Shown: in pieces, positions 1 to 64,000 of the stretch
Position numbering within the stretch: position 1 is the stretch's first letter
Layout of the letters: each line of letters starts with the position of its first letter
NCBI RefSeq assembly: GCF_003149045.1
Contig: NZ_QGDU01000012.1
Coordinates: 1 to 64,000 of the forward strand
DNA length: 64,000 nt
Reading direction: 5' to 3'
Source: Fibrobacter sp. UWR4
Lineage (GTDB): Bacteria > Fibrobacterota > Fibrobacteria > Fibrobacterales > Fibrobacteraceae
Notes under the pieces: generated by a model
Told to the model about the DNA's origin: nothing
Databases searched by the model: none
Seen by the model: the letters and a program-made list of their open reading frames with translations, nothing else
Program-made: the position numbers and the translations under genes

Positions 1-48
1 ATTAAATTTTAGAAAATAGCCCATTTTTTGTTTAATTTAGGCGAAAGT

Positions 49-75
49 CAACAAAAAAGGGTGGCGAAGCCACCC
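49..75 (-). terminator. Rho-independent terminator after trmO
   Basis: A 7-bp stem GGGTGGC/GCCACCC with a GAA loop (59-75) is followed on the minus strand by a T-run (49-58). It lies about 50 nt downstream of the trmO stop. Confidence 0.8.
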
Positions 76-126
76 ACACATGTTGATGAAGAGCCATACT
101 TTTTTATCATAACCGCAAAGTCCCTT

Positions 127-930
127 TTAATCACATATTAAGAAATTCCGATGCAGTTGTTTATCGCCATATTTGTCTTCGGCCCCTTCTAACAGCTCTT
201 CGGGCCTATATCCCGAGCGAATTTGCAAAAGCTGCACCGATTTTGCAGCTTCGTCATAGCTAAAATCAATACGGAACGTACGATAGGACAGTACTCCAGT
301 CCTTGCCTTTTCATCCAGAGTCAGGCGGCGTCTAGTTCCATCGAAAACGCCATTGCTAAAGCCACCACGTCCAAGTTGCACCTGGGCAAAACTCATCAGG
401 TCAAACTCACTATTTTCCGCAATCCACCGTTGTTGCGTCAAAAACCTTTCGGAAGCGGTCACGGCCCACTTTTCTCCCTCCTGTTCGTCAACCCATCCGG
501 CCTTCGCCTCTGGGAACGCATCCGCCATGGGGATGTAGGGTTTTATGTCAAGAATGGGAGTTTCATTGAGTAAGTCGGCCTCGTCCACATGCAAAGTAAG
601 TCCATCTACTTTCAGCAGGCGCACACAACTCAGTCCAATGGAATTCGGGCGGTAGGGGGAACGGCTTGCAAATGTGCCAACACGGTCTTTCCCAGGAGCA
701 GGAACAGGAGGTCGTGTGGTGGGACGCCAACCGTCATTTTCGTGAAACTGAAAGATCACCCAGATTCGTTCGAAGCCGTCAAGATCCCGAAGGGCCATTT
801 CGAAATTACAGCCCGAATTCAGGACTATACGACCGGGGTGTCCCGCAAAAAGGCGGCCCTGTCTCGGTGCATCGTACTTGTATACAGCATCGCCAAAAAA
901 TGTTCCAATGGGTCTTACTTCCATGTGCAT
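127..930 (-). CDS. trmO: tRNA (N6-threonylcarbamoyladenosine37-N6)-methyltransferase TrmO
   Basis: This 267-residue protein matches the TrmO/YaeB (formerly UPF0066) family. The family uses SAM to methylate N6 of t6A37 in threonine tRNAs, a cytoplasmic tRNA modification. Visible family features are the N-terminal EVRPIGTFF strand, the DLDGFERIWVIFQFH segment, and the SAM-pocket sequences FASRSPYRPNSIGLS and DLLNETPILDIKPYIP. The C-terminal half (about 170-267) is the usual accessory domain, so the length is normal. The start is ATG at 930; a second ATG two codons later is possible. There is no clear Shine-Dalgarno, and an AT-rich TCTAAATT abuts the start. The gene diverges from the TAXI lipoprotein gene across about 50 bp. 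Family assignment is confident. Confidence 0.93.
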   Translation of the reverse strand: MHMEVRPIGTFFGDAVYKYDAPRQGRLFAGHPGRIVLNSGCNFEMALRDLDGFERIWVIFQFHENDGWRPTTRPPVPAPGKDRVGTFASRSPYRPNSIGLSCVRLLKVDGLTLHVDEADLLNETPILDIKPYIPMADAFPEAKAGWVDEQEGEKWAVTASERFLTQQRWIAENSEFDLMSFAQVQLGRGGFSNGVFDGTRRRLTLDEKARTGVLSYRTFRIDFSYDEAAKSVQLLQIRSGYRPEELLEGAEDKYGDKQLHRNFLICD

Positions 931-981
931 AATTTAGATTTTCTATCTTTAAAAACGTCCATATTCCACTGGAGTTTTCCA

Positions 982-1998
982 ATGAAACATTCGACTTTCA
1001 CGTTCAAGGCTATCGCCTCCGCCATTTTGGCAACCACAGCCCTAATTCTCGGGGCCTGTGACTCAGAAAAACAGAATATTCGCTTCGGTTCCGGCAACAA
1101 GGGCGGCCTTTATGACAAGTACGCAACCCAGTTTGCCGAATCATTCAACAAGGCAAACGGCAGCATTCAAATCCAGGTGAAGAACACCTCTGGAACTTCC
1201 GCAAACATCCGCCTCATTGAAGAAGGTTTCATAGACTTCGGTATTGTGCAGGCTGATATTCTAAAGGATTACCTGATGCGTAGCCGTATACGTTCCGCCA
1301 TCGCCGCCGTGGCAGGTCTTTACACCGAGTCCATCCAGATTGTGGTGGCTGGCGAAGCCGAAATTAAGTCCGTTGCAGATCTTATCGGCAAGCGGGTCGC
1401 TGTAGGCGAAGAAGAATCCGGCGTACTCCGCAACGCAGAAATCATCCTGGAATCCTACGGAATTTCTATGGACAAGGTGGACGCGAAAAAGCTCAGCTTC
1501 AAGGAATCCGCCGACGCTTTGAAGGCTGGCGAAATCGACGCCTTCTTCTGCACTGCAGGCATTCCCACGCCCTACATTACCGAACTTGCAAACAGCAAGA
1601 ACGTCCGATTGCTTTCCATTGGCGAAGTTGACGCCGCCCGCATCATGGGCATCCATCCGGAACTTACCGCAAGCGTCATTCCCGCAGGCACCTACGCAGG
1701 GCAGGAAGCCGACCTGCAGACCCTTGGGGCAAAGGCTGTTCTCGTAACAAACCAACTGACGGACAACGCTACCGTTGCTAAAGTCGCAGAATCCGCCTTC
1801 GCAAACTCCGCGGCAAGACATGCGTCAACCTCCACCGCAAATTCCGAGGCCGTCGCAGCAGCCCTCGAATTTGCAACCGCCAACGTTCCCGTGGCCTTCC
1901 ATCCGGGCGCAGCAGCACTCTACGCCAGCAAGAACCTTAAAGTAGAAATCGTCGAGCCTCTTCAGGCCCGCGGTCCCATCCCCTCTACAGGCGACTAA
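982..1998 (+). CDS. TAXI-family extracytoplasmic solute-binding lipoprotein
   Basis: The 338-residue product has a signal peptide with lipobox LGAC (Cys26), so it should be a membrane-anchored lipoprotein. The mature part matches the TAXI (TRAP-associated extracytoplasmic immunogenic) solute-binding family: RFGSGNKGGLYDKYATQFAE near the N-terminus, SGTSANIRLIEEG, and a later DLIGKRVAVGEEESG. TAXI proteins studied elsewhere bind small carboxylates such as glutamate or 2-oxoglutarate. The frame stays open upstream to 589, but ATG 982 is chosen because it has GGAG 7 nt upstream and begins the signal peptide. A TATCTTTA element at 944-951 could be the -10. Unlike normal TAXI systems, no DctQ/DctM (fused TRAP permease) gene is adjacent; the next gene, 9 nt downstream, is a GltS symporter. 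Binding of glutamate is inferred from that neighbour. Confidence 0.88.
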   Translation: MKHSTFTFKAIASAILATTALILGACDSEKQNIRFGSGNKGGLYDKYATQFAESFNKANGSIQIQVKNTSGTSANIRLIEEGFIDFGIVQADILKDYLMRSRIRSAIAAVAGLYTESIQIVVAGEAEIKSVADLIGKRVAVGEEESGVLRNAEIILESYGISMDKVDAKKLSFKESADALKAGEIDAFFCTAGIPTPYITELANSKNVRLLSIGEVDAARIMGIHPELTASVIPAGTYAGQEADLQTLGAKAVLVTNQLTDNATVAKVAESAFANSAARHASTSTANSEAVAAALEFATANVPVAFHPGAAALYASKNLKVEIVEPLQARGPIPSTGD

Positions 1999-2007
1999 GG
2001 AGAACTG

Positions 2008-3198
2008 ATGTATAAACTATCCCTCGACATGTACCAGACTTTGGCCCTTGCCGTTGTGGTTCTCGTCATCGGCGCAAACCTCAAGAAGCAAATCAAGTTT
2101 CTGGAAAAATTCTGCATTCCCTCCCCTGTGGTGGGCGGCATCCTGTTCGCCTTCCTTTCCTGCATTCTGTACAAGTTGAATCTTCTAGAATTCCAGTTCG
2201 ACGAAACCCTGAAATCCATCTGCATGATGGTATTCTTTACTTCCGTCGGTTTTAATGCCAACCTGAAGATTCTCAAGAGCGGTGGCGTCAACCTGATTCT
2301 CCTCCTGATTTGCGTCTGTACGCTGATTCTCTGCCAGAATGGTCTTGCCGTTGTTCTCGCCAAGGCACTTCACGTAAGCCCGCTGGTAGGCCTTTCCGCA
2401 GGATCCATCTCCATGGTGGGTGGCCATGGTACTGCAGGAGCTTTCGGCCCCGTCCTTGAAGACTTCGGCATGGAAGGCGCCACCACCCTCTGCACCGCCG
2501 CCGCCACCTTCGGCCTTGTGGCAGGCTCCCTCATGGGCGGCCCGCTAGGGCGTAAACTCATCATCAAGAGAGACCTTCTCAAGACCGCAAACACCGCCCA
2601 CAAGGAAGAACTGAAGGAAGAACAAAGCAAGTACCGCCGTTCCGCACAGCGTTACTCCACCGCCGCATTCCAGCTTTCTATCGCCATGGGTCTTGGAACC
2701 GTCGTTTCCATGCTTCTTTCCAAGACAGGCATGACCTTCCCCGCCTACATCGGATCCATGATCATCGCCGCCATCATGAGAAACATCTGCGAATACAGTA
2801 GCAAGTACGAAGTGCACATGGGTGAAATCCGGGACGTAGGTGGCATCTGTCTTTCCCTGTTCCTGGGCATCGCCATGATTACCCTGAAGCTCTGGCAGTT
2901 GGCCTCCCTGGCCTTGCCCCTGGTGGTACTGCTCTGTGCACAGACTTTGCTCATGTTCCTGTTTGCCTACTTCGTGGTGTTCAACGTTATGGGTAGGGAC
3001 TATGACGCCGCGGTACTTTCCGCAGGTGTTTGCGGATTCGGCATGGGAGCAACCCCTAACGCCATGGCAAACATGCAGGCTATTACCACCAAGTTCGCCC
3101 CGGCCGTAAAGCCCTACCTGCTGGTGCCCATTGTAGGAAGTATGTTCGCAGACTTCATCAACAGCCTCTGCATCACATTCTTCATCAATCAGTTTTAA
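2008..3198 (+). CDS. gltS: Sodium/glutamate symporter (GltS family)
   Basis: This 396-residue, strongly hydrophobic inner-membrane protein matches the GltS (ESS) family of Na+-dependent glutamate carriers. It shows the duplicated glycine-rich reentrant-loop signatures: GSISMVGGHGTAGAFGPVLE in the first half and SAGVCGFGMGATPNAMANMQ in the second. Length is normal for GltS (about 400). The start has AAGGAG 6 nt upstream and lies 9 nt after the stop of the TAXI lipoprotein gene, so the two are almost certainly co-transcribed. A central charged loop (about residues 190-215, lysine/glutamate-rich) separates the two halves. Family membership is confident; that it works with the TAXI protein is inference. 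Confidence 0.93.
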   Translation: MYKLSLDMYQTLALAVVVLVIGANLKKQIKFLEKFCIPSPVVGGILFAFLSCILYKLNLLEFQFDETLKSICMMVFFTSVGFNANLKILKSGGVNLILLLICVCTLILCQNGLAVVLAKALHVSPLVGLSAGSISMVGGHGTAGAFGPVLEDFGMEGATTLCTAAATFGLVAGSLMGGPLGRKLIIKRDLLKTANTAHKEELKEEQSKYRRSAQRYSTAAFQLSIAMGLGTVVSMLLSKTGMTFPAYIGSMIIAAIMRNICEYSSKYEVHMGEIRDVGGICLSLFLGIAMITLKLWQLASLALPLVVLLCAQTLLMFLFAYFVVFNVMGRDYDAAVLSAGVCGFGMGATPNAMANMQAITTKFAPAVKPYLLVPIVGSMFADFINSLCITFFINQF

Positions 3199-3433
3199 TT
3201 AGGGGCTAGGATTTAGGATCTAGGGGTTAGGGGATAGGTTCTAGGGGCTAGGGCCGCAGGAGGCAAGTTGTTTTAGGGGCTAGGGGTTCGAGGTACGCTT
3301 CGCTTGAGGTGTGAGGTCGGAGCTTCGCTCCTAGAGGTTTGATGTACCCTGACCTCTAGTTTCTAATCTCTATACCCTGCACCTTCAAAGGGGGCCTCGC
3401 CCCCGACCTCATAACCTCATACCTCACACCTTT
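3199..3433. repeat. Intergenic repeat block rich in CTAGGGG/TTAGGGG and stem-loops
   Basis: There is no gene in this 235-bp stretch. It begins with degenerate repeats of TAGGGG(C/T) and continues with GC-rich stem-loops such as GGAGC-TTC-GCTCC (3319-3331). Positions 3290-3346 are an inverted copy of 59285-59341. The block ends just before the putative prfA promoter. Blocks of the same composition occur before scpA (59163-59545). Confidence 0.8.
3290..3346. repeat. Left arm of a 57-bp long-distance inverted repeat
   Basis: By eye this segment is the reverse complement of 59285-59341 with a single mismatch (56 of 57). It includes the mini-hairpins CGCTTCGC and GGAGCTTCGCTCC. Confidence 0.85.
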
Positions 3434-3437
3434 TTTC

Positions 3438-3445
3438 TACATTTG
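3438..3445 (+). promoter_or_regulatory. Putative TAnnTTTG -10 element of prfA
   Basis: TACATTTG sits inside TTTTTTCTACATTTG and ends 6 nt before the prfA ATG. It matches the Bacteroidota-type TAnnTTTG core. The identical 15-mer at the same spacing precedes scpA. With normal -10 to start-site geometry, transcription would begin at or next to the ATG. Inferred from motif recurrence only. Confidence 0.4.
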
Positions 3446-3451
3446 CACGCG

Positions 3452-4519
3452 ATGAAAGATAAAGCACGTAAACTCATTGAAAAATACGAAGAACTGGAAT
3501 CCGAACTGGGTAATCCCGATGTTCTCGGTGACCAGGCTCGTTACAACAAGATTCACAAGCAGTACAAGGGTATCGAAAAGGCTGTAATCAAGGCCAAGGA
3601 ATACCTGCAGATGCTTAACGACCAGGAAGAATGGAAGATGGCTCTGGGCGATTCCGACCCGGAAATGGTGGCCATGGCAAAGTCCGAGCTTTCCACCATC
3701 GAAAAGGCACTTCCCGGTCTTACCGACGAATTGCAGATCCTCATGGTTCCCAAGGATCCGTGGGATTTCCGTAACGCCACCATCGAAATCCGCGGTGGTA
3801 CCGGCGGTGACGAATCCGCCCTGTTTGCTGGCGACCTGTTCCGTATGTACCGCGCCTATTGCGAAAAGATGGGCTGGAAGATTACCATCCAGGACCTGAG
3901 CGAAGGTACCGTGGGCGGCTACAAGGAAATTCGCGCCTTTATCGAAGGCGATAGCGTTTACGGCACCCTGAAGTTTGAAAGTGGTGTTCACCGCGTGCAG
4001 CGCGTCCCCGAAACCGAAACCCAGGGCCGCGTGCATACCTCTGCCGCTACAGTCGCAATCCTTCCGGAAGCAGAAGAAGTGGACGTAGAAATCCGCGAAG
4101 CCGATATCCACATGGACACTTACCGCTCCAGCGGCGCTGGCGGTCAGTACATTAACAAGACGGACTCCGCAGTCCGTTTGACCCATATTCCTACAGGCGT
4201 GGTGGTAAGCTGCCAGACAGAACGTTCCCAGCTCCAGAACCGCCTGCACGCTATGGAAATGCTCCGTTCCCGCATCCTTGACGAAGTCATCGCCAAGAAG
4301 GAACGTGAAGAAGCCGCCAGCCGTAAAGCCCTGGTGGGTACCGGCGACCGTTCCGCAAAGATCCGTACTTACAACTACCCCCAGAACCGCGTGACCGATC
4401 ACCGCATCGGCCTCACCCTGTACAACCTGGACCAGGTGGTAGCAGGCGACCTTCAGGAAGTCATCAACGGCCTCCAGATGGCTAACGCTCAGGAAAAGTT
4501 GGGCAAGTTCCAGGCATAG
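3452..4519 (+). CDS. prfA: Peptide chain release factor 1
   Basis: RF1 recognises UAA/UAG and triggers peptide release on the ribosome. The 355-residue protein carries the catalytic GGQ at residues 230-232 ([17 protein letters not shown]) and a PxT-type stop-codon recognition motif in [16 protein letters not shown], which marks it as RF1, not RF2. The N-terminal helical domain and length are standard. ATG 3452 is chosen; an in-frame TTG at 3443 would add only three residues. No Shine-Dalgarno is visible. The gene lies 30 nt upstream of prmC, the methyltransferase that modifies the GGQ glutamine, the common bacterial arrangement, and the two share the terminator at 5510-5537. Confidence 0.97.
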
Positions 4520-4549
4520 TCCTGTCCGCAAGCAAGGAAGGCGCGCGCA

Positions 4550-5461
4550 ATGGCAAACCCGCAAAATGCTCCCATGACGGTTCTGGAAATCCTGAACCGC
4601 ACTAAGGTCTTCTTCGAAAAGAAGGGCGTTCCCGACCCGCTTCTGGACGCCCAGTACATCATCAGTCACGGTCTCAAGATGAAGAACCGTATGGATCTGT
4701 ACTTGAACTTCGAGAAGCCCTTGACCCCTGCGGAGCTGGATGAATTGCGTCCCATGGTAGCGCGACGCGCCAACCGCGAGCCCCTGCAGCACATTATCGG
4801 CGACACAAGCTTCCGCGGCTTTATCATCAAATGCGACCCTCGCGCCCTCATTCCCCGTCCCGAAACTGAGATGCTGGTGGATATGGCCCGCGACCGCCTG
4901 AAGGAAGTGGAAGCCCCCTTTATCGTTGAAATCGGAACTGGCTCCGGCTGCATTTCCATCGCTTCCGCCAAGGAAATTTCTGGCGCCAAGGTTCTAGCCT
5001 GCGACGTTTCTGAAGACGCCCTGACTCTGGCCCGCGAAAACGCTGCCGCCAACGAACTGACCGACGACAAGCTGACCTTTGCCCAAGGCGACCTGCTGGA
5101 AGCCGCTACCGCCGACGCATTGACCGCCGCAGGTCTCGCTGCCGACCAGAAAATCGATTGTCTGATTGCGAACCTCCCCTACATTCCCGACGGCGAAAAA
5201 CCGAACCTCCAGCCCGAGGTGGCAAACTTCGATCCGGCTCTTGCCCTCTTTGGCGGTGCCGACGGTCTCGATCTGGTCCGCAAGCTTTTACAGCAGACAG
5301 AAGGTCGCATGAATTCCGGCGCATCCATCCTTCTGGAAATCGGTTCCGAACAGGGAACCATGCTGGAAGCGGAAGCCTCTAGCTACCCCTGGCTGACCTT
5401 CACCGGCATTCACAAGGACTACTGCGGAAATGTCCGTTTCGTAAGTTACAAGGCGAAATAG
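4550..5461 (+). CDS. prmC: Peptide chain release factor N5-glutamine methyltransferase PrmC
   Basis: PrmC (HemK) methylates the GGQ glutamine of release factors using SAM. The 303-residue protein has the N-terminal five-helix domain (about 1-90) and a Rossmann methyltransferase fold: SAM motif I in VEIGTGSGCISIASA, and LIANLPYIP at the active site. The family normally has NPPY; here the second position is Leu (NLPY), which is also seen in some family members. RALIPRPETEMLVD is a further family hallmark. It follows prfA by 30 nt. Assignment is confident from sequence and context. Confidence 0.95.
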   Translation: MANPQNAPMTVLEILNRTKVFFEKKGVPDPLLDAQYIISHGLKMKNRMDLYLNFEKPLTPAELDELRPMVARRANREPLQHIIGDTSFRGFIIKCDPRALIPRPETEMLVDMARDRLKEVEAPFIVEIGTGSGCISIASAKEISGAKVLACDVSEDALTLARENAAANELTDDKLTFAQGDLLEAATADALTAAGLAADQKIDCLIANLPYIPDGEKPNLQPEVANFDPALALFGGADGLDLVRKLLQQTEGRMNSGASILLEIGSEQGTMLEAEASSYPWLTFTGIHKDYCGNVRFVSYKAK

Positions 5462-5509
5462 CCCGCCCAACTCCGAGCAGCACAAACCTAAAACATTTAC
5501 AAAGTTTTG

Positions 5510-5537
5510 AAGACCGTTTTAAGGACGGTCTTTTTTT
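5510..5537 (+). terminator. Rho-independent terminator of prfA-prmC
   Basis: Stem AAGACCGT/ACGGTCTT followed by a T7 run, about 50 nt after the prmC stop. Confidence 0.88.
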
Positions 5538-5729
5538 AATCTGCGTACTAATTACATCTTTTCTATATGATTCACCATGAATTATATGGCAGGTAAAAAT
5601 TGCAAGTAAATGAAAAAAATTTTTTTAAAGGGCTTATCTTGGCAATCTTTAAGGCTTTCCAAAAGCCTAAATTTAAAGGGATTAGCGATTGGAAGAAAAC
5701 GACACAAATCTGCCAAAAAAAGGAAAAAC

Positions 5730-6845
5730 ATGAAAGTCTCCATTCTTGCTCTATTCGTCGCTTCGCTAGCCCTGCTTTCCGGCTGCGCCAAGACCATGAT
5801 GCTGAACGCCCCCGCCCTTTATGATCAATACCTTACCAGGAGCTACAACCAGCCCCACAACGCATGTTACAACGCGGTCATCAGGACCTTTTACGATAGG
5901 GGCGTCGAACTCACCAAGGCCGACCCCATGGAAGGCAAAATCGTGACAGAAAGACATGTTGCCGCCATCTACGCCAGCTACGGAGTGGTCGGAACAATAT
6001 CTCATCGTTACTATATCGACGTAAAGGGAAACAAGGAGCAATGTACCATCAAAGTCACGAAGTACAAGGCTTGGAAGGGAGACAACGAGGTTCCTGACGT
6101 TCAAGTAGATGCAGTCTACAGTTACTATTGGGCTCCGCTGTTCGGAGGTTTCGAAAGCAATTTCGAAGAGGACGAAGACGAAATCCGTTCTGGCGACGAC
6201 ATTTTGGCGGTCCTCAACCAGCACCGTCCAGAATTTGACGACATACACCAGAAATACATGAAAAAAGCCAAAAAAAGCTTTGAAGGCATCGTCGCGCTGA
6301 AATTCACGATTGCACCCGCCGGAAACATCATCGACATTTCTATCGAGAAGACAACAACTGGAGAACTTGAATTTGACCAGCAAATCAAGAAAGCCGTTAG
6401 CATGTTGAATTTTGGGGCGATTTCTGGAGGCAACAAGACAGTCATCATCCCGATTAGCTTTACAGACAAGGAAACGGATTCCAGTAAGAACGGCGGACGT
6501 AGAGTCAAGGGCGACGGAAGCGGCGGCATCGGGAGCGGTGATGTCAAGGTCACGGGCAACAACCGTATGGCGGCGGATATAATGAAGGTCGTGAAGCAAC
6601 GTACACCCGCACTCAGGAACATCTACAACAAGTACCTGGAAAAGGACCCTGCCTTCGAGGGTAAAGTTGTCTTGAAATTTACCATCGGTACAAACGGAGA
6701 TGTCCTTTCCATATCTATCGTATCATCCTCTACAAACAATGACATATTCGACAAGGAAATCAAGAAAAAAGTGAGTTCCTGGAATTTTGGCAAGGCCGAA
6801 GGTGGCAACACAACAGTAACAATTCCGTTTACCTTCTCAGAATAA
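5730..6845 (+). CDS. Lipoprotein with two AgmX/PglI (TonB-like) C-terminal domains
   Basis: The 371-residue product starts with a signal peptide and lipobox LSGC (Cys19). An N-terminal domain of unknown type (about 25-135) is followed by a short acidic stretch (EEDEDE) and two related domains. Domain one (about 150-250) has FEGIVALKFTIAPAGNIIDI and domain two (about 290-371) has FEGKVVLKFTIGTNGDVLSI and ends in VTIPFTF. These resemble the AgmX/PglI C-terminal domain, a TonB_C-like fold common in Fibrobacterota and Myxococcota. A Gly/Ser-rich linker separates them. ATG 5730 is chosen because it begins the signal peptide; the frame is open further upstream. Normal AgmX proteins have one such domain and often an FHA domain, so the tandem arrangement on a lipoprotein is notable. 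Function is not known; a role in envelope-spanning complexes is a guess. The next gene follows after 11 nt. Confidence 0.8.
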   Translation: MKVSILALFVASLALLSGCAKTMMLNAPALYDQYLTRSYNQPHNACYNAVIRTFYDRGVELTKADPMEGKIVTERHVAAIYASYGVVGTISHRYYIDVKGNKEQCTIKVTKYKAWKGDNEVPDVQVDAVYSYYWAPLFGGFESNFEEDEDEIRSGDDILAVLNQHRPEFDDIHQKYMKKAKKSFEGIVALKFTIAPAGNIIDISIEKTTTGELEFDQQIKKAVSMLNFGAISGGNKTVIIPISFTDKETDSSKNGGRRVKGDGSGGIGSGDVKVTGNNRMAADIMKVVKQRTPALRNIYNKYLEKDPAFEGKVVLKFTIGTNGDVLSISIVSSSTNNDIFDKEIKKKVSSWNFGKAEGGNTTVTIPFTFSE

Positions 6846-6856
6846 AAAGAAACACG

Positions 6857-7684
6857 ATGAAACAATTCCTGAAAGCACTTTTTCTTTTGCTGTTTTGCGC
6901 CTCAGTCGCTTCCGCAGCCTACGTCGCCGTACTCGAGACAAGAATAGACCCGACTATAAAAAAGAAGGTCGAGCTTCCAGACCGTCAGTACCTCACCAAC
7001 GTTTTGCGGGAAGAAGCCATCAGGGAACTTCCCGCGGAGCAAAACTACACCATCATGACTCGCGAGAACATCAGCGCCATGCTCCCGCCGGGCAAAGCCA
7101 TCGAAGACTGCGAAGGTAGTTGCCTTGCGGAAACAGGCAGAAACATCGCAGCCGACTACATTTGCCAAGCTCATGTTGGAAAGTTCGGTTCAAAGCTCAC
7201 AATTTCAGCGGAAATCTACGAAACTGCAGGCAACAAGCTTGTCGCCAGTTTTAACGGACAAGGCGCAAACGTGGAGGCACTTCTGAAGGTCATCAAAGAT
7301 AATGCTCCCGAATTCTTCCGCAAGGTAAAGGATGGCGTTCATGAAATTTCATCAAGTGGCATAACAGACCAAGACGACGAAATCGAAGAGGATGAAGAAG
7401 AGTTCAATCTTAACAAAGTGAACATTTCAGATAATTCTGAATATCGCGAGACTCGCCCTCGTTCCTCTAAGCCCATCGGCAGCGTTCCCTCCACGAACAA
7501 TCCATTAAGAAGCGGTTGGCTTCGCTGGGGAGCAATCATTGGTGGAAGCACATTACTTACAACAGGCATTGTACTTTGGGCTAATGGAACAACCGATATT
7601 GAAGGAGGGCAAACCAAAAGTGCAGTGGGCATCGCCTTGAGCCTCATTGGAGCCGTCGGCATAGGATTCGGATTCATTTTCTAG
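6857..7684 (+). CDS. Secreted/periplasmic protein of unknown function with C-terminal membrane segments
   Basis: I do not recognise a firm family. The 275-residue protein has a clear signal peptide (cleavage near ASAAY, about residue 20). The N-terminal part, with YVAVLETRID, ILREE-like helices, YTIMTRENISAML and a conserved-looking EDCEGSCLAETGRNIAADYI, resembles the CsgG/TolB-N type fold found in many Fibrobacter proteins that assess putative factors by a Cys pair (here CEGSC). An acidic linker (DDEIEEDEEEF, about 170-185) leads to two hydrophobic stretches at the C-terminus (about 220-240 and 255-275) with glycine-rich character. It sits between a TonB_C-like lipoprotein and a putative metallopeptidase lipoprotein, 11 and 5 nt away, so the three are probably one operon. 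Function is unassigned. Confidence 0.7.
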   Translation: MKQFLKALFLLLFCASVASAAYVAVLETRIDPTIKKKVELPDRQYLTNVLREEAIRELPAEQNYTIMTRENISAMLPPGKAIEDCEGSCLAETGRNIAADYICQAHVGKFGSKLTISAEIYETAGNKLVASFNGQGANVEALLKVIKDNAPEFFRKVKDGVHEISSSGITDQDDEIEEDEEEFNLNKVNISDNSEYRETRPRSSKPIGSVPSTNNPLRSGWLRWGAIIGGSTLLTTGIVLWANGTTDIEGGQTKSAVGIALSLIGAVGIGFGFIF

Positions 7685-7689
7685 AGGCC

Positions 7690-9036
7690 TTGAGGTTTAT
7701 TTTGTTCCAATCCTTATCAAAAACACCATTCTATTTTCTTGCGTTCTTTCTTCTATGTTCCTGTTCGAATAACATGGACATGGACGACGACATCCTGGAC
7801 GAATATCTTATAAGGCAAACATCCTTCTATATCGACAAGACGGACAATGAATATCTAGAACTGTTATCCCAGTCCTTTGGCATTAGCAAGGACAAGGTAA
7901 GAAAGGTCCAGAAGCACATCATTTCCAAGAAGAACCAGGCCACGGTGGAGCGGGATTACGACCGTGCCATCATCCAGAAAATTGAGGCACTCAAAAAATC
8001 CAACAAGGACGACCGCCGTCTAGATTTCGTATATAACGTCCTGGCTCCATATCTGAGCGCCCTCAGCCGAAACGAACCCCTGCTGGTAAAGGAAAGCAAT
8101 CTTTTTCAGGAACAGGACGTTGTTGAACTTTTTGAGAAATTCTTCCCCGGCGGTGGCAATAGTTTTGCAGATTTGGTTTCGTCGGCACACGGTTATTTTA
8201 AAGGAGAATACTTCAACATCAACAAACAGCACAACGTGAATAAGGTCCTGATGTCCTACGGCCTGCTGCTGGATTTTGAAATTGAATCCTGCGCCAACGT
8301 CATGCAGATTCAAGATACCATTCTCACCCCCATGGCCTATAAGGGCGATTCTGTGGCAGTGCTGAAAACAAGGCGCATCATTCCGGGCCTGCTGCCGTCA
8401 AAAATCGGCTACAGCTCTGCCGCCACCTATTTCGTAATCGTAATTGACGATGCCGTAGAAAAACAGGTCAAGAAATTCACCAGGGAGCTGAAGGCCGATT
8501 TCAGCAAGTATGGATCAAAGAATGACCTCTACAATAGATATTGGCGGCTAATCGGTTTACCCAAGTTCGATATATTTAAGGCCAACGAAATCTATTCCAA
8601 GCTCCTGGAAAAGGATTTCGGCGGTAAGTCAAGAGAGTTTATCAAGTACGCCCAGGAAATGGAGACCGTCATTCACGAGGCGAAACATCAGGTGGACGGC
8701 ATTGAACATCCCGAGTTGACGCTCAACCTTGATATCGAATTTTCCGCCCACGTGACTGCTGCGATTTTTAGCCCGGCACCCCACGTGGCACTGCTCTCGG
8801 CGATACAGCGCATGGACAACTTCGGGATTTCCCTGGGAGACACGACCAGCTACAATGTTTCCAGACAGCTTTGGGAACTGGCCATCAAGTCGGCAGAAGA
8901 CTCCACCTACTCCGAGCAGCAACTGAAAAACGACCTGATTGAAATTTACAACAGCTACCGGACAATCCGGGAAAAACAAAGCTTCGAGAAACTTGACGAT
9001 TTCCGGGATCAAGTCGTCTCAAAATTACTCAAATAA
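7690..9036 (+). CDS. Lipoprotein with HExxH metallopeptidase-like motif
   Basis: The 448-residue product has a signal peptide ending in LLCSC (Cys25), so it is probably lipid-anchored. The middle is helical and charged with no family I recognise. Residues 329-333 read HEAKH, an HExxH zinc motif, in METVIHEAKHQVDGIEHPE; seventeen residues after the second His comes EFSAH (Glu350), placed where gluzincins have their third zinc ligand. The motif pair supports a zinc metallopeptidase, but no substrate can be named. A TTG at 7690 is taken as start because AGAGG lies 5 nt upstream and it starts the signal peptide; it is 5 nt past the previous stop. The 3' end overlaps the convergent nrdG by 12 bp. 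Confidence 0.72.
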   Translation: MRFILFQSLSKTPFYFLAFFLLCSCSNNMDMDDDILDEYLIRQTSFYIDKTDNEYLELLSQSFGISKDKVRKVQKHIISKKNQATVERDYDRAIIQKIEALKKSNKDDRRLDFVYNVLAPYLSALSRNEPLLVKESNLFQEQDVVELFEKFFPGGGNSFADLVSSAHGYFKGEYFNINKQHNVNKVLMSYGLLLDFEIESCANVMQIQDTILTPMAYKGDSVAVLKTRRIIPGLLPSKIGYSSAATYFVIVIDDAVEKQVKKFTRELKADFSKYGSKNDLYNRYWRLIGLPKFDIFKANEIYSKLLEKDFGGKSREFIKYAQEMETVIHEAKHQVDGIEHPELTLNLDIEFSAHVTAAIFSPAPHVALLSAIQRMDNFGISLGDTTSYNVSRQLWELAIKSAEDSTYSEQQLKNDLIEIYNSYRTIREKQSFEKLDDFRDQVVSKLLK

Positions 9037-9591
9037 ATCCGGGTGTTCCTGCATCTCATCCAGCTGGATCTGGTGGAGAACGACGCGGCCTTCGGAAAGG
9101 CTCATCTGGACATCAATCAGGCGCTGGTTCTTAGAACCACGGAACTTCAAGTCCAGGCAGCGCTGTGCCAGCACAAACGGGCCATCCACAAGGATATCTG
9201 CAAAAGTCAAAAGCTCCAGGCATTCCGGCATCTGGTCCTTCATGGACATCAGGCGTTCATACGTAAAGCCCGAAAAAATCACCAGGTTCAATCCCATTTC
9301 CTTGATTTCGCGGGCCAGCGGCACAAGGGCCTTGGCCTGGAACATGGGGTCCCCCCCACTTAAGGTAACACCATCCAGCAAGGGATTCTCCTGGATCATC
9401 TCAAGAAGTTCCTTGAGGGAAATCAGGTGACCGCCCTCAAAGTCGTGAGTCTGCGGATTGTGACAGCCGGGGCAGTGATGAGAACAGCCCTGAGTAAAAA
9501 TGGAAAAGCGGATGCCCGGGCCGTCCACGAAGGATTCCGGCTCTACACCCGCTATACGTAACTGAATATCATCAAAACTTTGAAAGTTCAT
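9025..9591 (-). CDS. nrdG: Anaerobic ribonucleotide reductase-activating protein NrdG
   Basis: NrdG is the radical SAM activase that installs the glycyl radical on class III ribonucleotide reductase. The 188-residue protein shows the CxxxCxxC cluster motif (Cys36, Cys40, Cys43 in FTQGCSHHCPGCHNPQTHD) preceded by SFVDGPGIRFSIF, and the SAM-binding GGDP in VTLSGGDPMFQ. Length is typical of NrdG (150-200). It is the last gene of the operon nrdD, small glycyl-radical protein, nrdG. The start ATG at 9591 has no obvious Shine-Dalgarno. Its 3' end overlaps the convergent lipoprotein gene. Confidence 0.95.
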   Translation of the reverse strand: MNFQSFDDIQLRIAGVEPESFVDGPGIRFSIFTQGCSHHCPGCHNPQTHDFEGGHLISLKELLEMIQENPLLDGVTLSGGDPMFQAKALVPLAREIKEMGLNLVIFSGFTYERLMSMKDQMPECLELLTFADILVDGPFVLAQRCLDLKFRGSKNQRLIDVQMSLSEGRVVLHQIQLDEMQEHPDLFE

Positions 9592-9617
9592 TTTTCTCGT
9601 ACCAGTTTTACAGCTGA

Positions 9618-9636
9618 TCCTGAACCAAGTTCAGGA
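9618..9636. repeat. Short palindromic element in the nrd operon
   Basis: TCCTGAAC-CAA-GTTCAGGA is a perfect 8-bp inverted repeat with a 3-nt loop, located between the small nrdD segment and nrdG. It resembles the dispersed TCATCCTGAAC-type palindromes found in many genomes. In mRNA it could stabilise the 3' end of the upstream cistrons. Confidence 0.7.
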
Positions 9637-9652
9637 TGACATTCAGGGGAAA

Positions 9653-9814
9653 TTAGTTTTCAGCACAGTCACAACCGTGCTTCACGCGGTCATTGACTTC
9701 AGCAAGCTTTGCATTGTTGAAACGATCCACTGTACCTACCAGGTAACCAGTGATGCGGCGGATGCGTTCAAAGCCAACGCCTTCTCCGTACTGGGACTTT
9801 TCCTTATCAGACAT
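9653..9814 (-). CDS. Detached glycyl-radical segment of anaerobic ribonucleotide reductase (split NrdD)
   Basis: This 53-codon gene encodes a protein whose core, FERIRRITGYLVGTVDRF followed by AEVNDRVKH, is what ordinarily forms the extreme C-terminus of NrdD. RITGY is the glycyl-radical motif; the radical glycine would be Gly23. The adjacent 776-residue NrdD lacks this segment. The small gene has its own start: AAGGAG lies 7 nt upstream of the ATG and 57 nt separate it from the nrdD stop, so it is not a simple frameshift. The C-terminus GCDCAEN adds a Cys-X-Cys. It would have to associate with NrdD and be activated by NrdG, much as YfiD-type spare radical domains work with pyruvate formate-lyase (analogy, not evidence). 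Small annotated NrdD fragments exist in databases, but I know of no characterised example. Confidence 0.88.
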   Translation of the reverse strand: MSDKEKSQYGEGVGFERIRRITGYLVGTVDRFNNAKLAEVNDRVKHGCDCAEN

Positions 9815-9871
9815 TTTTCACTCCTTGACTGTGACTTTGTCTATTGTCTTTTTGATCTATAAAAAATTCTA

Positions 9872-12202
9872 TTAGCGAATACCGAGGAATGCAGGCATAC
9901 CCGGGAACTTCTTGCGGAGTTCCTCGATCTTCTGCGGGTCGATGGAATGACCTTCCTTACGGCCGCAACGGGGGCACACATCGTTAATCACGCCAACATA
10001 ACCGCAAACCGGGTCGCGGTCCACCGGATGGTTGATGGAGCCATAGCCGATGCCGGACTTTGCCATGAAACGCACGATCTTTTCGAATGCATCCAGGTTC
10101 TGGGTCGGGTCGCCATCCATTTCGATGTAGCTGATATGGCCAGCATTGGTGAGGGCGTGGTACGGAGCTTCCAGTTCGATCTTCTTAAACGCGCTGATCT
10201 TGTAGTACACCGGCACATGGAAAGAGTTGGTGTAGTAATCACGATCGGTAACGCCCGGAATGATGCCGAAGCGCTTCTTGTCCATGCGGAGGAAGCGACC
10301 GGAAAGGCCTTCTGCCGGAGTTGCAAACAGGGTGATGTTCACACCGAGACGCTTGGATTCGCTGTCGCAGAAGTCGCGCATGTGCTGGATGATTTCCAGG
10401 CCCAGGCGCTGAGAGGATTCGGATTCACCGTGATGCTTACCGGTAAGGGCCACCAAAGTTTCAGCAAGACCGATGAAACCGATAGAAAGAGTACCGTCCT
10501 TCAGGACTTCGCGAACTTCGTCATTCCAGCCCAGCTTTTCGGAGCCAATCCAGATACCCTGACCCATGAGGAAGGGGAAGTTCTTCACGCGCTTACGGCT
10601 CTGGACTTCCATACGTTCCAGCAGCTGATCACGGACAAGAGCCAGCATACGGTCCAGTTCCTTGTAGAACAGGTCCAAAGACTTCATCTTGAGAGCGATG
10701 CGCGGAAGGTTAATGGAAGTGAAGCTCAAGTTACCGCGACCGAAAGTGATTTCGTGGTCGGGACGAGCGGAGTTACCAATAACGCGGGTACGGCAGCCCA
10801 TGTAGGCGATTTCAGTTTCGGGACGGCCCGGCTTGTAGTAAGCAGCATTGTACGGTGCATCCATGAAGCTGAAGTTGGGGAACAAGCGCTTTGCGGAAAC
10901 GCGGCAAGCAAGCTTGAACAAATCGTAGTTGGGATCTTCAGGGTTCAGGTTCACACCAGCCTTCACGCGGAGGATCTGAATCGGGAAGATTGCGGTTTCG
11001 CCACCACCCAAGCCTTCTTCTGTGGTAAGGAGCAAATTGCGGATTACCATGCGGGCTTCAGGATCGGTGCACATACCATAGTTGATGCTGGAGAACGGAG
11101 TCTGAGCACCGGCGCGGCTGTGCATAGAGTTCAGGTTGTGAACGAAGGCTTCCATTGCCTGGAAGGTAGCCTTATCGGTTTCTTCGTAAGCCTGCTTTTC
11201 AGCAAACTTCTGAGCACCCATGACGATTTCGGTAGAGAAAGTCTTGGAGAGTTCGCGAGCTTCGGTCTGGACAAACTTTTCGTTAGGAACGAGAGTTGCA
11301 ACCATGCCCATTTCGAACATTTCGTCGTGAAGCTTCTTGACGATGGGGCGGAGTTCTTCTTCTTCCTTACCGGTGAGAAGAATCAAGGCCTTCACCATGT
11401 TGTTCAGGTAAGCCTTGCGGTAAGTGATGCGAACGCCGTCGGCCATGGCATAGTCGAAGTTAGGAACAGCCTGGCCACCGTGCTGATCGTTCTGGTTGGA
11501 CTGAATAGCGATAGCTGCGAGAGCTGCGTAGCTGCGGATGTCCTTGGGTTCACGGAGATGGCCGTGACCGGTATTGAAGCCGTTCTTGAAAAGCTTGATC
11601 AAGTCGATCTGGCAGCAGGTCATGGTGAGGGCGTAGAAGTCCAAGTCATGAATATGGATATCGCCTTCGGAATGAGCACGGCTGTGTTCCGGCTTCAGCA
11701 TCATCATGGTGTAGAAGTGCTTTGCAGATTCGGAACCGTACTTGAGCATGGTACCCATGGCGGTGTCGCCATCGATGTTTGCGTTTTCACGCTTCAGGTC
11801 GGATTCCTTGGCGGAGCTGAAGGTGATGTCGCGGAGAGTGTGCATGAGGCGAGTATTGACTTCGCGGACGCGAGTACGTTCTGCACGATACAGAATGTAA
11901 TTCTTGGCGGTGTCACCGTAACCGGCTTCGGTCAAAGCCTTTTCTACAGCGTCCTGGATGTCTTCAATTTCGGGCTTGGTCTTGCCTTCTGCTTCCAGAC
12001 GGCCAACTGCATAAGCAGCGACCTTGAGAGCGGTACTGCTAAGAATGTCTTCACCACCGAGAAGGTCCATCTGAGACTGGGAAGCCTTAATTTGTTCTTC
12101 AAGTTCGCCGGAGGCTCTAAAAGCCTTGATGATGGCGTCGGAAATCTTCTCAATGTTGAACGGCATCTCACGGCCGTCACGCTTCTTCACGGTAAAGATC
12201 AT
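9872..12202 (-). CDS. nrdD: Anaerobic ribonucleoside-triphosphate reductase large chain, lacking its glycyl-radical tail
   Basis: Class III ribonucleotide reductase makes dNTPs without oxygen. The 776-residue protein begins with an ATP-cone (IFTVKKRDGREMPFNIEKIS, about 1-95) for allosteric control, followed by the ten-stranded barrel with family segments such as GDIHIHDLD, HSRAGAQTPFSSINYG and GNLSFTSINLPRIA. The C-terminus reads NHPVDRDPVCGYVG and DVCPRCGRKEGH and then diverges, ending in PGMPAFLGIR. Normally the zinc ribbon is followed by an RxxGY glycyl-radical loop; here that loop is missing and is found in the next gene (9653-9814). The first expected zinc Cys (RCPVCGY in relatives) is Asp here, leaving three Cys. 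ATG 12202 has AAGGA 7 nt upstream; GTG 12205 is an alternative. Upstream lie two NrdR-like boxes. Confidence 0.93.
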   Translation of the reverse strand: MIFTVKKRDGREMPFNIEKISDAIIKAFRASGELEEQIKASQSQMDLLGGEDILSSTALKVAAYAVGRLEAEGKTKPEIEDIQDAVEKALTEAGYGDTAKNYILYRAERTRVREVNTRLMHTLRDITFSSAKESDLKRENANIDGDTAMGTMLKYGSESAKHFYTMMMLKPEHSRAHSEGDIHIHDLDFYALTMTCCQIDLIKLFKNGFNTGHGHLREPKDIRSYAALAAIAIQSNQNDQHGGQAVPNFDYAMADGVRITYRKAYLNNMVKALILLTGKEEEELRPIVKKLHDEMFEMGMVATLVPNEKFVQTEARELSKTFSTEIVMGAQKFAEKQAYEETDKATFQAMEAFVHNLNSMHSRAGAQTPFSSINYGMCTDPEARMVIRNLLLTTEEGLGGGETAIFPIQILRVKAGVNLNPEDPNYDLFKLACRVSAKRLFPNFSFMDAPYNAAYYKPGRPETEIAYMGCRTRVIGNSARPDHEITFGRGNLSFTSINLPRIALKMKSLDLFYKELDRMLALVRDQLLERMEVQSRKRVKNFPFLMGQGIWIGSEKLGWNDEVREVLKDGTLSIGFIGLAETLVALTGKHHGESESSQRLGLEIIQHMRDFCDSESKRLGVNITLFATPAEGLSGRFLRMDKKRFGIIPGVTDRDYYTNSFHVPVYYKISAFKKIELEAPYHALTNAGHISYIEMDGDPTQNLDAFEKIVRFMAKSGIGYGSINHPVDRDPVCGYVGVINDVCPRCGRKEGHSIDPQKIEELRKKFPGMPAFLGIR

Positions 12203-12280
12203 CACACAATCCTTATGACAAAGCGGCCCTCACGTCTGCTCCTGCCGTTTTTTGTCAAAAAAGTTCTTTTCCTTCTAATT

Positions 12281-12296
12281 TCACTATATCTTGTGT
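12281..12296. promoter_or_regulatory. NrdR box 1 upstream of nrdD
   Basis: TCACTATATCTTGTGT agrees with the NrdR consensus ACACwATATATwGTGT at 14 of 16 positions counted by eye. It lies about 80 bp upstream of nrdD. NrdR is the widespread ATP-cone repressor of ribonucleotide reductase genes; its gene is not in the window. Confidence 0.75.
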
Positions 12297-12313
12297 TAAA
12301 ATCCTAACCGCCA

Positions 12314-12329
12314 CCACAAGATGTGGTGT
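12314..12329. promoter_or_regulatory. NrdR box 2 upstream of nrdD
   Basis: CCACAAGATGTGGTGT agrees with the NrdR consensus at about 12 of 16 positions. It starts 33 bp after box 1 starts, about three helical turns, the usual spacing of paired NrdR boxes. Confidence 0.65.
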
Positions 12330-12596
12330 ACAAGATAATAAAAGAAATGACGTTTTGTAGAGATTTCGACAAAAAAATCTTATTTTTTTTCAGCCAAATG
12401 ACATATTTTTGTAAGTTTTGTAAAACAAATTTGACTTTCAACAAAAAACAAACAACTACTCAAAAAAGCACCCACTTTTTTAAACCTTTGATTCATAAAG
12501 AGTTAGAGAATCTGCATGAAAATATGGATATTTTTTGAGCCGATGCCTTGACAAATCCGCTTGTATTTATATGAGGCCCAGCCCGACAGTTTCGTC

Positions 12597-12634
12597 ACTA
12601 GATATTGTGGTAGGGATCGCAAACCATATCTAGT
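12597..12634. repeat. 9-bp inverted repeat in the gene-free region
   Basis: ACTAGATAT (12597-12605) and ATATCTAGT (12626-12634) are perfect inverted copies 20 nt apart. No gene starts nearby. The surrounding 12330-12770 stretch holds no convincing gene; 12680-12765 has loose repeats of the kind TCTGGTTT/TCGGGTTT. Confidence 0.5.
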
Positions 12635-12769
12635 AGGGATGTCTTTTTTCGAGGGAATGGATGTAGAGAGATTTCAGGAGGCGTCTGGTTTATTTCGGGA
12701 CGAATCTGGTTTGCGTCGGGTTTGTCTCAGGAACATCTCGGGTTTGCGTGGGGACGCATCGGGATGAGG

Positions 12770-12928
12770 AAAAGGGAATGTTCGTTCGCAGTCCCCCTGC
12801 TTCGCAGGGCTGCTCGCTCACCCTAAAGGGCTTATCGCTTCGCTCAAAGCTCAAAAATCGGCTTCACGCGCTTCGCGCACAACCCGATTTTTGCCGCACC
12901 CTCTTCGAGGGCGCTTGATTTCCCTTTT
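12770..12928. other. Candidate structured RNA or multi-hairpin element
   Basis: AAAAGGGAA (12770-12778) and TTCCCTTTT (12920-12928) can form a 9-bp closing stem around a cluster of hairpins: CTGC-TTC-GCAG, GCGC-TTC-GCGC nested within AAAAATCGG/CCGATTTTT, and CCCTC-TTC-GAGGG. On the minus strand every loop is GAA. The element lies just downstream of tRNA-Gly and its terminator when read on the minus strand. It may be a non-coding RNA or a palindromic repeat; no coding function is apparent. Confidence 0.45.
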
Positions 12929-12942
12929 CCAAGTCGATAAAA

Positions 12943-12975
12943 CAAAAAGAACCACTCGTTGAGTGGTTCTTTTGT
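12943..12975 (-). terminator. Terminator downstream of tRNA-Gly
   Basis: AAAGAACCACTC/GAGTGGTTCTTT forms a perfect 12-bp stem, with T-runs on both sides, immediately after the tRNA on the minus strand. Confidence 0.9.
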
Positions 12976-12980
12976 TTTAG

Positions 12981-13053
<73 letters not shown>

Positions 13054-13139
13054 GGGGTGACCCATATATAGCTAAATATTTTCAGCTTGTAAAGGGATAT
13101 GGGCCATTTTTTTGAACTTTTTTTGTTTTTCTTCAGGTT

Positions 13140-14582
13140 TTAGTACTTCAGTTCTGTTACGACGCTAATGAAAGATGAAATTTCCACGGAATCGGCGATG
13201 TTCATGCCCATGGAGCCATCCCCTCCGCCAAGGAGACTCGCCAGTCCATCATTGAACCCACCAGATCTGCCCATCTTAGCCTTATACAACCTTGGTTGAG
13301 CATCCATCACCACCTCATTTACGGCCATGTAGTCTTGAAGCCCGCTGGCGGCGTTATCGCCAACATTCACCACATCGCCTATCTTGCCACCGAAGCCTTC
13401 CGCCAAAGCCTTTGCTCGAGCAAGAGCCTTTTGCCCCGCAAGGTTCGTTACCTGGATTCGCAGGGAATCCTCATTACTCAGGGCCGGCTCCGCACGGCGC
13501 GGCAGAACATGTTCAATGCCCGCCAAAGCCGAGAAGAATGTTACAGCAGCATCCTTGGAACGGAAATTCACCGTTACATTCTGGCGAGCAGCAATGGGGT
13601 TCTTTCCGCCATCCTCTCTCAGTTCCCACTTAGTCTTCTTACTGATGACCAAAGATTCCGTATTCACATCAGACACAGCAATACCAAGATTCTTAGCCAA
13701 GTCCTCAATCTGACCACGTTTTTCAGCCACCTGCTTGTAAAGCAGTTCCTTATTGGAGCCATCAATTACAATACAAGCGGAAACAATGAACTTATCAGCA
13801 AGGAACTTCTTATTTTCGTACTGATTCACCGTGATGTAGGAATTCTTGGATTCATTCTTTCCTACAAGACGCATGGAGGCCTGTACATTCGCAAAGACGC
13901 CCACCGAATCCGTAGAGTTAAATTGATCTACGCTGGAGTGTCCACTGACAGTAATTGCGGTTCCTACATTCGCCCCAACACTCTGGGCATATTCATCCGC
14001 CTTCTGTTTCACCTTTTTACAGGCACTCTTAATCGTTTCCACTTCCATGGCCTCCGCATTTTTCAGCTGAGACCAGATGCGGGATTCTTCCACAAAAGAG
14101 AATTGAGTCAATTCCTGTTCCAAAGTTTCAGCGTCATCCTTGCTAGAAAGAATCACTCTAAAATGTTGAGTAGCAACGAAGCCATCATCTCGACGTATGT
14201 TTTTCTCATAGGTCCAGTCCTTCTTTACGTCAACACTAGTCTGATCAACTCTCTTTTCATCAATATTCATTTTTTTGAAAAGAGCCATAACCTTTTCTCG
14301 ATTGGCGTTCATCAAGGAGAAAGCCTTGCCCTTATCCTTATTCCTCTGAAAAATACTGAAGGTAGTGATGTATTCATCAGCAACGAACATATGCTGATCT
14401 TCACTTGCTACAGTGATGGTTCCGCGGCCGGTTTTCTCCAACACAGGCTTGGAATCAGGTAAGCCCAAGGCCGGGCTTTGAGAAACAACATCTTGTCCAG
14501 CACCATTCTGCTGATTCCACAGCAAGCCGAGGCAAACCGCAGACAGACCTGCAATCGCTACTAAAGAAACTTTGTTAGACAT
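13140..14582 (-). CDS. SIMPL-domain (DUF541) envelope protein, tandem domains
   Basis: The 480-residue product has an N-terminal hydrophobic segment (about 5-22) that is a signal peptide or anchor. The rest matches the SIMPL/DUF541 family of oligomerising envelope proteins (for example BP26, YggE). There are two copies of the domain: residues 52-230, opening GRGTITVASEDQHMFVADE, and about 248-430, with a related SAC.VI..SNKELLYKQVAEK pattern and a final AKALAEGFGGKIGDVVNV typical of the family. Most SIMPL proteins have one domain and about 240 residues, so this is a duplication. The start at 14582 has GGAGG 6 nt upstream. It lies 92 nt after the symporter gene on the same strand. The molecular role of the family is poorly known. 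Confidence 0.85.
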   Translation of the reverse strand: MSNKVSLVAIAGLSAVCLGLLWNQQNGAGQDVVSQSPALGLPDSKPVLEKTGRGTITVASEDQHMFVADEYITTFSIFQRNKDKGKAFSLMNANREKVMALFKKMNIDEKRVDQTSVDVKKDWTYEKNIRRDDGFVATQHFRVILSSKDDAETLEQELTQFSFVEESRIWSQLKNAEAMEVETIKSACKKVKQKADEYAQSVGANVGTAITVSGHSSVDQFNSTDSVGVFANVQASMRLVGKNESKNSYITVNQYENKKFLADKFIVSACIVIDGSNKELLYKQVAEKRGQIEDLAKNLGIAVSDVNTESLVISKKTKWELREDGGKNPIAARQNVTVNFRSKDAAVTFFSALAGIEHVLPRRAEPALSNEDSLRIQVTNLAGQKALARAKALAEGFGGKIGDVVNVGDNAASGLQDYMAVNEVVMDAQPRLYKAKMGRSGGFNDGLASLLGGGDGSMGMNIADSVEISSFISVVTELKY

Positions 14583-14674
14583 AAAGAACCTCCTTGTTTT
14601 CCTGCAATATACGCAATAAAGGAAACGCCGAGTACGGAATACGCAGCAAAAATTTACTTACACAATTTGGAATA

Positions 14675-16168
14675 TTACTTTTTGGAAGTGGCCAAATTTG
14701 CAACCGCATTTACCACACAGGCAACCACGATGGTGGTGGTCATGCTGATGAGGGGCATCCAGGGCCAGCTAAAGATCCCGCCAAGAACCGCAGGCACCTT
14801 AAAGGCAGGAATTCCCTGCACAAGAATCAAGCTTCCCATACCGCAAAGGACTGCCACAATGACCACCCAACCGCGGAGTTTTTTCAGGCCAGTACCGAAG
14901 ACTTTTTCTCCGAAGAACGCCAGCAGGAACATTCCAAGAAGGGGGCCCGTAAAGAGGCCGGTAAAGAACACGGCATTCTTCAAAAGGCTTCCCTGCTGGG
15001 TGGCCGCAAAGAGTGCACCGAACACGCCGAGAACACCCCACAGGACCGTCCACAGCTTTGCACGCTTGAGACCGCCAAGGCCTTCGTTTTCCTTCCAGCC
15101 AAAGAAATCCCTTTCGGACGTATTGCTGAGGGAATTGATGGCCCCAGAAAGGGAGCTCATGGCGGCAGCACAGATGGCAGCGACAATCAGGCCTGTTACA
15201 CCTTGAGGCAGGCTATTTACAATAAAGTAAGGAAACACGTCATTCTGTCCAAGACCTTCGGGAAGAGGCGCGGACTTAGCCATCTGGTAGTAGACATAAA
15301 GCGCAGCACCCACCCAATAGAAGAGGATAGAAACCACAACGCCCAGCACCATGGAAAGTACGCTGGAACGGTTGGCGGCCTTTACATCCTTGCAGCTGAG
15401 GTAGCGCTGCACGAACTGCTGGTCGCAACCGCGGATGGCAATTTCCAGAATGGCGTAGGCAAAACCTGCAGAAATAAGAGTACGGGCATTGGAAATATCC
15501 AAGCTACCGTCAAACCATTTCGTCTTGCCGGCCTCCCCTGCCATGCGGGCCATCTCCCCAAGGCCGCCTACGGAATTGGAGATAATCAAAAGAACGAGAG
15601 CGCCACCGCCAAAGAACACGATAAACTGCATCACATCGGTCCAGATAACCGCCTTGATGCCGCCAAACCAGGTGTAGAAAATAGCGACGGCTGCAGAAAC
15701 AATAATGGCCACCTTCAAGTCGATATGCAGAATCTGCGCGAGCACCAGGGACGGCGCATACAGCAGGATCCCCGTACGGAGTAACAAATGCAAGCAATAG
15801 AATACAGCGGCAAGTCTACGGACGGGCCTACCAAAACGAACTTCAAAAAGTTCGTAGGCGCTGGAAATTCCCGAATTCTGGAAGCGAGGAATAAAAACCT
15901 TCCCCACCACGAAAATACTGATGAAGGCGCCAATCTGGAACATGAGGAAAGTCATGTTGTCGCCATACACATCCGCAGGCGCCCCAAGGAAAGTGGTAGC
16001 GCTGACGGAGGTTGCAATAAGGCTAATGCCAACAGCAATCCAGGGCATGGAACCACCGCCCAGCATATATTCCTTCAGGTTCTTGTTACCGCGGGAAACC
16101 CACAGACCGATAAAGAGGGAAACCAGCAGATAGCCCACCAGGACTAGCCAATCAACAGCAGTAAACAT
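14675..16168 (-). CDS. Sodium:solute symporter (SSF family)
   Basis: The 497-residue protein has about 13 hydrophobic segments and matches the sodium:solute symporter family (SSS, 2.A.21). Recognisable parts are DWLVLVGYLLVSLFIGLW at the N-terminus, LGGGSMPWIAVGISLIATSVSATTFLG-type helix 1-2 sequence, and the SSF core containing IVAAICAAAMSSLSGAINSLS in TM9. Substrate cannot be told; it resembles the SGLT/sialic-acid-like branch. It starts 14 nt downstream of the diguanylate cyclase gene, with GAGGTCCT upstream of the ATG, so it is probably in the same transcript as lptF-lptG. Confidence 0.9.
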   Translation of the reverse strand: MFTAVDWLVLVGYLLVSLFIGLWVSRGNKNLKEYMLGGGSMPWIAVGISLIATSVSATTFLGAPADVYGDNMTFLMFQIGAFISIFVVGKVFIPRFQNSGISSAYELFEVRFGRPVRRLAAVFYCLHLLLRTGILLYAPSLVLAQILHIDLKVAIIVSAAVAIFYTWFGGIKAVIWTDVMQFIVFFGGGALVLLIISNSVGGLGEMARMAGEAGKTKWFDGSLDISNARTLISAGFAYAILEIAIRGCDQQFVQRYLSCKDVKAANRSSVLSMVLGVVVSILFYWVGAALYVYYQMAKSAPLPEGLGQNDVFPYFIVNSLPQGVTGLIVAAICAAAMSSLSGAINSLSNTSERDFFGWKENEGLGGLKRAKLWTVLWGVLGVFGALFAATQQGSLLKNAVFFTGLFTGPLLGMFLLAFFGEKVFGTGLKKLRGWVVIVAVLCGMGSLILVQGIPAFKVPAVLGGIFSWPWMPLISMTTTIVVACVVNAVANLATSKK

Positions 16169-16182
16169 AGGACCTCAGGAGG

Positions 16183-18009
16183 TTAGTTTGCAGCGGTATC
16201 GTCCAGAGAACGTTCTTCAAACTGGACAACACGGTTACGGCCGCTTTCCTTAGCCTTATACAAAGCCAGGTCAGCATTCTTCACCGCCTTTTCCATGTCG
16301 TTAAATCCAGGAGACACCAGGTAAGCACCAACGCTCACCGTCACCTTCAGCGGTTCTGCCTGGTGGATATCGAACACCAGCTTTTCAATAGCCTTACGGA
16401 TACGTTCGGCAGTTTCGATCATGCCTTCAGCAGTAGTATCAATCAGACCCACCACGAATTCTTCGCCGCCGAAACGGCCCACCACATCAATATCCTTACG
16501 GATTTCAGCGCTGATGGTCTTCGCAAAGCCGTTAATCACCACGTCACCAATATTATGTCCGTAGGTATCGTTCACATGCTTGAAATGGTCAATGTCCATC
16601 ATCAGGACACCGATATCGTACTTCATACGATTAGCACGAACCTGTTCGGTACGAAGTCTTTCAAAGAGGGTGCGCTTGTTCATGAGCCCCGTCATGCTGT
16701 CGCGGGAAGCCATTTCCTTACCATGTTCGAACTTGCGTGCACGGTCATAGGCAAAACCTGCAACCCCTGCAAAGGCCTTCAAAAGTTCCTTTTCATGTTC
16801 ACTATAGGGACGGGGAAGTTTGCTTTCCAGACAGATAGCAATATCAGCCACCGCGGAATCCGGTTCAGCCGCAATAGGCATCACAAAAAGCTGACGGAGT
16901 TCCAGATTACGTTTTTCATTGTCATTCAAACGAGGTACGTAGTCATTAAAACCGGCAGAGAAGGTACGTTCCACAGGACGGTTACGCATCAAGGCAAGAA
17001 CAAAGATGCCCTTGTCGTCCAAGGTAAAACGTTTTTCCGCAAATTCCGAACTGTCGTCACCTTCACAGAAAACAACTCGGCCAGAGTTTTCTGTTCCCTT
17101 GTTCAGCACCAGGATGGTCAAGCGTTCGTAAGCCACATTATTACGGACATAACTGATAATCTGCTTGTAAATATCCTTCACGGTCATGGTCTGGAAGAAC
17201 TTACGCTGGTAGTTGTACAGGCCACTGTACTGCTGCAAGGCAATATGCTTCTGTGCAGAAAGGAAGCCCTTGAAGTCCAGCATAGAGATCGCACTTGCCA
17301 CAAAAGCCAATGCCTGGGCAGTCACATCGGTAAAGGCGTTAGGATAAGTAGAGTCCATGACCAAGGCGCCAATACGATGGCCACTGTGATCCAAAATGGG
17401 AACAGCCACCACAGATTTGATAGGCGGATGATCGATATAATAGGAAAGGCTCTTACTACCAGGAAGATCGCCTTCCAAAAGGCGGTTCACACCCGAGCGG
17501 AAAAGCTGACTTACAATGCCAGAATTTTCGGAAATACGGACACAAGGATCCACAGAAGATTCCTTGTCGTTGACATAGTTACGCACACCCCATTCCCTGG
17601 GGCTATTCATCTGGGTAAAGACGATAATGGTATTGACGTGGGGAACAACAGCCTTGAAAGAACGGAGGATATCCGACACGCCCTTATTGATATCGGCATT
17701 TGCACGGGCCCACACCTGACTCACCTTCAAGGCGGATTCCGGTTCATTGATCATGCCGTTTTCGTTGCGGAACTCAGAACGGAGATCTGGAGAAACCACA
17801 GGAACTGTTCCGGTAGCCTTGGACTTAAAACTGATGACGGGAAGAGTTGCCGTAGAGGTGGAATTAGGGCCCGCCAGACGCGGGCGATTCATCATCCCCA
17901 GAAGCAGCGCCACCACAGCAAAGGGTATTGCGAAAAGGAACATTCCTCCCTGGAAAGCCAGGCCAACAAGGAGACCTGCCACCACAAACATGATTTCGGC
18001 AACTGACAT
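16183..18009 (-). CDS. Diguanylate cyclase with GAF sensor region
   Basis: The 608-residue protein has two N-terminal hydrophobic segments (about 5-40), a long sensor region with GAF-like domains (about 80-250 and 260-420), and a GGDEF domain (about 430-598). The active-site signature is intact as GGEEF near residue 515, with RDSMTGLMNKRTLFE and DIDHFKHVNDTYGHNIGD. It should make cyclic di-GMP. The inhibitory I-site, normally RxxD six residues before GGEEF, reads KDID, so the arginine is replaced by lysine and product inhibition may be weak. It follows lptG by 12 nt and precedes the symporter by 14 nt. Confidence 0.93.
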   Translation of the reverse strand: MSVAEIMFVVAGLLVGLAFQGGMFLFAIPFAVVALLLGMMNRPRLAGPNSTSTATLPVISFKSKATGTVPVVSPDLRSEFRNENGMINEPESALKVSQVWARANADINKGVSDILRSFKAVVPHVNTIIVFTQMNSPREWGVRNYVNDKESSVDPCVRISENSGIVSQLFRSGVNRLLEGDLPGSKSLSYYIDHPPIKSVVAVPILDHSGHRIGALVMDSTYPNAFTDVTAQALAFVASAISMLDFKGFLSAQKHIALQQYSGLYNYQRKFFQTMTVKDIYKQIISYVRNNVAYERLTILVLNKGTENSGRVVFCEGDDSSEFAEKRFTLDDKGIFVLALMRNRPVERTFSAGFNDYVPRLNDNEKRNLELRQLFVMPIAAEPDSAVADIAICLESKLPRPYSEHEKELLKAFAGVAGFAYDRARKFEHGKEMASRDSMTGLMNKRTLFERLRTEQVRANRMKYDIGVLMMDIDHFKHVNDTYGHNIGDVVINGFAKTISAEIRKDIDVVGRFGGEEFVVGLIDTTAEGMIETAERIRKAIEKLVFDIHQAEPLKVTVSVGAYLVSPGFNDMEKAVKNADLALYKAKESGRNRVVQFEERSLDDTAAN

Positions 18010-18021
18010 ATTTTCTCTCTT

Positions 18022-19152
18022 CTACAAACGGAAAGAACGATACAACATCACGGAGGCCACTCCCCCATAAATGAAATGACTGATCCAAGCCGCCCAGAAG
18101 GGGGTCAAGGCACCGTTCTCACCCATCTTAAGTCCAATTCGTTCAACGATATAATAGCTAAATACAATCAACAGTCCAACGCCGAACTTCTGGGAAAGGC
18201 CTCCAGAACGGCTATATCGGTGGCAAAGGGCGGCGCCAATCAAAAGCACAATCAAGTTCATCCAGTGGGCGGACCTCTTGAAGTGCAAAGCGGTCTCCAT
18301 CGCCTTAACATCTTCACCTGAACGTTTGAGTACTTCGATGCGGTTTTTCACCATCTTGGAATCCATTTCATCGGATATCTGACGTTCATTGATAAGATCG
18401 TCCGGATGAGTCGATACCTTACCGCAGAGAGTCTCATTGCGAAGTTTGTGTGCCACAATTTCGCCCGTATTTTTCAGTTCACGCAAATAACCCCGGTCAA
18501 ACAGCCAGCAACCTTCCGAACGTCCCGCGATTTTCGGTACGCTGGAATCCCCAGGAGTTTTCTTTTCGACCCAACGGACCACACGGGCGTCGATACGTTC
18601 CTCAAGGCGGCCCTGGTTGCGAATCAGGAGCACCACGTCACGACCAGTGCGACTCTTTCCGGAATAGTACTTGAAGAACCAGCTAGCCCTTTCGCTATCG
18701 ATAAAGGTAAAGTCCTGTTTTTCCTTGATTCGAGGATTCTTCTTTTTCTGGGCATTGGTTTCCATGATTTCCAGACGACGATGGTTCGCATCGGGCAGGA
18801 TAATTTCACTCATTTCGTAGGAAGCGACGGACATGAGAATACCAAAGACGAAGATGGGTATCAAGGTCTTGAATGGACTTTGACCGGAACTCTGCATGGC
18901 GCTCATTTCAAGATGGCGGGCCATGTTACCCACAGATGCAAGGACTGCAATGAACAGGGCCACAGGCGTAATCAGGTACACCATGTAGGGAATGTAACTC
19001 ACATAGTAATCAATGGCATCCTTGGTATCACGGGCAAGCCATGTCTTGATGTTGCCCACAAAGTCAATCACAGCAAACATCAGGACCGCGCCAAGGAGCA
19101 CGATCAGGAACATCTTCAGGAAGTTCCACATCAAATACCGGGAGAATTTCAT
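18022..19152 (-). CDS. lptG: LPS export permease, LptF/LptG family (second copy)
   Basis: YjgP/YjgQ-family permeases form the LptB2FG complex that pulls LPS from the inner membrane toward the outer membrane. This 376-residue protein has the family layout of three N-terminal TM helices (about 10-35, 55-80, 95-120), a periplasmic beta-jellyroll (about 130-270) and three C-terminal TM helices. The N-terminus MKFSRYLMWNFLKMFLIVLL and the segment LITPVALFIAVLASVGNMAR are typical. AGGAGG lies 6 nt upstream of the ATG. It overlaps the preceding permease gene by 4 bp, as expected for a co-translated pair. Which of the two is F and which G is set here by order only. Confidence 0.88.
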   Translation of the reverse strand: MKFSRYLMWNFLKMFLIVLLGAVLMFAVIDFVGNIKTWLARDTKDAIDYYVSYIPYMVYLITPVALFIAVLASVGNMARHLEMSAMQSSGQSPFKTLIPIFVFGILMSVASYEMSEIILPDANHRRLEIMETNAQKKKNPRIKEKQDFTFIDSERASWFFKYYSGKSRTGRDVVLLIRNQGRLEERIDARVVRWVEKKTPGDSSVPKIAGRSEGCWLFDRGYLRELKNTGEIVAHKLRNETLCGKVSTHPDDLINERQISDEMDSKMVKNRIEVLKRSGEDVKAMETALHFKRSAHWMNLIVLLIGAALCHRYSRSGGLSQKFGVGLLIVFSYYIVERIGLKMGENGALTPFWAAWISHFIYGGVASVMLYRSFRL

Positions 19153-20567
19153 CCAAACCTCCTGGTAAGTTTCTTGAAGATTTTTCCAAAGAAGCCCTTT
19201 ACCGCACGCAAACCGCGGAAGAACTTGGAATCTCCAGAGAAGCGATCACGAACCATGGCGATGGTAATGAATATGCCAAATACGCCAATGATAATGTTAC
19301 TCATCCACATGGCAAGAACCGGAGAGACGATCAGACGGTCCGCCATATTTTCGCCACCAATCAGGCAAATCCAGTAAATCACGAAGAAAGCTAGGCTATA
19401 CAGGATACCCGTGCCGATACCGCCCTTTCGAGCCATAATGCCAAGAGGAGCCCCAATCAGGATAAACACAAAGCAGGCAAAGCCGGTACTGTACTTCTTG
19501 TGAATTTCCACCCGGTACTGAGCCGCGCGTTTCTTTTCGGAATCCATGCGCCCGTACAGGCGTTCCGTAGTGCGAAGCGCTGCGATTTCCTGAATACGAA
19601 GCCTCTGGAGAGACCTCCTACGCTGGATTGAATCCATAGGGGAAACATCACTGTCGCCCTTCAGTTTCGGGGCAATCGAATCCCCCTCCAGTTGTTTCTG
19701 CAAGGTCACGAGAGTTGCCAATCGACGGGGAACCGCCTGGTCTAAAGCCTCCCCGTATTTTTTCTCCGCATCAGTAACCACGTCCATCATCATCTCGATG
19801 GGCATTTCGCGGTCACTGCGATAACTGCGGCTACGGCGTTCCAGGCGGTCATCCACATTCTTCATGGCCAGTTCCTGGGAGAAGAAACGAATACGGAAAT
19901 AGTTTTCCGGATTGTCAGCATCCGTCATGTGGGTTTCGCCACTCTTGAGGCGCAGCATAAGGGTTGCGCCATTATCCGCATATTCCATGGAAGCACTATC
20001 CGCATAGATAATGCGGGGAGCCCCCTTCTTTTCCATTTCGTAAATCTGGACTCCATAGAGGGAACCGGAAACAGGATCAATACGGTTTACCCAAAGCTGG
20101 ACATCGGGGAATTGCGTAATTAGACGACCTGCGTCAATAAAGGCATGAGGTTTCTTTCGTGAAACGGCGTTCATCAATTCCACGGAACGATGGTTGGCTT
20201 CCGGCAACACCCAGTTATTAAAGCACACCATCAAAACAGATACCAACATGGCGACAATCAGCACAGGACGCATCAAGGACAAGGGGGAAATACCCGCAGC
20301 CTTGCAGGCGGTAATTTCCTGGTCCCCAGACAGTCTTCCAAAAGCCATGAGGCTCGCCACCAACACAGCCATGGGGATGGAGAGGGACAGCATCCAAGCC
20401 AGATTCAGCACAAAAATTTCAAGAACAGTGGAAGCTGGCAAGCCCTTGGAAAGAACATTGTCCAGAATCTTCACCAAAAAGTCCACTACGAATAGGAACG
20501 TAATGCCAAAAAGTGCGGCCAAAAATGGACCGACAAGCTCTTTCAATACGTAGCGAACTAAAATCAT
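19149..20567 (-). CDS. lptF: LPS export permease, LptF/LptG family (first copy)
   Basis: This 472-residue protein is the upstream member of the permease pair. It starts MILVRYVLKELVGPFLAALF, followed by LSIPMAVLVASLMAFGRLSGDQEI, the coupling-helix region conserved in LptF/LptG. It is about 100 residues longer than a typical family member because of a charged helical insertion (about 245-340, with many Arg/Glu) between the jellyroll and the last three TM helices. The last segment contains IGAPLGIMARKGGIGTGILY, characteristic of the family. The gene heads a probable operon lptF-lptG-diguanylate cyclase-symporter and diverges from bamD over 65 bp, putting LPS export and outer-membrane protein assembly side by side. 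Confidence 0.9.
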   Translation of the reverse strand: MILVRYVLKELVGPFLAALFGITFLFVVDFLVKILDNVLSKGLPASTVLEIFVLNLAWMLSLSIPMAVLVASLMAFGRLSGDQEITACKAAGISPLSLMRPVLIVAMLVSVLMVCFNNWVLPEANHRSVELMNAVSRKKPHAFIDAGRLITQFPDVQLWVNRIDPVSGSLYGVQIYEMEKKGAPRIIYADSASMEYADNGATLMLRLKSGETHMTDADNPENYFRIRFFSQELAMKNVDDRLERRSRSYRSDREMPIEMMMDVVTDAEKKYGEALDQAVPRRLATLVTLQKQLEGDSIAPKLKGDSDVSPMDSIQRRRSLQRLRIQEIAALRTTERLYGRMDSEKKRAAQYRVEIHKKYSTGFACFVFILIGAPLGIMARKGGIGTGILYSLAFFVIYWICLIGGENMADRLIVSPVLAMWMSNIIIGVFGIFITIAMVRDRFSGDSKFFRGLRAVKGFFGKIFKKLTRRFG

Positions 20568-20632
20568 TTTTCTCGGGGACTAAATTTTTCTACTTTACGG
20601 ATGTAAAAATTAGAATTAACCAAAGAAAAAAA

Positions 20633-21487
20633 ATGACCCTGCGTAAAAAGATTCCCCTGTTCTTAGGCATTTTGACTTCCGCCTTTTTGATTAGTTCCTG
20701 CGCATCGGGAACTCATGAGAAGATGACCCATACCCAATGGTGTGGCACTCGCTACGAAAAGGCAGAAGAACTGTTTAAGGCAGGCAAGTACGGTCGCACC
20801 ATCGAAAAGCTGGAAGACATTCTTACCACTTGCGCAGGCACCGGCTATATGGAACAGGCACAGTTCCTTATTGCAGAAAGCCATTTCAACATGGAAGACT
20901 GGATTGAAGCTCGTGGCGAATATGGCAGCTTCATTGTCAACTTCCCCGGTTCCCCCTTCATTGAAACCGCAGAATTCCGTAAGGCAATCTCTTCCTTCAA
21001 CATGGAATTCCGCGTATCCCGCGACGAAGCCAACACCACCATCGCCATGAAGGACTTCGAACGTTACCTTTCCAATCATCCGGACACTCCGCTCCGCGAT
21101 TCCGTCAATTACTATTACGGACTCCTGGTGGACCGCATGGCCGAAAAGGAATTCCAGACCGCCCGCCTTTACCTCCGTATGGAAAAGCCCCAGGCAGCAG
21201 TTATCTATTTCAAGGAATTCCTGGAAACCTATCCCTATGCCAAGCGCCGTCCGGAAGCCCTGATCATGATTTCCCAGAGCTACAATGACCTGGATCAGTT
21301 CGAAACAGCAAAGCTCTACTTGAACATTGCCAAGAAGGAAATTCCTGCAGACAGTGCCGATTTCCAGAAGCAGATTGCAAAGACTGAGAAGAAAATTGCA
21401 AAGTCCGAGGAAGCCTTCGAAAAACGCCTGAAGAAGGACTCCGAAAAGAAGCGTATCCAGAAGGAAGAAAAGGAACTGCAGAACTAG
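20633..21487 (+). CDS. bamD: Outer membrane protein assembly lipoprotein BamD
   Basis: The 284-residue product has a lipobox ISSC (Cys23) and five TPR-like units typical of BamD, the essential lipoprotein of the beta-barrel assembly machine. Hallmarks are YEKAEELFKAGKYGRTIEKL, AQFLIAESHFNMEDWIEA, FIVNFPGSPFIETAEFRKA, LRDSVNYYYGLLVD and a repeat ending FLETYPYAKRRPEALIM. A lysine/glutamate-rich coiled tail (about 250-284) extends beyond the usual 245 residues. ATG 20633 is chosen because it starts the signal peptide; the frame is open further upstream. A TACTTTAC element (20591-20598) may be the promoter; an ATG-TAA start-stop follows at 20601 in the leader. Next gene is 15 nt downstream. Confidence 0.92.
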   Translation: MTLRKKIPLFLGILTSAFLISSCASGTHEKMTHTQWCGTRYEKAEELFKAGKYGRTIEKLEDILTTCAGTGYMEQAQFLIAESHFNMEDWIEARGEYGSFIVNFPGSPFIETAEFRKAISSFNMEFRVSRDEANTTIAMKDFERYLSNHPDTPLRDSVNYYYGLLVDRMAEKEFQTARLYLRMEKPQAAVIYFKEFLETYPYAKRRPEALIMISQSYNDLDQFETAKLYLNIAKKEIPADSADFQKQIAKTEKKIAKSEEAFEKRLKKDSEKKRIQKEEKELQN

Positions 21488-21502
21488 TTCCTTCGTGTTA
21501 GA

Positions 21503-22342
21503 ATGCGGCTCCATCATCTCTTCCAGCAGTTTCTTATTGCAGTCGCTGCAATCTGCGTATTCTCCGGAATCACGCTAGCTGCGGACGATAGCAAGGTGGA
21601 ACACGACCGAGCCAAGCTTTCCATTTTCGCACAGCCCTCCGTGTCCTTCCTGAGCTTTGACCAGCGCAAGTATTTCCAGAATGCGGTGGACACCCTCTAT
21701 TACAGCTTTAGGGAAGATGCCGTTACCGAAAGCGAATCCCTAAATGTGGCCAAGCAGGATTTCCAGAAGGTCAACTTCTGCTTCCCGGTTTCCGCCGGTA
21801 TCCAGTACCAGATTTTCCAGGACAACTTTATCAGTGCGGGCATAGGATTCATTTACGACAACGAATCCGTAGTGCTGACGGACCGCAAGAACCGCACCCA
21901 CAATTACAGCTATACCATCCAGGGTGTGCCTCTCTTCCTGGAATACCGACTGGCCATACCCAAGAACTTCATGAGCCTTTCCGGCGAATCCCTCTTCAGC
22001 ATCTCCCTTCGCTGGTACTGGGTTCTCCCCGGCACGGAAATATACACCACCTGGGGAAAAATCGAGGCGGAAACGCCTGCCACTGGTTCCGGCTATGGCG
22101 TAAGTCTCGGCTACCTGATTGCCAGCTGGAAGGACTTTAAGGTTTACGGAGATGTAGGCTTCAGCTCCATCAGCGTAAAATCCAAGCAGTCCTTCGCAGA
22201 CATCGTTCCCGACGGCCCCGAAACAAAGGCCAAGTGGAATATCGGCGGCCTCCAGATGCAGGTCCGCGTAAGCTTCGGTCTACTCAACGAACCCGAAGTC
22301 AAAGATGACGATGATGATGACAAGGTTTCTCCGGAGGAATAA
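21503..22342 (+). CDS. Putative outer-membrane beta-barrel protein
   Basis: The 279-residue protein has a signal peptide (cleavage near LAADD, about 26) and a body of alternating aromatic/hydrophobic strands with glycine turns, such as SAGIGFIYDNESVV, VPLFLEYRL, GYGVSLGYLIA and LQMQVRVSFGLL. This pattern fits an outer-membrane barrel of eight or so strands. An acidic tail DDDDDDKVSPEE closes the protein, which is unusual because barrels normally end in an aromatic residue; here the Phe-ending strand lies about 20 residues before the end. The gene follows bamD by 15 nt and its stop shares one base with the next start. Specific function unknown. Confidence 0.65.
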   Translation: MRLHHLFQQFLIAVAAICVFSGITLAADDSKVEHDRAKLSIFAQPSVSFLSFDQRKYFQNAVDTLYYSFREDAVTESESLNVAKQDFQKVNFCFPVSAGIQYQIFQDNFISAGIGFIYDNESVVLTDRKNRTHNYSYTIQGVPLFLEYRLAIPKNFMSLSGESLFSISLRWYWVLPGTEIYTTWGKIEAETPATGSGYGVSLGYLIASWKDFKVYGDVGFSSISVKSKQSFADIVPDGPETKAKWNIGGLQMQVRVSFGLLNEPEVKDDDDDDKVSPEE

Positions 22343-23994
22343 TGAGTTTCCTTCCGGGCGAAAAACTGCACTACGCAGAAACCCATTTCAAGTTTAAACT
22401 TCCCTGGTCCCTGCTGTACAGACCATGGCCAGAAATCCTAGTGGACGCCCCCTTTCAGTTCGTCCCTGGCACCAATCCCGTCCTATGGATCGTGGTTCGT
22501 GACGCACACCGATTCCCAACACGAATCGAAGAAATACGACTCAGGATCGAAAAAGAAAGTGATCCAGAAGAACCTAGAGAAACCAAGGTTTCCCTGGACA
22601 TCCAGGCCGATCAGCAATTCTGTTTCTTCCCAGTGGAATTAGGGAATCTCGCCCCCGGCGTATACAAAGTCCACAGCCAGATTACAGCCCGTCGAAACGG
22701 CAAGACAAGAACCTTCTCCCGCTGGAACTATCCGGGACTGAAGCCCAGGCCTTTACGCATCCATATCCTCAGCGAAGCTCTTCCCAAGCCAGAAGGATTC
22801 GTCGCTGGAGAAATGCATTGCCACACCCATTATTCCGCAGACCATGTGGAACATGGCGCCACTCCAGCAGTATTCCAGCAGGCTGCGACAGCCATCGGCC
22901 TGGACTTTGTAAGCCTTACAGACCACGCCTACGACTTCGCATTCCTGACGGAAGACTACACCAAGGAAGCCCCTTCCCCCCTGCCCCGTTTTGAAGCCCT
23001 CCGCAAGGAAGTTGCCGATTGCAATCTTACAGAAAAAGCCAATGGGCAAAACACCGCAGCACCGCTGATGATCGCCGGCGAGGAAGTGTCCGTCGGAAAT
23101 TCCAAGGGCGAAAACGTCCACATGACCGTACTTGGTCCCTCAGGCTATTTGCCCGGTCTAGGAGACTGCGGCAGGAACTGGCTGGACAACAAGCCCTCCT
23201 TCAAGATTCCGCAAATCCTGAAAATGACAGAAGCCCCCTGCTTCGCCGCTCATCCCCATCAGCAGATGGGCTATCTGGAAAAGTTTGTCTTCCGTCGAGG
23301 CTACTGGAAGTCCGAGGACCTCCAGACACAAAGTCCCCATCCCATTCGCGGCATCCAGTTCTGGAACGGCCTTAGGGATGAAGGATTTATGCTCGGCCGT
23401 GAATGGTGGATCCAGGAACTGGGCAAGGAAAACTTCGTGTTGCCTATTGGCGGCAACGACGCTCACGGTGACCTGAACGACACAACCGCAGTGAACCTTC
23501 CCCTGTTCACTTTGAAGAACAACAGGCATCACGTATTCGGCAAAGTACGCACCGTAGTGCAACTTCCAACCGCTCAACAAGACTCCGGCCAACAGGAAAA
23601 GCCTACCCCGCGGAACACGAACGTCGTCGCAAACGGACTCACCTGCGAATTGGTCCAGAAGGCATTCTCTGGAGACAACTGCTACGTTACAGACGGACCC
23701 GCACTCTGGTGGGAACGCACCTTGGATAGCAACGGCCGCAACAGCGGCCTCCTGTTCCACGCCCGCAGTAACCAGGACTTAGGCGGCTGTTTCCGATACA
23801 TCAAGATATTTGGTAGGCGCCGCCTCCCCGGCGGCAAGCTCTCCCCCAGGGAAGAGCTTCACCTGGCAAGCCAGGTCGCCACCCTCCCTTCTGTAGACAT
23901 CCCCGTTGACTTCGAGAACTACGTCTACCTGCGAGCCGAATGCGAAACCGCCACCGGCAAGTTCGCCCTCACCTCCGCCGCAGTCCAACAATAA
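22342..23994 (+). CDS. CehA/McbA-type PHP-domain metallohydrolase
   Basis: The 550-residue protein has an N-terminal beta-rich domain (about 1-140), then a PHP domain. Metal ligands appear in GEMHCHTHYSADHVEHG, in FVSLTDHAYD and in LPIGGNDAHGD. Together these match the CehA/McbA subfamily (related to carbaryl hydrolase CehA and microcin B17 McbA-associated hydrolases), a group of phosphoesterase-like enzymes. No signal peptide is visible. The ATG overlaps the preceding stop (TAATG), so translation is coupled to the outer-membrane protein gene. Substrate is unknown. Assignment to PHP is firm from the metal motifs; the subfamily name is less so. Confidence 0.85.
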   Translation: MSFLPGEKLHYAETHFKFKLPWSLLYRPWPEILVDAPFQFVPGTNPVLWIVVRDAHRFPTRIEEIRLRIEKESDPEEPRETKVSLDIQADQQFCFFPVELGNLAPGVYKVHSQITARRNGKTRTFSRWNYPGLKPRPLRIHILSEALPKPEGFVAGEMHCHTHYSADHVEHGATPAVFQQAATAIGLDFVSLTDHAYDFAFLTEDYTKEAPSPLPRFEALRKEVADCNLTEKANGQNTAAPLMIAGEEVSVGNSKGENVHMTVLGPSGYLPGLGDCGRNWLDNKPSFKIPQILKMTEAPCFAAHPHQQMGYLEKFVFRRGYWKSEDLQTQSPHPIRGIQFWNGLRDEGFMLGREWWIQELGKENFVLPIGGNDAHGDLNDTTAVNLPLFTLKNNRHHVFGKVRTVVQLPTAQQDSGQQEKPTPRNTNVVANGLTCELVQKAFSGDNCYVTDGPALWWERTLDSNGRNSGLLFHARSNQDLGGCFRYIKIFGRRRLPGGKLSPREELHLASQVATLPSVDIPVDFENYVYLRAECETATGKFALTSAAVQQ

Positions 23995-23999
23995 GAAAA

Positions 24000-24018
24000 G
24001 CTCCCATCGGGAGCCTTT
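24000..24018 (+). terminator. Terminator after the PHP hydrolase gene
   Basis: GCTCCC-ATC-GGGAGC (24000-24014) is followed by CTTTCC, 5 nt after the stop codon. Confidence 0.65.
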
Positions 24019-24029
24019 CCTTAATATGC

Positions 24030-24223
24030 TTGAATTAGCGCTCTGTCATCCCGAGCAGCAGCGAGCGATGTCACACGTTCTGCCCCGATGAAAAGCGAGC
24101 GGTATTGACGAAAAGGCCCCGCTTTCGCGGAGCCTTCTTGAAACCTTCATGAACTAGCGCTCTCTTATCCCGAGCAACAGCGAGCGACGCCATACGTTCT
24201 TACCGAGACGATAAGCGAGCGGT
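24030..24223. repeat. Two direct copies of a ~73-bp TCATCCCGAGC-type intergenic repeat
   Basis: Copy one (about 24034-24103) and copy two (about 24154-24223) share TAGCGCTCT, ATCCCGAGCA-CAGCGAGCGA and AAGCGAGCGGT with scattered differences. They flank a hairpin GGCCCCGC-TTT-CGCGGAGCC (24116-24135). No coding sequence is present between 23995 and 24238. Confidence 0.75.
24114..24140 (-). terminator. Probable terminator downstream of the YfgM-like gene
   Basis: An imperfect stem AAGGCTCCGCG/CGGGGCCTTTT with a short loop, U-rich on the minus strand. It lies about 100 nt beyond the stop of the minus-strand gene. Confidence 0.55.
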
Positions 24224-24238
24224 CTCTATTAGCGGTCC

Positions 24239-24922
24239 TTATTCAGCCAGGAACTTCTGAGCCTTGTCAGCAACGTTCTGGTTGTCGCCGTAGATCTTCA
24301 GGATCTTTTCTGCAGTAGCCTTAGCCTTGTCTGCCTGGCCCAGCTGCTGATAAACGAGAGTCAACTTCCACATGGCGTCAGCAACAGTGGGAACCTCATC
24401 TGCAGGTTCATCCTTCTGATAGCGGTCCTTCAAGTCGCCAGTACGCTTGCCGAATTCACCAACGAACTTTTCCAGGAGAGAAGCGGTTGCAGCGTAGTCA
24501 GCCTTTTCAATCTTCACGGAAGCGAGACCGTGCATTGCAGCAGAACGAATCAGAGCAGAAGAACCGGCGTTATCCATGGACTTCTGGAACATGTCTGCAG
24601 CAGCGTCGTATTCGCCCTTTTCAAACATGGTATTACCGGAAAGGAGTGCGGCCTTAGCGAGAGCCAAACCCTTCAGCTTGCCAGAATTCATCTGAGACTG
24701 GAATTCAGTCAGAGCACTATCGTTCTGTGCAGCATACACATAGGACATACCCTTACCGAGCAGGTTAGCCTGTTCAGCAGCTTCAGACTTCTGGAATTCA
24801 AAATACTTGTTCATACCAACCACAACAGCCATGACCACCAGCAGTGCTGCAATAATCTTGGAACCGTGGGCCGCAAAAAATTCCTTCATTTCAGAATTCT
24901 TGGTATTAGATTCGTTTGCCAT
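24239..24922 (-). CDS. TPR protein of the YfgM (SecYEG ancillary) type
   Basis: The 227-residue protein has a short cytoplasmic N-terminus, one TM helix (about 19-38, ALLVVMAVVVGMNKYFEFQ), and a TPR-containing periplasmic domain (about 45-227) with units such as ALAKAALLSGNTMFEKGEYDAAADMF. This layout matches the YfgM/TPR_21 family, which in E. coli works with PpiD at the SecYEG translocon. A closing unit LTLVYQQLGQADKAKATAEKI is typical. The gene stands alone on the minus strand, divergent from tRNA-Thr. The equivalence in function to YfgM is inferred from architecture. Confidence 0.75.
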   Translation of the reverse strand: MANESNTKNSEMKEFFAAHGSKIIAALLVVMAVVVGMNKYFEFQKSEAAEQANLLGKGMSYVYAAQNDSALTEFQSQMNSGKLKGLALAKAALLSGNTMFEKGEYDAAADMFQKSMDNAGSSALIRSAAMHGLASVKIEKADYAATASLLEKFVGEFGKRTGDLKDRYQKDEPADEVPTVADAMWKLTLVYQQLGQADKAKATAEKILKIYGDNQNVADKAQKFLAE

Positions 24923-25032
24923 AATTAGACGTCCGTTTTTAAAATTTTGTAGTCCAATTCTAGAAAAAAATTGGGCCGTTGTCAGCCAATCTTGACAAAA
25001 AGGGACTCACTTACTAACTTTGTCCCCACTAC

Positions 25033-25105
25033 GCCACTCTAGCTCAGCTGGTAGAGCAGCTGATTCGTAATCAGCAGGTCGGCAGTTCAAGTCTGCTGGG
25101 TGGCT
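25033..25105 (+). tRNA. tRNA-Thr (anticodon CGT)
   Basis: The 73-nt sequence folds as a tRNA with acceptor GCCACTC/GGGTGGC, discriminator U, D-arm AGCTCAGCTGGTAGAGC, anticodon stem CTGATT-CGT-AATCAG and T-loop TTCAAGT. Anticodon CGU reads ACG threonine codons. CCA is not encoded. It is followed within 7 nt by a perfect 12-bp hairpin and then by a tandem repeat. Confidence 0.95.
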
Positions 25106-25111
25106 TATAAG

Positions 25112-25139
25112 ATTAGGGAGGGGGTCCACCCCCTCCCTA
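25112..25139 (+). terminator. Strong hairpin immediately 3' of tRNA-Thr
   Basis: TTAGGGAGGGGG/CCCCCTCCCTAA is a perfect 12-bp stem with a TCCA loop. There is no T-run, so it may be a processing or termination signal. The right half recurs in the following repeats. Confidence 0.5.
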
Positions 25140-25530
25140 AAACCTACCTGGGCACCTGCGTTAGCAGGTGCGTTTTCTATATACTCAAATCTGAAGAGCG
25201 CATATCCTGGGGGTCCACCCCCTCCCTAATAGCATTCAAGGCGAGTGCAGCAAAAATAAGCTTGCTTATTTTTATTGCCGAGCCGCAGAGGCGGACGCCA
25301 ACGGCGTCCAAACCTACCTGGGCACCTGCATTTTGCAGGTGCGTTTTCTATATACTCAAATCTGAAGGGCGCATATCCTGGGGGTCCACCCCCTCCCTAA
25401 TAGCATTCAAGGCGAGTGCAGCAAAAATAAGCTTGCTTATTTTTATTGCCGAGCCGCAGAGGCGGACGCCAACGGCGTCCAAACCTACCTGGGCACCTGC
25501 GTTAGCAGGTGCGTTTTCTTTTTGTGCACT
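25140..25530. repeat. Tandem repeat of about 170 bp, two full copies and a third partial
   Basis: The sequence AACCTACCTGGGCACCTGC starts at 25141, 25311 and 25482, giving periods of 170 and 171. Each unit contains a terminator-like hairpin (GCACCTGC/GCAGGTGC then GTTTTC), a GGGGGTCC/ACCCCC stem, the palindrome AAATAAGC-TT-GCTTATTT, and GGACGCC-AAC-GGCGTCC. The two full copies differ mainly in the loop of the first hairpin (GTTA versus ATTTT) and one base further on. The region 25106-25544 has no gene: an open frame across it is only a consequence of the repeats. Confidence 0.9.
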
Positions 25531-25544
25531 TCGATCATTACCCG

Positions 25545-25769
25545 CTAGAAGCAGCAACCCAAGGCACTTAAAACGTAGGTTTCGCTTTCGCCCATGCGAT
25601 AGAAGGGACGCAGGTCATCGTCTTCGGCAACGAAGTCCGCATTGTTCAATTGAAGCTGTTCGTTGATACGTCTCTTGAAGGCGGCAAAGCCATCATCCCA
25701 AGGCCTCTGTTCCGGGATTTCTACTACTTGGTTCTTTACATTCAGGGCCTTATGCTTTTTGTTTTTCAT
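25545..25769 (-). CDS. 74-residue protein of unknown function ending in GCCF
   Basis: I do not recognise this protein. It begins with a lysine-rich stretch (MKNKKHKALNVKNQ), has a central PWDDGFAAFKRRINEQLQL that looks helical, an acidic AEDDDLRPF, and ends SALGCCF. The start is supported by AAAGGA 6 nt upstream of the ATG. A 9-bp inverted repeat flanks the leader (25782-25831). There is no signal peptide. Short size, a conserved-looking charged front and a Cys-Cys end could suit a peptide precursor, but no modification enzyme is adjacent, so this is only a possibility. On the minus strand, hairpins of the neighbouring repeat block would terminate its transcript. Confidence 0.5.
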   Translation of the reverse strand: MKNKKHKALNVKNQVVEIPEQRPWDDGFAAFKRRINEQLQLNNADFVAEDDDLRPFYRMGESETYVLSALGCCF

Positions 25770-25781
25770 ATTGATTCCTTT

Positions 25782-25831
25782 AAGACACTGTTATTATCGT
25801 AATTTCCTTTTATTCAGTAAATCAGTGTCTT
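25782..25831 (-). promoter_or_regulatory. Inverted repeat in the leader of the 74-residue gene
   Basis: AAGACACTG (25782-25790) and CAGTGTCTT (25823-25831) are perfect inverted copies 32 nt apart. On the minus strand the downstream arm abuts the AAAGGA ribosome-binding site. It could be an operator or an RNA stem that hides the ribosome-binding site. Confidence 0.45.
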
Positions 25832-25845
25832 TCTGTGCAGTAAAT

Positions 25846-25877
25846 ATAAAAACAAAGGATGTCATATATTGACATCC
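25846..25877 (-). terminator. Terminator of the TPR lipoprotein gene
   Basis: GGATGTCA-ATATA-TGACATCC on the minus strand, followed by TTTGTTTTT, 28 nt after the stop codon. Confidence 0.82.
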
Positions 25878-25904
25878 CCAGGTTTTCCCAAAATTTCTTG
25901 ATTT

Positions 25905-27818
25905 TTATTCGAAATCGTACATGCTGTTGTACGTATTTTCAAGGATTTCGTCTTCCTTGCTCTTGACTTCCGCCTGTTTTTCCTCGGGCTTCTTGTTCAG
26001 CTGTTCATAGTACTTTGCGGAAAGACGGTCAATGTGTTCCTCGCTACTTTTCAAGCGCTTACGTAGGCGTTTCAGATCGTCATCCGTAATCGTCAGGCGG
26101 GAATTCAGCATCTTGGTGGCCTGCTGCCCCCAAGGGGTCTGAGGATATTTCTCGCGAAGTTCCTTATACATCGCATAGGTACTATCCAGTCGTTCCGGAT
26201 TCATCTGGTAGTACATGGCCTTCATGTAGAGAGCCTGGGCACCAGACTGGGTTTCAGGATATGCCTGGTAGAGACTATCGAACTGTTCAAAGGCGCGGGC
26301 ATACGCGGAGTCCACCAGGTCCATCTGCTCCAACGGCATCTCGGACGCTACAGTCCACAAGCTTTCCGCCATCAGATAGCGTTCCTTGGCCTCATCCTCA
26401 CGAGTCTTCAAGGTAACACGCATCCCCAGGTTCACCTGGGCCTGTTTGGCGTAATCCGTATTGGGATACTTTTCAATCACTTCCTTATACAATTCCTCGG
26501 CGGAATCCGGATCGTGCATAAATTCATCGTAAATAAAAGCCTTGGCGTAAGTTGCACGCAGTACACGGACGCTGTCACCGGAACCCTGAATGATATTATC
26601 CAGACGCGCCACCGCACTATCCATTTCATCCAGCTTGAACAGGAACAATTCCGCAATCTGGAATTCAGAATTGAAGAAGGAACCCATGTTCGGGATGGAA
26701 TCCTTTTTCTTGTCCTCGTCATTCTGGTTTCGCATGGCGATCAGGCGTTTCAGGGCGTCGCGACGTTCCCGGCTTTCCTGTCCATACTTACTGACAGACC
26801 TGGAAAGGAAACTACTGTCGTAATAGACCACCGCACGGTCATAGTTCATGGTCTTCGTCTGTTCATAATCACCAAGGCAGAAGTAACTGCGGGAAGCGTG
26901 TTCAGTTCTTGGATAATCCGAATTCACCTTCTGCAGGATAACCATGGCATCCGCCACCTTGTTTCCCTGCATGGTCAATTCACCAATACGCACCAGGTAT
27001 TCCGGCTGCTTTGTTTCAAATTCAGGATTCTTGTAAAGTTCCTTGAATTCATCAGCCGCAGGCAAGTACTGTTGCTGGTTGGCCAAACATTCTGCAGCCT
27101 GTTCGCCAGCAGTCTGACGTTCACGGACATTCAGCAGTTTAATTTCTTCAGCGGAATAATGCTCTCGAGCCTTTGCCCAATCATCCTTCTTGAAATAAAG
27201 TCCCGCAAGTCGGAAATGGGCCTTGGCCTTCATGAAGGGAGTTCCCGCCGTGTCAGCCAGCACCGCTTCCAGGGAAGCAATGGCCTGGTCCGGGAATTCG
27301 GCCTGTTCATCCAGGAGGGAAAGCAGGTTCAGTCCCTGGAAATAGTAGGGGTGCTCCTTGGTGGCAACAACCGGTTCAAGGGCGAAGCGGCTAATATTAA
27401 ACTCGTGATTTTTATAAAGGCAATAGGCGCGCTGGTATTCCACTGCAGGCATGGAATCATGATCGGCAAAGTAGCGTTCAAATTCGTCGTACTTGGTAAT
27501 CGCCTTGTTCCATTCCTGTTTATGGCGGAAAGATTCGCCAATAAGGAATACGGCTTCGGCGGATCTTTTCTTGTTCTTGGGGAATCGTTCCAGGACTCGG
27601 GAACCCTTTTCGATAATCTTGTCGTATTTCTTGCGTTCTTCACCACCAGGCATGGAATTTTCAGGGTCCGGCACACTATCCATACGGGCGGTACGAAGTT
27701 CTGCCGCCTGTTCATCCAGGCGTTCCGCATTAAACATGTGGTTCAGATACGCACAGCAAGTACATCCCTCGAAGAGGAACGCAACCAAGGCAAGCATCAT
27801 GAACCGAATACGCAACAT
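25905..27818 (-). CDS. TPR lipoprotein, possibly SprE/PorW-like
   Basis: The 637-residue protein has a signal peptide with a Cys-rich end (LFEGCTCC, likely lipidated near Cys19) and about ten TPR or TPR-like units through residue 560, for example AEAVFLIGESFRHKQEWNKA, AKAHFRLAGLYFKKDDWAKA, and a final YKELREKYPQTPWGQQA. A basic coiled tail (about 570-637) closes it. In FCB bacteria the type IX secretion component SprE/PorW is a TPR lipoprotein of this kind, and sprA is in the same window, but similarity to SprE is only architectural here. Several starts are possible: ATG 27818 is used; TTG 27836 and ATG 27800 are alternatives, none with a clear Shine-Dalgarno. The gene follows the next-upstream TPR gene by 25 nt. 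Confidence 0.75.
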   Translation of the reverse strand: MLRIRFMMLALVAFLFEGCTCCAYLNHMFNAERLDEQAAELRTARMDSVPDPENSMPGGEERKKYDKIIEKGSRVLERFPKNKKRSAEAVFLIGESFRHKQEWNKAITKYDEFERYFADHDSMPAVEYQRAYCLYKNHEFNISRFALEPVVATKEHPYYFQGLNLLSLLDEQAEFPDQAIASLEAVLADTAGTPFMKAKAHFRLAGLYFKKDDWAKAREHYSAEEIKLLNVRERQTAGEQAAECLANQQQYLPAADEFKELYKNPEFETKQPEYLVRIGELTMQGNKVADAMVILQKVNSDYPRTEHASRSYFCLGDYEQTKTMNYDRAVVYYDSSFLSRSVSKYGQESRERRDALKRLIAMRNQNDEDKKKDSIPNMGSFFNSEFQIAELFLFKLDEMDSAVARLDNIIQGSGDSVRVLRATYAKAFIYDEFMHDPDSAEELYKEVIEKYPNTDYAKQAQVNLGMRVTLKTREDEAKERYLMAESLWTVASEMPLEQMDLVDSAYARAFEQFDSLYQAYPETQSGAQALYMKAMYYQMNPERLDSTYAMYKELREKYPQTPWGQQATKMLNSRLTITDDDLKRLRKRLKSSEEHIDRLSAKYYEQLNKKPEEKQAEVKSKEDEILENTYNSMYDFE

Positions 27819-27843
27819 ATAGTTAAAAAGATACAAAAACAGG

Positions 27844-29562
27844 CTAGAACTGATTCAGGTAGGTGATGTAATCGCAGAGTTTCAGTCCCGGAGGCATTAC
27901 CGTCTTATCAAAACGGATCATGCGGACTTCGGCTGGCTTACCCACCACGCGGGCAATCATTTCAAAATTGTCCTGAGTTTCCCACACGGCGGCATCCAGA
28001 ACAAGACCGTCTCCGCAATCCGTCTCGCCGGTGCTATTGCCAATGCCGGAAATTCTGGAATTCTGCTTCAAAAGTCGATTAAACACTTCAGGAGCCATGC
28101 CCAGATGGTTTGAACTGGAGGAGGAGTCATACACCACTACATGAACCTGACGAAAATGGTTCAGAGAGTCAAAGACAACCGTATAGGTATGCTTGTAGGG
28201 TGCGTTATAGAAGGATTCCTGCCAGACGTTATTTCTTACCGGCTTGAAGTTGGAAATAGAATACTTCTTGAAGAATTCCTTGGGAGTTGCGCCATAGCGG
28301 ACCAGGTAATGCCCCAGCATGGTGGTAAAGTCATGACTGGAGGTAGGCTTGGAGGCTTCACGCAGGCTATCCACCGCGCGGCTCAGGTTTGCAGCAAGAC
28401 CATTGTTGCCCTTGGATGCAGGAGCAGCCCTTGTCACGTTGGCTTCCTGGATACGCTGCTGAATTTCAGGATATTCCGGGTTGTTACGCTGGATTTCCTG
28501 GAACTGCAGGCGGGCACGATCATACTGGCGTCCCTTCAGGTACGCACGGCCCAGAGCTTCCTTCAAGGGAAGATTTTCGGGATAGCGTTCTACAAGAGGT
28601 TCAAGAATGTCACAGGCGACCTGCGCACGATCTTGCGGGGAAACGGACGCTCCGGAACCAGAACCTGGAGGAGTCTTTTCACCAAGAGTGTTTACCGCTT
28701 CCCGCGCAGGCAGATACTCCGGACGGAATGCCAGAATACGCTGGTAGATCTTCTCGGCAGCATCATAGCGGCCGCGGTATTCATTCATATAGCCCTGTAG
28801 CAACAGCAAATGGGCATCCACCGGATACTGGGAAAGGGCATATTCCACTACTGCGGAACAGCTATCCAGCATACCGCTCTGATGGTACAGTTCCGCCAGC
28901 AATTCATAGGCCTTGGGAGAATCCCCGTTGGAAAGGCTAACCACAGTTTTCAGTTCCGTTGCAGCCTGAACGGTTCTGGATTCCTTCAGCAAGAGTTCAC
29001 CGTACCAGAGTCTTGTTTCATAAAGGGCGGGAGCCCTTTCACTTGCCACTCGGGCCAACTCCTGGGCAGCAGCGGTATTACCAGCCAGATAGAGGGAACG
29101 GCTTTCAATGTAAGAAGACAAGCCAGAGTTAGGATAACGGCCCTGAAGTTTTCCGGAGAGCAAGGAAAGTCTATCCCTCTGGTTATCATTCAGGGAATCT
29201 ATTTCAAACAAAGTATTCACGGCACCCCAGATTGCAGGCGCAAAATCAGGATACAGAAGCACTATACCGTCGTAAATATCAAAAGCACTGCCAAAGGATC
29301 CATTGCGGAAAAGTTCCTGAGCACGACGCATTTCCGTCTGGACCTGGACCGGCATGGAGGAAGTTTCGGACTTCATGTCCGGGGCATCACCACGGGCCAC
29401 AGTCGAACCTGCGGGAAGGCCATAAGGTACACCCCCTACAGAAACCTTAGAGGGGCCGTAAATTTGATAAGCGCGAAAACCTCCAAAAGCAAGGAGGGTT
29501 ACGCAGCACAATGCCAGGAATAAATATGCCGCCTTTTGAGCCGCAGAGGTGGAATTCGCCAT
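27844..29562 (-). CDS. Membrane-anchored TPR protein
   Basis: The 572-residue protein has one N-terminal TM or signal anchor (about 10-30, AAYLFLALCCVTLLAFGGF) and a run of TPR units from about 75 to 360, such as AQELFRNGSFGSAFDIYDGI, DAHLLLLQGYMNEYRGRYDAAEKIYQRI and LKEALGRAYLKGRQYDRARLQF. The C-terminal third (about 390-572) is a distinct alpha/beta domain with YTVVFDSLNHFRQVHVVVYD. I do not recognise that domain. It lies 15 nt after the sigma factor gene on the same strand and is followed by a second TPR lipoprotein, so the three may be co-transcribed. ATG 29562 is used. Function is unknown; TPR content suggests a scaffold role. Confidence 0.72.
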   Translation of the reverse strand: MANSTSAAQKAAYLFLALCCVTLLAFGGFRAYQIYGPSKVSVGGVPYGLPAGSTVARGDAPDMKSETSSMPVQVQTEMRRAQELFRNGSFGSAFDIYDGIVLLYPDFAPAIWGAVNTLFEIDSLNDNQRDRLSLLSGKLQGRYPNSGLSSYIESRSLYLAGNTAAAQELARVASERAPALYETRLWYGELLLKESRTVQAATELKTVVSLSNGDSPKAYELLAELYHQSGMLDSCSAVVEYALSQYPVDAHLLLLQGYMNEYRGRYDAAEKIYQRILAFRPEYLPAREAVNTLGEKTPPGSGSGASVSPQDRAQVACDILEPLVERYPENLPLKEALGRAYLKGRQYDRARLQFQEIQRNNPEYPEIQQRIQEANVTRAAPASKGNNGLAANLSRAVDSLREASKPTSSHDFTTMLGHYLVRYGATPKEFFKKYSISNFKPVRNNVWQESFYNAPYKHTYTVVFDSLNHFRQVHVVVYDSSSSSNHLGMAPEVFNRLLKQNSRISGIGNSTGETDCGDGLVLDAAVWETQDNFEMIARVVGKPAEVRMIRFDKTVMPPGLKLCDYITYLNQF

Positions 29563-29577
29563 AGGCAAAACCGTAGC

Positions 29578-30429
29578 TTAGGAGTCGAGGAAGTCAGCCA
29601 GCTTTTCTTTGTGTTCCTTGCTCTTCTGCAGGCGACGCAAAGTCTTGTTCTTGATCTGGCGGACACGTTCACGGGAAAGCTTCAAGTCTTCGCCGATATC
29701 CTTCAGGGTGGTATCTTCAACAGTATCCAGGCCATAGAACATGCGGAGAATTTCTTCTTCACGCTGAGGCAGGCTGGACAAAGTTTCCTGGATGAGTTTC
29801 TTACGTTCCTCGCGTTCCAGATCTTCGTTCTGGTTGCCGTCGGAACCCAGCACATCCATCAAGGTGCTGACAGATTCACTGCTGCTAGACACAGAAGCGC
29901 TGTCACCAATAGGTGCATCCAGGGAGATGTCCACAATCTTTTCCATCACTTCCACGATGTCCTTCTCGTACGGGGAGAATTCATCCATGGCGATGGTACG
30001 TTCATAGTCACCATCATTCTGCATGAGGGCGCGCTTAAAGCGATTTACGAGGGCAAGCTTGTTAGGCGGAATTCGGACCGCACCTACCTGTTCAAACAGA
30101 GCTTTCTGGATGGACTGACGGATCCACCACACGGCGTAGGAGATGAACTTCACGTCCTTGTCCATGTCAAAACGCTTAGCCGCCTTGAAAAGGCCCAGGT
30201 TACCTTCGTTAATGAGATCCAGGAGGGAAAGACCACGGCCTTGATACTTGCGGGCAACACTGACCACAAAGCGAAGATTGCCGCGGATGAGACGCTGCAA
30301 AGCGGACTTTCGAATTTCTTCTGTAGCTCCGGTCTTGATAATCGAAAGCAGAGCCGACTCTTCCTGAGGAGTAAGAGTCGGGAAACGATTCAAGTCCCGA
30401 AAGTATAGTGCTTCGTTTGCATCACTCAT
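29578..30429 (-). CDS. RNA polymerase sigma-70 factor, RpoD/RpoS-like
   Basis: The 283-residue protein contains regions 1.2 (LYFRDLNRFPTLTPQEESAL), 2 (NLRFVVSVARKYQGRGLSLLDL, DLINEGNLGLFKAAKRFD, SYAVWWIRQSIQKAL), 3 and 4 (SLPQREEEILRMFYGL, LKDIGEDLKLSRERVRQIKN). It lacks region 1.1, so it is of the compact primary-sigma type also found in Bacteroidota, or a group-2 sigma. A serine-rich patch (SASVSSSSESVS) sits between regions 3 and 4. ATG 30429 is chosen because AGGTGA lies 5-6 nt upstream; the frame is open to 30486. Whether it is the housekeeping factor cannot be told from one window. Confidence 0.92.
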   Translation of the reverse strand: MSDANEALYFRDLNRFPTLTPQEESALLSIIKTGATEEIRKSALQRLIRGNLRFVVSVARKYQGRGLSLLDLINEGNLGLFKAAKRFDMDKDVKFISYAVWWIRQSIQKALFEQVGAVRIPPNKLALVNRFKRALMQNDGDYERTIAMDEFSPYEKDIVEVMEKIVDISLDAPIGDSASVSSSSESVSTLMDVLGSDGNQNEDLEREERKKLIQETLSSLPQREEEILRMFYGLDTVEDTTLKDIGEDLKLSRERVRQIKNKTLRRLQKSKEHKEKLADFLDS

Positions 30430-30496
30430 ATATTCACCTATCAATCCAAATTGTACTTCTTTGGAATAATCCAAGAAGTTGCACAAATATGGTTTT

Positions 30497-30793
30497 TTAT
30501 CCTAAATCCGTCAAATCTTTTAGTTTATCGTAAGGGTATATTCCCGAACTATGACCATCACTGAAGGACAAAGTCGCGGCATAACGACCTACGGACTGCA
30601 CCTTTACAAGTTTGATATCGTTGGATACCGTAGAATCGTCAAGAGTTTTCACCCCCGTATGTTCATCTACGCACAAGGCGCAAGGGCATGCGCAACGCAG
30701 ATCACGGACTGAGCAAGCCCCCCGGGTGCCATCATTCCATTCCACGCCTAGCTTACCATCAGGAGTTCTAAAGAATTTCTTAGGCTGTAACAT
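30497..30793 (-). CDS. DUF971 protein (Fe-S cluster assembly-associated)
   Basis: The 98-residue protein matches DUF971 (the gamma-butyrobetaine hydroxylase N-terminal-like fold): GKLGVEWNDGTRGACSVRDL, CACPCALCVDEHTG with four Cys, and SFSDGHSSGIYPYDKL. In several bacteria DUF971 is fused to or adjacent to Mrp/ApbC Fe-S carrier ATPases. Here the two are separate genes 9 nt apart, which supports a joint role. ATG 30793 has AGGAG 6 nt upstream. Confidence 0.88.
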   Translation of the reverse strand: MLQPKKFFRTPDGKLGVEWNDGTRGACSVRDLRCACPCALCVDEHTGVKTLDDSTVSNDIKLVKVQSVGRYAATLSFSDGHSSGIYPYDKLKDLTDLG

Positions 30794-30802
30794 AAACACT
30801 CC

Positions 30803-31930
30803 TTAGACGTTTTCTACCGGCAACTGGTCAAATTCGTAATTGTAACTCTTCAAGGTATCCGCATTTTCGTGATCAAACACGGAAATCGTGCGGACCATGG
30901 AATCCGCAACCTGCATGAAAACCTTAGCAGATTCAGAGTTGGGATATTTGAGTACAGCGGGAGTACCAGCATCGCCACAATCAGCAACAGCGGGTTCCAG
31001 AGGGACCTTGCCAATCAGGGGCACGCCCCACTTCTTGGCAATAGACTCGCCGCCACCCTGACGGAAAATATAGTGGTGCTTTTCGCACTGGTCACAGATA
31101 AAGTAACTCATATTTTCCACGACGCCAATCACAGGGACACCCACGTTATCGAACATGGCAATGCCCTTACGGCAGTCTGCAAGGGCAACTTCCTGAGGAG
31201 TGGTCACCACAACTGCACCGGACATAGGGCAGTTCTGAGTCAAGGTCAACTGAATGTCGCCTGTTCCTGGAGGAAAGTCCACCAGAAGGTAGTCCAGCTT
31301 TCCCCAACGTACATGATGAATAAAATGCTGAATCATCTGGCTTACCATAGGGCCTCGCCAAATGGTCGCCTTGTCGGAATCGGCAAACATGCACATGGAC
31401 ACAATGCTTACTCCCCCCTTGGCTTCCACAGGAGCAATGGTATTGTCATCAAAGACTTCCGGAGCCTTGTCAATACCAAACATAAGGCCCATGCTGGGGC
31501 CATAAATGTCCGCATCCAGAATACCCACGCGAGCACCGGACAAGCTCAATGCCATGGCCAGGTTTGCAGTAACGGTCGACTTACCTACACCACCCTTACC
31601 GCTCGCCACAGCCACCACATGGGCAACCTCGCCAATATGGGAATCCTGGGGAGCCTTGGCAGCGGAATTACCAGTAGCAGAACCACCTTCCTTTGCCGTA
31701 AAGGTCACGTTCACTTCACTTGCGCCCAGGCTTTTTACAATAGCAATGCACTGGTCCTTGAACTGATCTCGGATTGGACAAGTCGGAGTCGTAAGGCGAA
31801 GGTCAAAACTGACCTTATCCCCATCAATTTTCAGATTCTGCACGAAGTCCAGTTCCACAATGTTCTTGTGAAGGTCAGGATCCTGCACGGCGCAGAGCGC
31901 TTTCAAAATGGTCTGTTCGTTTAGTTGCAT
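30803..31930 (-). CDS. Mrp/ApbC-type iron-sulfur cluster carrier ATPase
   Basis: The 375-residue protein starts with a MIP18/DUF59 domain (about 1-90) followed by a deviant-Walker ParA/MinD-like ATPase: VASGKGGVGKSTVTANLAMA, DADIYGPSMG, and DYLLVDFPPGTGDI. The C-terminal CDQCEKHHYIFRQGGGESIA has the CxxC that binds a bridging 4Fe-4S cluster. It should carry and deliver Fe-S clusters in the cytoplasm. The DUF971 gene follows by 9 nt. No Shine-Dalgarno is apparent; TACTTTT abuts the ATG at 31930. Confidence 0.94.
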   Translation of the reverse strand: MQLNEQTILKALCAVQDPDLHKNIVELDFVQNLKIDGDKVSFDLRLTTPTCPIRDQFKDQCIAIVKSLGASEVNVTFTAKEGGSATGNSAAKAPQDSHIGEVAHVVAVASGKGGVGKSTVTANLAMALSLSGARVGILDADIYGPSMGLMFGIDKAPEVFDDNTIAPVEAKGGVSIVSMCMFADSDKATIWRGPMVSQMIQHFIHHVRWGKLDYLLVDFPPGTGDIQLTLTQNCPMSGAVVVTTPQEVALADCRKGIAMFDNVGVPVIGVVENMSYFICDQCEKHHYIFRQGGGESIAKKWGVPLIGKVPLEPAVADCGDAGTPAVLKYPNSESAKVFMQVADSMVRTISVFDHENADTLKSYNYEFDQLPVENV

Positions 31931-31958
31931 AAAAGTAGGAAGTAGGAAATTCTATCTA

Positions 31959-33359
31959 CTAGTTAAGTGAAAATTTCGGCATGCGAAGCAAGTGAGTCAT
32001 GCAAGGAGGCCATTCTTCTTCGTAATGACTTACCAAAATAATAGTTGTTTCTGTAGACAGGAGCTGCAACAAGTGGAAAATCTTTTCCCTATATTCCCCC
32101 TTTAGACCTTGGGAAGGTTCGTCCAGTAATAAAACCTTGGGCGGGCGAATTGCAGCACGAGCCATCAAAACAAGGCGTTTGTCAATAGGTGACAAGGTGC
32201 GAACATTCTGGTTCACATCTTCAAAACCCAGATAATTCAACCATTCCCGAGCCTTGGACTTTTCCTCCCAAGTCGGATTGGCGGCCTTGCAGAGATTCGG
32301 CGTAAACCCGGTGCAAAGAACTTCTAGAAGGGTCAAATCCTCACGGTACTGCAACGCCAGTTCCGGAGAGAAGAAACCAAGCTTTGCCTTATGGTCCCAA
32401 ATATTAAGACCATGGCCCGGGCGCTCTCCCAGAAGGGTAATATCGTTGTTATAAATCTGGGGATGGTCAGCCGTGAGCATGCCCAACAGGGTACTCTTAC
32501 CGGCACCATTCTCACCCATCACAGCCCAGTGTTCCCCCTTACGGACTGTCCAATTCAAGTTCTTGAGAACATCGGTATCGCCAAAACGAACATTGACGTT
32601 CTTCAAGTCAAACAGAACTTCGCGATCGTCATGCTGACACTGTTCAACATCGGCATGGTCTAACCGGACAATCTCGTAATCCTTCAGTTCTTTCTTGGTG
32701 AACTTCGGCTGAGCAGCAACTTCTGGCAACTTACCTTCGTACTGGGTAAAAGTCTTATCCGCATAAACAAAGGCAGGAATTTCCGGCAATAGCTCATCTT
32801 CACGAGCAAGGCGCACTGCAATCTTCAAGCCAGCGCCGCGACTACGAGCCAAATCTGCCACGCAACCAGCCAGATGAGCGCGATATTCAGGATCAAGACC
32901 ACCAAACAGATCATTAAAATAAATCCATTCCGGAGATTCCATCCACATACGAGCCAACAGAACTCGACGCAGTTCACCATTGGAAAGGCTCAACAACTTA
33001 CGGTCCAGAATACCTTCCACCAGATCCGCAATTCTCAAAGCCTCTTCTAGCTTGGCAGGATCTGTTTCAGGCCAGGCCATATCATCGATATATCGGTCCG
33101 TCTGCAAGAAAAACTTCTTATCCAAAAGCAGGTTACGAACCAAGGGCGCTTCGGAATCACCAAGACTAATGAAACGCTGCTGGAAGAACGGAGCCAGAGC
33201 CTGCTGGATTTTGCGCTGGATAGCCTCCGACATGGTGGAGACACCCGTCTGCTGATTCAAGAAATGAGTAATGACTCGGTCAAGATCCTCGCCCTCGGTG
33301 CTAAAAATCTGCACCTGCGGGAACTTCTCGATCAAAGCCTCAAAACGTTTAAATTCCAT
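31959..33359 (-). CDS. ModF-like tandem ABC ATPase
   Basis: The 466-residue protein has two ABC ATPase-like halves and no membrane segment. The C-terminal half (about 245-460) is complete: Walker A GENGAGKSTLLGML, LSPIDKRLVLMARAAI signature region, Walker B KVLLLDEPSQGLKG, and His-switch SHYEEEWPPCMTHLL. The N-terminal half (about 1-200) keeps a LSNGELRRVLLARMWM signature but no obvious Walker A, so it is degenerate. This pattern and length resemble ModF (PhrA). ModF is linked to molybdate transport loci in Enterobacteria, but no mod genes are here. ATG 33359 is preceded by a TAAATTTG element 5 nt away and no Shine-Dalgarno. Exact role unknown. Confidence 0.85.
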   Translation of the reverse strand: MEFKRFEALIEKFPQVQIFSTEGEDLDRVITHFLNQQTGVSTMSEAIQRKIQQALAPFFQQRFISLGDSEAPLVRNLLLDKKFFLQTDRYIDDMAWPETDPAKLEEALRIADLVEGILDRKLLSLSNGELRRVLLARMWMESPEWIYFNDLFGGLDPEYRAHLAGCVADLARSRGAGLKIAVRLAREDELLPEIPAFVYADKTFTQYEGKLPEVAAQPKFTKKELKDYEIVRLDHADVEQCQHDDREVLFDLKNVNVRFGDTDVLKNLNWTVRKGEHWAVMGENGAGKSTLLGMLTADHPQIYNNDITLLGERPGHGLNIWDHKAKLGFFSPELALQYREDLTLLEVLCTGFTPNLCKAANPTWEEKSKAREWLNYLGFEDVNQNVRTLSPIDKRLVLMARAAIRPPKVLLLDEPSQGLKGEYREKIFHLLQLLSTETTIILVSHYEEEWPPCMTHLLRMPKFSLN

Positions 33360-33364
33360 GGCGC

Positions 33365-33372
33365 CAAATTTA
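33365..33372 (-). promoter_or_regulatory. Putative TAnnTTTG -10 element of the ModF-like gene
   Basis: On the minus strand TTTTTTTCTAAATTTG ends 5 nt before the ATG, closely matching the T-tract + CTAnATTTG element of prfA and scpA. Confidence 0.38.
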
Positions 33373-33401
33373 GAAAAAAATCCTGTTCGCCCATAAAAGA
33401 A

Positions 33402-33428
33402 AAACTCCCGACATTACGCCGGGAGTTC
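33402..33428 (-). terminator. Terminator of the FISUMP lipoprotein gene
   Basis: AACTCCCG/CGGGAGTT stem followed by TTTTTCTTTT on the minus strand, about 10 nt after the stop. Confidence 0.85.
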
Positions 33429-33438
33429 ATCAAAATCA

Positions 33439-34383
33439 TCATTCATCCTTTAGACAACGAACAGACAAAGCCTCATTGCGTTTTTTCAGAGTAACGGATT
33501 CATCATCCTTCGTCAGGCAAAGGGCGAACATGTTGTAATTCGTTCCAGAAAGCGTTCCATAAGACCAAGATTCTACACCATAGCCGGAAGAAGACCAGAA
33601 GCAAGCAGACTCGCCTGGAGTAGATACAATCGCCATGCCATACTTCGCATCCTTGGTAACGTAACCAGATCCGACTGCTGAAAAACCAGATTCATTACTG
33701 CCACCATTCAACGTCCATCCAAGGGGAGACTTCAACGCCTTCCCTCCGATTTCGGATACGGCCACAGAATCTTCGGTATTCCCATTTACGAACGAGGAAT
33801 CAACAGAAGAAATCAATTTTTCAAATTCACCGTAACTAGGCAGGCGCCATCCTTCGGGGCAAGCGACCTTGGCATATTGCGCAAAATAATGCGTTCCATG
33901 TACAGGATAAAAATCCTGGTAGCCACGGTAGGAAACCACGCCTTCTCCGCGGTAATCCAAATTCTGTGCCATCCAAACCTTGTCACCAATCTTCACCGTT
34001 TTATAGACACTGCTATCGCGAGGATCAATCATGGTTCCATATTCAATTTCAGAATTCAGATAATCTTCAGCAGTAAATACAGGATTCTTAGCTTCGTCTT
34101 CACCATTTTCTGGACGTTTCTGACAGCTACCGGAAACCATAAGTTCCTGTTCATTTAACCACTTGCGATCGACACAAGTGTACTCCATCTTCTCACCTTT
34201 TACATATCCCACAGAGCATTCACGGGACGCGCTACACACAGGCAGTTCATCAAAGCTATTTGCAATCACGTCCTTGCCTTCGTTATCGTTGGGATCTGCA
34301 GACTTTTCATCGCCACAGCCAACAAGAGAAAATGCGGCAAGCAATGTAGCGGAAAGGACCAATAAAGAATCTTGTTTTTTCAT
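33439..34383 (-). CDS. FISUMP-domain lipoprotein
   Basis: The 314-residue product has a signal peptide with lipobox LVGC (Cys23), an Asp/Glu/Asn-rich linker, and a C-terminal FISUMP domain (Fibrobacter succinogenes major paralogous domain; about 120-312). Signature parts are YKTVKIGDKVWMAQNLDY, CPEGWRLPSYGEFEKLI, GFSAVGSGY, CFWSSSGYGVESW and the closing LSVRCLKD. Fibrobacter genomes carry dozens of these paralogues; they are thought to be surface-exposed, but their role is unknown. The family strongly marks the source organism. AGGAGG lies just upstream of the ATG. Confidence 0.95.
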   Translation of the reverse strand: MKKQDSLLVLSATLLAAFSLVGCGDEKSADPNDNEGKDVIANSFDELPVCSASRECSVGYVKGEKMEYTCVDRKWLNEQELMVSGSCQKRPENGEDEAKNPVFTAEDYLNSEIEYGTMIDPRDSSVYKTVKIGDKVWMAQNLDYRGEGVVSYRGYQDFYPVHGTHYFAQYAKVACPEGWRLPSYGEFEKLISSVDSSFVNGNTEDSVAVSEIGGKALKSPLGWTLNGGSNESGFSAVGSGYVTKDAKYGMAIVSTPGESACFWSSSGYGVESWSYGTLSGTNYNMFALCLTKDDESVTLKKRNEALSVRCLKDE

Positions 34384-34478
34384 AAAAACCTCCTAGCCTT
34401 ACAAGAACCAATCTATTAAAAATCATCAGCAGAAGGTTCTCCCGAATAACAAAAAGCGTTGTTAAAAAACAACAAAAA

Positions 34479-34504
34479 AACTCCCGACAATTCTGCCGAG
34501 AGTT
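34479..34504 (-). terminator. Probable terminator of the CE1 esterase gene
   Basis: An imperfect stem around AACTCTCGGC/TGTCGGGAGTT on the minus strand, followed by TTTTTTTGTTG. Confidence 0.7.
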
Positions 34505-34550
34505 TATAAAACGAGAGAGATTTTAATTAATCTAGAGCGTTGCGGTCATG

Positions 34551-35996
34551 TTAGAACTGGGTGAAGAATTCCCAAGTAGTCTGGGGAACCCAGGACTTAG
34601 TCTGACCCGGGTCCTTATGATCCCAGATATGGCCGCCGTTCTGAGTACACCACTTTACCGGGAAGCGTTCATCCACAGTCTTGTAGTCATAGCAGAGATG
34701 GGGGCCGGAACCCTTGTATTCTTCGGCCTGTTCGCCACTAGCATCCGTAAAGTTAGGGCCATTGTGCTTTAAGGCTGTATTACGGGCTGCACGACCAAGG
34801 TCCGGACGGCACAGGTCGTCCTGCAGGCCAAGCACACCCATCCAGGCAATGGACTTACCGGAATGAGGCGGAACATAGATGTTGATTTCAGCCGTTTCGT
34901 AAGCTGCTACACCACGAAGCACATGCTGATGGTCGCGGGAAAGGCCGTTGGTGAACATAGAGCCATAGCTGAAGCCGGCGGAGAACACGCGGGAAGAGTC
35001 AATGCAGAGATTGCTCTGGAGATCAGCCAAAAGTTCATCGAAGAGAATGTAGTCATCCTGGGCCCAGGGAGCCTGATTGCCGTTTCCTTCGGGAGCCACA
35101 AAGATGGTGGTCTTTTCCGTATCCAGAGGCTTCATGCCATAGTAGCCTTCCTGCTGAACGCCACCTGCCCAGCCACCCATGCAGTGCATACCGAACACAA
35201 GGCGGTAAGGCTTGTTGTTGTCATAGTTGTCGGGAATGTCGATTCTGATGGTTCGCTTACCCTTGCTCCACTGGAAATCATAGCTGCCAGACTTCACGCG
35301 GGGCCACGTCTTGCCGCAACCTCGGGTAGGTACGGGCGCATTACCCTTTGCCCAACCAAAGTCAAACTGTTCTTCAGCGCCGACAGCCCTCTGCAAGGTA
35401 AGTTCCACATTGGTGTCCAGATTGGCGAGTTTTACATTCAAAGTATCGAAACCTTCTGCAATAACCTGCAAATCGTCTCCAGCGCCATCCTTCTTCAAGC
35501 TCTTAACCGTCGGAACGCCATAATTTGCACCATAGGTACCGCGAGCGGAAAACTGTACATTCTGCATGGCAGAACCCATCTGGACCTTAGCAAAATAGGA
35601 ACCTTCAGCCTTCACATAACCGCGAAGATCCACTTCGCCAGAACCGTAGAAGGACTTAGTCACGACATTATTGCCAAGAGCGTCAAAAACCTGGACTTTC
35701 ACAGGGCCAGAACTACTCTGAGCAAAAGAAAGAACGCCGTCGTTCACCCCCACAAAACCAGGCAACGAAAGGGAACGGATCCCATCGACGCCACTACCCA
35801 TAGGCTTATCACGAAGAGTAAATGCCCCTACGCCATCTGTAGTCGTGGAAAGATTATTATTCAAAAGTTTAACGGAAGCCCCCTTAACCGCCTTACCCTT
35901 GGCATCGGAAACGGAGCCCGTCAAAATAAACGCATTGGCTGCAGTCGCAGAAAGAGCCAAGGCGAGACCCATTGAAGCAAAATCCAAACGCTTCAT
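34551..35996 (-). CDS. Secreted CE1-family carbohydrate esterase (feruloyl/acetyl-xylan esterase-like)
   Basis: The 481-residue product has a signal peptide (cleavage near ANAF, about 22), a carboxypeptidase-regulatory-like beta domain (about 24-75, LTGSVSDAKGKAVKGASVKL), a second beta domain that looks like a cell-surface or sorting-type module (about 90-180), and an alpha/beta-hydrolase domain (about 215-481). The nucleophile elbow is SAGFSYGSMF with Ser343 and the catalytic His is in GGHIWDH near the end. The oxyanion region LVFGMHCMGG and overall order match CE1 feruloyl or acetyl-xylan esterases that remove side groups from hemicellulose. AAGGAG lies 6 nt before ATG 35996. Secretion by type IX cannot be judged because the C-terminus is the catalytic domain. 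Confidence 0.88.
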   Translation of the reverse strand: MKRLDFASMGLALALSATAANAFILTGSVSDAKGKAVKGASVKLLNNNLSTTTDGVGAFTLRDKPMGSGVDGIRSLSLPGFVGVNDGVLSFAQSSSGPVKVQVFDALGNNVVTKSFYGSGEVDLRGYVKAEGSYFAKVQMGSAMQNVQFSARGTYGANYGVPTVKSLKKDGAGDDLQVIAEGFDTLNVKLANLDTNVELTLQRAVGAEEQFDFGWAKGNAPVPTRGCGKTWPRVKSGSYDFQWSKGKRTIRIDIPDNYDNNKPYRLVFGMHCMGGWAGGVQQEGYYGMKPLDTEKTTIFVAPEGNGNQAPWAQDDYILFDELLADLQSNLCIDSSRVFSAGFSYGSMFTNGLSRDHQHVLRGVAAYETAEINIYVPPHSGKSIAWMGVLGLQDDLCRPDLGRAARNTALKHNGPNFTDASGEQAEEYKGSGPHLCYDYKTVDERFPVKWCTQNGGHIWDHKDPGQTKSWVPQTTWEFFTQF

Positions 35997-36173
35997 CACA
36001 TACTCCTTTTTGAACACACCACTGTTCATTCTATAATTTATATCCAGGCGTGTTCTTTATCACAAGTCCCACTCACGATTCCATGGACAATATATCCAAA
36101 AGCCATTTTACCTTCCATCCATCATCCGCGACCTGATTTGCACCACATTCCGTTTTTCCACACAAAAACTTTC

Positions 36174-36181
36174 TATTTTAC
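36174..36181 (+). promoter_or_regulatory. Putative TAnnTTT -10 element of the MqnC-like gene
   Basis: TATTTTAC in TTTCTATTTTAC ends 6 nt before ATG 36188, the same spacing as for prfA and scpA, and no Shine-Dalgarno is present. Confidence 0.35.
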
Positions 36182-36187
36182 GTTAAA

Positions 36188-37243
36188 ATGAACGATTTAC
36201 TGCAAAAAGCAATTGATGGTGCAAATAGCGACCGTCCCGAATTCCGCCTCACCCCAGCCGAAGGTCTTAAACTTCTGACGGAAACTCCCTGGACCGAAGT
36301 AGTGGAAGCCGCCAACAAGGTACGCCATATCCGCCTTCCCGGCAACAAGGTAGGCTATACCGCTTTTCGCATCGTAAACTACACCAACGTCTGTGAAGTC
36401 ACCTGCAGTTTCTGCAGTTTCTGCCGTCCGGAAAAAAGCCCAGAAGCATATGTCCTGAGCCTAGACGAAATCCGCCAAAAAACAATCGAGGCAAAAGCCA
36501 GGGGCGCCGACCACATTTTCCTCCAGGGCGGCGTAAACAGGAACATCCCTCTTTCCTATTATACAGACGTCCTTCAGATGCTGACGCAGGAAATGAAAGT
36601 CCGTGTTCGAGGATTCTCCCCGGTAGAGCTGGTAAGAATTGCCGAAACCAATAAAATCAGCCTGGATGAACTGCTCGACATTTTGAAACAGGCCGGACTA
36701 AGCTCTGTCCCTGGCGCAGGTGCAGAAATTCTCAGCGACCGCATGCGTCAATTCCTGAGTCCCAAGAAACTTCCCGCCCAGCAGTGGTGCGACACTTTGG
36801 CCGCATGCCATAAGAAAGGACTTCCCGGAAGCGCCAACATCGTGTTCGGCAGTATGGAAACTCCGGAAGAAATCATCCAGCATCTTGAATTTGTTCGTAA
36901 AACCCAGGATATCGCCCACGGCTTCAATAGTTTCGTAGTCTGGACCTTCCAGCCTCAAACAGACAAGTTTCCCATCCGTCACGTCCGTGGGGATGAATAC
37001 CTGAAACTGTTGGCACTGTCCCGCCTCTATCTGGACAACATCCCCCACATTGAAGTTTCCCTGCTGGGAATGGGCCTATCCCTAGGGGAATTGGGGCTCC
37101 ACTCCGGTGCTGATGACATCAACAGTATCGTCATCGAGGAAAACGTTCTAACCAATCACGGTCTTACCTCCATCGAACAGGCGGAAAAATTCATTACGGA
37201 CGCTGGATTTACCCCCTACCGCCGTAGTCTAAATTTCGACTAG
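36188..37243 (+). CDS. mqnC: MqnC/CofH-family radical SAM enzyme (probable cyclic dehypoxanthine futalosine synthase)
   Basis: The 351-residue protein has the radical SAM motif CEVTCSFCSF (CxxxCxxC, about residues 71-78) after RIVNYTNV, and the family sequences HIFLQGGVNRNI, VRGFSPVEL, and SVPGAGAEILSDRMRQFLSP. The GAGAEIL block and length point to MqnC, the futalosine-pathway cyclase of menaquinone synthesis, over MqnE, though the CofH/MqnE/MqnC group is closely related. No other menaquinone gene is in the window, so the pathway context is missing. The gene stands between the divergent esterase and batD, which starts 41 nt later. Confidence 0.82.
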   Translation: MNDLLQKAIDGANSDRPEFRLTPAEGLKLLTETPWTEVVEAANKVRHIRLPGNKVGYTAFRIVNYTNVCEVTCSFCSFCRPEKSPEAYVLSLDEIRQKTIEAKARGADHIFLQGGVNRNIPLSYYTDVLQMLTQEMKVRVRGFSPVELVRIAETNKISLDELLDILKQAGLSSVPGAGAEILSDRMRQFLSPKKLPAQQWCDTLAACHKKGLPGSANIVFGSMETPEEIIQHLEFVRKTQDIAHGFNSFVVWTFQPQTDKFPIRHVRGDEYLKLLALSRLYLDNIPHIEVSLLGMGLSLGELGLHSGADDINSIVIEENVLTNHGLTSIEQAEKFITDAGFTPYRRSLNFD

Positions 37244-37284
37244 TCCCAAAAGTCTCGCGCCTGAAAATTTGGTATTTTTAGGCC

Positions 37285-39111
37285 ATGAAAAAATTGATGA
37301 CAGCTTGTATGGCTCTTGCAGCCATGACTTTTGCCCGTCCGTCCCTGCAATTTGACAGGGAACGTATTGAGATGGGCAATACATTTGGATTACAGCTTAT
37401 TTTTCCCATGCAGGACCTTCCTGAAAACAGGGAGGCTCCCCAGTTCGAAGCCCAGAATGGATTCTCCCTAGTAAAACTGGACAGTGCTGACCAAGTCATC
37501 CGCCAGCAGGTCGACCCCTTTGAAGACTTCTTCGGTGGTGGACGTAGCCGTGGTAGCTACAAGGCCCGTGTTTACACGTTCACCCTTAAGGCACCGAAAA
37601 AAACGGGACGAATCAATTCCGGCACCATTTTCATGAACATCAACGGACAGAAGGTGAATGTCACCGGGGAAATTCCCGTTAGCCTTCAGCGTTCCTATAA
37701 CGATGACGCGCTCGTGGTCTCCCTGAAGCCCAACAAGACTACCATCTACGAAGGGGAACAGATTTACCTGAGTCTGAATTTCCACACTTACGAACACTTC
37801 GCAGGAAATCTCCAGGCTACGGACATGAGCACCGGTAACGACTTTATCGTTCACCGCAATGAGTTGAGTTCCATTGAATGGAATGCCGTGGAAGGTTCCC
37901 CCCGCGAACGTCAGGCTAGCGCAAAGTTCGCATGGCTCAGCCCCACTAAGAGTGGCAATCTTCAAATTCCACCCTTCAAGTTCAAGTACACCAAGGTCGG
38001 CGAACCCAAGATTGTGGAAGAAAAAAAGCAGATGGGCGGCATGTCCTTCTCCAGCCGCACCGTCAAGCAGGAACCTGTAGATACAGAAACAGCTTCCCAG
38101 CCTATCAAGATTACCGTAAAGCCCTTGCCTACCGAAGGCAAGCCTGCAGACTTTAGCGGCATGGTAGGTAGCTACAGTTTCTCTGCCAATGTGGACAAGT
38201 CCAATCTGAAGGTTGGCGAAGCCCTGACCCTGACCATTACGATGAAGGGTGATGGAACTCCGGGCACCATTACGGACCCCAAGCTTCCGGACTTCAGCGA
38301 CTTCCGTGCGGTGCCTCCCGAAAACGACATTAACAAGAAGATTTCCGGACAGAAGGTCATTACGACCAAGACTACCAGAATCTTCCTCTATCCCAAGAAG
38401 AAGGGCGAATTCACCATTCCCGCCATTTCTTACAGCTGGTTTAACCCTACCAAGAAGAAATACGAAACAACAACCGAAGGTCCCTGGAACATTGAAGTCG
38501 AAAAGGGCGAAGCACCCGCCGCTGACGCAATCTTCCAGCCTCAAGTCGCCGCAAATCCTGCAGGCGGTCCTCCGACCGTACAGAAAAAGGAAATCGAAGC
38601 CCTGGGCTCCGACATCCGATTCATCCACTCCATCAAGGGCGCAGCAGACAGCAGCAAGGCGCCCTACAAGGAAATCTGGTACTGGATCGCATTCCTGGCA
38701 GCAATTCCCGCTTATTTCGCCGTAGTATTTACCGTACGCAGCAAGCGCAAACGTAATAGCGACACCGCACTCGTCCGCAAGAGCCACGCCAACAAGCAAC
38801 TCAAGCTGCGTTTCGCCAAGGCCAAGGAAGCACTCTCCAAGGGTGACGCCAAGGCGTTGTACGCCGCCCTGGAAAACGGTCTTGTAGATTACCTCAGCGA
38901 CCTTACCAACCAGGAATACAAGGGCATGACCCGCGACCAGATGAAGGCAGACTTGCAATCCAGAGGAGTCAAGGAAGAAACCATCGCATCAATTGACAGC
39001 TGGCTAGAAAAGTGCGCCTTTGCAAGATTTGCACCGGTCAACCCCTCCGCAAACGAACAGAAGCAGATGCTTGAAGATGTGGAAAAACTCTGCGAAGGTC
39101 TGAAGGTTTAA
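37285..39111 (+). CDS. batD: BatD-family protein
   Basis: The 608-residue protein matches BatD (oxygen tolerance family): signal peptide (about 1-17), beta-rich periplasmic repeats with LQFDRERIEMGNTFGLQLIF, VVSLKPNKTTIYEGEQIYLS, TKSGNLQIPPFKFKYT and KVGEALTLTITMKGDGTPGTI, a TM helix (about 462-485) and a cytoplasmic helical tail (about 500-600). BatD proteins work with the MoxR ATPase and BatA/BatB in FCB bacteria. Here only batD and batE are present. It is preceded by a TATTTTTA element 4 nt before the ATG with no good Shine-Dalgarno. Confidence 0.9.
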   Translation: MKKLMTACMALAAMTFARPSLQFDRERIEMGNTFGLQLIFPMQDLPENREAPQFEAQNGFSLVKLDSADQVIRQQVDPFEDFFGGGRSRGSYKARVYTFTLKAPKKTGRINSGTIFMNINGQKVNVTGEIPVSLQRSYNDDALVVSLKPNKTTIYEGEQIYLSLNFHTYEHFAGNLQATDMSTGNDFIVHRNELSSIEWNAVEGSPRERQASAKFAWLSPTKSGNLQIPPFKFKYTKVGEPKIVEEKKQMGGMSFSSRTVKQEPVDTETASQPIKITVKPLPTEGKPADFSGMVGSYSFSANVDKSNLKVGEALTLTITMKGDGTPGTITDPKLPDFSDFRAVPPENDINKKISGQKVITTKTTRIFLYPKKKGEFTIPAISYSWFNPTKKKYETTTEGPWNIEVEKGEAPAADAIFQPQVAANPAGGPPTVQKKEIEALGSDIRFIHSIKGAADSSKAPYKEIWYWIAFLAAIPAYFAVVFTVRSKRKRNSDTALVRKSHANKQLKLRFAKAKEALSKGDAKALYAALENGLVDYLSDLTNQEYKGMTRDQMKADLQSRGVKEETIASIDSWLEKCAFARFAPVNPSANEQKQMLEDVEKLCEGLKV

Positions 39112-39112
39112 T

Positions 39113-39883
39113 ATGAAAAAGATGATTTGCATGTTGATTACCGCAGTAGCCCTCATGGGTTCCGCAGCCTTTGCCGCAAACGAAAGCTGTCCGGGCATTT
39201 CTGCAGGCGAAAAAGCCTATCATAACAACGACTTCGAAAGAGCCATCGACGAATGGCGCACCTGTGCCGACAACGGTACGGAAGATCCCGACCTATTCTA
39301 TAACCTGGGCAATGCCTACTTCCGAAACGGCAAGTTAGGATTCGCAGTCTATTACTACAAATCCGCCTTAAGACTTCGTCCTAACGATCCCGACATTCTG
39401 CACAACCTGGGATTCGCCACAGCCATGACTAAGGACAAGGTGGAAGAAGACGAAGAAGAAAATCCCCTTCTCTCCGGACTCTTCAAGGCACACCACGCAC
39501 TGGCTCTCAAGACCCAGATGTTTATCCTGCTAGGACTCTTCTGGTGCTTCGTGATTTTCGCCATTGCAAGACGCCTTACCGCAAACGAAAAGACCCGAAA
39601 CATCCTAGTGGGATCATCCTTCATTCTAGTCTTTATTTTCTGTATCGTAGGGGCTAGCGCCGGCTACAAGATCTTTATTGCCGAAACGGAAACCATCGGT
39701 GTTGTCACCGCCGTTGACGCAGATGTTACCAGCGCTCCCGACCACAAGTCACAAACGCTGAACACCCTTTCCGAAGGCACTTCCTTCGAAGTTCTTTCCG
39801 AACAAGGCCAGTTCCTTGAAATCAGACTTGGAGAGCGTATTAAAGGTTTTGTCCACAAAAAGGACGTAGGGGTTATCCGCTAG
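39113..39883 (+). CDS. batE: BatE-like TPR and SH3 protein
   Basis: The 256-residue protein has a signal peptide (about 1-22), two or three TPR units (about 30-100, including DPDLFYNLGNAYFRNGKLGF), two TM helices (about 130-150 and 165-190), and a C-terminal SH3-like domain (about 195-256, VTSAPDHKSQTLNTLSEGTS). This arrangement is that of BatE. It starts one base after the batD stop, so the pair is translationally linked. BatA, BatB, BatC and MoxR genes are not adjacent. The terminator at 39930-39960 follows. Confidence 0.85.
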   Translation: MKKMICMLITAVALMGSAAFAANESCPGISAGEKAYHNNDFERAIDEWRTCADNGTEDPDLFYNLGNAYFRNGKLGFAVYYYKSALRLRPNDPDILHNLGFATAMTKDKVEEDEEENPLLSGLFKAHHALALKTQMFILLGLFWCFVIFAIARRLTANEKTRNILVGSSFILVFIFCIVGASAGYKIFIAETETIGVVTAVDADVTSAPDHKSQTLNTLSEGTSFEVLSEQGQFLEIRLGERIKGFVHKKDVGVIR

Positions 39884-39929
39884 TATTTTTTAGGAACACT
39901 TGCGAATACATCTACATCCATTCAAAAAG

Positions 39930-39960
39930 AAATAGCGAGGCATCCACCTCGCTATTTTTC
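39930..39960. terminator. Bidirectional terminator between batE and sprA
   Basis: AAATAGCGAGG/CCTCGCTATTT with a CATCCA loop; A/T runs on both sides serve the two convergent genes. Confidence 0.9.
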
Positions 39961-39979
39961 TTTTTCGCAAAAATCCGGA

Positions 39980-42900
39980 TTAGTTGAATCTCAGCATCAA
40001 TGCAATTTCGAATTGCAGGATCTGTCTCAGGTGAGGCGTTTCGTCGTCCAGCTTTTCGTGAATCTGACGATATTCAATGAAGGAACTCATGGACGCCATC
40101 TTGTTGAACTGGTAGCTCGCACTCGGTCTCAGGAACCATTCATGCGTTCTGGAGGGAACAGTGCGATCAACCAATTCCAGATCCGGCTTATAGACAGCGG
40201 TTTCAGTCTTCTTACCCGTCGTGGGAGAAACATAAGACCACTGCTTAAACACGCCATCAGTACCGCTGTCCTTATTCCACATATAATAACCTTCCACAGT
40301 ATTGTATTCCTTACGGATAGTCTTCTTGTAGTCATAACCAGCGGTAAACTTCAAGTCAATGCTATTCTTGAACTTGTAGAACCAACGCCAGATTTTCAGG
40401 ACCTTATCTATCTTCAGCGGGTAGGTAATGGTGATGTCATCGCCAATGTTGAAGGCAAAGTCATTATACAGGTTCGTGTGAATCCAGGGCGTTTCCCAGT
40501 AGTAATCCGTCGTATCCGTGGAGTTCACGTCTTCGCATTCCCGATTTGCAGGAGTCCAGTTCACACAGCCCGCAACTTCTTCCTTGGGACGACGATCCGT
40601 AGATTCAATCTTCATGCGGACACTATTTTCGATGCGCATGTTATTCTGCAGCAAGAAGGAAATACGAACCAGCGGGTTAAAGTTAATGGAATGGCTCCAG
40701 GAATCTTCTGCACTCTGGAACGGATGTACGGTTGTGGTCTTCGTATATTCGAAACGATGCGTAGTAGAAACACTACGGAATCCATTCAGGAAGGAAACTC
40801 TCTGGGAGAAATTGGGAACAGTGATGCCAATGCCAATTTTCGGCCATACGGTAGTCGTATCGATGTACATGGGATATTCTCGTGACTGAGAGAAATCTTC
40901 CTTCCACTGCAAGTCGCCAGAAAGACCGATATCCCAAATAGGCAGCGTAATGCCGCTGGACACCTGGAAGTTCCGGGATACAGAATGACGGAAGTTACCC
41001 TGATAGACAAGAGTATCCACATGATGGTTACGATACTGGGCGAAACCTCTGTAATCATCGCGATGATCCAGGCCCATATCACCAGAAACAATATTCCATA
41101 GACCACGATTACGATAACCGTTACCAAGGCCCAAGCCATACAAATAATACTGCAGCGGAGTCACACCCTGTTCTTCATAAAGCTGAGCCAAGGTGAAGTT
41201 TTCACCCACTGTATTTGTTCTTGCAGACCAGTTAAACTTCACTTCACGCCACTTGATGGCTTCAAGAGCCTTAGCCGCAGCGGATTCCTTGCCGAAGTTC
41301 TTCACCAAATCAAGAACCTTCAATGTGGGAGCGAATTCAAAGCGGTTTGTCTGAGAAATCGTCCAGAAATTCTTCTCAATACTGGTTTCATCCATAAAGT
41401 CATAATCGTTCGGAATAGACTTCTGCTGGTTCAAATCAGAGGAGAAGGAGGTTGTGAACGGGATGAAGGGAATCAGTCTGGGATTAAAGGTCAACTTGAA
41501 CTGCTGAGAACGAGAACGTTCGTTGCGAAGAATACCATAGGAACGACCATATTCACGACGGCCAACACTATCCACCTTATAGAAGGTGGTGCTATCATAC
41601 AGAATCTGGTAGGAATCCGGATTGTCCATATTGATAGTCATGGTATCGCCATTGGCGTTTACCCTGGGAATGGTGTCATAAGGAATGGCAACAATACTAT
41701 CAGCAGAGAAGTAAACCTTTCGGTCGGAATGATCGAAGTCAAAGACGTAGCCATTAGCAAAGAGGCCACCTTCTCCCTTGCTGAAGAAGTTTTCCTTGGT
41801 AAAGCCTTCACGGTCACCACCACCGTACATATCACGCTTTACATTGATGGCATAGTTTGCTGATAGGAAGGAAAGAATATTCCAACGCATGTTCAGCTTG
41901 TGGTTCAATTCTGCGGTGTAAGTCACCACACGGTCCACCTGCGGTTCCACAAAATCCGGATCGCGGCTCTGGTTCACATAACGAACATAGTTGAAGTCAA
42001 ACAGGGTCAAGTCCAAAGTCTGGGGCCAAGGTTCAAATTCAGTCTTGGAAAGTTCCTTAGCCCAGCCGTACTTGGCAAGATTGCTAAAGGGTCTGAACTT
42101 GAACATGCTGAAAGTACCCAGCTTATATTCCATCACTGTATGGTAAGAATAAGTAGAGTCTGCCGAAGTCGTAGAGCGGCCTTCTGATTCACGGTAGGAA
42201 TAACTGAAGGCAGGTCTTTCCAGGAACATCTGGGACAGGACTTCACCAAGTTTAGTTTCGCTGGCCTTGTAATCCTTACGGAAGCTAATGCCAAACGTCT
42301 TTTCACGAACATAAGACTGGTAGCCCTTAGATTCAGCGCTATCACGTAAAGCCTGTTCCTTCTTGTCGGAGGTCACTTCCAGTTCATTCTGGAACATGTC
42401 GCTAGTCATTTCACCGAAGCTGCTCTTATTCAGGAGCAGGTCATCAGTGGGCTTCATGTAGGGGCGCTTGGTAGTACTATGGTACCCAAGAGAAAGAGGA
42501 ATATGGAATCCGGCACTATCGTTCAGGAACTTATTCAAGTTCATGGTAAAGTCGCCAGCAATGTCCAACTGGGATGCGGCTTCAGAAATTTTCGGTTTGG
42601 GAGATCCGTTAGAAGTAGAAAGTGTTGCAAAAGCACCATCCTGGTAACGCACCGTTCCAGACAGAGAAATAAAGTCAGCGAAGTTCACCTGACCACCCAC
42701 ACGAGCAGCGTAGCCCCAATCCGTATCCATATCGGAAAGGCGCAGGTCATCCAGCCAGAAAGTACCTTCCAAATCTTCGGCAGAGGCAGAAGAGTCAGCA
42801 ATAATCACAAAGCGAATCCAGTCAATGCTAGAAACAGAAGGATTACCCACCAGGCGGATCTTTTCTTCACGATCGCCACCCAGGTTCTTTTCAACAGCGT

Positions 42901-45900
42901 TGACATACGGCGGACGGCGACCACGCTTCAAGTCAGAGAAATCCGCAATGTCCATAGCGAACGCATTGTCCAGCCAGTTTTCTTCATCGCAGTCCTGTTC
43001 ACGAGCGCCACAGGGATCTTGCTTCTTTATAGGCCTAAAGCTCCATTCATAATAGTCAGAGGATCCTTCCAGAGAACCTTCACCAAACTGTATTGCGAAA
43101 CGGACCGGAGTAGACTTCGCCTTCGTCTCGTAATGGATTTCCATCTTCAAGGACTTATAGCTGGAGAAGTCCTTCTTGTCCGTATCAAAAATACGAGTAA
43201 CGCCAACTTCCTGACCGGGGCTCATGTTCTGATAATCCAGCACGAGTGCAGTTTCCTTCAAAGGAGCGTTGGAGTCAGAATCACGTTCAGTCTTTGTATT
43301 GGGAGACTTGTGGTATCTATCAGAATTTTCACGGTTATTGAGAGTGGAAACCTTAATAAAGGTTGCATCTCTTGTAGCCACTTCAGCAGAAACCTGCTGT
43401 TCCACGCCGTTTACTTCCACGATCTGGGAATTTTCAGAAGAGCTAGTCTTATAGAAATCCGCAACAGTCGCATCTTCCCAGGAATTGCCCACCACAGCAA
43501 GGCCGGCCACCTGGACCTTCGCTTCGGACACACCATTACTTAGGGAACCAATCCACATCCTGGTGTACTGAGCTTCGCCAAGAATAGTACGGTAATCGCT
43601 ACCTGTGGAGGAAACAATGGTATCGTACTGGCTCAATGGAATGCGCCACTTACGCCAGCCGTTTTTCAGTTCTTCAAAGTGCAGAGGGTCTTCGTCCGAA
43701 AGATCAATGCGATAACGGACAAAACTAATGTCCCTATCCAGAGATCCATTCTTGTTAATGTCTTCCGTATCGTAAGTACGTTCGCCAGAGTTGTTTTCAG
43801 TACCATTAATATTTACAGGCGGATCACTATCATCGTCCAAATTGCCATTAAAATCATCCATTGCAATATCGCTAGTGGATGCATCGGAATTCAAGGAACT
43901 CTTTTCTTCATACTGACATTCACTGGTACGGCAGTCCCAAACCAAACGGGTTTCGTTATCCCCAGTCTTATTGTCAAGACCTCTATCATGAAGAGCAACA
44001 GTCGTACCCAAATCATTTTCACCATCATACACACCGTTAGGTGCATAACCATTGATGGACAAGTCTTCACTCACAAGACCCAAGTCAAGATAGATGGATC
44101 CCACGTTACCACGAGCAACCACTTCGATGTACTTCATGTCGCTCATATCCTGATAGTAACTGCTGTTGGGACGCATCACACCACCCCAGGAATTACCAGT
44201 CAGATTATCATTAGCGCGAAGCGTCATCTTCAGCACGGTCAAGTGCTGGTTATCCACATCGGAGTTACCCACCGTAGGATAAATATGCTTGTACAGTTCC
44301 GTATTGTTACTGTGCCAAATGAATTCACCCTTATGGCGGTAATCCTGGTTCTTGATATAGGTGGACATGTTAAGAGTGTCACCACCCGGCGGAGATGCCT
44401 GGTACCAAGAAAGTCTGGACAGAGAATAAGTAAGGCCAGAAGTAGTCGCTTCAAAATCTTCCACCAAGGCTTCGACATCATCGCTGGTGTTTGCGTTATG
44501 ACGGCTTGCAGCAAATTCAGCCTCAAAGCGCCAGGAAGATTGAGCGGTAGTGTTTATGCCAGGAATTGCATTTACCAATTCCGTCAAGGCAGGAATCGTA
44601 TCCTGCAAGCGAAGGTTCATTCCCCACAGCACGCTGGAATAAGGTTCGTTACCAAGAGTGGGTGTCTTTGCCGTTGTACTCTGACTCTTATATAGAGCGG
44701 TAATACCAAACACGGAACCCGCACCCAATCCGTAAAGATCCAGAGGTAATTCCGCACGAGCACCAAGCAACAGCTTGTTGTCAATTTCAAAGAGCGGTTC
44801 ACATTCGAAGCTTACCTTGATTTCCTTATTAGGATCAAGAGCGCGTTCACTGAGAAGTTCAATCTGACCCAGCTCGTAGTTGACTTCATAGTCCGTACCA
44901 CGGATAAGAGTCGTGGAACCTGCGGTTACCTTTTCGGTGCCGGGAGAAATATCCATACAGGAATTTCCGCCCACAGCGTAACTGGAGCTAGGATCACGAA
45001 CGCTAATGGTAGAGCTACGACGTTTACCTACAGATTCAAAGTAGAATCGGTTCGTATAGCGGTTCAAGTTATAGACCGGCAGCGTATACAACTGAGCCAT
45101 AGCGGCAGTAGAATCCAACTGACGCAAAGGTTCCAAGCAGAAGTCCTTAGCCTTTTCAATAGTGATGTGGGCTGTAGAATCATAGTCGCGAACGGCCTTA
45201 CAGGGCAACCACATTTCACCGGTATAGCTACCGGAAGCATCTTTCTTGAAGATGGTTGCGTCATTCACCAGGGGACTACCCGTAGTTTCATCCACAAGGC
45301 CCAGCGTCCTCAAGTACGAACCAGCGATGCCAGACTTATTCTTCATGCGCAGCACAAAGTTGGAGGCGCTCGCATCCGTGATGCCGATGTTATAAACATT
45401 ACGGAGCATCAACTGATCGATATCTGTCAGTTCAGAAAGAGTCGCATCCCACTGAATCAATACGACTCTGGAACCATCCTTCACTTCCTTGTTGCTACTA
45501 CGTCCAGAGCCATCTCCAGTCTTGCTGCTCCAGCTTGCGGCAATCAACGTGTTACGGTTTGCCGTATTGATTTTCAGGATACCCGTCCTGTTATCGTAAG
45601 AGTATTCCTTATCAGGAATTTCCACCAGGCGGTCCACCATCTTTTCCACCTTCTTACCAGAACGTGTGGTATAGACAGCAGTCACCTTTTCAATAACGCC
45701 AGTAGTAGCATTGGTAGATGCACGACGATAAAGCCTGAGATCAGAAACTTCATAGTGGGGAGACTTGTTACCGCCAATCGCGCTAGTGACGTAATTGCCC
45801 CTGGCTTCCTGGTTCAAGAAGTAGTATCGATACGGAATGAACTGTTTATCCAGCACCTGGAATTCAGAGGTAGACTCATTCGCCTTCAGGGAGTACTCTT

Positions 45901-46843
45901 CCTGAGAGCCTCCATCCTGGGACGCAATCGTCGTCAGGCGCCAGTCCCCCAACTTCCAGTCAGCCTTGATACCGAACAGGCCCTGATGGTTTTCCGAATA
46001 ACCAGTCAGTTCGGTACCAGTCAAAGTCAAGTTCGTGGTACCAGCCTCGACGCGTTGCAGGATGTAGTCTTCAAATTCATCCTTATAGGATTCCTCGTAC
46101 ACCACGCGGACCTGGTTCTGGGCACCAAGGCCCTGCTCCACGTTATTGATTTCCACAGTGATATACGGGCCGATCTTACCCTTCACCATGAAGTTCGGTG
46201 TATAATCCAACGTAGGGCTGGGCCAAAGACTGGTCTTCGTACTGCCTTCAGCATCATCCTTTTCGCCATATCCCTTCAGACGGATGTCCATGGTACCCTG
46301 GAGCATCAGCTTAGGCTTGTCCAAGCCAAAATCCCTCATCCAGGCAGGCATGGTCACAGGGATGGTAATATCAAATACAGAACCGGTTTCCGGAGTTTCG
46401 TAACCGTCATTTGCCTGGCCCACAAGGCCATTCAGCCACAGACCCTTACGGCCAATATCGTACATGTCCGCCACATAGTCCGTCAATTCCGGATAGTGGG
46501 CGGACCACAGGGGAATCGTATCCCTGGATACAGAGTTGACACGCTTTTCGCTGACATCCATTTCACGAGTGGCCACGTCCACATCATGAGTAAAGACCTG
46601 TCCTCTGGAATCATTCATCAGGCGAGGGCTAGCGCCAATACCGCCAAAAGGAAGCATCCCGTTCAGGGGATTTACTGAGGGAGGCAAAGAAATATACTGG
46701 AGAGTGGGTTGCCATTCCGTTTCTGCAGGATCCGGGTCGGAGACCTCTGCATCAGATGCAGACACAACGGATGTAGAATCGCTCTGGGACCAGGCAAAGC
46801 CTGCAGTCAGAGCCACACCAACAGCATAAAACCAATATTTCAA
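39980..46843 (-). CDS. sprA: Type IX secretion outer-membrane translocon SprA
   Basis: The product, about 2287 residues, matches SprA, the giant outer-membrane barrel through which type IX substrates cross. It has a signal peptide, a segment around residues 270-400 with VEINNVEQGLGAQNQVRVVYE, GIKADWKLGDWRLTTIASQDG and RYYFLNQEARGNYV, and the family's long beta-strand-rich body, ending in an aromatic C-terminal strand (QILQFEIALMLRFN). In FCB bacteria SprA works with PorV, SprE and others, none surely identified here. Start is uncertain: TTG 46843 begins the best signal peptide (MKYWFYAVGVALTAGFAWSQ); GTG 46858 or GTG 46912 would add residues, and no Shine-Dalgarno decides. It shares a terminator with batE. 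Length is at the low end of the usual 2300-2500. Confidence 0.9.
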   Translation of the reverse strand: MKYWFYAVGVALTAGFAWSQSDSTSVVSASDAEVSDPDPAETEWQPTLQYISLPPSVNPLNGMLPFGGIGASPRLMNDSRGQVFTHDVDVATREMDVSEKRVNSVSRDTIPLWSAHYPELTDYVADMYDIGRKGLWLNGLVGQANDGYETPETGSVFDITIPVTMPAWMRDFGLDKPKLMLQGTMDIRLKGYGEKDDAEGSTKTSLWPSPTLDYTPNFMVKGKIGPYITVEINNVEQGLGAQNQVRVVYEESYKDEFEDYILQRVEAGTTNLTLTGTELTGYSENHQGLFGIKADWKLGDWRLTTIASQDGGSQEEYSLKANESTSEFQVLDKQFIPYRYYFLNQEARGNYVTSAIGGNKSPHYEVSDLRLYRRASTNATTGVIEKVTAVYTTRSGKKVEKMVDRLVEIPDKEYSYDNRTGILKINTANRNTLIAASWSSKTGDGSGRSSNKEVKDGSRVVLIQWDATLSELTDIDQLMLRNVYNIGITDASASNFVLRMKNKSGIAGSYLRTLGLVDETTGSPLVNDATIFKKDASGSYTGEMWLPCKAVRDYDSTAHITIEKAKDFCLEPLRQLDSTAAMAQLYTLPVYNLNRYTNRFYFESVGKRRSSTISVRDPSSSYAVGGNSCMDISPGTEKVTAGSTTLIRGTDYEVNYELGQIELLSERALDPNKEIKVSFECEPLFEIDNKLLLGARAELPLDLYGLGAGSVFGITALYKSQSTTAKTPTLGNEPYSSVLWGMNLRLQDTIPALTELVNAIPGINTTAQSSWRFEAEFAASRHNANTSDDVEALVEDFEATTSGLTYSLSRLSWYQASPPGGDTLNMSTYIKNQDYRHKGEFIWHSNNTELYKHIYPTVGNSDVDNQHLTVLKMTLRANDNLTGNSWGGVMRPNSSYYQDMSDMKYIEVVARGNVGSIYLDLGLVSEDLSINGYAPNGVYDGENDLGTTVALHDRGLDNKTGDNETRLVWDCRTSECQYEEKSSLNSDASTSDIAMDDFNGNLDDDSDPPVNINGTENNSGERTYDTEDINKNGSLDRDISFVRYRIDLSDEDPLHFEELKNGWRKWRIPLSQYDTIVSSTGSDYRTILGEAQYTRMWIGSLSNGVSEAKVQVAGLAVVGNSWEDATVADFYKTSSSENSQIVEVNGVEQQVSAEVATRDATFIKVSTLNNRENSDRYHKSPNTKTERDSDSNAPLKETALVLDYQNMSPGQEVGVTRIFDTDKKDFSSYKSLKMEIHYETKAKSTPVRFAIQFGEGSLEGSSDYYEWSFRPIKKQDPCGAREQDCDEENWLDNAFAMDIADFSDLKRGRRPPYVNAVEKNLGGDREEKIRLVGNPSVSSIDWIRFVIIADSSASAEDLEGTFWLDDLRLSDMDTDWGYAARVGGQVNFADFISLSGTVRYQDGAFATLSTSNGSPKPKISEAASQLDIAGDFTMNLNKFLNDSAGFHIPLSLGYHSTTKRPYMKPTDDLLLNKSSFGEMTSDMFQNELEVTSDKKEQALRDSAESKGYQSYVREKTFGISFRKDYKASETKLGEVLSQMFLERPAFSYSYRESEGRSTTSADSTYSYHTVMEYKLGTFSMFKFRPFSNLAKYGWAKELSKTEFEPWPQTLDLTLFDFNYVRYVNQSRDPDFVEPQVDRVVTYTAELNHKLNMRWNILSFLSANYAINVKRDMYGGGDREGFTKENFFSKGEGGLFANGYVFDFDHSDRKVYFSADSIVAIPYDTIPRVNANGDTMTINMDNPDSYQILYDSTTFYKVDSVGRREYGRSYGILRNERSRSQQFKLTFNPRLIPFIPFTTSFSSDLNQQKSIPNDYDFMDETSIEKNFWTISQTNRFEFAPTLKVLDLVKNFGKESAAAKALEAIKWREVKFNWSARTNTVGENFTLAQLYEEQGVTPLQYYLYGLGLGNGYRNRGLWNIVSGDMGLDHRDDYRGFAQYRNHHVDTLVYQGNFRHSVSRNFQVSSGITLPIWDIGLSGDLQWKEDFSQSREYPMYIDTTTVWPKIGIGITVPNFSQRVSFLNGFRSVSTTHRFEYTKTTTVHPFQSAEDSWSHSINFNPLVRISFLLQNNMRIENSVRMKIESTDRRPKEEVAGCVNWTPANRECEDVNSTDTTDYYWETPWIHTNLYNDFAFNIGDDITITYPLKIDKVLKIWRWFYKFKNSIDLKFTAGYDYKKTIRKEYNTVEGYYMWNKDSGTDGVFKQWSYVSPTTGKKTETAVYKPDLELVDRTVPSRTHEWFLRPSASYQFNKMASMSSFIEYRQIHEKLDDETPHLRQILQFEIALMLRFN

Positions 46844-47064
46844 ATCAGCAAAAGACACAAACAAAAAGCCGCGATAAAAACCTTGATAACCACCATCCGG
46901 CAGTGTCCCCACAAAATACTGAATTTCACTTTCAAAAATTCAGTACAAACACAGGAAAACTACCAGATTTTAGGGCAAATTAGCTTTTTTTCAGTGCAAA
47001 AATAGCCCTCAACTTTAAACCGAGGGCCAAAATTGCATGTTTTTAGATTTAATTTGTTCTAAAA

Positions 47065-47169
47065 TTACAGCGGAATCCGTGAGCCTCAAGCGACCGATCT
47101 TCATCGGTCGTGGAGGCGAGAGCTTTAGTGACCGGAGGTTCTTCCCCCGACGAACGACTAAAGCGGTAT
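47065..47169. repeat. 105-bp hairpin element, copy 1
   Basis: This copy is identical to 47274-47378 except for one base in a loop. It contains GCCTC..CGACCGAT-CTTC-ATCGGTCG..GAGGC and a second stem GCTTTAGT..ACTAAAGC enclosing CGGAGG/CCCCCG. Confidence 0.9.
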
Positions 47170-47177
47170 CTGTGAGT

Positions 47178-47212
47178 AAAAAGGCACTTGGTCTTTCACC
47201 AAGTGCCTTTTT
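47178..47212. terminator. Strong bidirectional terminator between the two repeat copies
   Basis: AAAAAGGCACTTGGT-CTTTC-ACCAAGTGCCTTTTT, a perfect 15-bp stem. It lies beyond the carboxyltransferase stop on the minus strand. A further inverted repeat GGTTGGTCT/AGACCAACC follows at 47219-47260. Confidence 0.9.
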
Positions 47213-47273
47213 AGGAGAGGTTGGTCTTACGAGACGAACTCTATTGAATCTAGACCAACCGGTCTTATTCCGC

Positions 47274-47378
47274 TTACAGCGGAATCCGTGAGCCTCAAGC
47301 GACCGATCTTTATCGGTCGTGGAGGCGAGAGCTTTAGTGACCGGAGGTTCTTCCCCCGACGAACGACTAAAGCGGTAT
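47274..47378. repeat. 105-bp hairpin element, copy 2, overlapping the carboxyltransferase 3' end
   Basis: Its last 12 bases encode the C-terminal residues and stop of the carboxyltransferase on the minus strand. The only difference from copy 1 is C to T in the loop of the first hairpin. Confidence 0.9.
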
Positions 47379-48989
47379 GTTAGCGTGTTTCTTCCAAAGG
47401 CGCTTCTGATCCTTAGTCTTCAGAGCGTCAAAGGCTGTCACAAGGCGCTTACGTACGTCTTCCGGCTTGATGACTTCGTCCACCACGCCCATGGCAGCGG
47501 CAACGTAGGGGTTCATCAATTCTTCTTCGTACTTGGCGATGCAGGCGGCACGTGCAGCCACCGGATCAGGTGCAGCAGAGATTTCCTTCTTGTTGATGAT
47601 TTCAACGGCACCTTCTGCACCCATCACAGCCACCTGAGCGATCGGGAGAGCGAAGACGTAGTCTGCGCCCACATCCTTGGAGTTCATGGCGATGTAAGCG
47701 CCACCGAAGGCCTTACGGAGGATGAGGGTAACCTTAGGTACGGTTGCTTCGGCGAAGGCGTACAGGAGCTTTGCGCCGTGGCGGATAATGCCAGAGTATT
47801 CCTGCTTGCTGCCCGGCATGTAACCCGGAACGTCCACGAGAGCCAGCAGCGGAATGTTGAAGGCGTCGCAGAAGCGAACGAAGCGGCCAGCCTTGGAAGA
47901 GCCATCAACATCCAGAGAACCTGCGAGAACCTTGGGCTGGTTAGCCACGATGCCGATAACTTCACCGTTCAGGCGAGCGAAACCGATCACCACGTTCTTG
48001 CCCCAGTCCTTCTGGACTTCGAAGAAACTATCAACGTCAGCGAAAGCGGCAATCACGGCGCTAACGTCATAAGCCTGCTTGTAGTTATCCGGGACGATGT
48101 CCTGGATAGTTGCGCTCTTGTCTTCTGCAGTTTCGCAGGTAGCTTCCTGCTTGTTCAGGAACTTCTTGAAGAGCTTCTTGAGACCCTTTTCGTCTTCCTT
48201 TTCTTCCATCTGCTGATCAGCGGGAACCGGCTTGCACTTGTTGCCCTGAGGCAGGTAGGAAAGGAGCTTGCGAACGCCTTCCAAGGTCTGCTTGTCATCG
48301 GGGTACATGAAGTGAGCCACACCGGACTTTGCAGTGTGAACCGGAGCGCCGCCCAGTTCGGCAGCGGTGATGTTTTCGCCCATGACCTGCTTAACCACAG
48401 CCGGACCGGTAAGGAACATCTGAGAAGTGGACTGAGTCATGAAGATAAAGTCAGACAGAGCCGGAGAGTAGCAGGCGCCACCAGCGCAGGGGCCCATGAT
48501 CACGGCAATCTGAGGAATCACGCCAGAAGCCCAAACGTTACGAGCCATGATAGCGCTATAACCAGCCAGAGAGAACACACCTTCGTCAATACGAGCTCCA
48601 CCGGAGTCGTTCATAGCAACGAACGGGCAACCAGCTTCCACTGCCATGTCCATGACGCGGCAAATCTTTTCAGCATGGCACTGACCGAGAGCACCACCGC
48701 CAACAGTAAAGTCCTGAGATGATGCGAACACCAGACGACCGTTCACCTTACCGTAACCGGTAACGACGCCGTCACCCAGGACGACCTTGCTTTCCTTGAG
48801 AACGCGGTTGCTGGACTTGCGGAGGCCACCAACTTCCACAAAAGTGCCTGCATCGAACAGCATTTCCATGCGTTCGCGAGCAGTGTACTTACCGGACTGA
48901 TGCTGCTTATCGATACGGGCAGCGCCACCAGCAGCCTGAGCCTGGCTCAGGTACTCGTTCAGTCTATTCAGATGTTTTTCGTTCCACAT
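47367..48989 (-). CDS. Acyl-CoA carboxylase / methylmalonyl-CoA decarboxylase carboxyltransferase subunit
   Basis: The 540-residue protein matches the biotin-dependent carboxyltransferase beta subunits (PccB, MmdA). N-terminal half: GKYTARERMEMLFDAGTFVE, SQDFTVGGGALGQCHAEKI, NDSGGARIDEGV, IMGPCAGGACYSPALSDF. C-terminal half: GFARLNGEVIGIVANQPK, GSSKAGRFVRFCDAFNIPLL, and PGYMPGSKQEYSGIIRHGAK. The two halves are linked by a Lys/Glu-rich insertion (about 240-285, EEKEDEKGLKKLFKKFLNK) longer than in typical homologues. In Fibrobacter such an enzyme would fit succinate/propionate metabolism, but carboxylase and decarboxylase roles cannot be separated by this subunit alone, and biotin carrier or membrane subunits are not adjacent. 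ATG 48989 has AAGGAG upstream. Its stop lies inside the 105-bp repeat. Confidence 0.92.
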   Translation of the reverse strand: MWNEKHLNRLNEYLSQAQAAGGAARIDKQHQSGKYTARERMEMLFDAGTFVEVGGLRKSSNRVLKESKVVLGDGVVTGYGKVNGRLVFASSQDFTVGGGALGQCHAEKICRVMDMAVEAGCPFVAMNDSGGARIDEGVFSLAGYSAIMARNVWASGVIPQIAVIMGPCAGGACYSPALSDFIFMTQSTSQMFLTGPAVVKQVMGENITAAELGGAPVHTAKSGVAHFMYPDDKQTLEGVRKLLSYLPQGNKCKPVPADQQMEEKEDEKGLKKLFKKFLNKQEATCETAEDKSATIQDIVPDNYKQAYDVSAVIAAFADVDSFFEVQKDWGKNVVIGFARLNGEVIGIVANQPKVLAGSLDVDGSSKAGRFVRFCDAFNIPLLALVDVPGYMPGSKQEYSGIIRHGAKLLYAFAEATVPKVTLILRKAFGGAYIAMNSKDVGADYVFALPIAQVAVMGAEGAVEIINKKEISAAPDPVAARAACIAKYEEELMNPYVAAAMGVVDEVIKPEDVRKRLVTAFDALKTKDQKRLWKKHANIPL

Positions 48990-49108
48990 AACGTTAGAAC
49001 TCCTTGTGTAAAATTTCCGCAAACAAAGATAAAAAAGGGCGTTCAAGCGGTCAACAAATAATGCAAACAACTACACATATAAGTTAGATGTGACAAGATT
49101 TTAGTAAG

Positions 49109-49147
49109 CAAAAGGCCCCTGGTCTATATAACCAGGAGCCTTTTAAT
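49109..49147 (-). terminator. Terminator of the AIPR gene
   Basis: AAAAGGCTCCTGGT/ACCAGGGGCCTTTT with a TATATAG-type loop, 20 nt past the stop on the minus strand. Confidence 0.88.
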
Positions 49148-49165
49148 ATCAAATGAACCGAGCGG

Positions 49166-51058
49166 TTAGATAAATGCTTCAATACCTTCGCGGCACTTTT
49201 CCCACTGCTTGTTCTTCTTGCAGAGGAGGTCAAGCATCTTTTCGTAGGTAGCCGTGTTGGAGAAGCCCTTCCACAGACGACGTTCCACAGATTCACCGCT
49301 ATCCTTGTCGATGGTGGTGATGGTGTCGTAGTAGTTGGAGTTATCCTTGAATTCGCTGATGAGGATGCCCTTCAGGTCGTCTGTGTAGATCTTGGAGGCA
49401 TACTTCAGGATGGATTCATTGAAGTTCAGTTCGTTTTCAACCAGCCAGTCGAAATCCTGGATCGGATCGCCGTAGATGAGCCAATGCTTGAGGGCGAGAG
49501 CCACAACCAGGTCCTTGACGGCGCTGCGGAAGATGAACTTGTCTTCCAGGCGGCCATTCCAGGTAATGCGGGTCAGCGGATTATCGTCGTTAGCTTCGAT
49601 GGACACGCCCTTACCCGGGGTCACCTTACGGATCTTAATGGGGAGGCGAGAAAGAAGCTGCCAAGCCTTGGTGAAGGCAATGGTCTTGCGGACGAAATCC
49701 CGTTCCTTTTCGGGAGCCACGCGAACGAAGGCGCCGAAGCAACGCTGGTAAAGAGTTTCCTTGTCAAAGATGCAGTCAGAGGAACGGCATTCAGAGAGCT
49801 TGCCATCCATCATGAACAGGGTCTTTGCAAGTTCAGGACGCATACGGACTTCCAGCTTACGGGTACGAGCCTTCAGACGGACGCCATCCTTGTAAACGTA
49901 GGTAAAGCCTTCTTCCTGGTAACGCTGCCAGATGAAGAACTGCAGGTCGTCAGCAGCACGCAGGTGGTAGCTGAACACCGGGTTCTGACGGTTGTTAGCC
50001 ATGGTCACCTGGTTCAGGAAGCTATCAGCACCGGGATACGGCACCACAACCTTCACGAGAACATACGGATTCACCGGCTTCTTGCTCTTCTTGGCATACT
50101 GTTCGTAAGTGAACAGGGACTGAGCACCGTTAATAATCTTGGGACGTTCAATGAAGAGGACCTTCTTGCCGTCGCGATCCTTCAGGCGAAGGTCATCACC
50201 GGTAAGGGTCATACCGTTGTGCAGGAACGGGAAATCGTCCACGTTCACGTTCTGGTCATCGTTACGTTCCATGGTCTGGAAAGCGTCAATGAGGGCAGCG
50301 TTGGTATGAGTAAGGTTACCGAGGTAAGTACGGATGTTGGAGCTGACGATAGCCATGTTGTGCTTGGTCTTCAGACGCTTGCCCAGAGCAACATGGTAGT
50401 CAAAAATGGTACGGATGGGGCAGAAACCGAGGAACAGTTCACCGTGGTCGCTGGTGAGGTGCAGCGGTTCGGATTCCATCACAATTTCAAGTTTGTCATC
50501 TGCAGAGCGGAAATCGCGGGTCAGGTCATCGTGTTCTGCGGAAATTTCCAGCTTAGCCTTAACTTCGTCCTTCCAGAGGGTAAGCTTACGGCGCATGTCC
50601 TTAAGGGTACGTTCCAGTTCGGAGTCGGTAATGTCGCGGCTAGCGCGGGTACGAAGCACGGTAATTTCCAGGGTTTCCATGTAAGGACGGCTGGCCGGTG
50701 CGTCATCTTCCTCTTCTTCAGAATCTTCGGAAATCTTATTGATTGCCCAGGGATCAGCCTCTTCACGGAGAGACATGAAGAACGGATTGGTGGGGTCGCT
50801 AGTACGGAACACAGCGATTTGCAACTGCTTCAGGTCGGCATTCAGGTGAGCCACGACCTTTTCGAGCGGAGTATCTTCATCCAGAAAGATGAAGAATTCC
50901 ATATAGCCCTGGGAGTACTGGAAACCATGGAAGCAACCATTTTCGTCCAGGTTTAAGTGCCGGAGTGCCTTAATACGATCGGTGGGATCGTTAGGGTTGA
51001 GACTCAAAAGGCTAGCCACAAATGCTAGACGGCGTTCCTGTGATTTGGTTAATTCCAT
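49166..51058 (-). CDS. AIPR-family protein (abortive-infection phage resistance)
   Basis: The 630-residue protein matches the AIPR family (PF10592), named for lactococcal abortive-infection proteins. The core runs from about 240 to 400: SSNIRTYLGNLTHTNAALID, FPFLHNGMTLTGDDL (the NNGIT-type motif) and IERPKIINGAQSLFTYEQY (the VNGxQT-type motif), followed by QVTMANNRQNPV. The N-terminal 230 residues carry an acidic stretch (EDSEEEEDD) and a basic helical region; the C-terminal 200 residues are not recognised. GAGG lies 5-6 nt before ATG 51058. It has no restriction-modification or toxin partner next to it, so it appears as a solitary gene, divergent from an LRR protein. Whether it is a phage-defence gene here is inferred from the family only. 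Confidence 0.82.
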   Translation of the reverse strand: MELTKSQERRLAFVASLLSLNPNDPTDRIKALRHLNLDENGCFHGFQYSQGYMEFFIFLDEDTPLEKVVAHLNADLKQLQIAVFRTSDPTNPFFMSLREEADPWAINKISEDSEEEEDDAPASRPYMETLEITVLRTRASRDITDSELERTLKDMRRKLTLWKDEVKAKLEISAEHDDLTRDFRSADDKLEIVMESEPLHLTSDHGELFLGFCPIRTIFDYHVALGKRLKTKHNMAIVSSNIRTYLGNLTHTNAALIDAFQTMERNDDQNVNVDDFPFLHNGMTLTGDDLRLKDRDGKKVLFIERPKIINGAQSLFTYEQYAKKSKKPVNPYVLVKVVVPYPGADSFLNQVTMANNRQNPVFSYHLRAADDLQFFIWQRYQEEGFTYVYKDGVRLKARTRKLEVRMRPELAKTLFMMDGKLSECRSSDCIFDKETLYQRCFGAFVRVAPEKERDFVRKTIAFTKAWQLLSRLPIKIRKVTPGKGVSIEANDDNPLTRITWNGRLEDKFIFRSAVKDLVVALALKHWLIYGDPIQDFDWLVENELNFNESILKYASKIYTDDLKGILISEFKDNSNYYDTITTIDKDSGESVERRLWKGFSNTATYEKMLDLLCKKNKQWEKCREGIEAFI

Positions 51059-51328
51059 TTTTTCCTCAGCTTCTAAATCGGCAAAAATCGGGTATACAGA
51101 GTACACCTTTTTATTACCTATATAATTACGCACCTAAAAATAGCTTCAAAAAGGGGGCATAGAGCATAAAAAGGACAAAAAAAGTCAAAACTTTTCATTT
51201 TTTTTTCAAAACCGCTCGTTTTTTAATAAACATTTGAGCACTAAAACCTCCTTTTTTACGTTTTTTATACCCCTCCTATCTCTTTTTCCATTAAAAAAGC
51301 TATGATTAAGTCGTATAGGAGTTTTACT

Positions 51329-52081
51329 ATGAATTTGCTAGAAGTCATCGCAAAAGCCAAGGCAGACAAGGCCACCGTCCTGGACTTGTCCCAGCAGAAT
51401 ATTCGCATCCTTCCTCAGGAACTTTTTGAGCTGACGGATCTCGAAGAACTGAACCTCGACCGCAACATGCTGGTGGAAATTCCCGACGACATCGGCAAAC
51501 TCAAGAACTTGAAGAAATTATCCATCAGCGAAAACGACTTGATGGAACTTCCCGAAACCATTGGTGAACTGACCAAGCTGGAACACCTATATCTAGGTTA
51601 CAACAGCCTGTCCGAGCTTCCGGATTCCATTGGTAAGTTGACAAAGCTCCAGAATGTGAACATTGCCAAGAACCAGCTATTGGATCTGACCAACGAAGTG
51701 GGCAAGTGGGTAAACGTAACCAAGCTGTCCCTCCACGACAACATGCTCTCCGAAATCCCCGCCACCTTAGGCAAACTCAAAAAATTAAAGAAACTCTACC
51801 TGGACAACAACGACCTGAGCAGCATTCCTGCCGCACTGGGCCATCTGGAAGCTCTGGAAATTCTCATGGTCTCCGGCAACAGCCTGGGAGCCATCCCTTC
51901 TGAATTCGGCAACCTGAAGAAGCTGAAGGAATTGGTCCTGGACGCAAACCAACTGGCTACTCTCCCCGAAAGTCTTGCCGAATGCGATAGCCTGGAAACC
52001 ATTTCCGTAATCGAAAACCCGCTGGAAGTAGGCATTCCCCGCGTCCTTCAGGACAAGAAGGGGCTGAACATTGACCAGTAA
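51329..52081 (+). CDS. Cytoplasmic leucine-rich-repeat protein
   Basis: The 250-residue protein is almost entirely 23-residue leucine-rich repeats, about nine of them, of the form LxxLxxLxLxxNxLxxLPxxIGxL; for example LEELNLDRNMLVEIPDDIGK and LKKLYLDNNDLSSIPAALGH. There is no signal peptide or TM segment, so it should be cytoplasmic. One repeat (TNEVGKWVNVTKLSLHDNML) departs from the consensus. ATG 51329 has AGGAG 7 nt upstream. Its 3' end overlaps the following S41 protease start by 11 nt, so the two are coupled. Partner unknown; LRRs normally bind proteins. Confidence 0.88.
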   Translation: MNLLEVIAKAKADKATVLDLSQQNIRILPQELFELTDLEELNLDRNMLVEIPDDIGKLKNLKKLSISENDLMELPETIGELTKLEHLYLGYNSLSELPDSIGKLTKLQNVNIAKNQLLDLTNEVGKWVNVTKLSLHDNMLSEIPATLGKLKKLKKLYLDNNDLSSIPAALGHLEALEILMVSGNSLGAIPSEFGNLKKLKELVLDANQLATLPESLAECDSLETISVIENPLEVGIPRVLQDKKGLNIDQ

Positions 52082-53381
52082 GTTTCATGGCGGACTTGCA
52101 TTGAAGGCGGCGATTCTTTTCGTCGCCTTTTTGCAATGCAGCTGCTCTGATTTTTTTCAACCCGTAGAAAGCACTCCTACCCCATCGGAATACGAATTCA
52201 ACTACTGGCTGTTAAAGCGCCAATACTTGTACGAAGATGAACTGGAAAAACTGGATCCCCACGGCGATTCCGTCCAGACACTCTACAGCGCTCTTTCCGA
52301 TCGATATACCCGATACATTCCCCCCTCGAAAAGCGAAGAAGTAAGTACCAGCATTGAATCCAGTTTCATTTCTGGAGATGTAGGCATGGAGTACAAGTGG
52401 GGCGATACAGAACATCCTCTTTATATCCACCGCGTTTACCCCAACAGTCCTGCGGGAAGAGCAGGAGTTCCCCGTCACGGAAACATTATTAAAATCAACG
52501 ATGTAAAGCTGGAAGGCTGCACCGCATACAGTGTCTACGATTCCGTCCTATCCAAAAATAAGGAAGTTTCTCTTACGGTGGTCTCCCAGCAGGACACTCT
52601 GCACTTTGACTTGATCAAGGAAGATGTCTACGCCCCGACAGTAATACTGGATACCCTATACGGAACGGAATTCATCATCATCACGGAATTCAAACAAATC
52701 ACTGCAGGAAAAAATCCCAATGGCACTTACGGTGAATTGCAAAGCTTACTAGACACCCTGCCCAACGACGGCAAACCCCGCATTTTAGATTTGAGAGGTA
52801 ATCCCGGCGGTCTCGTAAATCAGTGTATTAAAATGGCGGATTTATTTGTAAAGAGCGGAAAGCTTTCCACCCGAGCATGGCGCGCCCTGGAGCCGGACGG
52901 ACAAGCAGTCAAACGGACCATTACAGAAAACGCAAAACCTGGAGATGCAGGTGAAGGTCGTCCTTTCATGCTGCTGGTGGACAAGTCCAGTGCAAGCTGT
53001 GCGGAAATTTTCACGGCAGCTGTTGCGGAGGGCGCAGATATCCCAGTCGCAGGATCAGTCTCCTACGGAAAAGGCATTGGGCAATCCACCTGGAACACCA
53101 TCAATAACGGTCTCGCAATTATCACCAATCTGGAATTTTTGACACCAAAGGGAAATTCCTATCACAAAACAGGAATCGTCCCCGACTATCCTTGCGAATA
53201 CGAAACCATAACCACAAAGTGCAGGGCCTCCGTGGCGATCAGTTCCAAATGTGCCGTGGATGCACTTCATAAGGCTTATGGGAAAAAATCTCTCGAGAAG
53301 ATCACCCCCCACATCCAAGAAAACCTCCAGCCCATTTATCGACAGCAGAAATCCCTGGGCGGAGCGCTCTTGAATTTGTAA
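52071..53381 (+). CDS. S41 (C-terminal processing) protease, envelope-anchored
   Basis: The 436-residue product has a signal peptide with a Cys-rich end (FLQCSC), an N-terminal helical domain (about 35-95), a PDZ domain (about 100-190, PAGRAGVPRHGNIIKIND), and the S41 catalytic domain with ILDLRGNPGG, the nucleophile serine in DKSSASCAEIFTAAV, and the lysine in SYGKGIGQ. This is CtpA/tail-specific protease order. It starts at TTG 52071 inside the LRR gene, with AAGGGG about 9 nt upstream. A second S41 protein follows after 25 nt. Substrates are unknown. Confidence 0.88.
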   Translation: MTSKFHGGLALKAAILFVAFLQCSCSDFFQPVESTPTPSEYEFNYWLLKRQYLYEDELEKLDPHGDSVQTLYSALSDRYTRYIPPSKSEEVSTSIESSFISGDVGMEYKWGDTEHPLYIHRVYPNSPAGRAGVPRHGNIIKINDVKLEGCTAYSVYDSVLSKNKEVSLTVVSQQDTLHFDLIKEDVYAPTVILDTLYGTEFIIITEFKQITAGKNPNGTYGELQSLLDTLPNDGKPRILDLRGNPGGLVNQCIKMADLFVKSGKLSTRAWRALEPDGQAVKRTITENAKPGDAGEGRPFMLLVDKSSASCAEIFTAAVAEGADIPVAGSVSYGKGIGQSTWNTINNGLAIITNLEFLTPKGNSYHKTGIVPDYPCEYETITTKCRASVAISSKCAVDALHKAYGKKSLEKITPHIQENLQPIYRQQKSLGGALLNL

Positions 53382-53406
53382 TTTGAATCTCATTTAGGAG
53401 GAACAA

Positions 53407-54831
53407 ATGAAAACTTGTTCAAAATTAAAGGCATTAGGCTTAGGCGCTGTACTTGCAGCAGCTCTCACAGGCTGTTCTTCCGATAGCGACAGTGACGGTC
53501 TGGTCCTACCTGGCACATCCAGTGATATCCCGAACGAACTGAAGGCCAACTACCTATTTTTGAACTTCTACTATTTCTATGCTCACGAGAAAAACGAACT
53601 GAGCGACAATATTCTGAGCTACTACAACGCCCCAATACTTTCAAGCTACGGTCGCAGCGCCTGTACCATCAACTATACCGACGTATGTTACATGTACAGC
53701 AAGATGAGCGATCCGTACACCCGCTATTACGATCCGAACTACGCTGCAAAAGTTCTCGCCATGATTAACGAATCCGACAAGGATATCGGCATTGGCGCAA
53801 TTCTTGAAACCATAGGCGAAGAAGGAAACACCGCTTTAGTATTTACCCAAGTCTACGAAAAGTCACCTGCACAAAAAGCAGGCCTTCTCGAAAATGACAC
53901 CCTGATTTCCATTGACAAAACCATCCCTGCAACGGAAAAGGCAGCCCTTGCATTGCTTAGTGGCGAAGAAGGGGACATTATTTCTGTCGAAGTGAAGCGA
54001 GCTGAAGATACGCTTGCATTTAAAATTGAACTAGGCGAATTCGCAACCCCCACTGTCTATTTAAGCTACCAGGATTCCATTCCCGTAATCCGTATTACGG
54101 AATTTGACAGCAAGACTGTTAGCGACAGCGGTACTTATGGAGAATTCATCCAGGCATTGAAGAAAACCGAAGGCGCAAAGTCCACCATCATCGACCTCCG
54201 TGGAAATCCAGGCGGCGATACCAGGCAGTGCAACAGTATCTCTGCAGAATTCCTGGACGAAGGCGACACCATTATTATCGACATTGAAACAAACATGGAT
54301 TCCACCATAAAGAACAAGCAACTTTCGTACTTCCAGGTTTTCGACACCATTCCCTACATAACCACTGCAGAAGGGCTGGCTAAGGATCGTTACGTCGTAT
54401 TCTTAGCAGACACCATGTCCGCCAGCTGTGCAGAAGTTGTGCTTTCCGCCGTTCCCGTCAACACCAAATCTCCCATCGTGGGACTCATTTCCTACGGTAA
54501 AGGCATTGGACAGTACGTCATTGACAATACCCCTGACAATGGTCTGGCCCTGATTACAGGTCTACAATCCATGGACAAGAACGGAAACGTCTACCATCGC
54601 GTAGGCATCGTGCCGGACTACGAAAGTGACGATTCGGCAGAACAGATGAAGGTTGCGGTTGAATGGGCTAAGGAAAGAACAAAGACTCGTCGTACCGAAG
54701 GATTCTACGGTTCTGAATCTACAGGTCACTTCGCAAAGAAAGTTCGAGCTGTCAGAACAGAAAATTCCTTCCCCAAAAACAAGAAGGAATTCTACCAGCA
54801 ACTTGGTGGAAAACTGGTGATCAAGAAATAA
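53407..54831 (+). CDS. S41 protease lipoprotein (paralogue)
   Basis: The 474-residue product has lipobox LTGC (Cys23) followed by SSDSDSDG, a PDZ domain (about 125-215, SPAQKAGLLENDTLISID), and the S41 core: IIDLRGNPGGDTRQC, the serine in TMSASCAEVVLSAV, and SYGKGIGQYV for the lysine. It is clearly related to the preceding gene; both keep the dyad. GGAGG lies just before the ATG. A basic tail (about 415-474) is extra. Its stop codon is directly adjacent to the stop of the convergent M23 gene. Confidence 0.9.
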   Translation: MKTCSKLKALGLGAVLAAALTGCSSDSDSDGLVLPGTSSDIPNELKANYLFLNFYYFYAHEKNELSDNILSYYNAPILSSYGRSACTINYTDVCYMYSKMSDPYTRYYDPNYAAKVLAMINESDKDIGIGAILETIGEEGNTALVFTQVYEKSPAQKAGLLENDTLISIDKTIPATEKAALALLSGEEGDIISVEVKRAEDTLAFKIELGEFATPTVYLSYQDSIPVIRITEFDSKTVSDSGTYGEFIQALKKTEGAKSTIIDLRGNPGGDTRQCNSISAEFLDEGDTIIIDIETNMDSTIKNKQLSYFQVFDTIPYITTAEGLAKDRYVVFLADTMSASCAEVVLSAVPVNTKSPIVGLISYGKGIGQYVIDNTPDNGLALITGLQSMDKNGNVYHRVGIVPDYESDDSAEQMKVAVEWAKERTKTRRTEGFYGSESTGHFAKKVRAVRTENSFPKNKKEFYQQLGGKLVIKK

Positions 54832-56142
54832 TTAAAGTTTGATCATTCGGACCAATACTTCGGTCGTATCGTTGGCCTTGACTGCAGGAGCAGCCAAGGT
54901 CTTTTCAATTTGACTGCGAATTTCCACCACCTGCTTTTGCAATCTTGCAAGACGTTCGCCCGTAAGCTTGGGAGCAGCAATCATTGTCTTGCTTGCAGGA
55001 TTCATCCAGGCACCCTTCTCATTCTTGAATCCCAAATGAAGATGGGGTCCTGTGCTACGGCCTGTGTTGCCCACACGTCCAATGACCTGACGTGCGGCCA
55101 CATGCGTACCAACACTGACGCCACGGGTAGACAAATGCATGTACCAGCTTTCGGAATTATCACGATGGCGAATGGCAATCTTGTTTCCGCTAAATTCATC
55201 ATAACCAGAAACAGTCACATTACCTTCGGCCACGGCATAGACAGGCGTTCCCACCGGGTTTCCACCATAGTCAATACCATGATGAGTTTTACGCTGACCC
55301 GTAATAGGATGAATACGGGAACCAAAAGGACTTGTAATGTGGAGGCGGTCCAAGGGATAGCGTAATCCGTCAAAAATCAAGGCCTCACCCTTTTCGGTAT
55401 AATGAGCGTTGAAGGAACTCTTGGGATCTCCGTCATCATAGCGGAAAGCTTCATGATGTCCCACCACACGGCCATTGAATTCCGCATATACAACCTTGCC
55501 GGAAATCCAGATGGAATCCTGATAGAAGGTTTCTTCCAGAAGAATGCGGAAACTATCCCCCGGCTGAGCCTGGGCGAAAGCAACCTTACACTGAAGGACA
55601 CCACTGACGATTCCCACCATACGGCCAGGAATACCAACCTTGAAAAGGGTTCCATTCAAGGTGCTTCCAGAGGCAAGAGAACCTTCAAAAATGGAAAGTC
55701 TGCGAACAACCGGCTTTTCCAATCGGCTGTAGACATAACCATCGTCCGTTTTCGTAAGCATATGGACTGTTGCAGGATTTGTTGCGTACCTAAAACGTTG
55801 AACGCTACCCGCACTATCGATTGCGGCATAAAAAACCTGGCCAACACGCATTGCAGATAGTTCCACACTATCCTGCATGGCAAGAACAATTTTACCACGT
55901 TCCGTCTGATTGATATGCATGCGGGAAAGCACCTGGAACAAACCATCCCCCGCACGAACCGTATCATTCTCGATATCCCAATTTACAGGAACAAATTGAG
56001 TGTTTTCAATGACAGCCTGCAAGGAATCCACCTTAGCACGCAAGGATTCACCTTCGGCTTTTAGGGACTGGATTTTCTGTTCTTCGTTACAGGATGTAAA
56101 AAACAGGGCCAGAATTGCACACAACGCAAACTTATGGAGCAT
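54832..56142 (-). CDS. M23 (LytM-type) peptidase lipoprotein
   Basis: The 436-residue product has lipobox FTSC (Cys18), a coiled-coil (about 22-45, IQSLKAEGESLRAKVDSLQA), an intermediate domain, and a C-terminal LytM domain (about 270-390) with the zinc motifs THHGIDYGGN (HxxxD) and GPHLHLGF (HxH). It is of the type that cleaves or, when activated, remodels peptidoglycan cross-links. A helical tail (about 395-436) follows. ATG 56142 has GAGGTG 4 nt upstream. Active-site residues appear intact, so it should be an enzyme. Confidence 0.92.
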   Translation of the reverse strand: MLHKFALCAILALFFTSCNEEQKIQSLKAEGESLRAKVDSLQAVIENTQFVPVNWDIENDTVRAGDGLFQVLSRMHINQTERGKIVLAMQDSVELSAMRVGQVFYAAIDSAGSVQRFRYATNPATVHMLTKTDDGYVYSRLEKPVVRRLSIFEGSLASGSTLNGTLFKVGIPGRMVGIVSGVLQCKVAFAQAQPGDSFRILLEETFYQDSIWISGKVVYAEFNGRVVGHHEAFRYDDGDPKSSFNAHYTEKGEALIFDGLRYPLDRLHITSPFGSRIHPITGQRKTHHGIDYGGNPVGTPVYAVAEGNVTVSGYDEFSGNKIAIRHRDNSESWYMHLSTRGVSVGTHVAARQVIGRVGNTGRSTGPHLHLGFKNEKGAWMNPASKTMIAAPKLTGERLARLQKQVVEIRSQIEKTLAAPAVKANDTTEVLVRMIKL

Positions 56143-56198
56143 GAACACCTCAAAAAATCAACACCAATGCAAAAAGTAAAGTTGGAGTTTACAAAATA

Positions 56199-56232
56199 AA
56201 AAAAATCCCCGGATTGTCTCCGGAGATTTTTC
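56199..56232 (-). terminator. Terminator of the FKBP gene
   Basis: AAAATCTCCGGAGACAATCC-type stem with U-rich end on the minus strand, 30 nt past the stop. Confidence 0.85.
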
Positions 56233-56261
56233 AAAAGACTTTTCTAATCTAGGAAATCTTT

Positions 56262-57188
56262 TTACTGTGCTGCAGCAGGAGCGGCAGGAGCGGCTGCGGG
56301 AGCGGCAGCCGGTGCAGCAGCTGCAGGTGCGGCGGCAGCAGGCTTAGCTTCTGCCTTGGGAGCAGCCTTCTTAGCAGCCTTCTTTTCGGCCTTAGCAGGA
56401 GTCTTCACTTCCGGCTTAGCTTCCTCAACCTTCGGTTCTTCTGCGGCATGGGTGTCAATCAGTTCCATTTCGAACACGAGAGTGCTGTTGCCCGGAATCT
56501 GCGGACCACGGCCACGAGGACCGTAAGCGATGTCGCTAGGAATCCATGCGGTCACCTTTTCGCCCACCTTCATGAGCTTGAGCATTTCGGTCCAACCCGG
56601 AATGACGGCGTTGATGGGGAATTCCAGAGGTTGGCCACGATCGACAGAGCTGTCGAACTTGGTGCCGTCCAGAAGAGTACCGGTGTAATGAACCTTGACG
56701 ATGTGACCTTCTGCAGGAGTTGCACCATCAGCATTACCTTCGGTGATTACCTTGTACTGAAGACCACTTTCGGTGGTGATAACGCCTTCAGCGGTCTTGT
56801 TCTTGGCAAGGAAAGCTTCGCCGGCAGCCTTGTTAGCTTCAGCAGCCAGGCTATCCTTCATTTCCTTTTCTCTCTGGCGATCAGCGGAAAGCTTGTTGAG
56901 AGTTTCAAATACGACAGAGTCAACCATCAGATACTTTGCGGAATCTTCGTTATAACGTTCCTTGAAAGCCTGAATGAATACGTCAACGTCAAGATCAATG
57001 GAATCACGAGTGACCAGCTGGAAGTGTGCCTGGTTACCAAAGTGAGCACCGAGGGCGTAGCTGTACTTTTCCTTATCAGTCACCAAAGTAGTCTTAGTCT
57101 GGGAAGCTGCACCACCCTGGCAGAACTGATCGCAACCAGTCATAGCCAAAGCAAGAGCGCCTGCAGCAATAATCAATTTTTTATCCAT
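56262..57188 (-). CDS. FKBP-type peptidyl-prolyl isomerase lipoprotein
   Basis: The 308-residue product has lipobox MTGC (Cys19), an N-terminal FkpA-like dimerisation domain (about 35-120), and an FKBP domain (about 135-240) with HIVKVHYTGTLLDGTKFDSS, GQPLEFPINAVIPGWTEML, and IPSDIAYGPRGRG. After this comes a tail of about 65 residues, very rich in Ala, Pro and Lys (KAEKKAAKKAAPKAEAKP), not part of the isomerase. Tails of this kind may bind peptidoglycan or nucleic acid, but this is not shown. ATG 57188 has AAGGA 6 nt upstream. It diverges from glmS over about 150 bp. Confidence 0.92.
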   Translation of the reverse strand: MDKKLIIAAGALALAMTGCDQFCQGGAASQTKTTLVTDKEKYSYALGAHFGNQAHFQLVTRDSIDLDVDVFIQAFKERYNEDSAKYLMVDSVVFETLNKLSADRQREKEMKDSLAAEANKAAGEAFLAKNKTAEGVITTESGLQYKVITEGNADGATPAEGHIVKVHYTGTLLDGTKFDSSVDRGQPLEFPINAVIPGWTEMLKLMKVGEKVTAWIPSDIAYGPRGRGPQIPGNSTLVFEMELIDTHAAEEPKVEEAKPEVKTPAKAEKKAAKKAAPKAEAKPAAAAPAAAAPAAAPAAAPAAPAAAQ

Positions 57189-57335
57189 TCTCATTCCTTT
57201 TTTTGGCGCAAGCATCGCTAGCGCACGTTTGTGTCCCGAAAAATAACAAAAATCGCAGTTCAAAAGAACGGATAAAATCTTTTTTACCAAAAGTTTTTCA
57301 TATATTGCCCTCTGTAAGCAAATCAAGGAACATAT

Positions 57336-59162
57336 ATGTGCGGAATCGTTGGTTACATCGGTCAAAATGATGCATTGCCCGTTCTTGTGGGCGGTTTAAA
57401 GAAACTTGAATATCGCGGATATGACAGTTCCGGCGTGTCCGTCTTGAACGACGGCAAGATTACTACAGTTCGAGCTTCCGGCAAGATTTCTGCCCTGGAA
57501 GAAAAACTGAAAGCAACCCCCGCAGCAGGCAACCTTGGTATCGCCCACACCCGTTGGGCCACCCACGGAGCTCCTACCGAACAGAACGCACACCCTCACA
57601 CCAGTTTTGACGGAAAGATTTCCATCGTTCACAACGGTATTATTGAAAATTATGCTGTCCTGAAAAAACGCCTCCAGGCAGATGGAATTGAATTCAAGTC
57701 CGAAACCGATACCGAAGTCGTCGCCCACCTGATTGCAAAGTTCTACACCGGCAACCTTAAGGACGCCGTCCTTAAGGCCCTTTCCCTTATCGAAGGAACC
57801 TTTGGTCTTGCAGTAATCTGCAGTGAACGTCCCGGCACCCTGATTGGCGCCCGCCGTGGCAGCCCCCTGATTTTGGGAATTGGCCAGAATGAATTCTATC
57901 TGGCCAGTGACGTTTCCGCTATTATCAGCCACACCCAGAAGGTTGTCTATCTGGAAGATAACGACGTGGTGGAAATTCATGAAGATGGCTATAACCTGCT
58001 GAACATTCTCCGTCAGCCGGTGCAGCACGAAGTCCAGGATGTGGAATTCGATGCAGACTCTATCGCCAAGGGCGGCTTTGCCCACTTCATGCTGAAGGAA
58101 ATTTTTGAACAGCCCGAAGTTCTGCGCAACACCATGCGCGGTCGTCTTCTGGCCGCAGAAGGTAACGCAAAGCTCGCCGGTCTCGACACCAACATCAAGG
58201 AACTGCGAAACATCAATCGTATTATCATTACCGCTTGCGGTACCAGCTACTACGCAGGTATGGTAGGCGAATACATGATTGAAGATCTTGCAGGCGTTCC
58301 TGTAGAAGTGGAATACGCTTCCGAGTTCCGTTACCGCAATCCCATTATCAAGCCGGGTACTCTTGTTCTCGCCATTTCCCAATCCGGCGAAACCGCCGAC
58401 ACCTTGGCTGCATTGAAGGAAGCCCAGCAGAAGGGTGCTACGGCTCTCGCCATCTGTAACGGCGTAGGTTCAACCATCGCACGTACCAGCGACGGTGGTG
58501 TTTACCTGCACGCAGGTCCCGAAATCGGTGTGGCAAGTACAAAGGCTTTCACCTCCCAGGTAACAGTCCTTGCCATGATCGCATTGCTGTTAGGTCGCCA
58601 GCGCCGCCTTTCCTTCGAAAGCGGTATGGACATCGTAAAATCCATGCAGGAACTTCCGGATTTGGCAGAACAGACTTTAAAACTTTCCGACCAGATTGCC
58701 GGTATCGCCCAGAAGTACGCAAAGGCTGGAAATTTCCTGTACCTGGGCCGTCACTACAACTACCCCGTCGCGATGGAAGGCGCCCTGAAGCTGAAGGAAA
58801 TCAGCTACATCCATGCAGAAGGTTATCCCGCTGCAGAAATGAAGCACGGCCCCATCGCCCTTATCGACGAAAACATGCCGGTCGTAGTGATCGCCCCGAA
58901 GGATGCCCTCTTTGACAAGGTCATCAGCAACGTCCGCGAAATCAAGGCCCGTGGCGGCAAAGTCATCGCCATTACTACTGAGGATTGCCACCCGCTGGAC
59001 GAAATTGCGGACCATCTGATCAAGGTACCCAAGACATCTAGCATGCTCATGCCTATTCTCACCTGCATTCCGTTGCAGTTGCTGGCCTACCATATCGCAG
59101 TCCTCCGCGGCAACGACGTGGACCAGCCGAGAAACCTGGCAAAGAGCGTGACGGTGGAATAG
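57336..59162 (+). CDS. glmS: Glutamine-fructose-6-phosphate aminotransferase (isomerizing)
   Basis: GlmS makes glucosamine-6-phosphate, the entry point of peptidoglycan and LPS amino-sugar synthesis. The 608-residue protein begins MCGIVGYIG, where Cys2 is the glutaminase nucleophile, has TRWATHGAPTEQNAHPH, and two SIS isomerase domains (about 285-425 and 455-600) with CGTSYYAGMVGEYMIEDLAG, SQSGETADT and HAEGYPAAEMKHGPIALI. Length is standard. AAGGA lies 7 nt before the start; TATATTGC at 57301-57308 may be the -10. No glmS ribozyme is evident in the leader. Confidence 0.97.
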   Translation: MCGIVGYIGQNDALPVLVGGLKKLEYRGYDSSGVSVLNDGKITTVRASGKISALEEKLKATPAAGNLGIAHTRWATHGAPTEQNAHPHTSFDGKISIVHNGIIENYAVLKKRLQADGIEFKSETDTEVVAHLIAKFYTGNLKDAVLKALSLIEGTFGLAVICSERPGTLIGARRGSPLILGIGQNEFYLASDVSAIISHTQKVVYLEDNDVVEIHEDGYNLLNILRQPVQHEVQDVEFDADSIAKGGFAHFMLKEIFEQPEVLRNTMRGRLLAAEGNAKLAGLDTNIKELRNINRIIITACGTSYYAGMVGEYMIEDLAGVPVEVEYASEFRYRNPIIKPGTLVLAISQSGETADTLAALKEAQQKGATALAICNGVGSTIARTSDGGVYLHAGPEIGVASTKAFTSQVTVLAMIALLLGRQRRLSFESGMDIVKSMQELPDLAEQTLKLSDQIAGIAQKYAKAGNFLYLGRHYNYPVAMEGALKLKEISYIHAEGYPAAEMKHGPIALIDENMPVVVIAPKDALFDKVISNVREIKARGGKVIAITTEDCHPLDEIADHLIKVPKTSSMLMPILTCIPLQLLAYHIAVLRGNDVDQPRNLAKSVTVE

Positions 59163-59545
59163 TGGCTAATGAGGTCGGCGCGAAGCGCCTTTGAGGAGTG
59201 AGGTTGACAGGTCGCACCTGACGGTGCTTGAGGGAAGTTGGCAATAGAGACTAGAAATTAGAACCTAGAGATTAGTGGTTAGAATACATCAAACCTCTAG
59301 GAGCGAAGCTCCGACCTCATACCTCAAGCGAAGCGTACCTCTAAGATCCTAGACCCTAAACTAGTGATTAGTGGTTAGAGATTTTAGGGTATAGGGTTCA
59401 GGGTATTGTGATTAGGGATGTCGGGAATACGCTGCGAGTAAAATCTAGTTGTCTTAAAAACGCAAGCGCTTGAAACCCGCTGCCCTAGCCCCTAGAACCT
59501 AGCCCCTAGCCCCTAATATACTCTAACCTCTAAACCAGAGTTTTT
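59163..59545. repeat. Intergenic repeat block before scpA
   Basis: No gene is seen in this 380-bp stretch. It contains GGCGC-GAA-GCGCC (59177-59189), GGAGC-GAA-GCTCC (59299-59311), degenerate repeats of CCTAGCCCC and TTAGAG, and the inverted-repeat arm 59285-59341. Composition mirrors the block at 3199-3433. Confidence 0.8.
59285..59341. repeat. Right arm of the 57-bp long-distance inverted repeat
   Basis: Reverse complement of 3290-3346 with one mismatch, counted by eye. Confidence 0.85.
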
Positions 59546-59547
59546 TC

Positions 59548-59555
59548 TACATTTG
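59548..59555 (+). promoter_or_regulatory. Putative TAnnTTTG -10 element of scpA
   Basis: TTTTTTCTACATTTG is identical to the prfA element and, as there, ends 6 nt before the ATG with no Shine-Dalgarno. Confidence 0.4.
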
Positions 59556-59561
59556 AAGCCT

Positions 59562-61124
59562 ATGGAAACAGAACAGGAACTTTTGGAACAGGAAGAATAC
59601 GAAGTCCGTATTGGAGCCTTCAACGGCCCCATGGACCTTCTAGTCTATCTAGTCCAGAAAAAAGAAGTTCCCCTGGAACAGATTTCCATTGCAGAAATTG
59701 CCGACCAGTTCCTGAAATGGGTAAACGTCTATAGCGAATCCACCAGTATGGACCTTTCCAAGGCAGGGGATTTCCTCTCCATGGCAAGTCGACTTATGGC
59801 CCTGAAGGTTCAGGAACTGCTCCCCGCCGAAGAACGTGATCCGGAAATGGAAGCGGAATATAACGAAGACCGCGAAGCCCTCATGAAGGAAATGTTGGAA
59901 TACCAGCGTTTCAAGCAGGTGGCTAGCGGACTCCAGGAAATGGAAGGGAACAACTTCGGAACTTATTCCCGCGGTCGTCTGGAAAAGACACAGAACGATG
60001 ATGAAACCTTGGCAGACGCAAATATCTGGCAGCTTTTCCGAGCCTACCAGAAAAGCCTGAAGACAAAGATTTCCGAAACGATCCATCACATCGAACTGGA
60101 CTACGTCACCATTCAGGACCGTCAGCAGGCCATCAACAACTTCCTCAGCGTCAATGGCCGCGCACTCTTTGAAGACCTCCTGGATAACGATGCCCACCCC
60201 ATTGTTGCTGCAGTGACCTTCATGGCCATGCTGGAAATGATCAAGACGGATGAAATCGTCTTCAGGCAAAGTGAACTGTTCGGTCCTATTTGGATTTACC
60301 GCAAAAAGAACAATGCGGACTACGCCGACGAAATGGCCCGCGAAACCGTATTCTTCAGCAAGGATCCGGACGTAAAGCCGGGCCTTGTAGAGGCCATCCG
60401 TAACCAGGCACTGGCCCGTTCCAAGGAACAGACTGTAGGAGACCTGGCAGCAGTCATGCGCGAAGCCGTGCAATGGACTGAAAGCGGACGCAACGTTTCT
60501 GAAGATGATCTTACCGCCATGCTGGAAGGTAAGGTGGATATGTCCGACGTCCAGGAAAACCCCTTCGCCGAAATGATGAAGGCAGATGACGCCGCAGAAG
60601 GTGTAGTTACGGATTCCCAGGAACAGCCGGTTGTCGCTACAGAATCCGTTACAGAAACACCCGCCGTCATTTCAAGTGACGAGAGCGACGACGACTTCGT
60701 TCCTGAAGTTGTAACATCTGCCGATGACGACGAAGATGAAATTCCCGTCGTAGTTTCCGCAACGGAAGTTTCTGAAGAACCCATTGTGGCAACACCCACA
60801 CAGGACACTGCTCCAGAGCCGCAAATGACAGACGAAGAATTCGCCGAGTTCATGCGCAAGGCCCAGGAATTTTATAGCAATGGTGAGGCATCTGCACCTG
60901 TAATCCAGCCCGATGTGGCTCCCGTGCAGCAAGCGCCCGTAATCCCCGAAGAAAAGTCTATTGAAGAAAACCAGGTAGAGGAAGAAGTTCCTGTTGTCCA
61001 GAAGGCTGAAGAACCTGAGGAAGACAAGGATGACAGTCCCTTCTTTGCAGGCAATGAAATGACCGATGAAGAATACATTGCCTATCTTACGCGAAGCGCA
61101 AAGAACTTCGGAAAAAAAGACTAA
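59562..61124 (+). CDS. scpA: Segregation and condensation protein A with long acidic C-terminal extension
   Basis: ScpA is the kleisin of the SMC-ScpA-ScpB condensin. The first 240 residues of this 520-residue protein are ScpA: FNGPMDLLVYLVQKKEVPLE, ISIAEIADQFLKW, LSMASRLMALKVQELLP, and the winged-helix end FMAMLEMIKTDEIVFRQ. The remainder (about 260-520) is not in usual ScpA (about 250 residues). It is strongly acidic, with two related motifs MTDEEFAEFMRKAQEFYSNG and MTDEEYIAYLTRSAKNFG, the latter at the very end, and is probably disordered. ATG 59562 is used. scpB is not adjacent. Function of the tail is unknown. Confidence 0.9.
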   Translation: METEQELLEQEEYEVRIGAFNGPMDLLVYLVQKKEVPLEQISIAEIADQFLKWVNVYSESTSMDLSKAGDFLSMASRLMALKVQELLPAEERDPEMEAEYNEDREALMKEMLEYQRFKQVASGLQEMEGNNFGTYSRGRLEKTQNDDETLADANIWQLFRAYQKSLKTKISETIHHIELDYVTIQDRQQAINNFLSVNGRALFEDLLDNDAHPIVAAVTFMAMLEMIKTDEIVFRQSELFGPIWIYRKKNNADYADEMARETVFFSKDPDVKPGLVEAIRNQALARSKEQTVGDLAAVMREAVQWTESGRNVSEDDLTAMLEGKVDMSDVQENPFAEMMKADDAAEGVVTDSQEQPVVATESVTETPAVISSDESDDDFVPEVVTSADDDEDEIPVVVSATEVSEEPIVATPTQDTAPEPQMTDEEFAEFMRKAQEFYSNGEASAPVIQPDVAPVQQAPVIPEEKSIEENQVEEEVPVVQKAEEPEEDKDDSPFFAGNEMTDEEYIAYLTRSAKNFGKKD

Positions 61125-61145
61125 TTCTCCGATTTTGACGGAATA

Positions 61146-61177
61146 AAAAAGCACCGCAAATTGCGGTGCCCTTTTTA
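61146..61177. terminator. Bidirectional terminator after scpA
   Basis: GCACCGCAA/TTGCGGTGC perfect 9-bp stem flanked by A and T runs. Confidence 0.9.
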
Positions 61178-61203
61178 TACAAGCGCTAGGATTATGCGTC
61201 AGA

Positions 61204-61917
61204 CTAATCTCGTCTTCCGCCAAACAGGCCTGCTCTATAAGCCCAGTACAGCAACTGAAGAATGGAACCTACCGCTGCAGCCACATAGGTTAGACCGGCA
61301 GCAAACAGGACGCCACTCACCGTATTGTATTCACGACCCTGGGACACAATATCCAGGCGGGCAAGAATTTTCTTGGCGCGGCTGGAAGCATCAAATTCCA
61401 CAGGCACAGTCACCAAAGTGAACAAGGTGGTAGCCGCAAACAACAGGACGCCGACAATGGCAACATCCTGACCGAAGGCCTTTCCCATGCCCATAAGCAT
61501 GATACCGATGATCACAATCAGCGGTCCAAAGTTAGAACCGATGTTTGCCACAGGAACAATGGCAGAACGAAGCCACATGGGGAAATAGCCTTGAGCATGC
61601 TGGATAGCGTGTCCTACTTCGTGAGCAGCAACACCTGCAGCACTTGCACTACGGCCATAGTAAACTTCGCGGGACAAGTTCAGAGTCTTGTTCATGGGAT
61701 TATAATGGTCCGACAGGAAACCATGGTGTTCCAGCACCTGGACATCCGTAATACCAGCGTCCATAAGGATAGCCTTTGCAATATCGGCCCCAGTAAGACC
61801 GCTGGAGATACCAACCTTCTGACCTGCAGCAAAGCGGGTCTTTACCATCCAGGACACACCGCCAGAAAGGACCAGGGTGACCAACAGGATTCCCATATAG
61901 AGGGGATCAAACATCAT
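61204..61917 (-). CDS. Neutral zinc metallopeptidase, YugP family
   Basis: The 237-residue membrane protein has the HExxH motif in AAHEVGHAIQHAQGY after SASAAGVAAHE, characteristic of the YugP (Zn-dependent protease, DUF zinc) family, with hydrophobic segments at about 5-25, 125-150, 155-175 and 205-225. Upstream is TGADIAKAILMDAG, another family mark. Substrate and role are unknown in bacteria. It lies convergent to scpA. Confidence 0.92.
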   Translation of the reverse strand: MMFDPLYMGILLVTLVLSGGVSWMVKTRFAAGQKVGISSGLTGADIAKAILMDAGITDVQVLEHHGFLSDHYNPMNKTLNLSREVYYGRSASAAGVAAHEVGHAIQHAQGYFPMWLRSAIVPVANIGSNFGPLIVIIGIMLMGMGKAFGQDVAIVGVLLFAATTLFTLVTVPVEFDASSRAKKILARLDIVSQGREYNTVSGVLFAAGLTYVAAAVGSILQLLYWAYRAGLFGGRRD

Positions 61918-61983
61918 AACAAAACCTCTTTGTCGTTATCAACAGAACCACATGCCCTGTCAATTTTTTCCTCCATAAATGTA

Positions 61984-62020
61984 CAAAAAAAGCCCACAGG
62001 TTGACCTGCAGGCACTTTTT
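61984..62020 (-). terminator. Terminator downstream of the ABC-2 permease pair
   Basis: GTGCCTGCAGGT-CA-ACCTGTGGGC imperfect stem followed by TTTTTTT on the minus strand, just after the 62024 stop. Confidence 0.75.
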
Positions 62021-62023
62021 CTA

Positions 62024-63214
62024 TTACATATCCCCAGTTTTTAATGGCATTTTGTCGCGGATTCTTGTAAGTACAAGACCTAACAGCATATAGAACACCG
62101 CCTGTAGGGCCAAAGGATATAGCAGGGACGAAGCTTCATAAATATCAGCACCGCGTTGTTCGATACTCAACCAGGCAGGTACTGCAAACGTTGAAGGCAA
62201 CAATGCAGATAAGCCATACATCCAGGTGGGCACAAGATTCGTGGGCCAGCTGAAATTGGCAAGGAACAGAATCGGGATGCTCATGTACAGGAATATCTGC
62301 ATGCTTGTCTCGCGACGGAGGAAAACCTGAGACAGCACCATTCCAAAATTGATGGTACTGAAAAGGAAAACCACCGCAAAGGCAATCATAGGCAGGACCT
62401 GTCCACGACGGGGAAATTCAAAAACGTTGTACACCACAAAATGGTACAACAGAATGAAGCTGCAATAATGGAGGAAGTATGCCAGGGATCGTCCGAAATA
62501 ACGATACGGCATCTTTTCGTTTTCCACTTCACTGTCGCGGTACTTTTTACGGAACTTGCGATGGGCACGAGCACCACCAAGTACGCAGATGCCAATGACA
62601 AGCGTTTGCTGAAGAATCAGCACTAACACACTAGGCACCACGTAATTGGAATAACTGCCTGTATTATTGTACAAGGTCTGGATACTAATCGGGGCGGGAT
62701 CGCGCATGGCAATAGCCTTGGCGGCGGGGACTTTCTTTCCGAGGGCAATCCGCTTGACCTTCGTCGTCGCCCCAAGAGTCAAAGCACAAGTGGTAAAAGC
62801 CGTTCCAATATTTCCGTGGAGCATCACGTAGGCGCCATGCGTAAATACATTAACCATAGCGGTCCCTCCGTTACGCAAGGTCTTCTCCATGTCCTGAGGG
62901 ATCACCATGAAACCATAGATTTTCTCATTGGCCAAGGCGTCTTCCGCATCACGCAAATCGGAGAACACGTAACGTACATCAATTTGCTGAGCAGCCTCAG
63001 ACATCTGAGTCAACTGTCGAGACATGACCGTATGATCCAAATCCACTACAGCAACAGGAACTTCAGACACAGTCTGATTCATGTAAGGTGTAGGATAGTA
63101 GAAGGCGTAAAGAACGCCTGCAACCACCAGAAGCAACACCGCAGCAGCATCTGTATAGAACAGCTTCCATTCGGCAAAAGCAACCTTCATGAGGCGTCTA
63201 AAAAGATCTATCAT
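62024..63214 (-). CDS. ABC-2 type permease
   Basis: The 396-residue protein matches the ABC-2 family with the large periplasmic domain (YhhJ/YbhR type): one N-terminal TM (about 22-42), an extracytoplasmic domain (about 45-180, VPVAVVDLDHTVMSRQLTQM), and five C-terminal TM helices. These proteins export drugs or surface material with a separate ATPase, which would be outside the window. The gene overlaps the upstream permease gene by 4 bp (ATGA), so they form a pair. Substrate unknown. Confidence 0.88.
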   Translation of the reverse strand: MIDLFRRLMKVAFAEWKLFYTDAAAVLLLVVAGVLYAFYYPTPYMNQTVSEVPVAVVDLDHTVMSRQLTQMSEAAQQIDVRYVFSDLRDAEDALANEKIYGFMVIPQDMEKTLRNGGTAMVNVFTHGAYVMLHGNIGTAFTTCALTLGATTKVKRIALGKKVPAAKAIAMRDPAPISIQTLYNNTGSYSNYVVPSVLVLILQQTLVIGICVLGGARAHRKFRKKYRDSEVENEKMPYRYFGRSLAYFLHYCSFILLYHFVVYNVFEFPRRGQVLPMIAFAVVFLFSTINFGMVLSQVFLRRETSMQIFLYMSIPILFLANFSWPTNLVPTWMYGLSALLPSTFAVPAWLSIEQRGADIYEASSLLYPLALQAVFYMLLGLVLTRIRDKMPLKTGDM

Positions 63215-64000
63215 TTCTTAATAGCCTCCCCCATCAAATTTACAGAAACAAGGTTCCGTTCTTCTTCACGTTTTGCCGCCTTTTTCCAGCGAACAAATAA
63301 CAAGCGGGAAGCAAGTAAATGCCAGAACAGGGCCATCACCAACAGCACAACAATAGATTCCCATGCGTGAGCCTTACCTGCACTTCCCAGGAGCATACAG
63401 GACTGCACTTTTAGAACATGGGTCAAAGGCAGGCAGAAGGCAAAACAACGGACAGCCAAAGGCATTGCCATGATCGGGAAAGTCTGTCCCGCAAAAGCAA
63501 AGGCAGGCCCTGCAATAACACCCGCCACGCTGGTAGACATGCGCATGTTCCCCGTAATGGCAACAAAGGCAGCCCCCGCACCATTACAGGCAAACACCAT
63601 GGCCATCTGCCCAGAAGCGGTAATAATGAACTCATCCAAAGTCATAGGCGCCATAAAACGATGAGTGTAAGCATACACCCCAATCATCGCCATGGACTGA
63701 ATTAGCCCTAAAGGGAGAATGGTTGCCAGCCCCAGGATTACACGGGACCCACCAGCAGCAGCCAGATATTCACGAACGCGATGATCGCGGAACGGCAAGC
63801 TGAATATATACACAGCGGCAAGAATACAGGCCAAATGGAAAATGGCGGTAACAAGTCCCATTCCAAGAAATCCTTGGTAATTTCCTGTAGAGTTTCCCAC
63901 TGACTGAAGAGAAACCTTTACCGGCTCATCCATACCTTTAGTAAACAAGTTTGATCCGATGGAGGAAATAACTGTACGGATTTCCTTTGTAGCGAAGGAA
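63211..64000 (-). CDS. ABC-2 type permease, partial (cut by window edge)
   Basis: The frame stays open from the stop at 63211 to the window end, so the N-terminus is missing. The visible 262 residues comprise part of the periplasmic domain (FATKEIRTVISSIGSNL) and the C-terminal TM bundle, including VAITGNMRMSTSVAGVIAGP and LAVRCFAFCLPLTHVLKVQS, typical of ABC-2 permeases. A TTG at 63948 could be mistaken for the start, but the upstream codons continue the same domain. Partner of 62024-63214. Confidence 0.85.
   Translation of the reverse strand, partial: SFATKEIRTVISSIGSNLFTKGMDEPVKVSLQSVGNSTGNYQGFLGMGLVTAIFHLACILAAVYIFSLPFRDHRVREYLAAAGGSRVILGLATILPLGLIQSMAMIGVYAYTHRFMAPMTLDEFIITASGQMAMVFACNGAGAAFVAITGNMRMSTSVAGVIAGPAFAFAGQTFPIMAMPLAVRCFAFCLPLTHVLKVQSCMLLGSAGKAHAWESIVVLLVMALFWHLLASRLLFVRWKKAAKREEERNLVSVNLMGEAIKK

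Follow-up and report, generated by a model that had tools for sequence, protein, structure and literature searches.

For a long time, the TRAP and TTT systems were the only known forms of binding-protein-dependent secondary transport (PMC12344293). In August 2025, Jaques et al. described TAXI-GltS as a new class, in which the functional coupling of the two proteins is putative (PMC12344293). In Bordetella pertussis, the gene for the TAXI protein BP0403 adjoins gltS, and the protein binds L-glutamate at 180 nM; that paper also already reported TAXI genes of conventional size next to gltS as well as fusions of TAXI with GltS. A text search of the literature for TAXI together with GltS found this as the only paper on the subject, and its main text does not name Fibrobacter. 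The initial annotation of the locus studied here assumed that TAXI proteins normally serve DctQM TRAP permeases; service to TRAP is indeed the rule, but the usual partner is a fused permease and not a pair of separate proteins, DctQ and DctM (PMC12344293).

We analyzed a stretch of 64,000 nucleotides from Fibrobacter sp. UWR4 (hereafter the window), which begins where its contig begins. A gene for a TAXI-family substrate-binding lipoprotein of 338 amino acids (982–1998, forward strand), conventional in size and without an extra N-terminal domain, is followed after 9 nt on the same strand by a gene for a GltS sodium/glutamate symporter of the ESS family (2008–3198, 396 amino acids). The TAXI protein scored 222.6 bits against NCBIfam TIGR02122 (TRAP_TAXI; cut-off 84.35) and 160 bits against Pfam NMT1_3 (PF16868), with the TAXI domain beginning at residue 35, and the GltS protein scored 362.7 bits against the gltS equivalog model TIGR00210 (cut-off 310.75) and 384 bits against Pfam PF03616. 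The signal peptide and lipobox (982–1059, forward strand) end in LILGAC, of which Cys26 is predicted from the sequence to be lipidated; conservation of this cysteine is at least 90% among 52 TAXI relatives. The listed TAXI open reading frame opens further upstream, at 589; the start at 982 is correct by homology, 10 Fibrobacteraceae relatives aligning from M1. The profile matches, the predicted lipobox and the coordinates thus confirm the claim that a lipid-anchored TAXI gene lies directly ahead of a GltS-family carrier.

The TAXI stop codon overlaps the ribosome-binding site of gltS, TAAGGAG (1996–2002, forward strand), and this overlap is exact in nine of the 10 Fibrobacteraceae loci compared, the tenth having TAAGGGAG; the arrangement suggests that translation of TAXI and gltS is coupled. 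The upstream neighbor of the TAXI gene is trmO, which is divergent, and gltS is followed by prfA and then prmC, the last two named from a reading of the window translations and not from a family search. An Rfam search of window positions 1–8000 gave no match, and a scan for promoters and terminators returned counts close to the shuffled expectation, with no clear promoter found for the TAXI-gltS pair. The intergenic stretch between gltS and prfA (3198–3293) contains four imperfect 22-nt direct repeats resembling TTTAGGATCTAGGGGTTAGGGG.

As the text accompanying Fig. 6B and 6E of PMC12344293 describes them, conventional TAXI-GltS loci are like this one, with TAXI beside gltS and no TRAP permease. 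The B. pertussis pair BP0402–BP0403 likewise combines a TAXI lipoprotein and GltS without a TRAP permease and has the same two key binding residues, but gltS comes first and the TAXI protein, of 503 amino acids, carries an extra N-terminal and helical domain. The TAXI protein of the window, at 338 amino acids, does not belong to this elongated BP0403 type, which is defined by extra N-terminal globular and helical domains and a length of about 500 amino acids. The TAXI-TRAP system VcGluP–VcGluQM is similar in binding-protein family, fold and glutamate-binding residues, whereas its partner is a fused TRAP permease, which is absent from the Fibrobacter sp. UWR4 genome. E. coli GltS (ESS family, TCDB 2.A.27) shares the carrier family and the expected sodium coupling but has no adjacent binding-protein gene. 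Adjacency, the absence of a TRAP membrane component and residues equivalent to Y45 and Q93 of VcGluP place the window locus in the TAXI-GltS class.

The genome (completeness 99.99%) encodes one TAXI protein and one GltS. A search of the whole genome with the DctM family alone found no TRAP permease above the cut-off, and the claim that the pair goes without one accordingly held genome-wide. The sole DctM match, at 20 bits and below the family cut-off, was rejected as a TRAP permease and is an NhaC-type antiporter. Beside the TAXI gene stands gltS and not a fused TRAP permease (TIGR02123). Orphan TRAP binding proteins exist (PMC12344293), and the TAXI protein might serve another permease elsewhere in the genome, its place beside gltS being incidental; however, with no such permease over the cut-off in a nearly complete genome and with the adjacency conserved across phyla, as described below, this explanation is hardly credible.

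Strong GltS proteins (360 bits or more) were found in 12 of 167 Fibrobacterota genomes, and in 11 of these 12 TAXI lies directly upstream of gltS. All 12 gltS genes, which come from two genera, stand before prfA–prmC with trmO on the other side, so that the order trmO / TAXI-gltS / prfA-prmC is syntenic across Fibrobacteraceae; the nearest relatives are from Fibrobacter. In the exception, the Fibrobacter genome G083 (approximately 70% complete; locus L050), a gene for a lipoprotein with a Fib_succ_major domain (2340–3386) occupies the TAXI place between trmO and gltS, and the lone gltS is under strong purifying selection (dN/dS ~0.05). Five other Fibrobacterota genomes encode a TAXI protein of at least 100 bits, four of them beside a fused TRAP permease (604–671 bits); in the fifth, G020, the gene is on a 4-kb contig and the permease is not in view. 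Among the searched Fibrobacter genomes the pair occurs in a minority and always at the same locus, which points either to frequent loss or to a gain followed by spread within the genus.

Outside Fibrobacterota, we compared the best 80 GltS relatives in named genomes, which are mostly from gut Bacillota. TAXI is directly upstream of gltS in 75 of them, as a separate gene in 57 (median gap 15 nt) and fused in frame in 18, and five are without TAXI. Conservation of the neighborhood, on which the initial proposal of a paired transporter depended, is thus evident both in Fibrobacterota and among the nearest relatives elsewhere. GltS proteins of lower similarity are mostly without a TAXI neighbor: in a class sample around a Blautia genome (245 genomes), TAXI adjoined only 3 of 16 full-length GltS genes, indicating that the pairing is specific to a GltS lineage. 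In a quick GltS tree, in which L119 and L173 are duplicate genomes, 85 TAXI-linked rows and five nested TAXI-less rows formed one clade (90 of 102 rows, SH-aLRT 100), and 12 lone GltS, including that of E. coli, fell outside it. The Fibrobacteraceae rows made up a single group inside this Bacillota-rich clade, which suggests that they may stem from an old transfer out of gut Bacillota. Viral contigs searched for GltS relatives contained none.

The Lachnospiraceae fusions described in PMC12344293, with TAXI at the N-terminal and GltS at the C-terminal, belong to the same GltS lineage as the window; the Lachnoanaerobaculum saburreum fusion (L124) lies within it. Compared with that description, our set has more fusions and more taxa (18 of the 80 best loci), extending to Oscillospiraceae and others. 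In a Lawsonibacter contig (L133), an in-frame fusion (4993–7188) is followed approximately 1.3 kb downstream by a conventional TAXI gene with a fused TRAP permease (8482–11579). Selenomonadaceae loci (L085, 3937–5958; L086, 3946–5958; also L299 and L309) have two diverged TAXI genes in tandem ahead of one gltS, an arrangement in which one carrier would seem to serve a pair of binding proteins.

These comparisons bear on whether GltS is an ordinary stand-alone sodium/glutamate symporter with which TAXI is merely co-expressed, serving for instance to sense glutamate or as a reserve binder. No TAXI gene adjoins gltS of E. coli or 13 of the 16 full-length GltS genes in the class sample, and GltS has outlived TAXI in five lineages of the discovery set and in one more found later. 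TAXI proteins over the cut-off are absent from the genomes of L072, L093, L112 and L149 (that of L072 being G083, only about 70% complete), and the genome of L115 has one elsewhere. Because these TAXI-less relatives keep GltS, with purifying selection retained in the one lineage tested, that of G083, GltS may work without TAXI. A mere co-regulated sensor, however, explains neither the pairing in 75 of the 80 best relatives nor the 18 single-chain fusions, and one GltS residue, D152, was lost with TAXI in five lineages (see below). We therefore regard an independent carrier with a co-expressed binder as quite improbable.

A second partnership was found in another phylum with large genomes, reached via genome G169, where an elongated TAXI gene comes after 5 of 18 full-length GltS genes. 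The encoded proteins (L234–L238) resemble that of Bordetella in being elongated, with about 490 to 510 amino acids for those with a clear start, and these BP0403-like genes pair with a separate GltS lineage in trees built without BP0402 and BP0403 themselves. The hypothesis that all TAXI-linked GltS form one lineage was rejected, since enforcing it cost 95 log-likelihood units (AU p = 0.00089) on a quick tree without bootstrap, in which L112 and L201 are duplicate genomes and six nested TAXI-less rows were picked after the tree had been seen. For the TAXI tree, from which L252 was left out as a long branch, a single origin was not rejected (p = 0.845), and the tree that held the group together scored even better. 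With a single lineage rejected for GltS but a single origin not rejected for TAXI, TAXI may thus have been recruited twice, or its GltS partner may have been swapped.

In VcGluP, the affinity falls 213-fold without Y45 and 990-fold without Q93 (PMC11574862). Alignment to 8s4j equates these glutamate-binding residues with Tyr44 (codon 1111–1113, forward strand) and Gln90 (codon 1249–1251, forward strand) of the window TAXI protein. Both are present in all 42 GltS-linked conventional TAXI rows; in TRAP-linked rows the equivalent of Y44 occurs in 17 of 18 and that of Q90 in 14 of 18. In addition, T191 aligns with the glutamate-contacting Thr of TtGluBP. The AlphaFold2 model of the TAXI protein (pLDDT 91.7) has the glutamate-bound TAXI structures 8u79, 1us4, 9ibo and 8s4j as its nearest solved folds. 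The GltS model (pLDDT 87.6) is closest to AspT and CitS (Z 21–23) and has a predicted two-domain elevator-type fold with two re-entrant helices, and hence fits an elevator carrier, although a fold shows no function; its sodium coupling would follow from that of the family.

The binding residues also bear on the possibility that TAXI alters the imported substrate, for instance to glutamine, pyroglutamate, some small derivative of glutamate or a different acid, instead of raising the affinity for L-glutamate. Glutamine and pyroglutamate are weaker ligands of VcGluP (PMC11574862), another TAXI protein binds 2-oxoglutarate (PMC12344293), and the tandem TAXI genes before one gltS in Selenomonadaceae would suit two ligands. 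By contrast, Y44 and Q90, which are the strongest determinants of glutamate binding, are invariant in the 42 rows, T191 occupies a glutamate-contacting position, and the carrier matches the GltS equivalog model TIGR00210. A change of substrate is thus unlikely, with a small but real chance of being correct, and L-glutamate or a close analogue remains the preferred ligand.

We scanned 161 GltS columns that are each at least 95% conserved in 66 unfused partners. Position 152 was D in 66 of 66 unfused TAXI partners, in 9 of 18 fusions and in none of the five TAXI-less GltS of the discovery set, and it was the sole column of the 161 altered in all five (G, Q, S, N, G). Because this pattern came from scanning many conserved columns, a permutation was run, and the column maximum never reached 5 in 20,000 runs. 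In the Fibrobacter exception G083, only D152 was changed among the 161 columns. D152 had been just under the threshold of a first screen (columns at least 90% conserved in linked rows including fusions) and stood out once the fusions were separated from the unfused partners. Asp152 (codon 2461–2463, forward strand), a candidate TAXI docking residue, terminates the first re-entrant helix (residues 139–152 in the GltS model) on its outer side. Members of the family have a published N-out topology that includes two re-entrant helices (PMC8396727); the charge bias of the GltS loops agrees with it, and D152 therefore faces outward, to the side on which TAXI is expected.

We then used a check set of 43 in-clade GltS with at least 300 aligned residues, of which 22 had already been used and 21 were new. 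All 18 new sequences with a separate TAXI, including two tandem-TAXI loci, have D152 (84 of 84 combined). The new TAXI-less L319 has N at this position; sharing 95% identity with L115, it does not count as an independent case. L290 is a counterexample, being TAXI-less with D152 kept; TAXI was not found within the 16 kb read around its gltS, and L300, which ends 256 bases upstream, was set aside. The idea that D152 marks pairing in GltS as a whole was rejected, since 4 of 16 distant lone GltS have D there; on this ground and that of L290 it is not a strict marker, nor is it conserved in the GltS partners of elongated-type TAXI. At the L290 locus of Selenomonadaceae (2756–3931; L332, 8557–9732), a 391-amino-acid open reading frame with weak similarity, below the cut-off, to the EcoRII C-terminal domain takes the TAXI place beside gltS, and the adjoining open reading frame reads like a DNA methyltransferase.

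On the TAXI side, Arg77 (codon 1210–1212, forward strand) is a candidate contact to GltS. In counts that leave out TAXI fragments of fewer than 200 residues (L090, L108 and L114), this residue is R in 74 of 74 TAXI proteins whose GltS bears D152 and in 5 of the 8 whose GltS lacks it; the Fisher test (p = 0.0006), which omitted the gap row L125, makes no correction for kinship. Among 22 near-invariant TAXI columns, only R77 changes in more than one of the D152-less rows, and it is rare in TRAP-linked TAXI (2 of 17). The changes sit in one sub-lineage of fusions, and the independent R77-D152 events are thus few. This correlation makes it possible, at less than even confidence, that TAXI docks at GltS D152, perhaps via R77. 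The TAXI C-terminal tail, which reads PSTGD in Fibrobacter and ends in SQD or GQD in many proteins from Selenomonadaceae and other groups, was rejected as a general docking signal because it is missing from many TAXI proteins that have a GltS partner in Ruminococcus and Lachnospiraceae.

In our view, TAXI and GltS very probably form a single secondary transporter that depends on its binding protein and takes up L-glutamate or a close analogue. This reading draws on the computed pairing, coupling signal, synteny, lineage-wide conservation, kept binding residues and elevator-type fold, and takes the likely ligand, sodium coupling and delivery from TAXI to GltS from published relatives. The lipid-anchored TAXI protein would capture the ligand with high affinity outside the inner membrane and hand it to GltS, which would then move it into the cell together with sodium by an elevator mechanism. 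In this lineage the docking site of TAXI may lie around Asp152 on the outside of GltS, with Arg77 of TAXI as its possible counterpart, a contact that an in-frame fusion could replace. A broader reading, which we hold as doubtful, is that the Fibrobacter and Bacillota form was assembled separately, on a GltS lineage distinct from that of the elongated form, with a D152-R77 docking that decays upon loss of TAXI and is dispensable after fusion.

The different transporter architecture that the initial annotation proposed is real but not new, having been published in 2025 (PMC12344293); the idea is sound, and the window locus is a further case of the published class. What is added here is comparative evidence on this GltS lineage and a testable candidate contact. 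TAXI-GltS would be the third case of binding-protein-dependent secondary transport, after TRAP and TTT, the feeding of GltS by TAXI being putative. The natural losses of TAXI and the natural fusions in this lineage amount to a comparative experiment, and GltS D152 and TAXI R77 are two named residues for a simple mutant assay.
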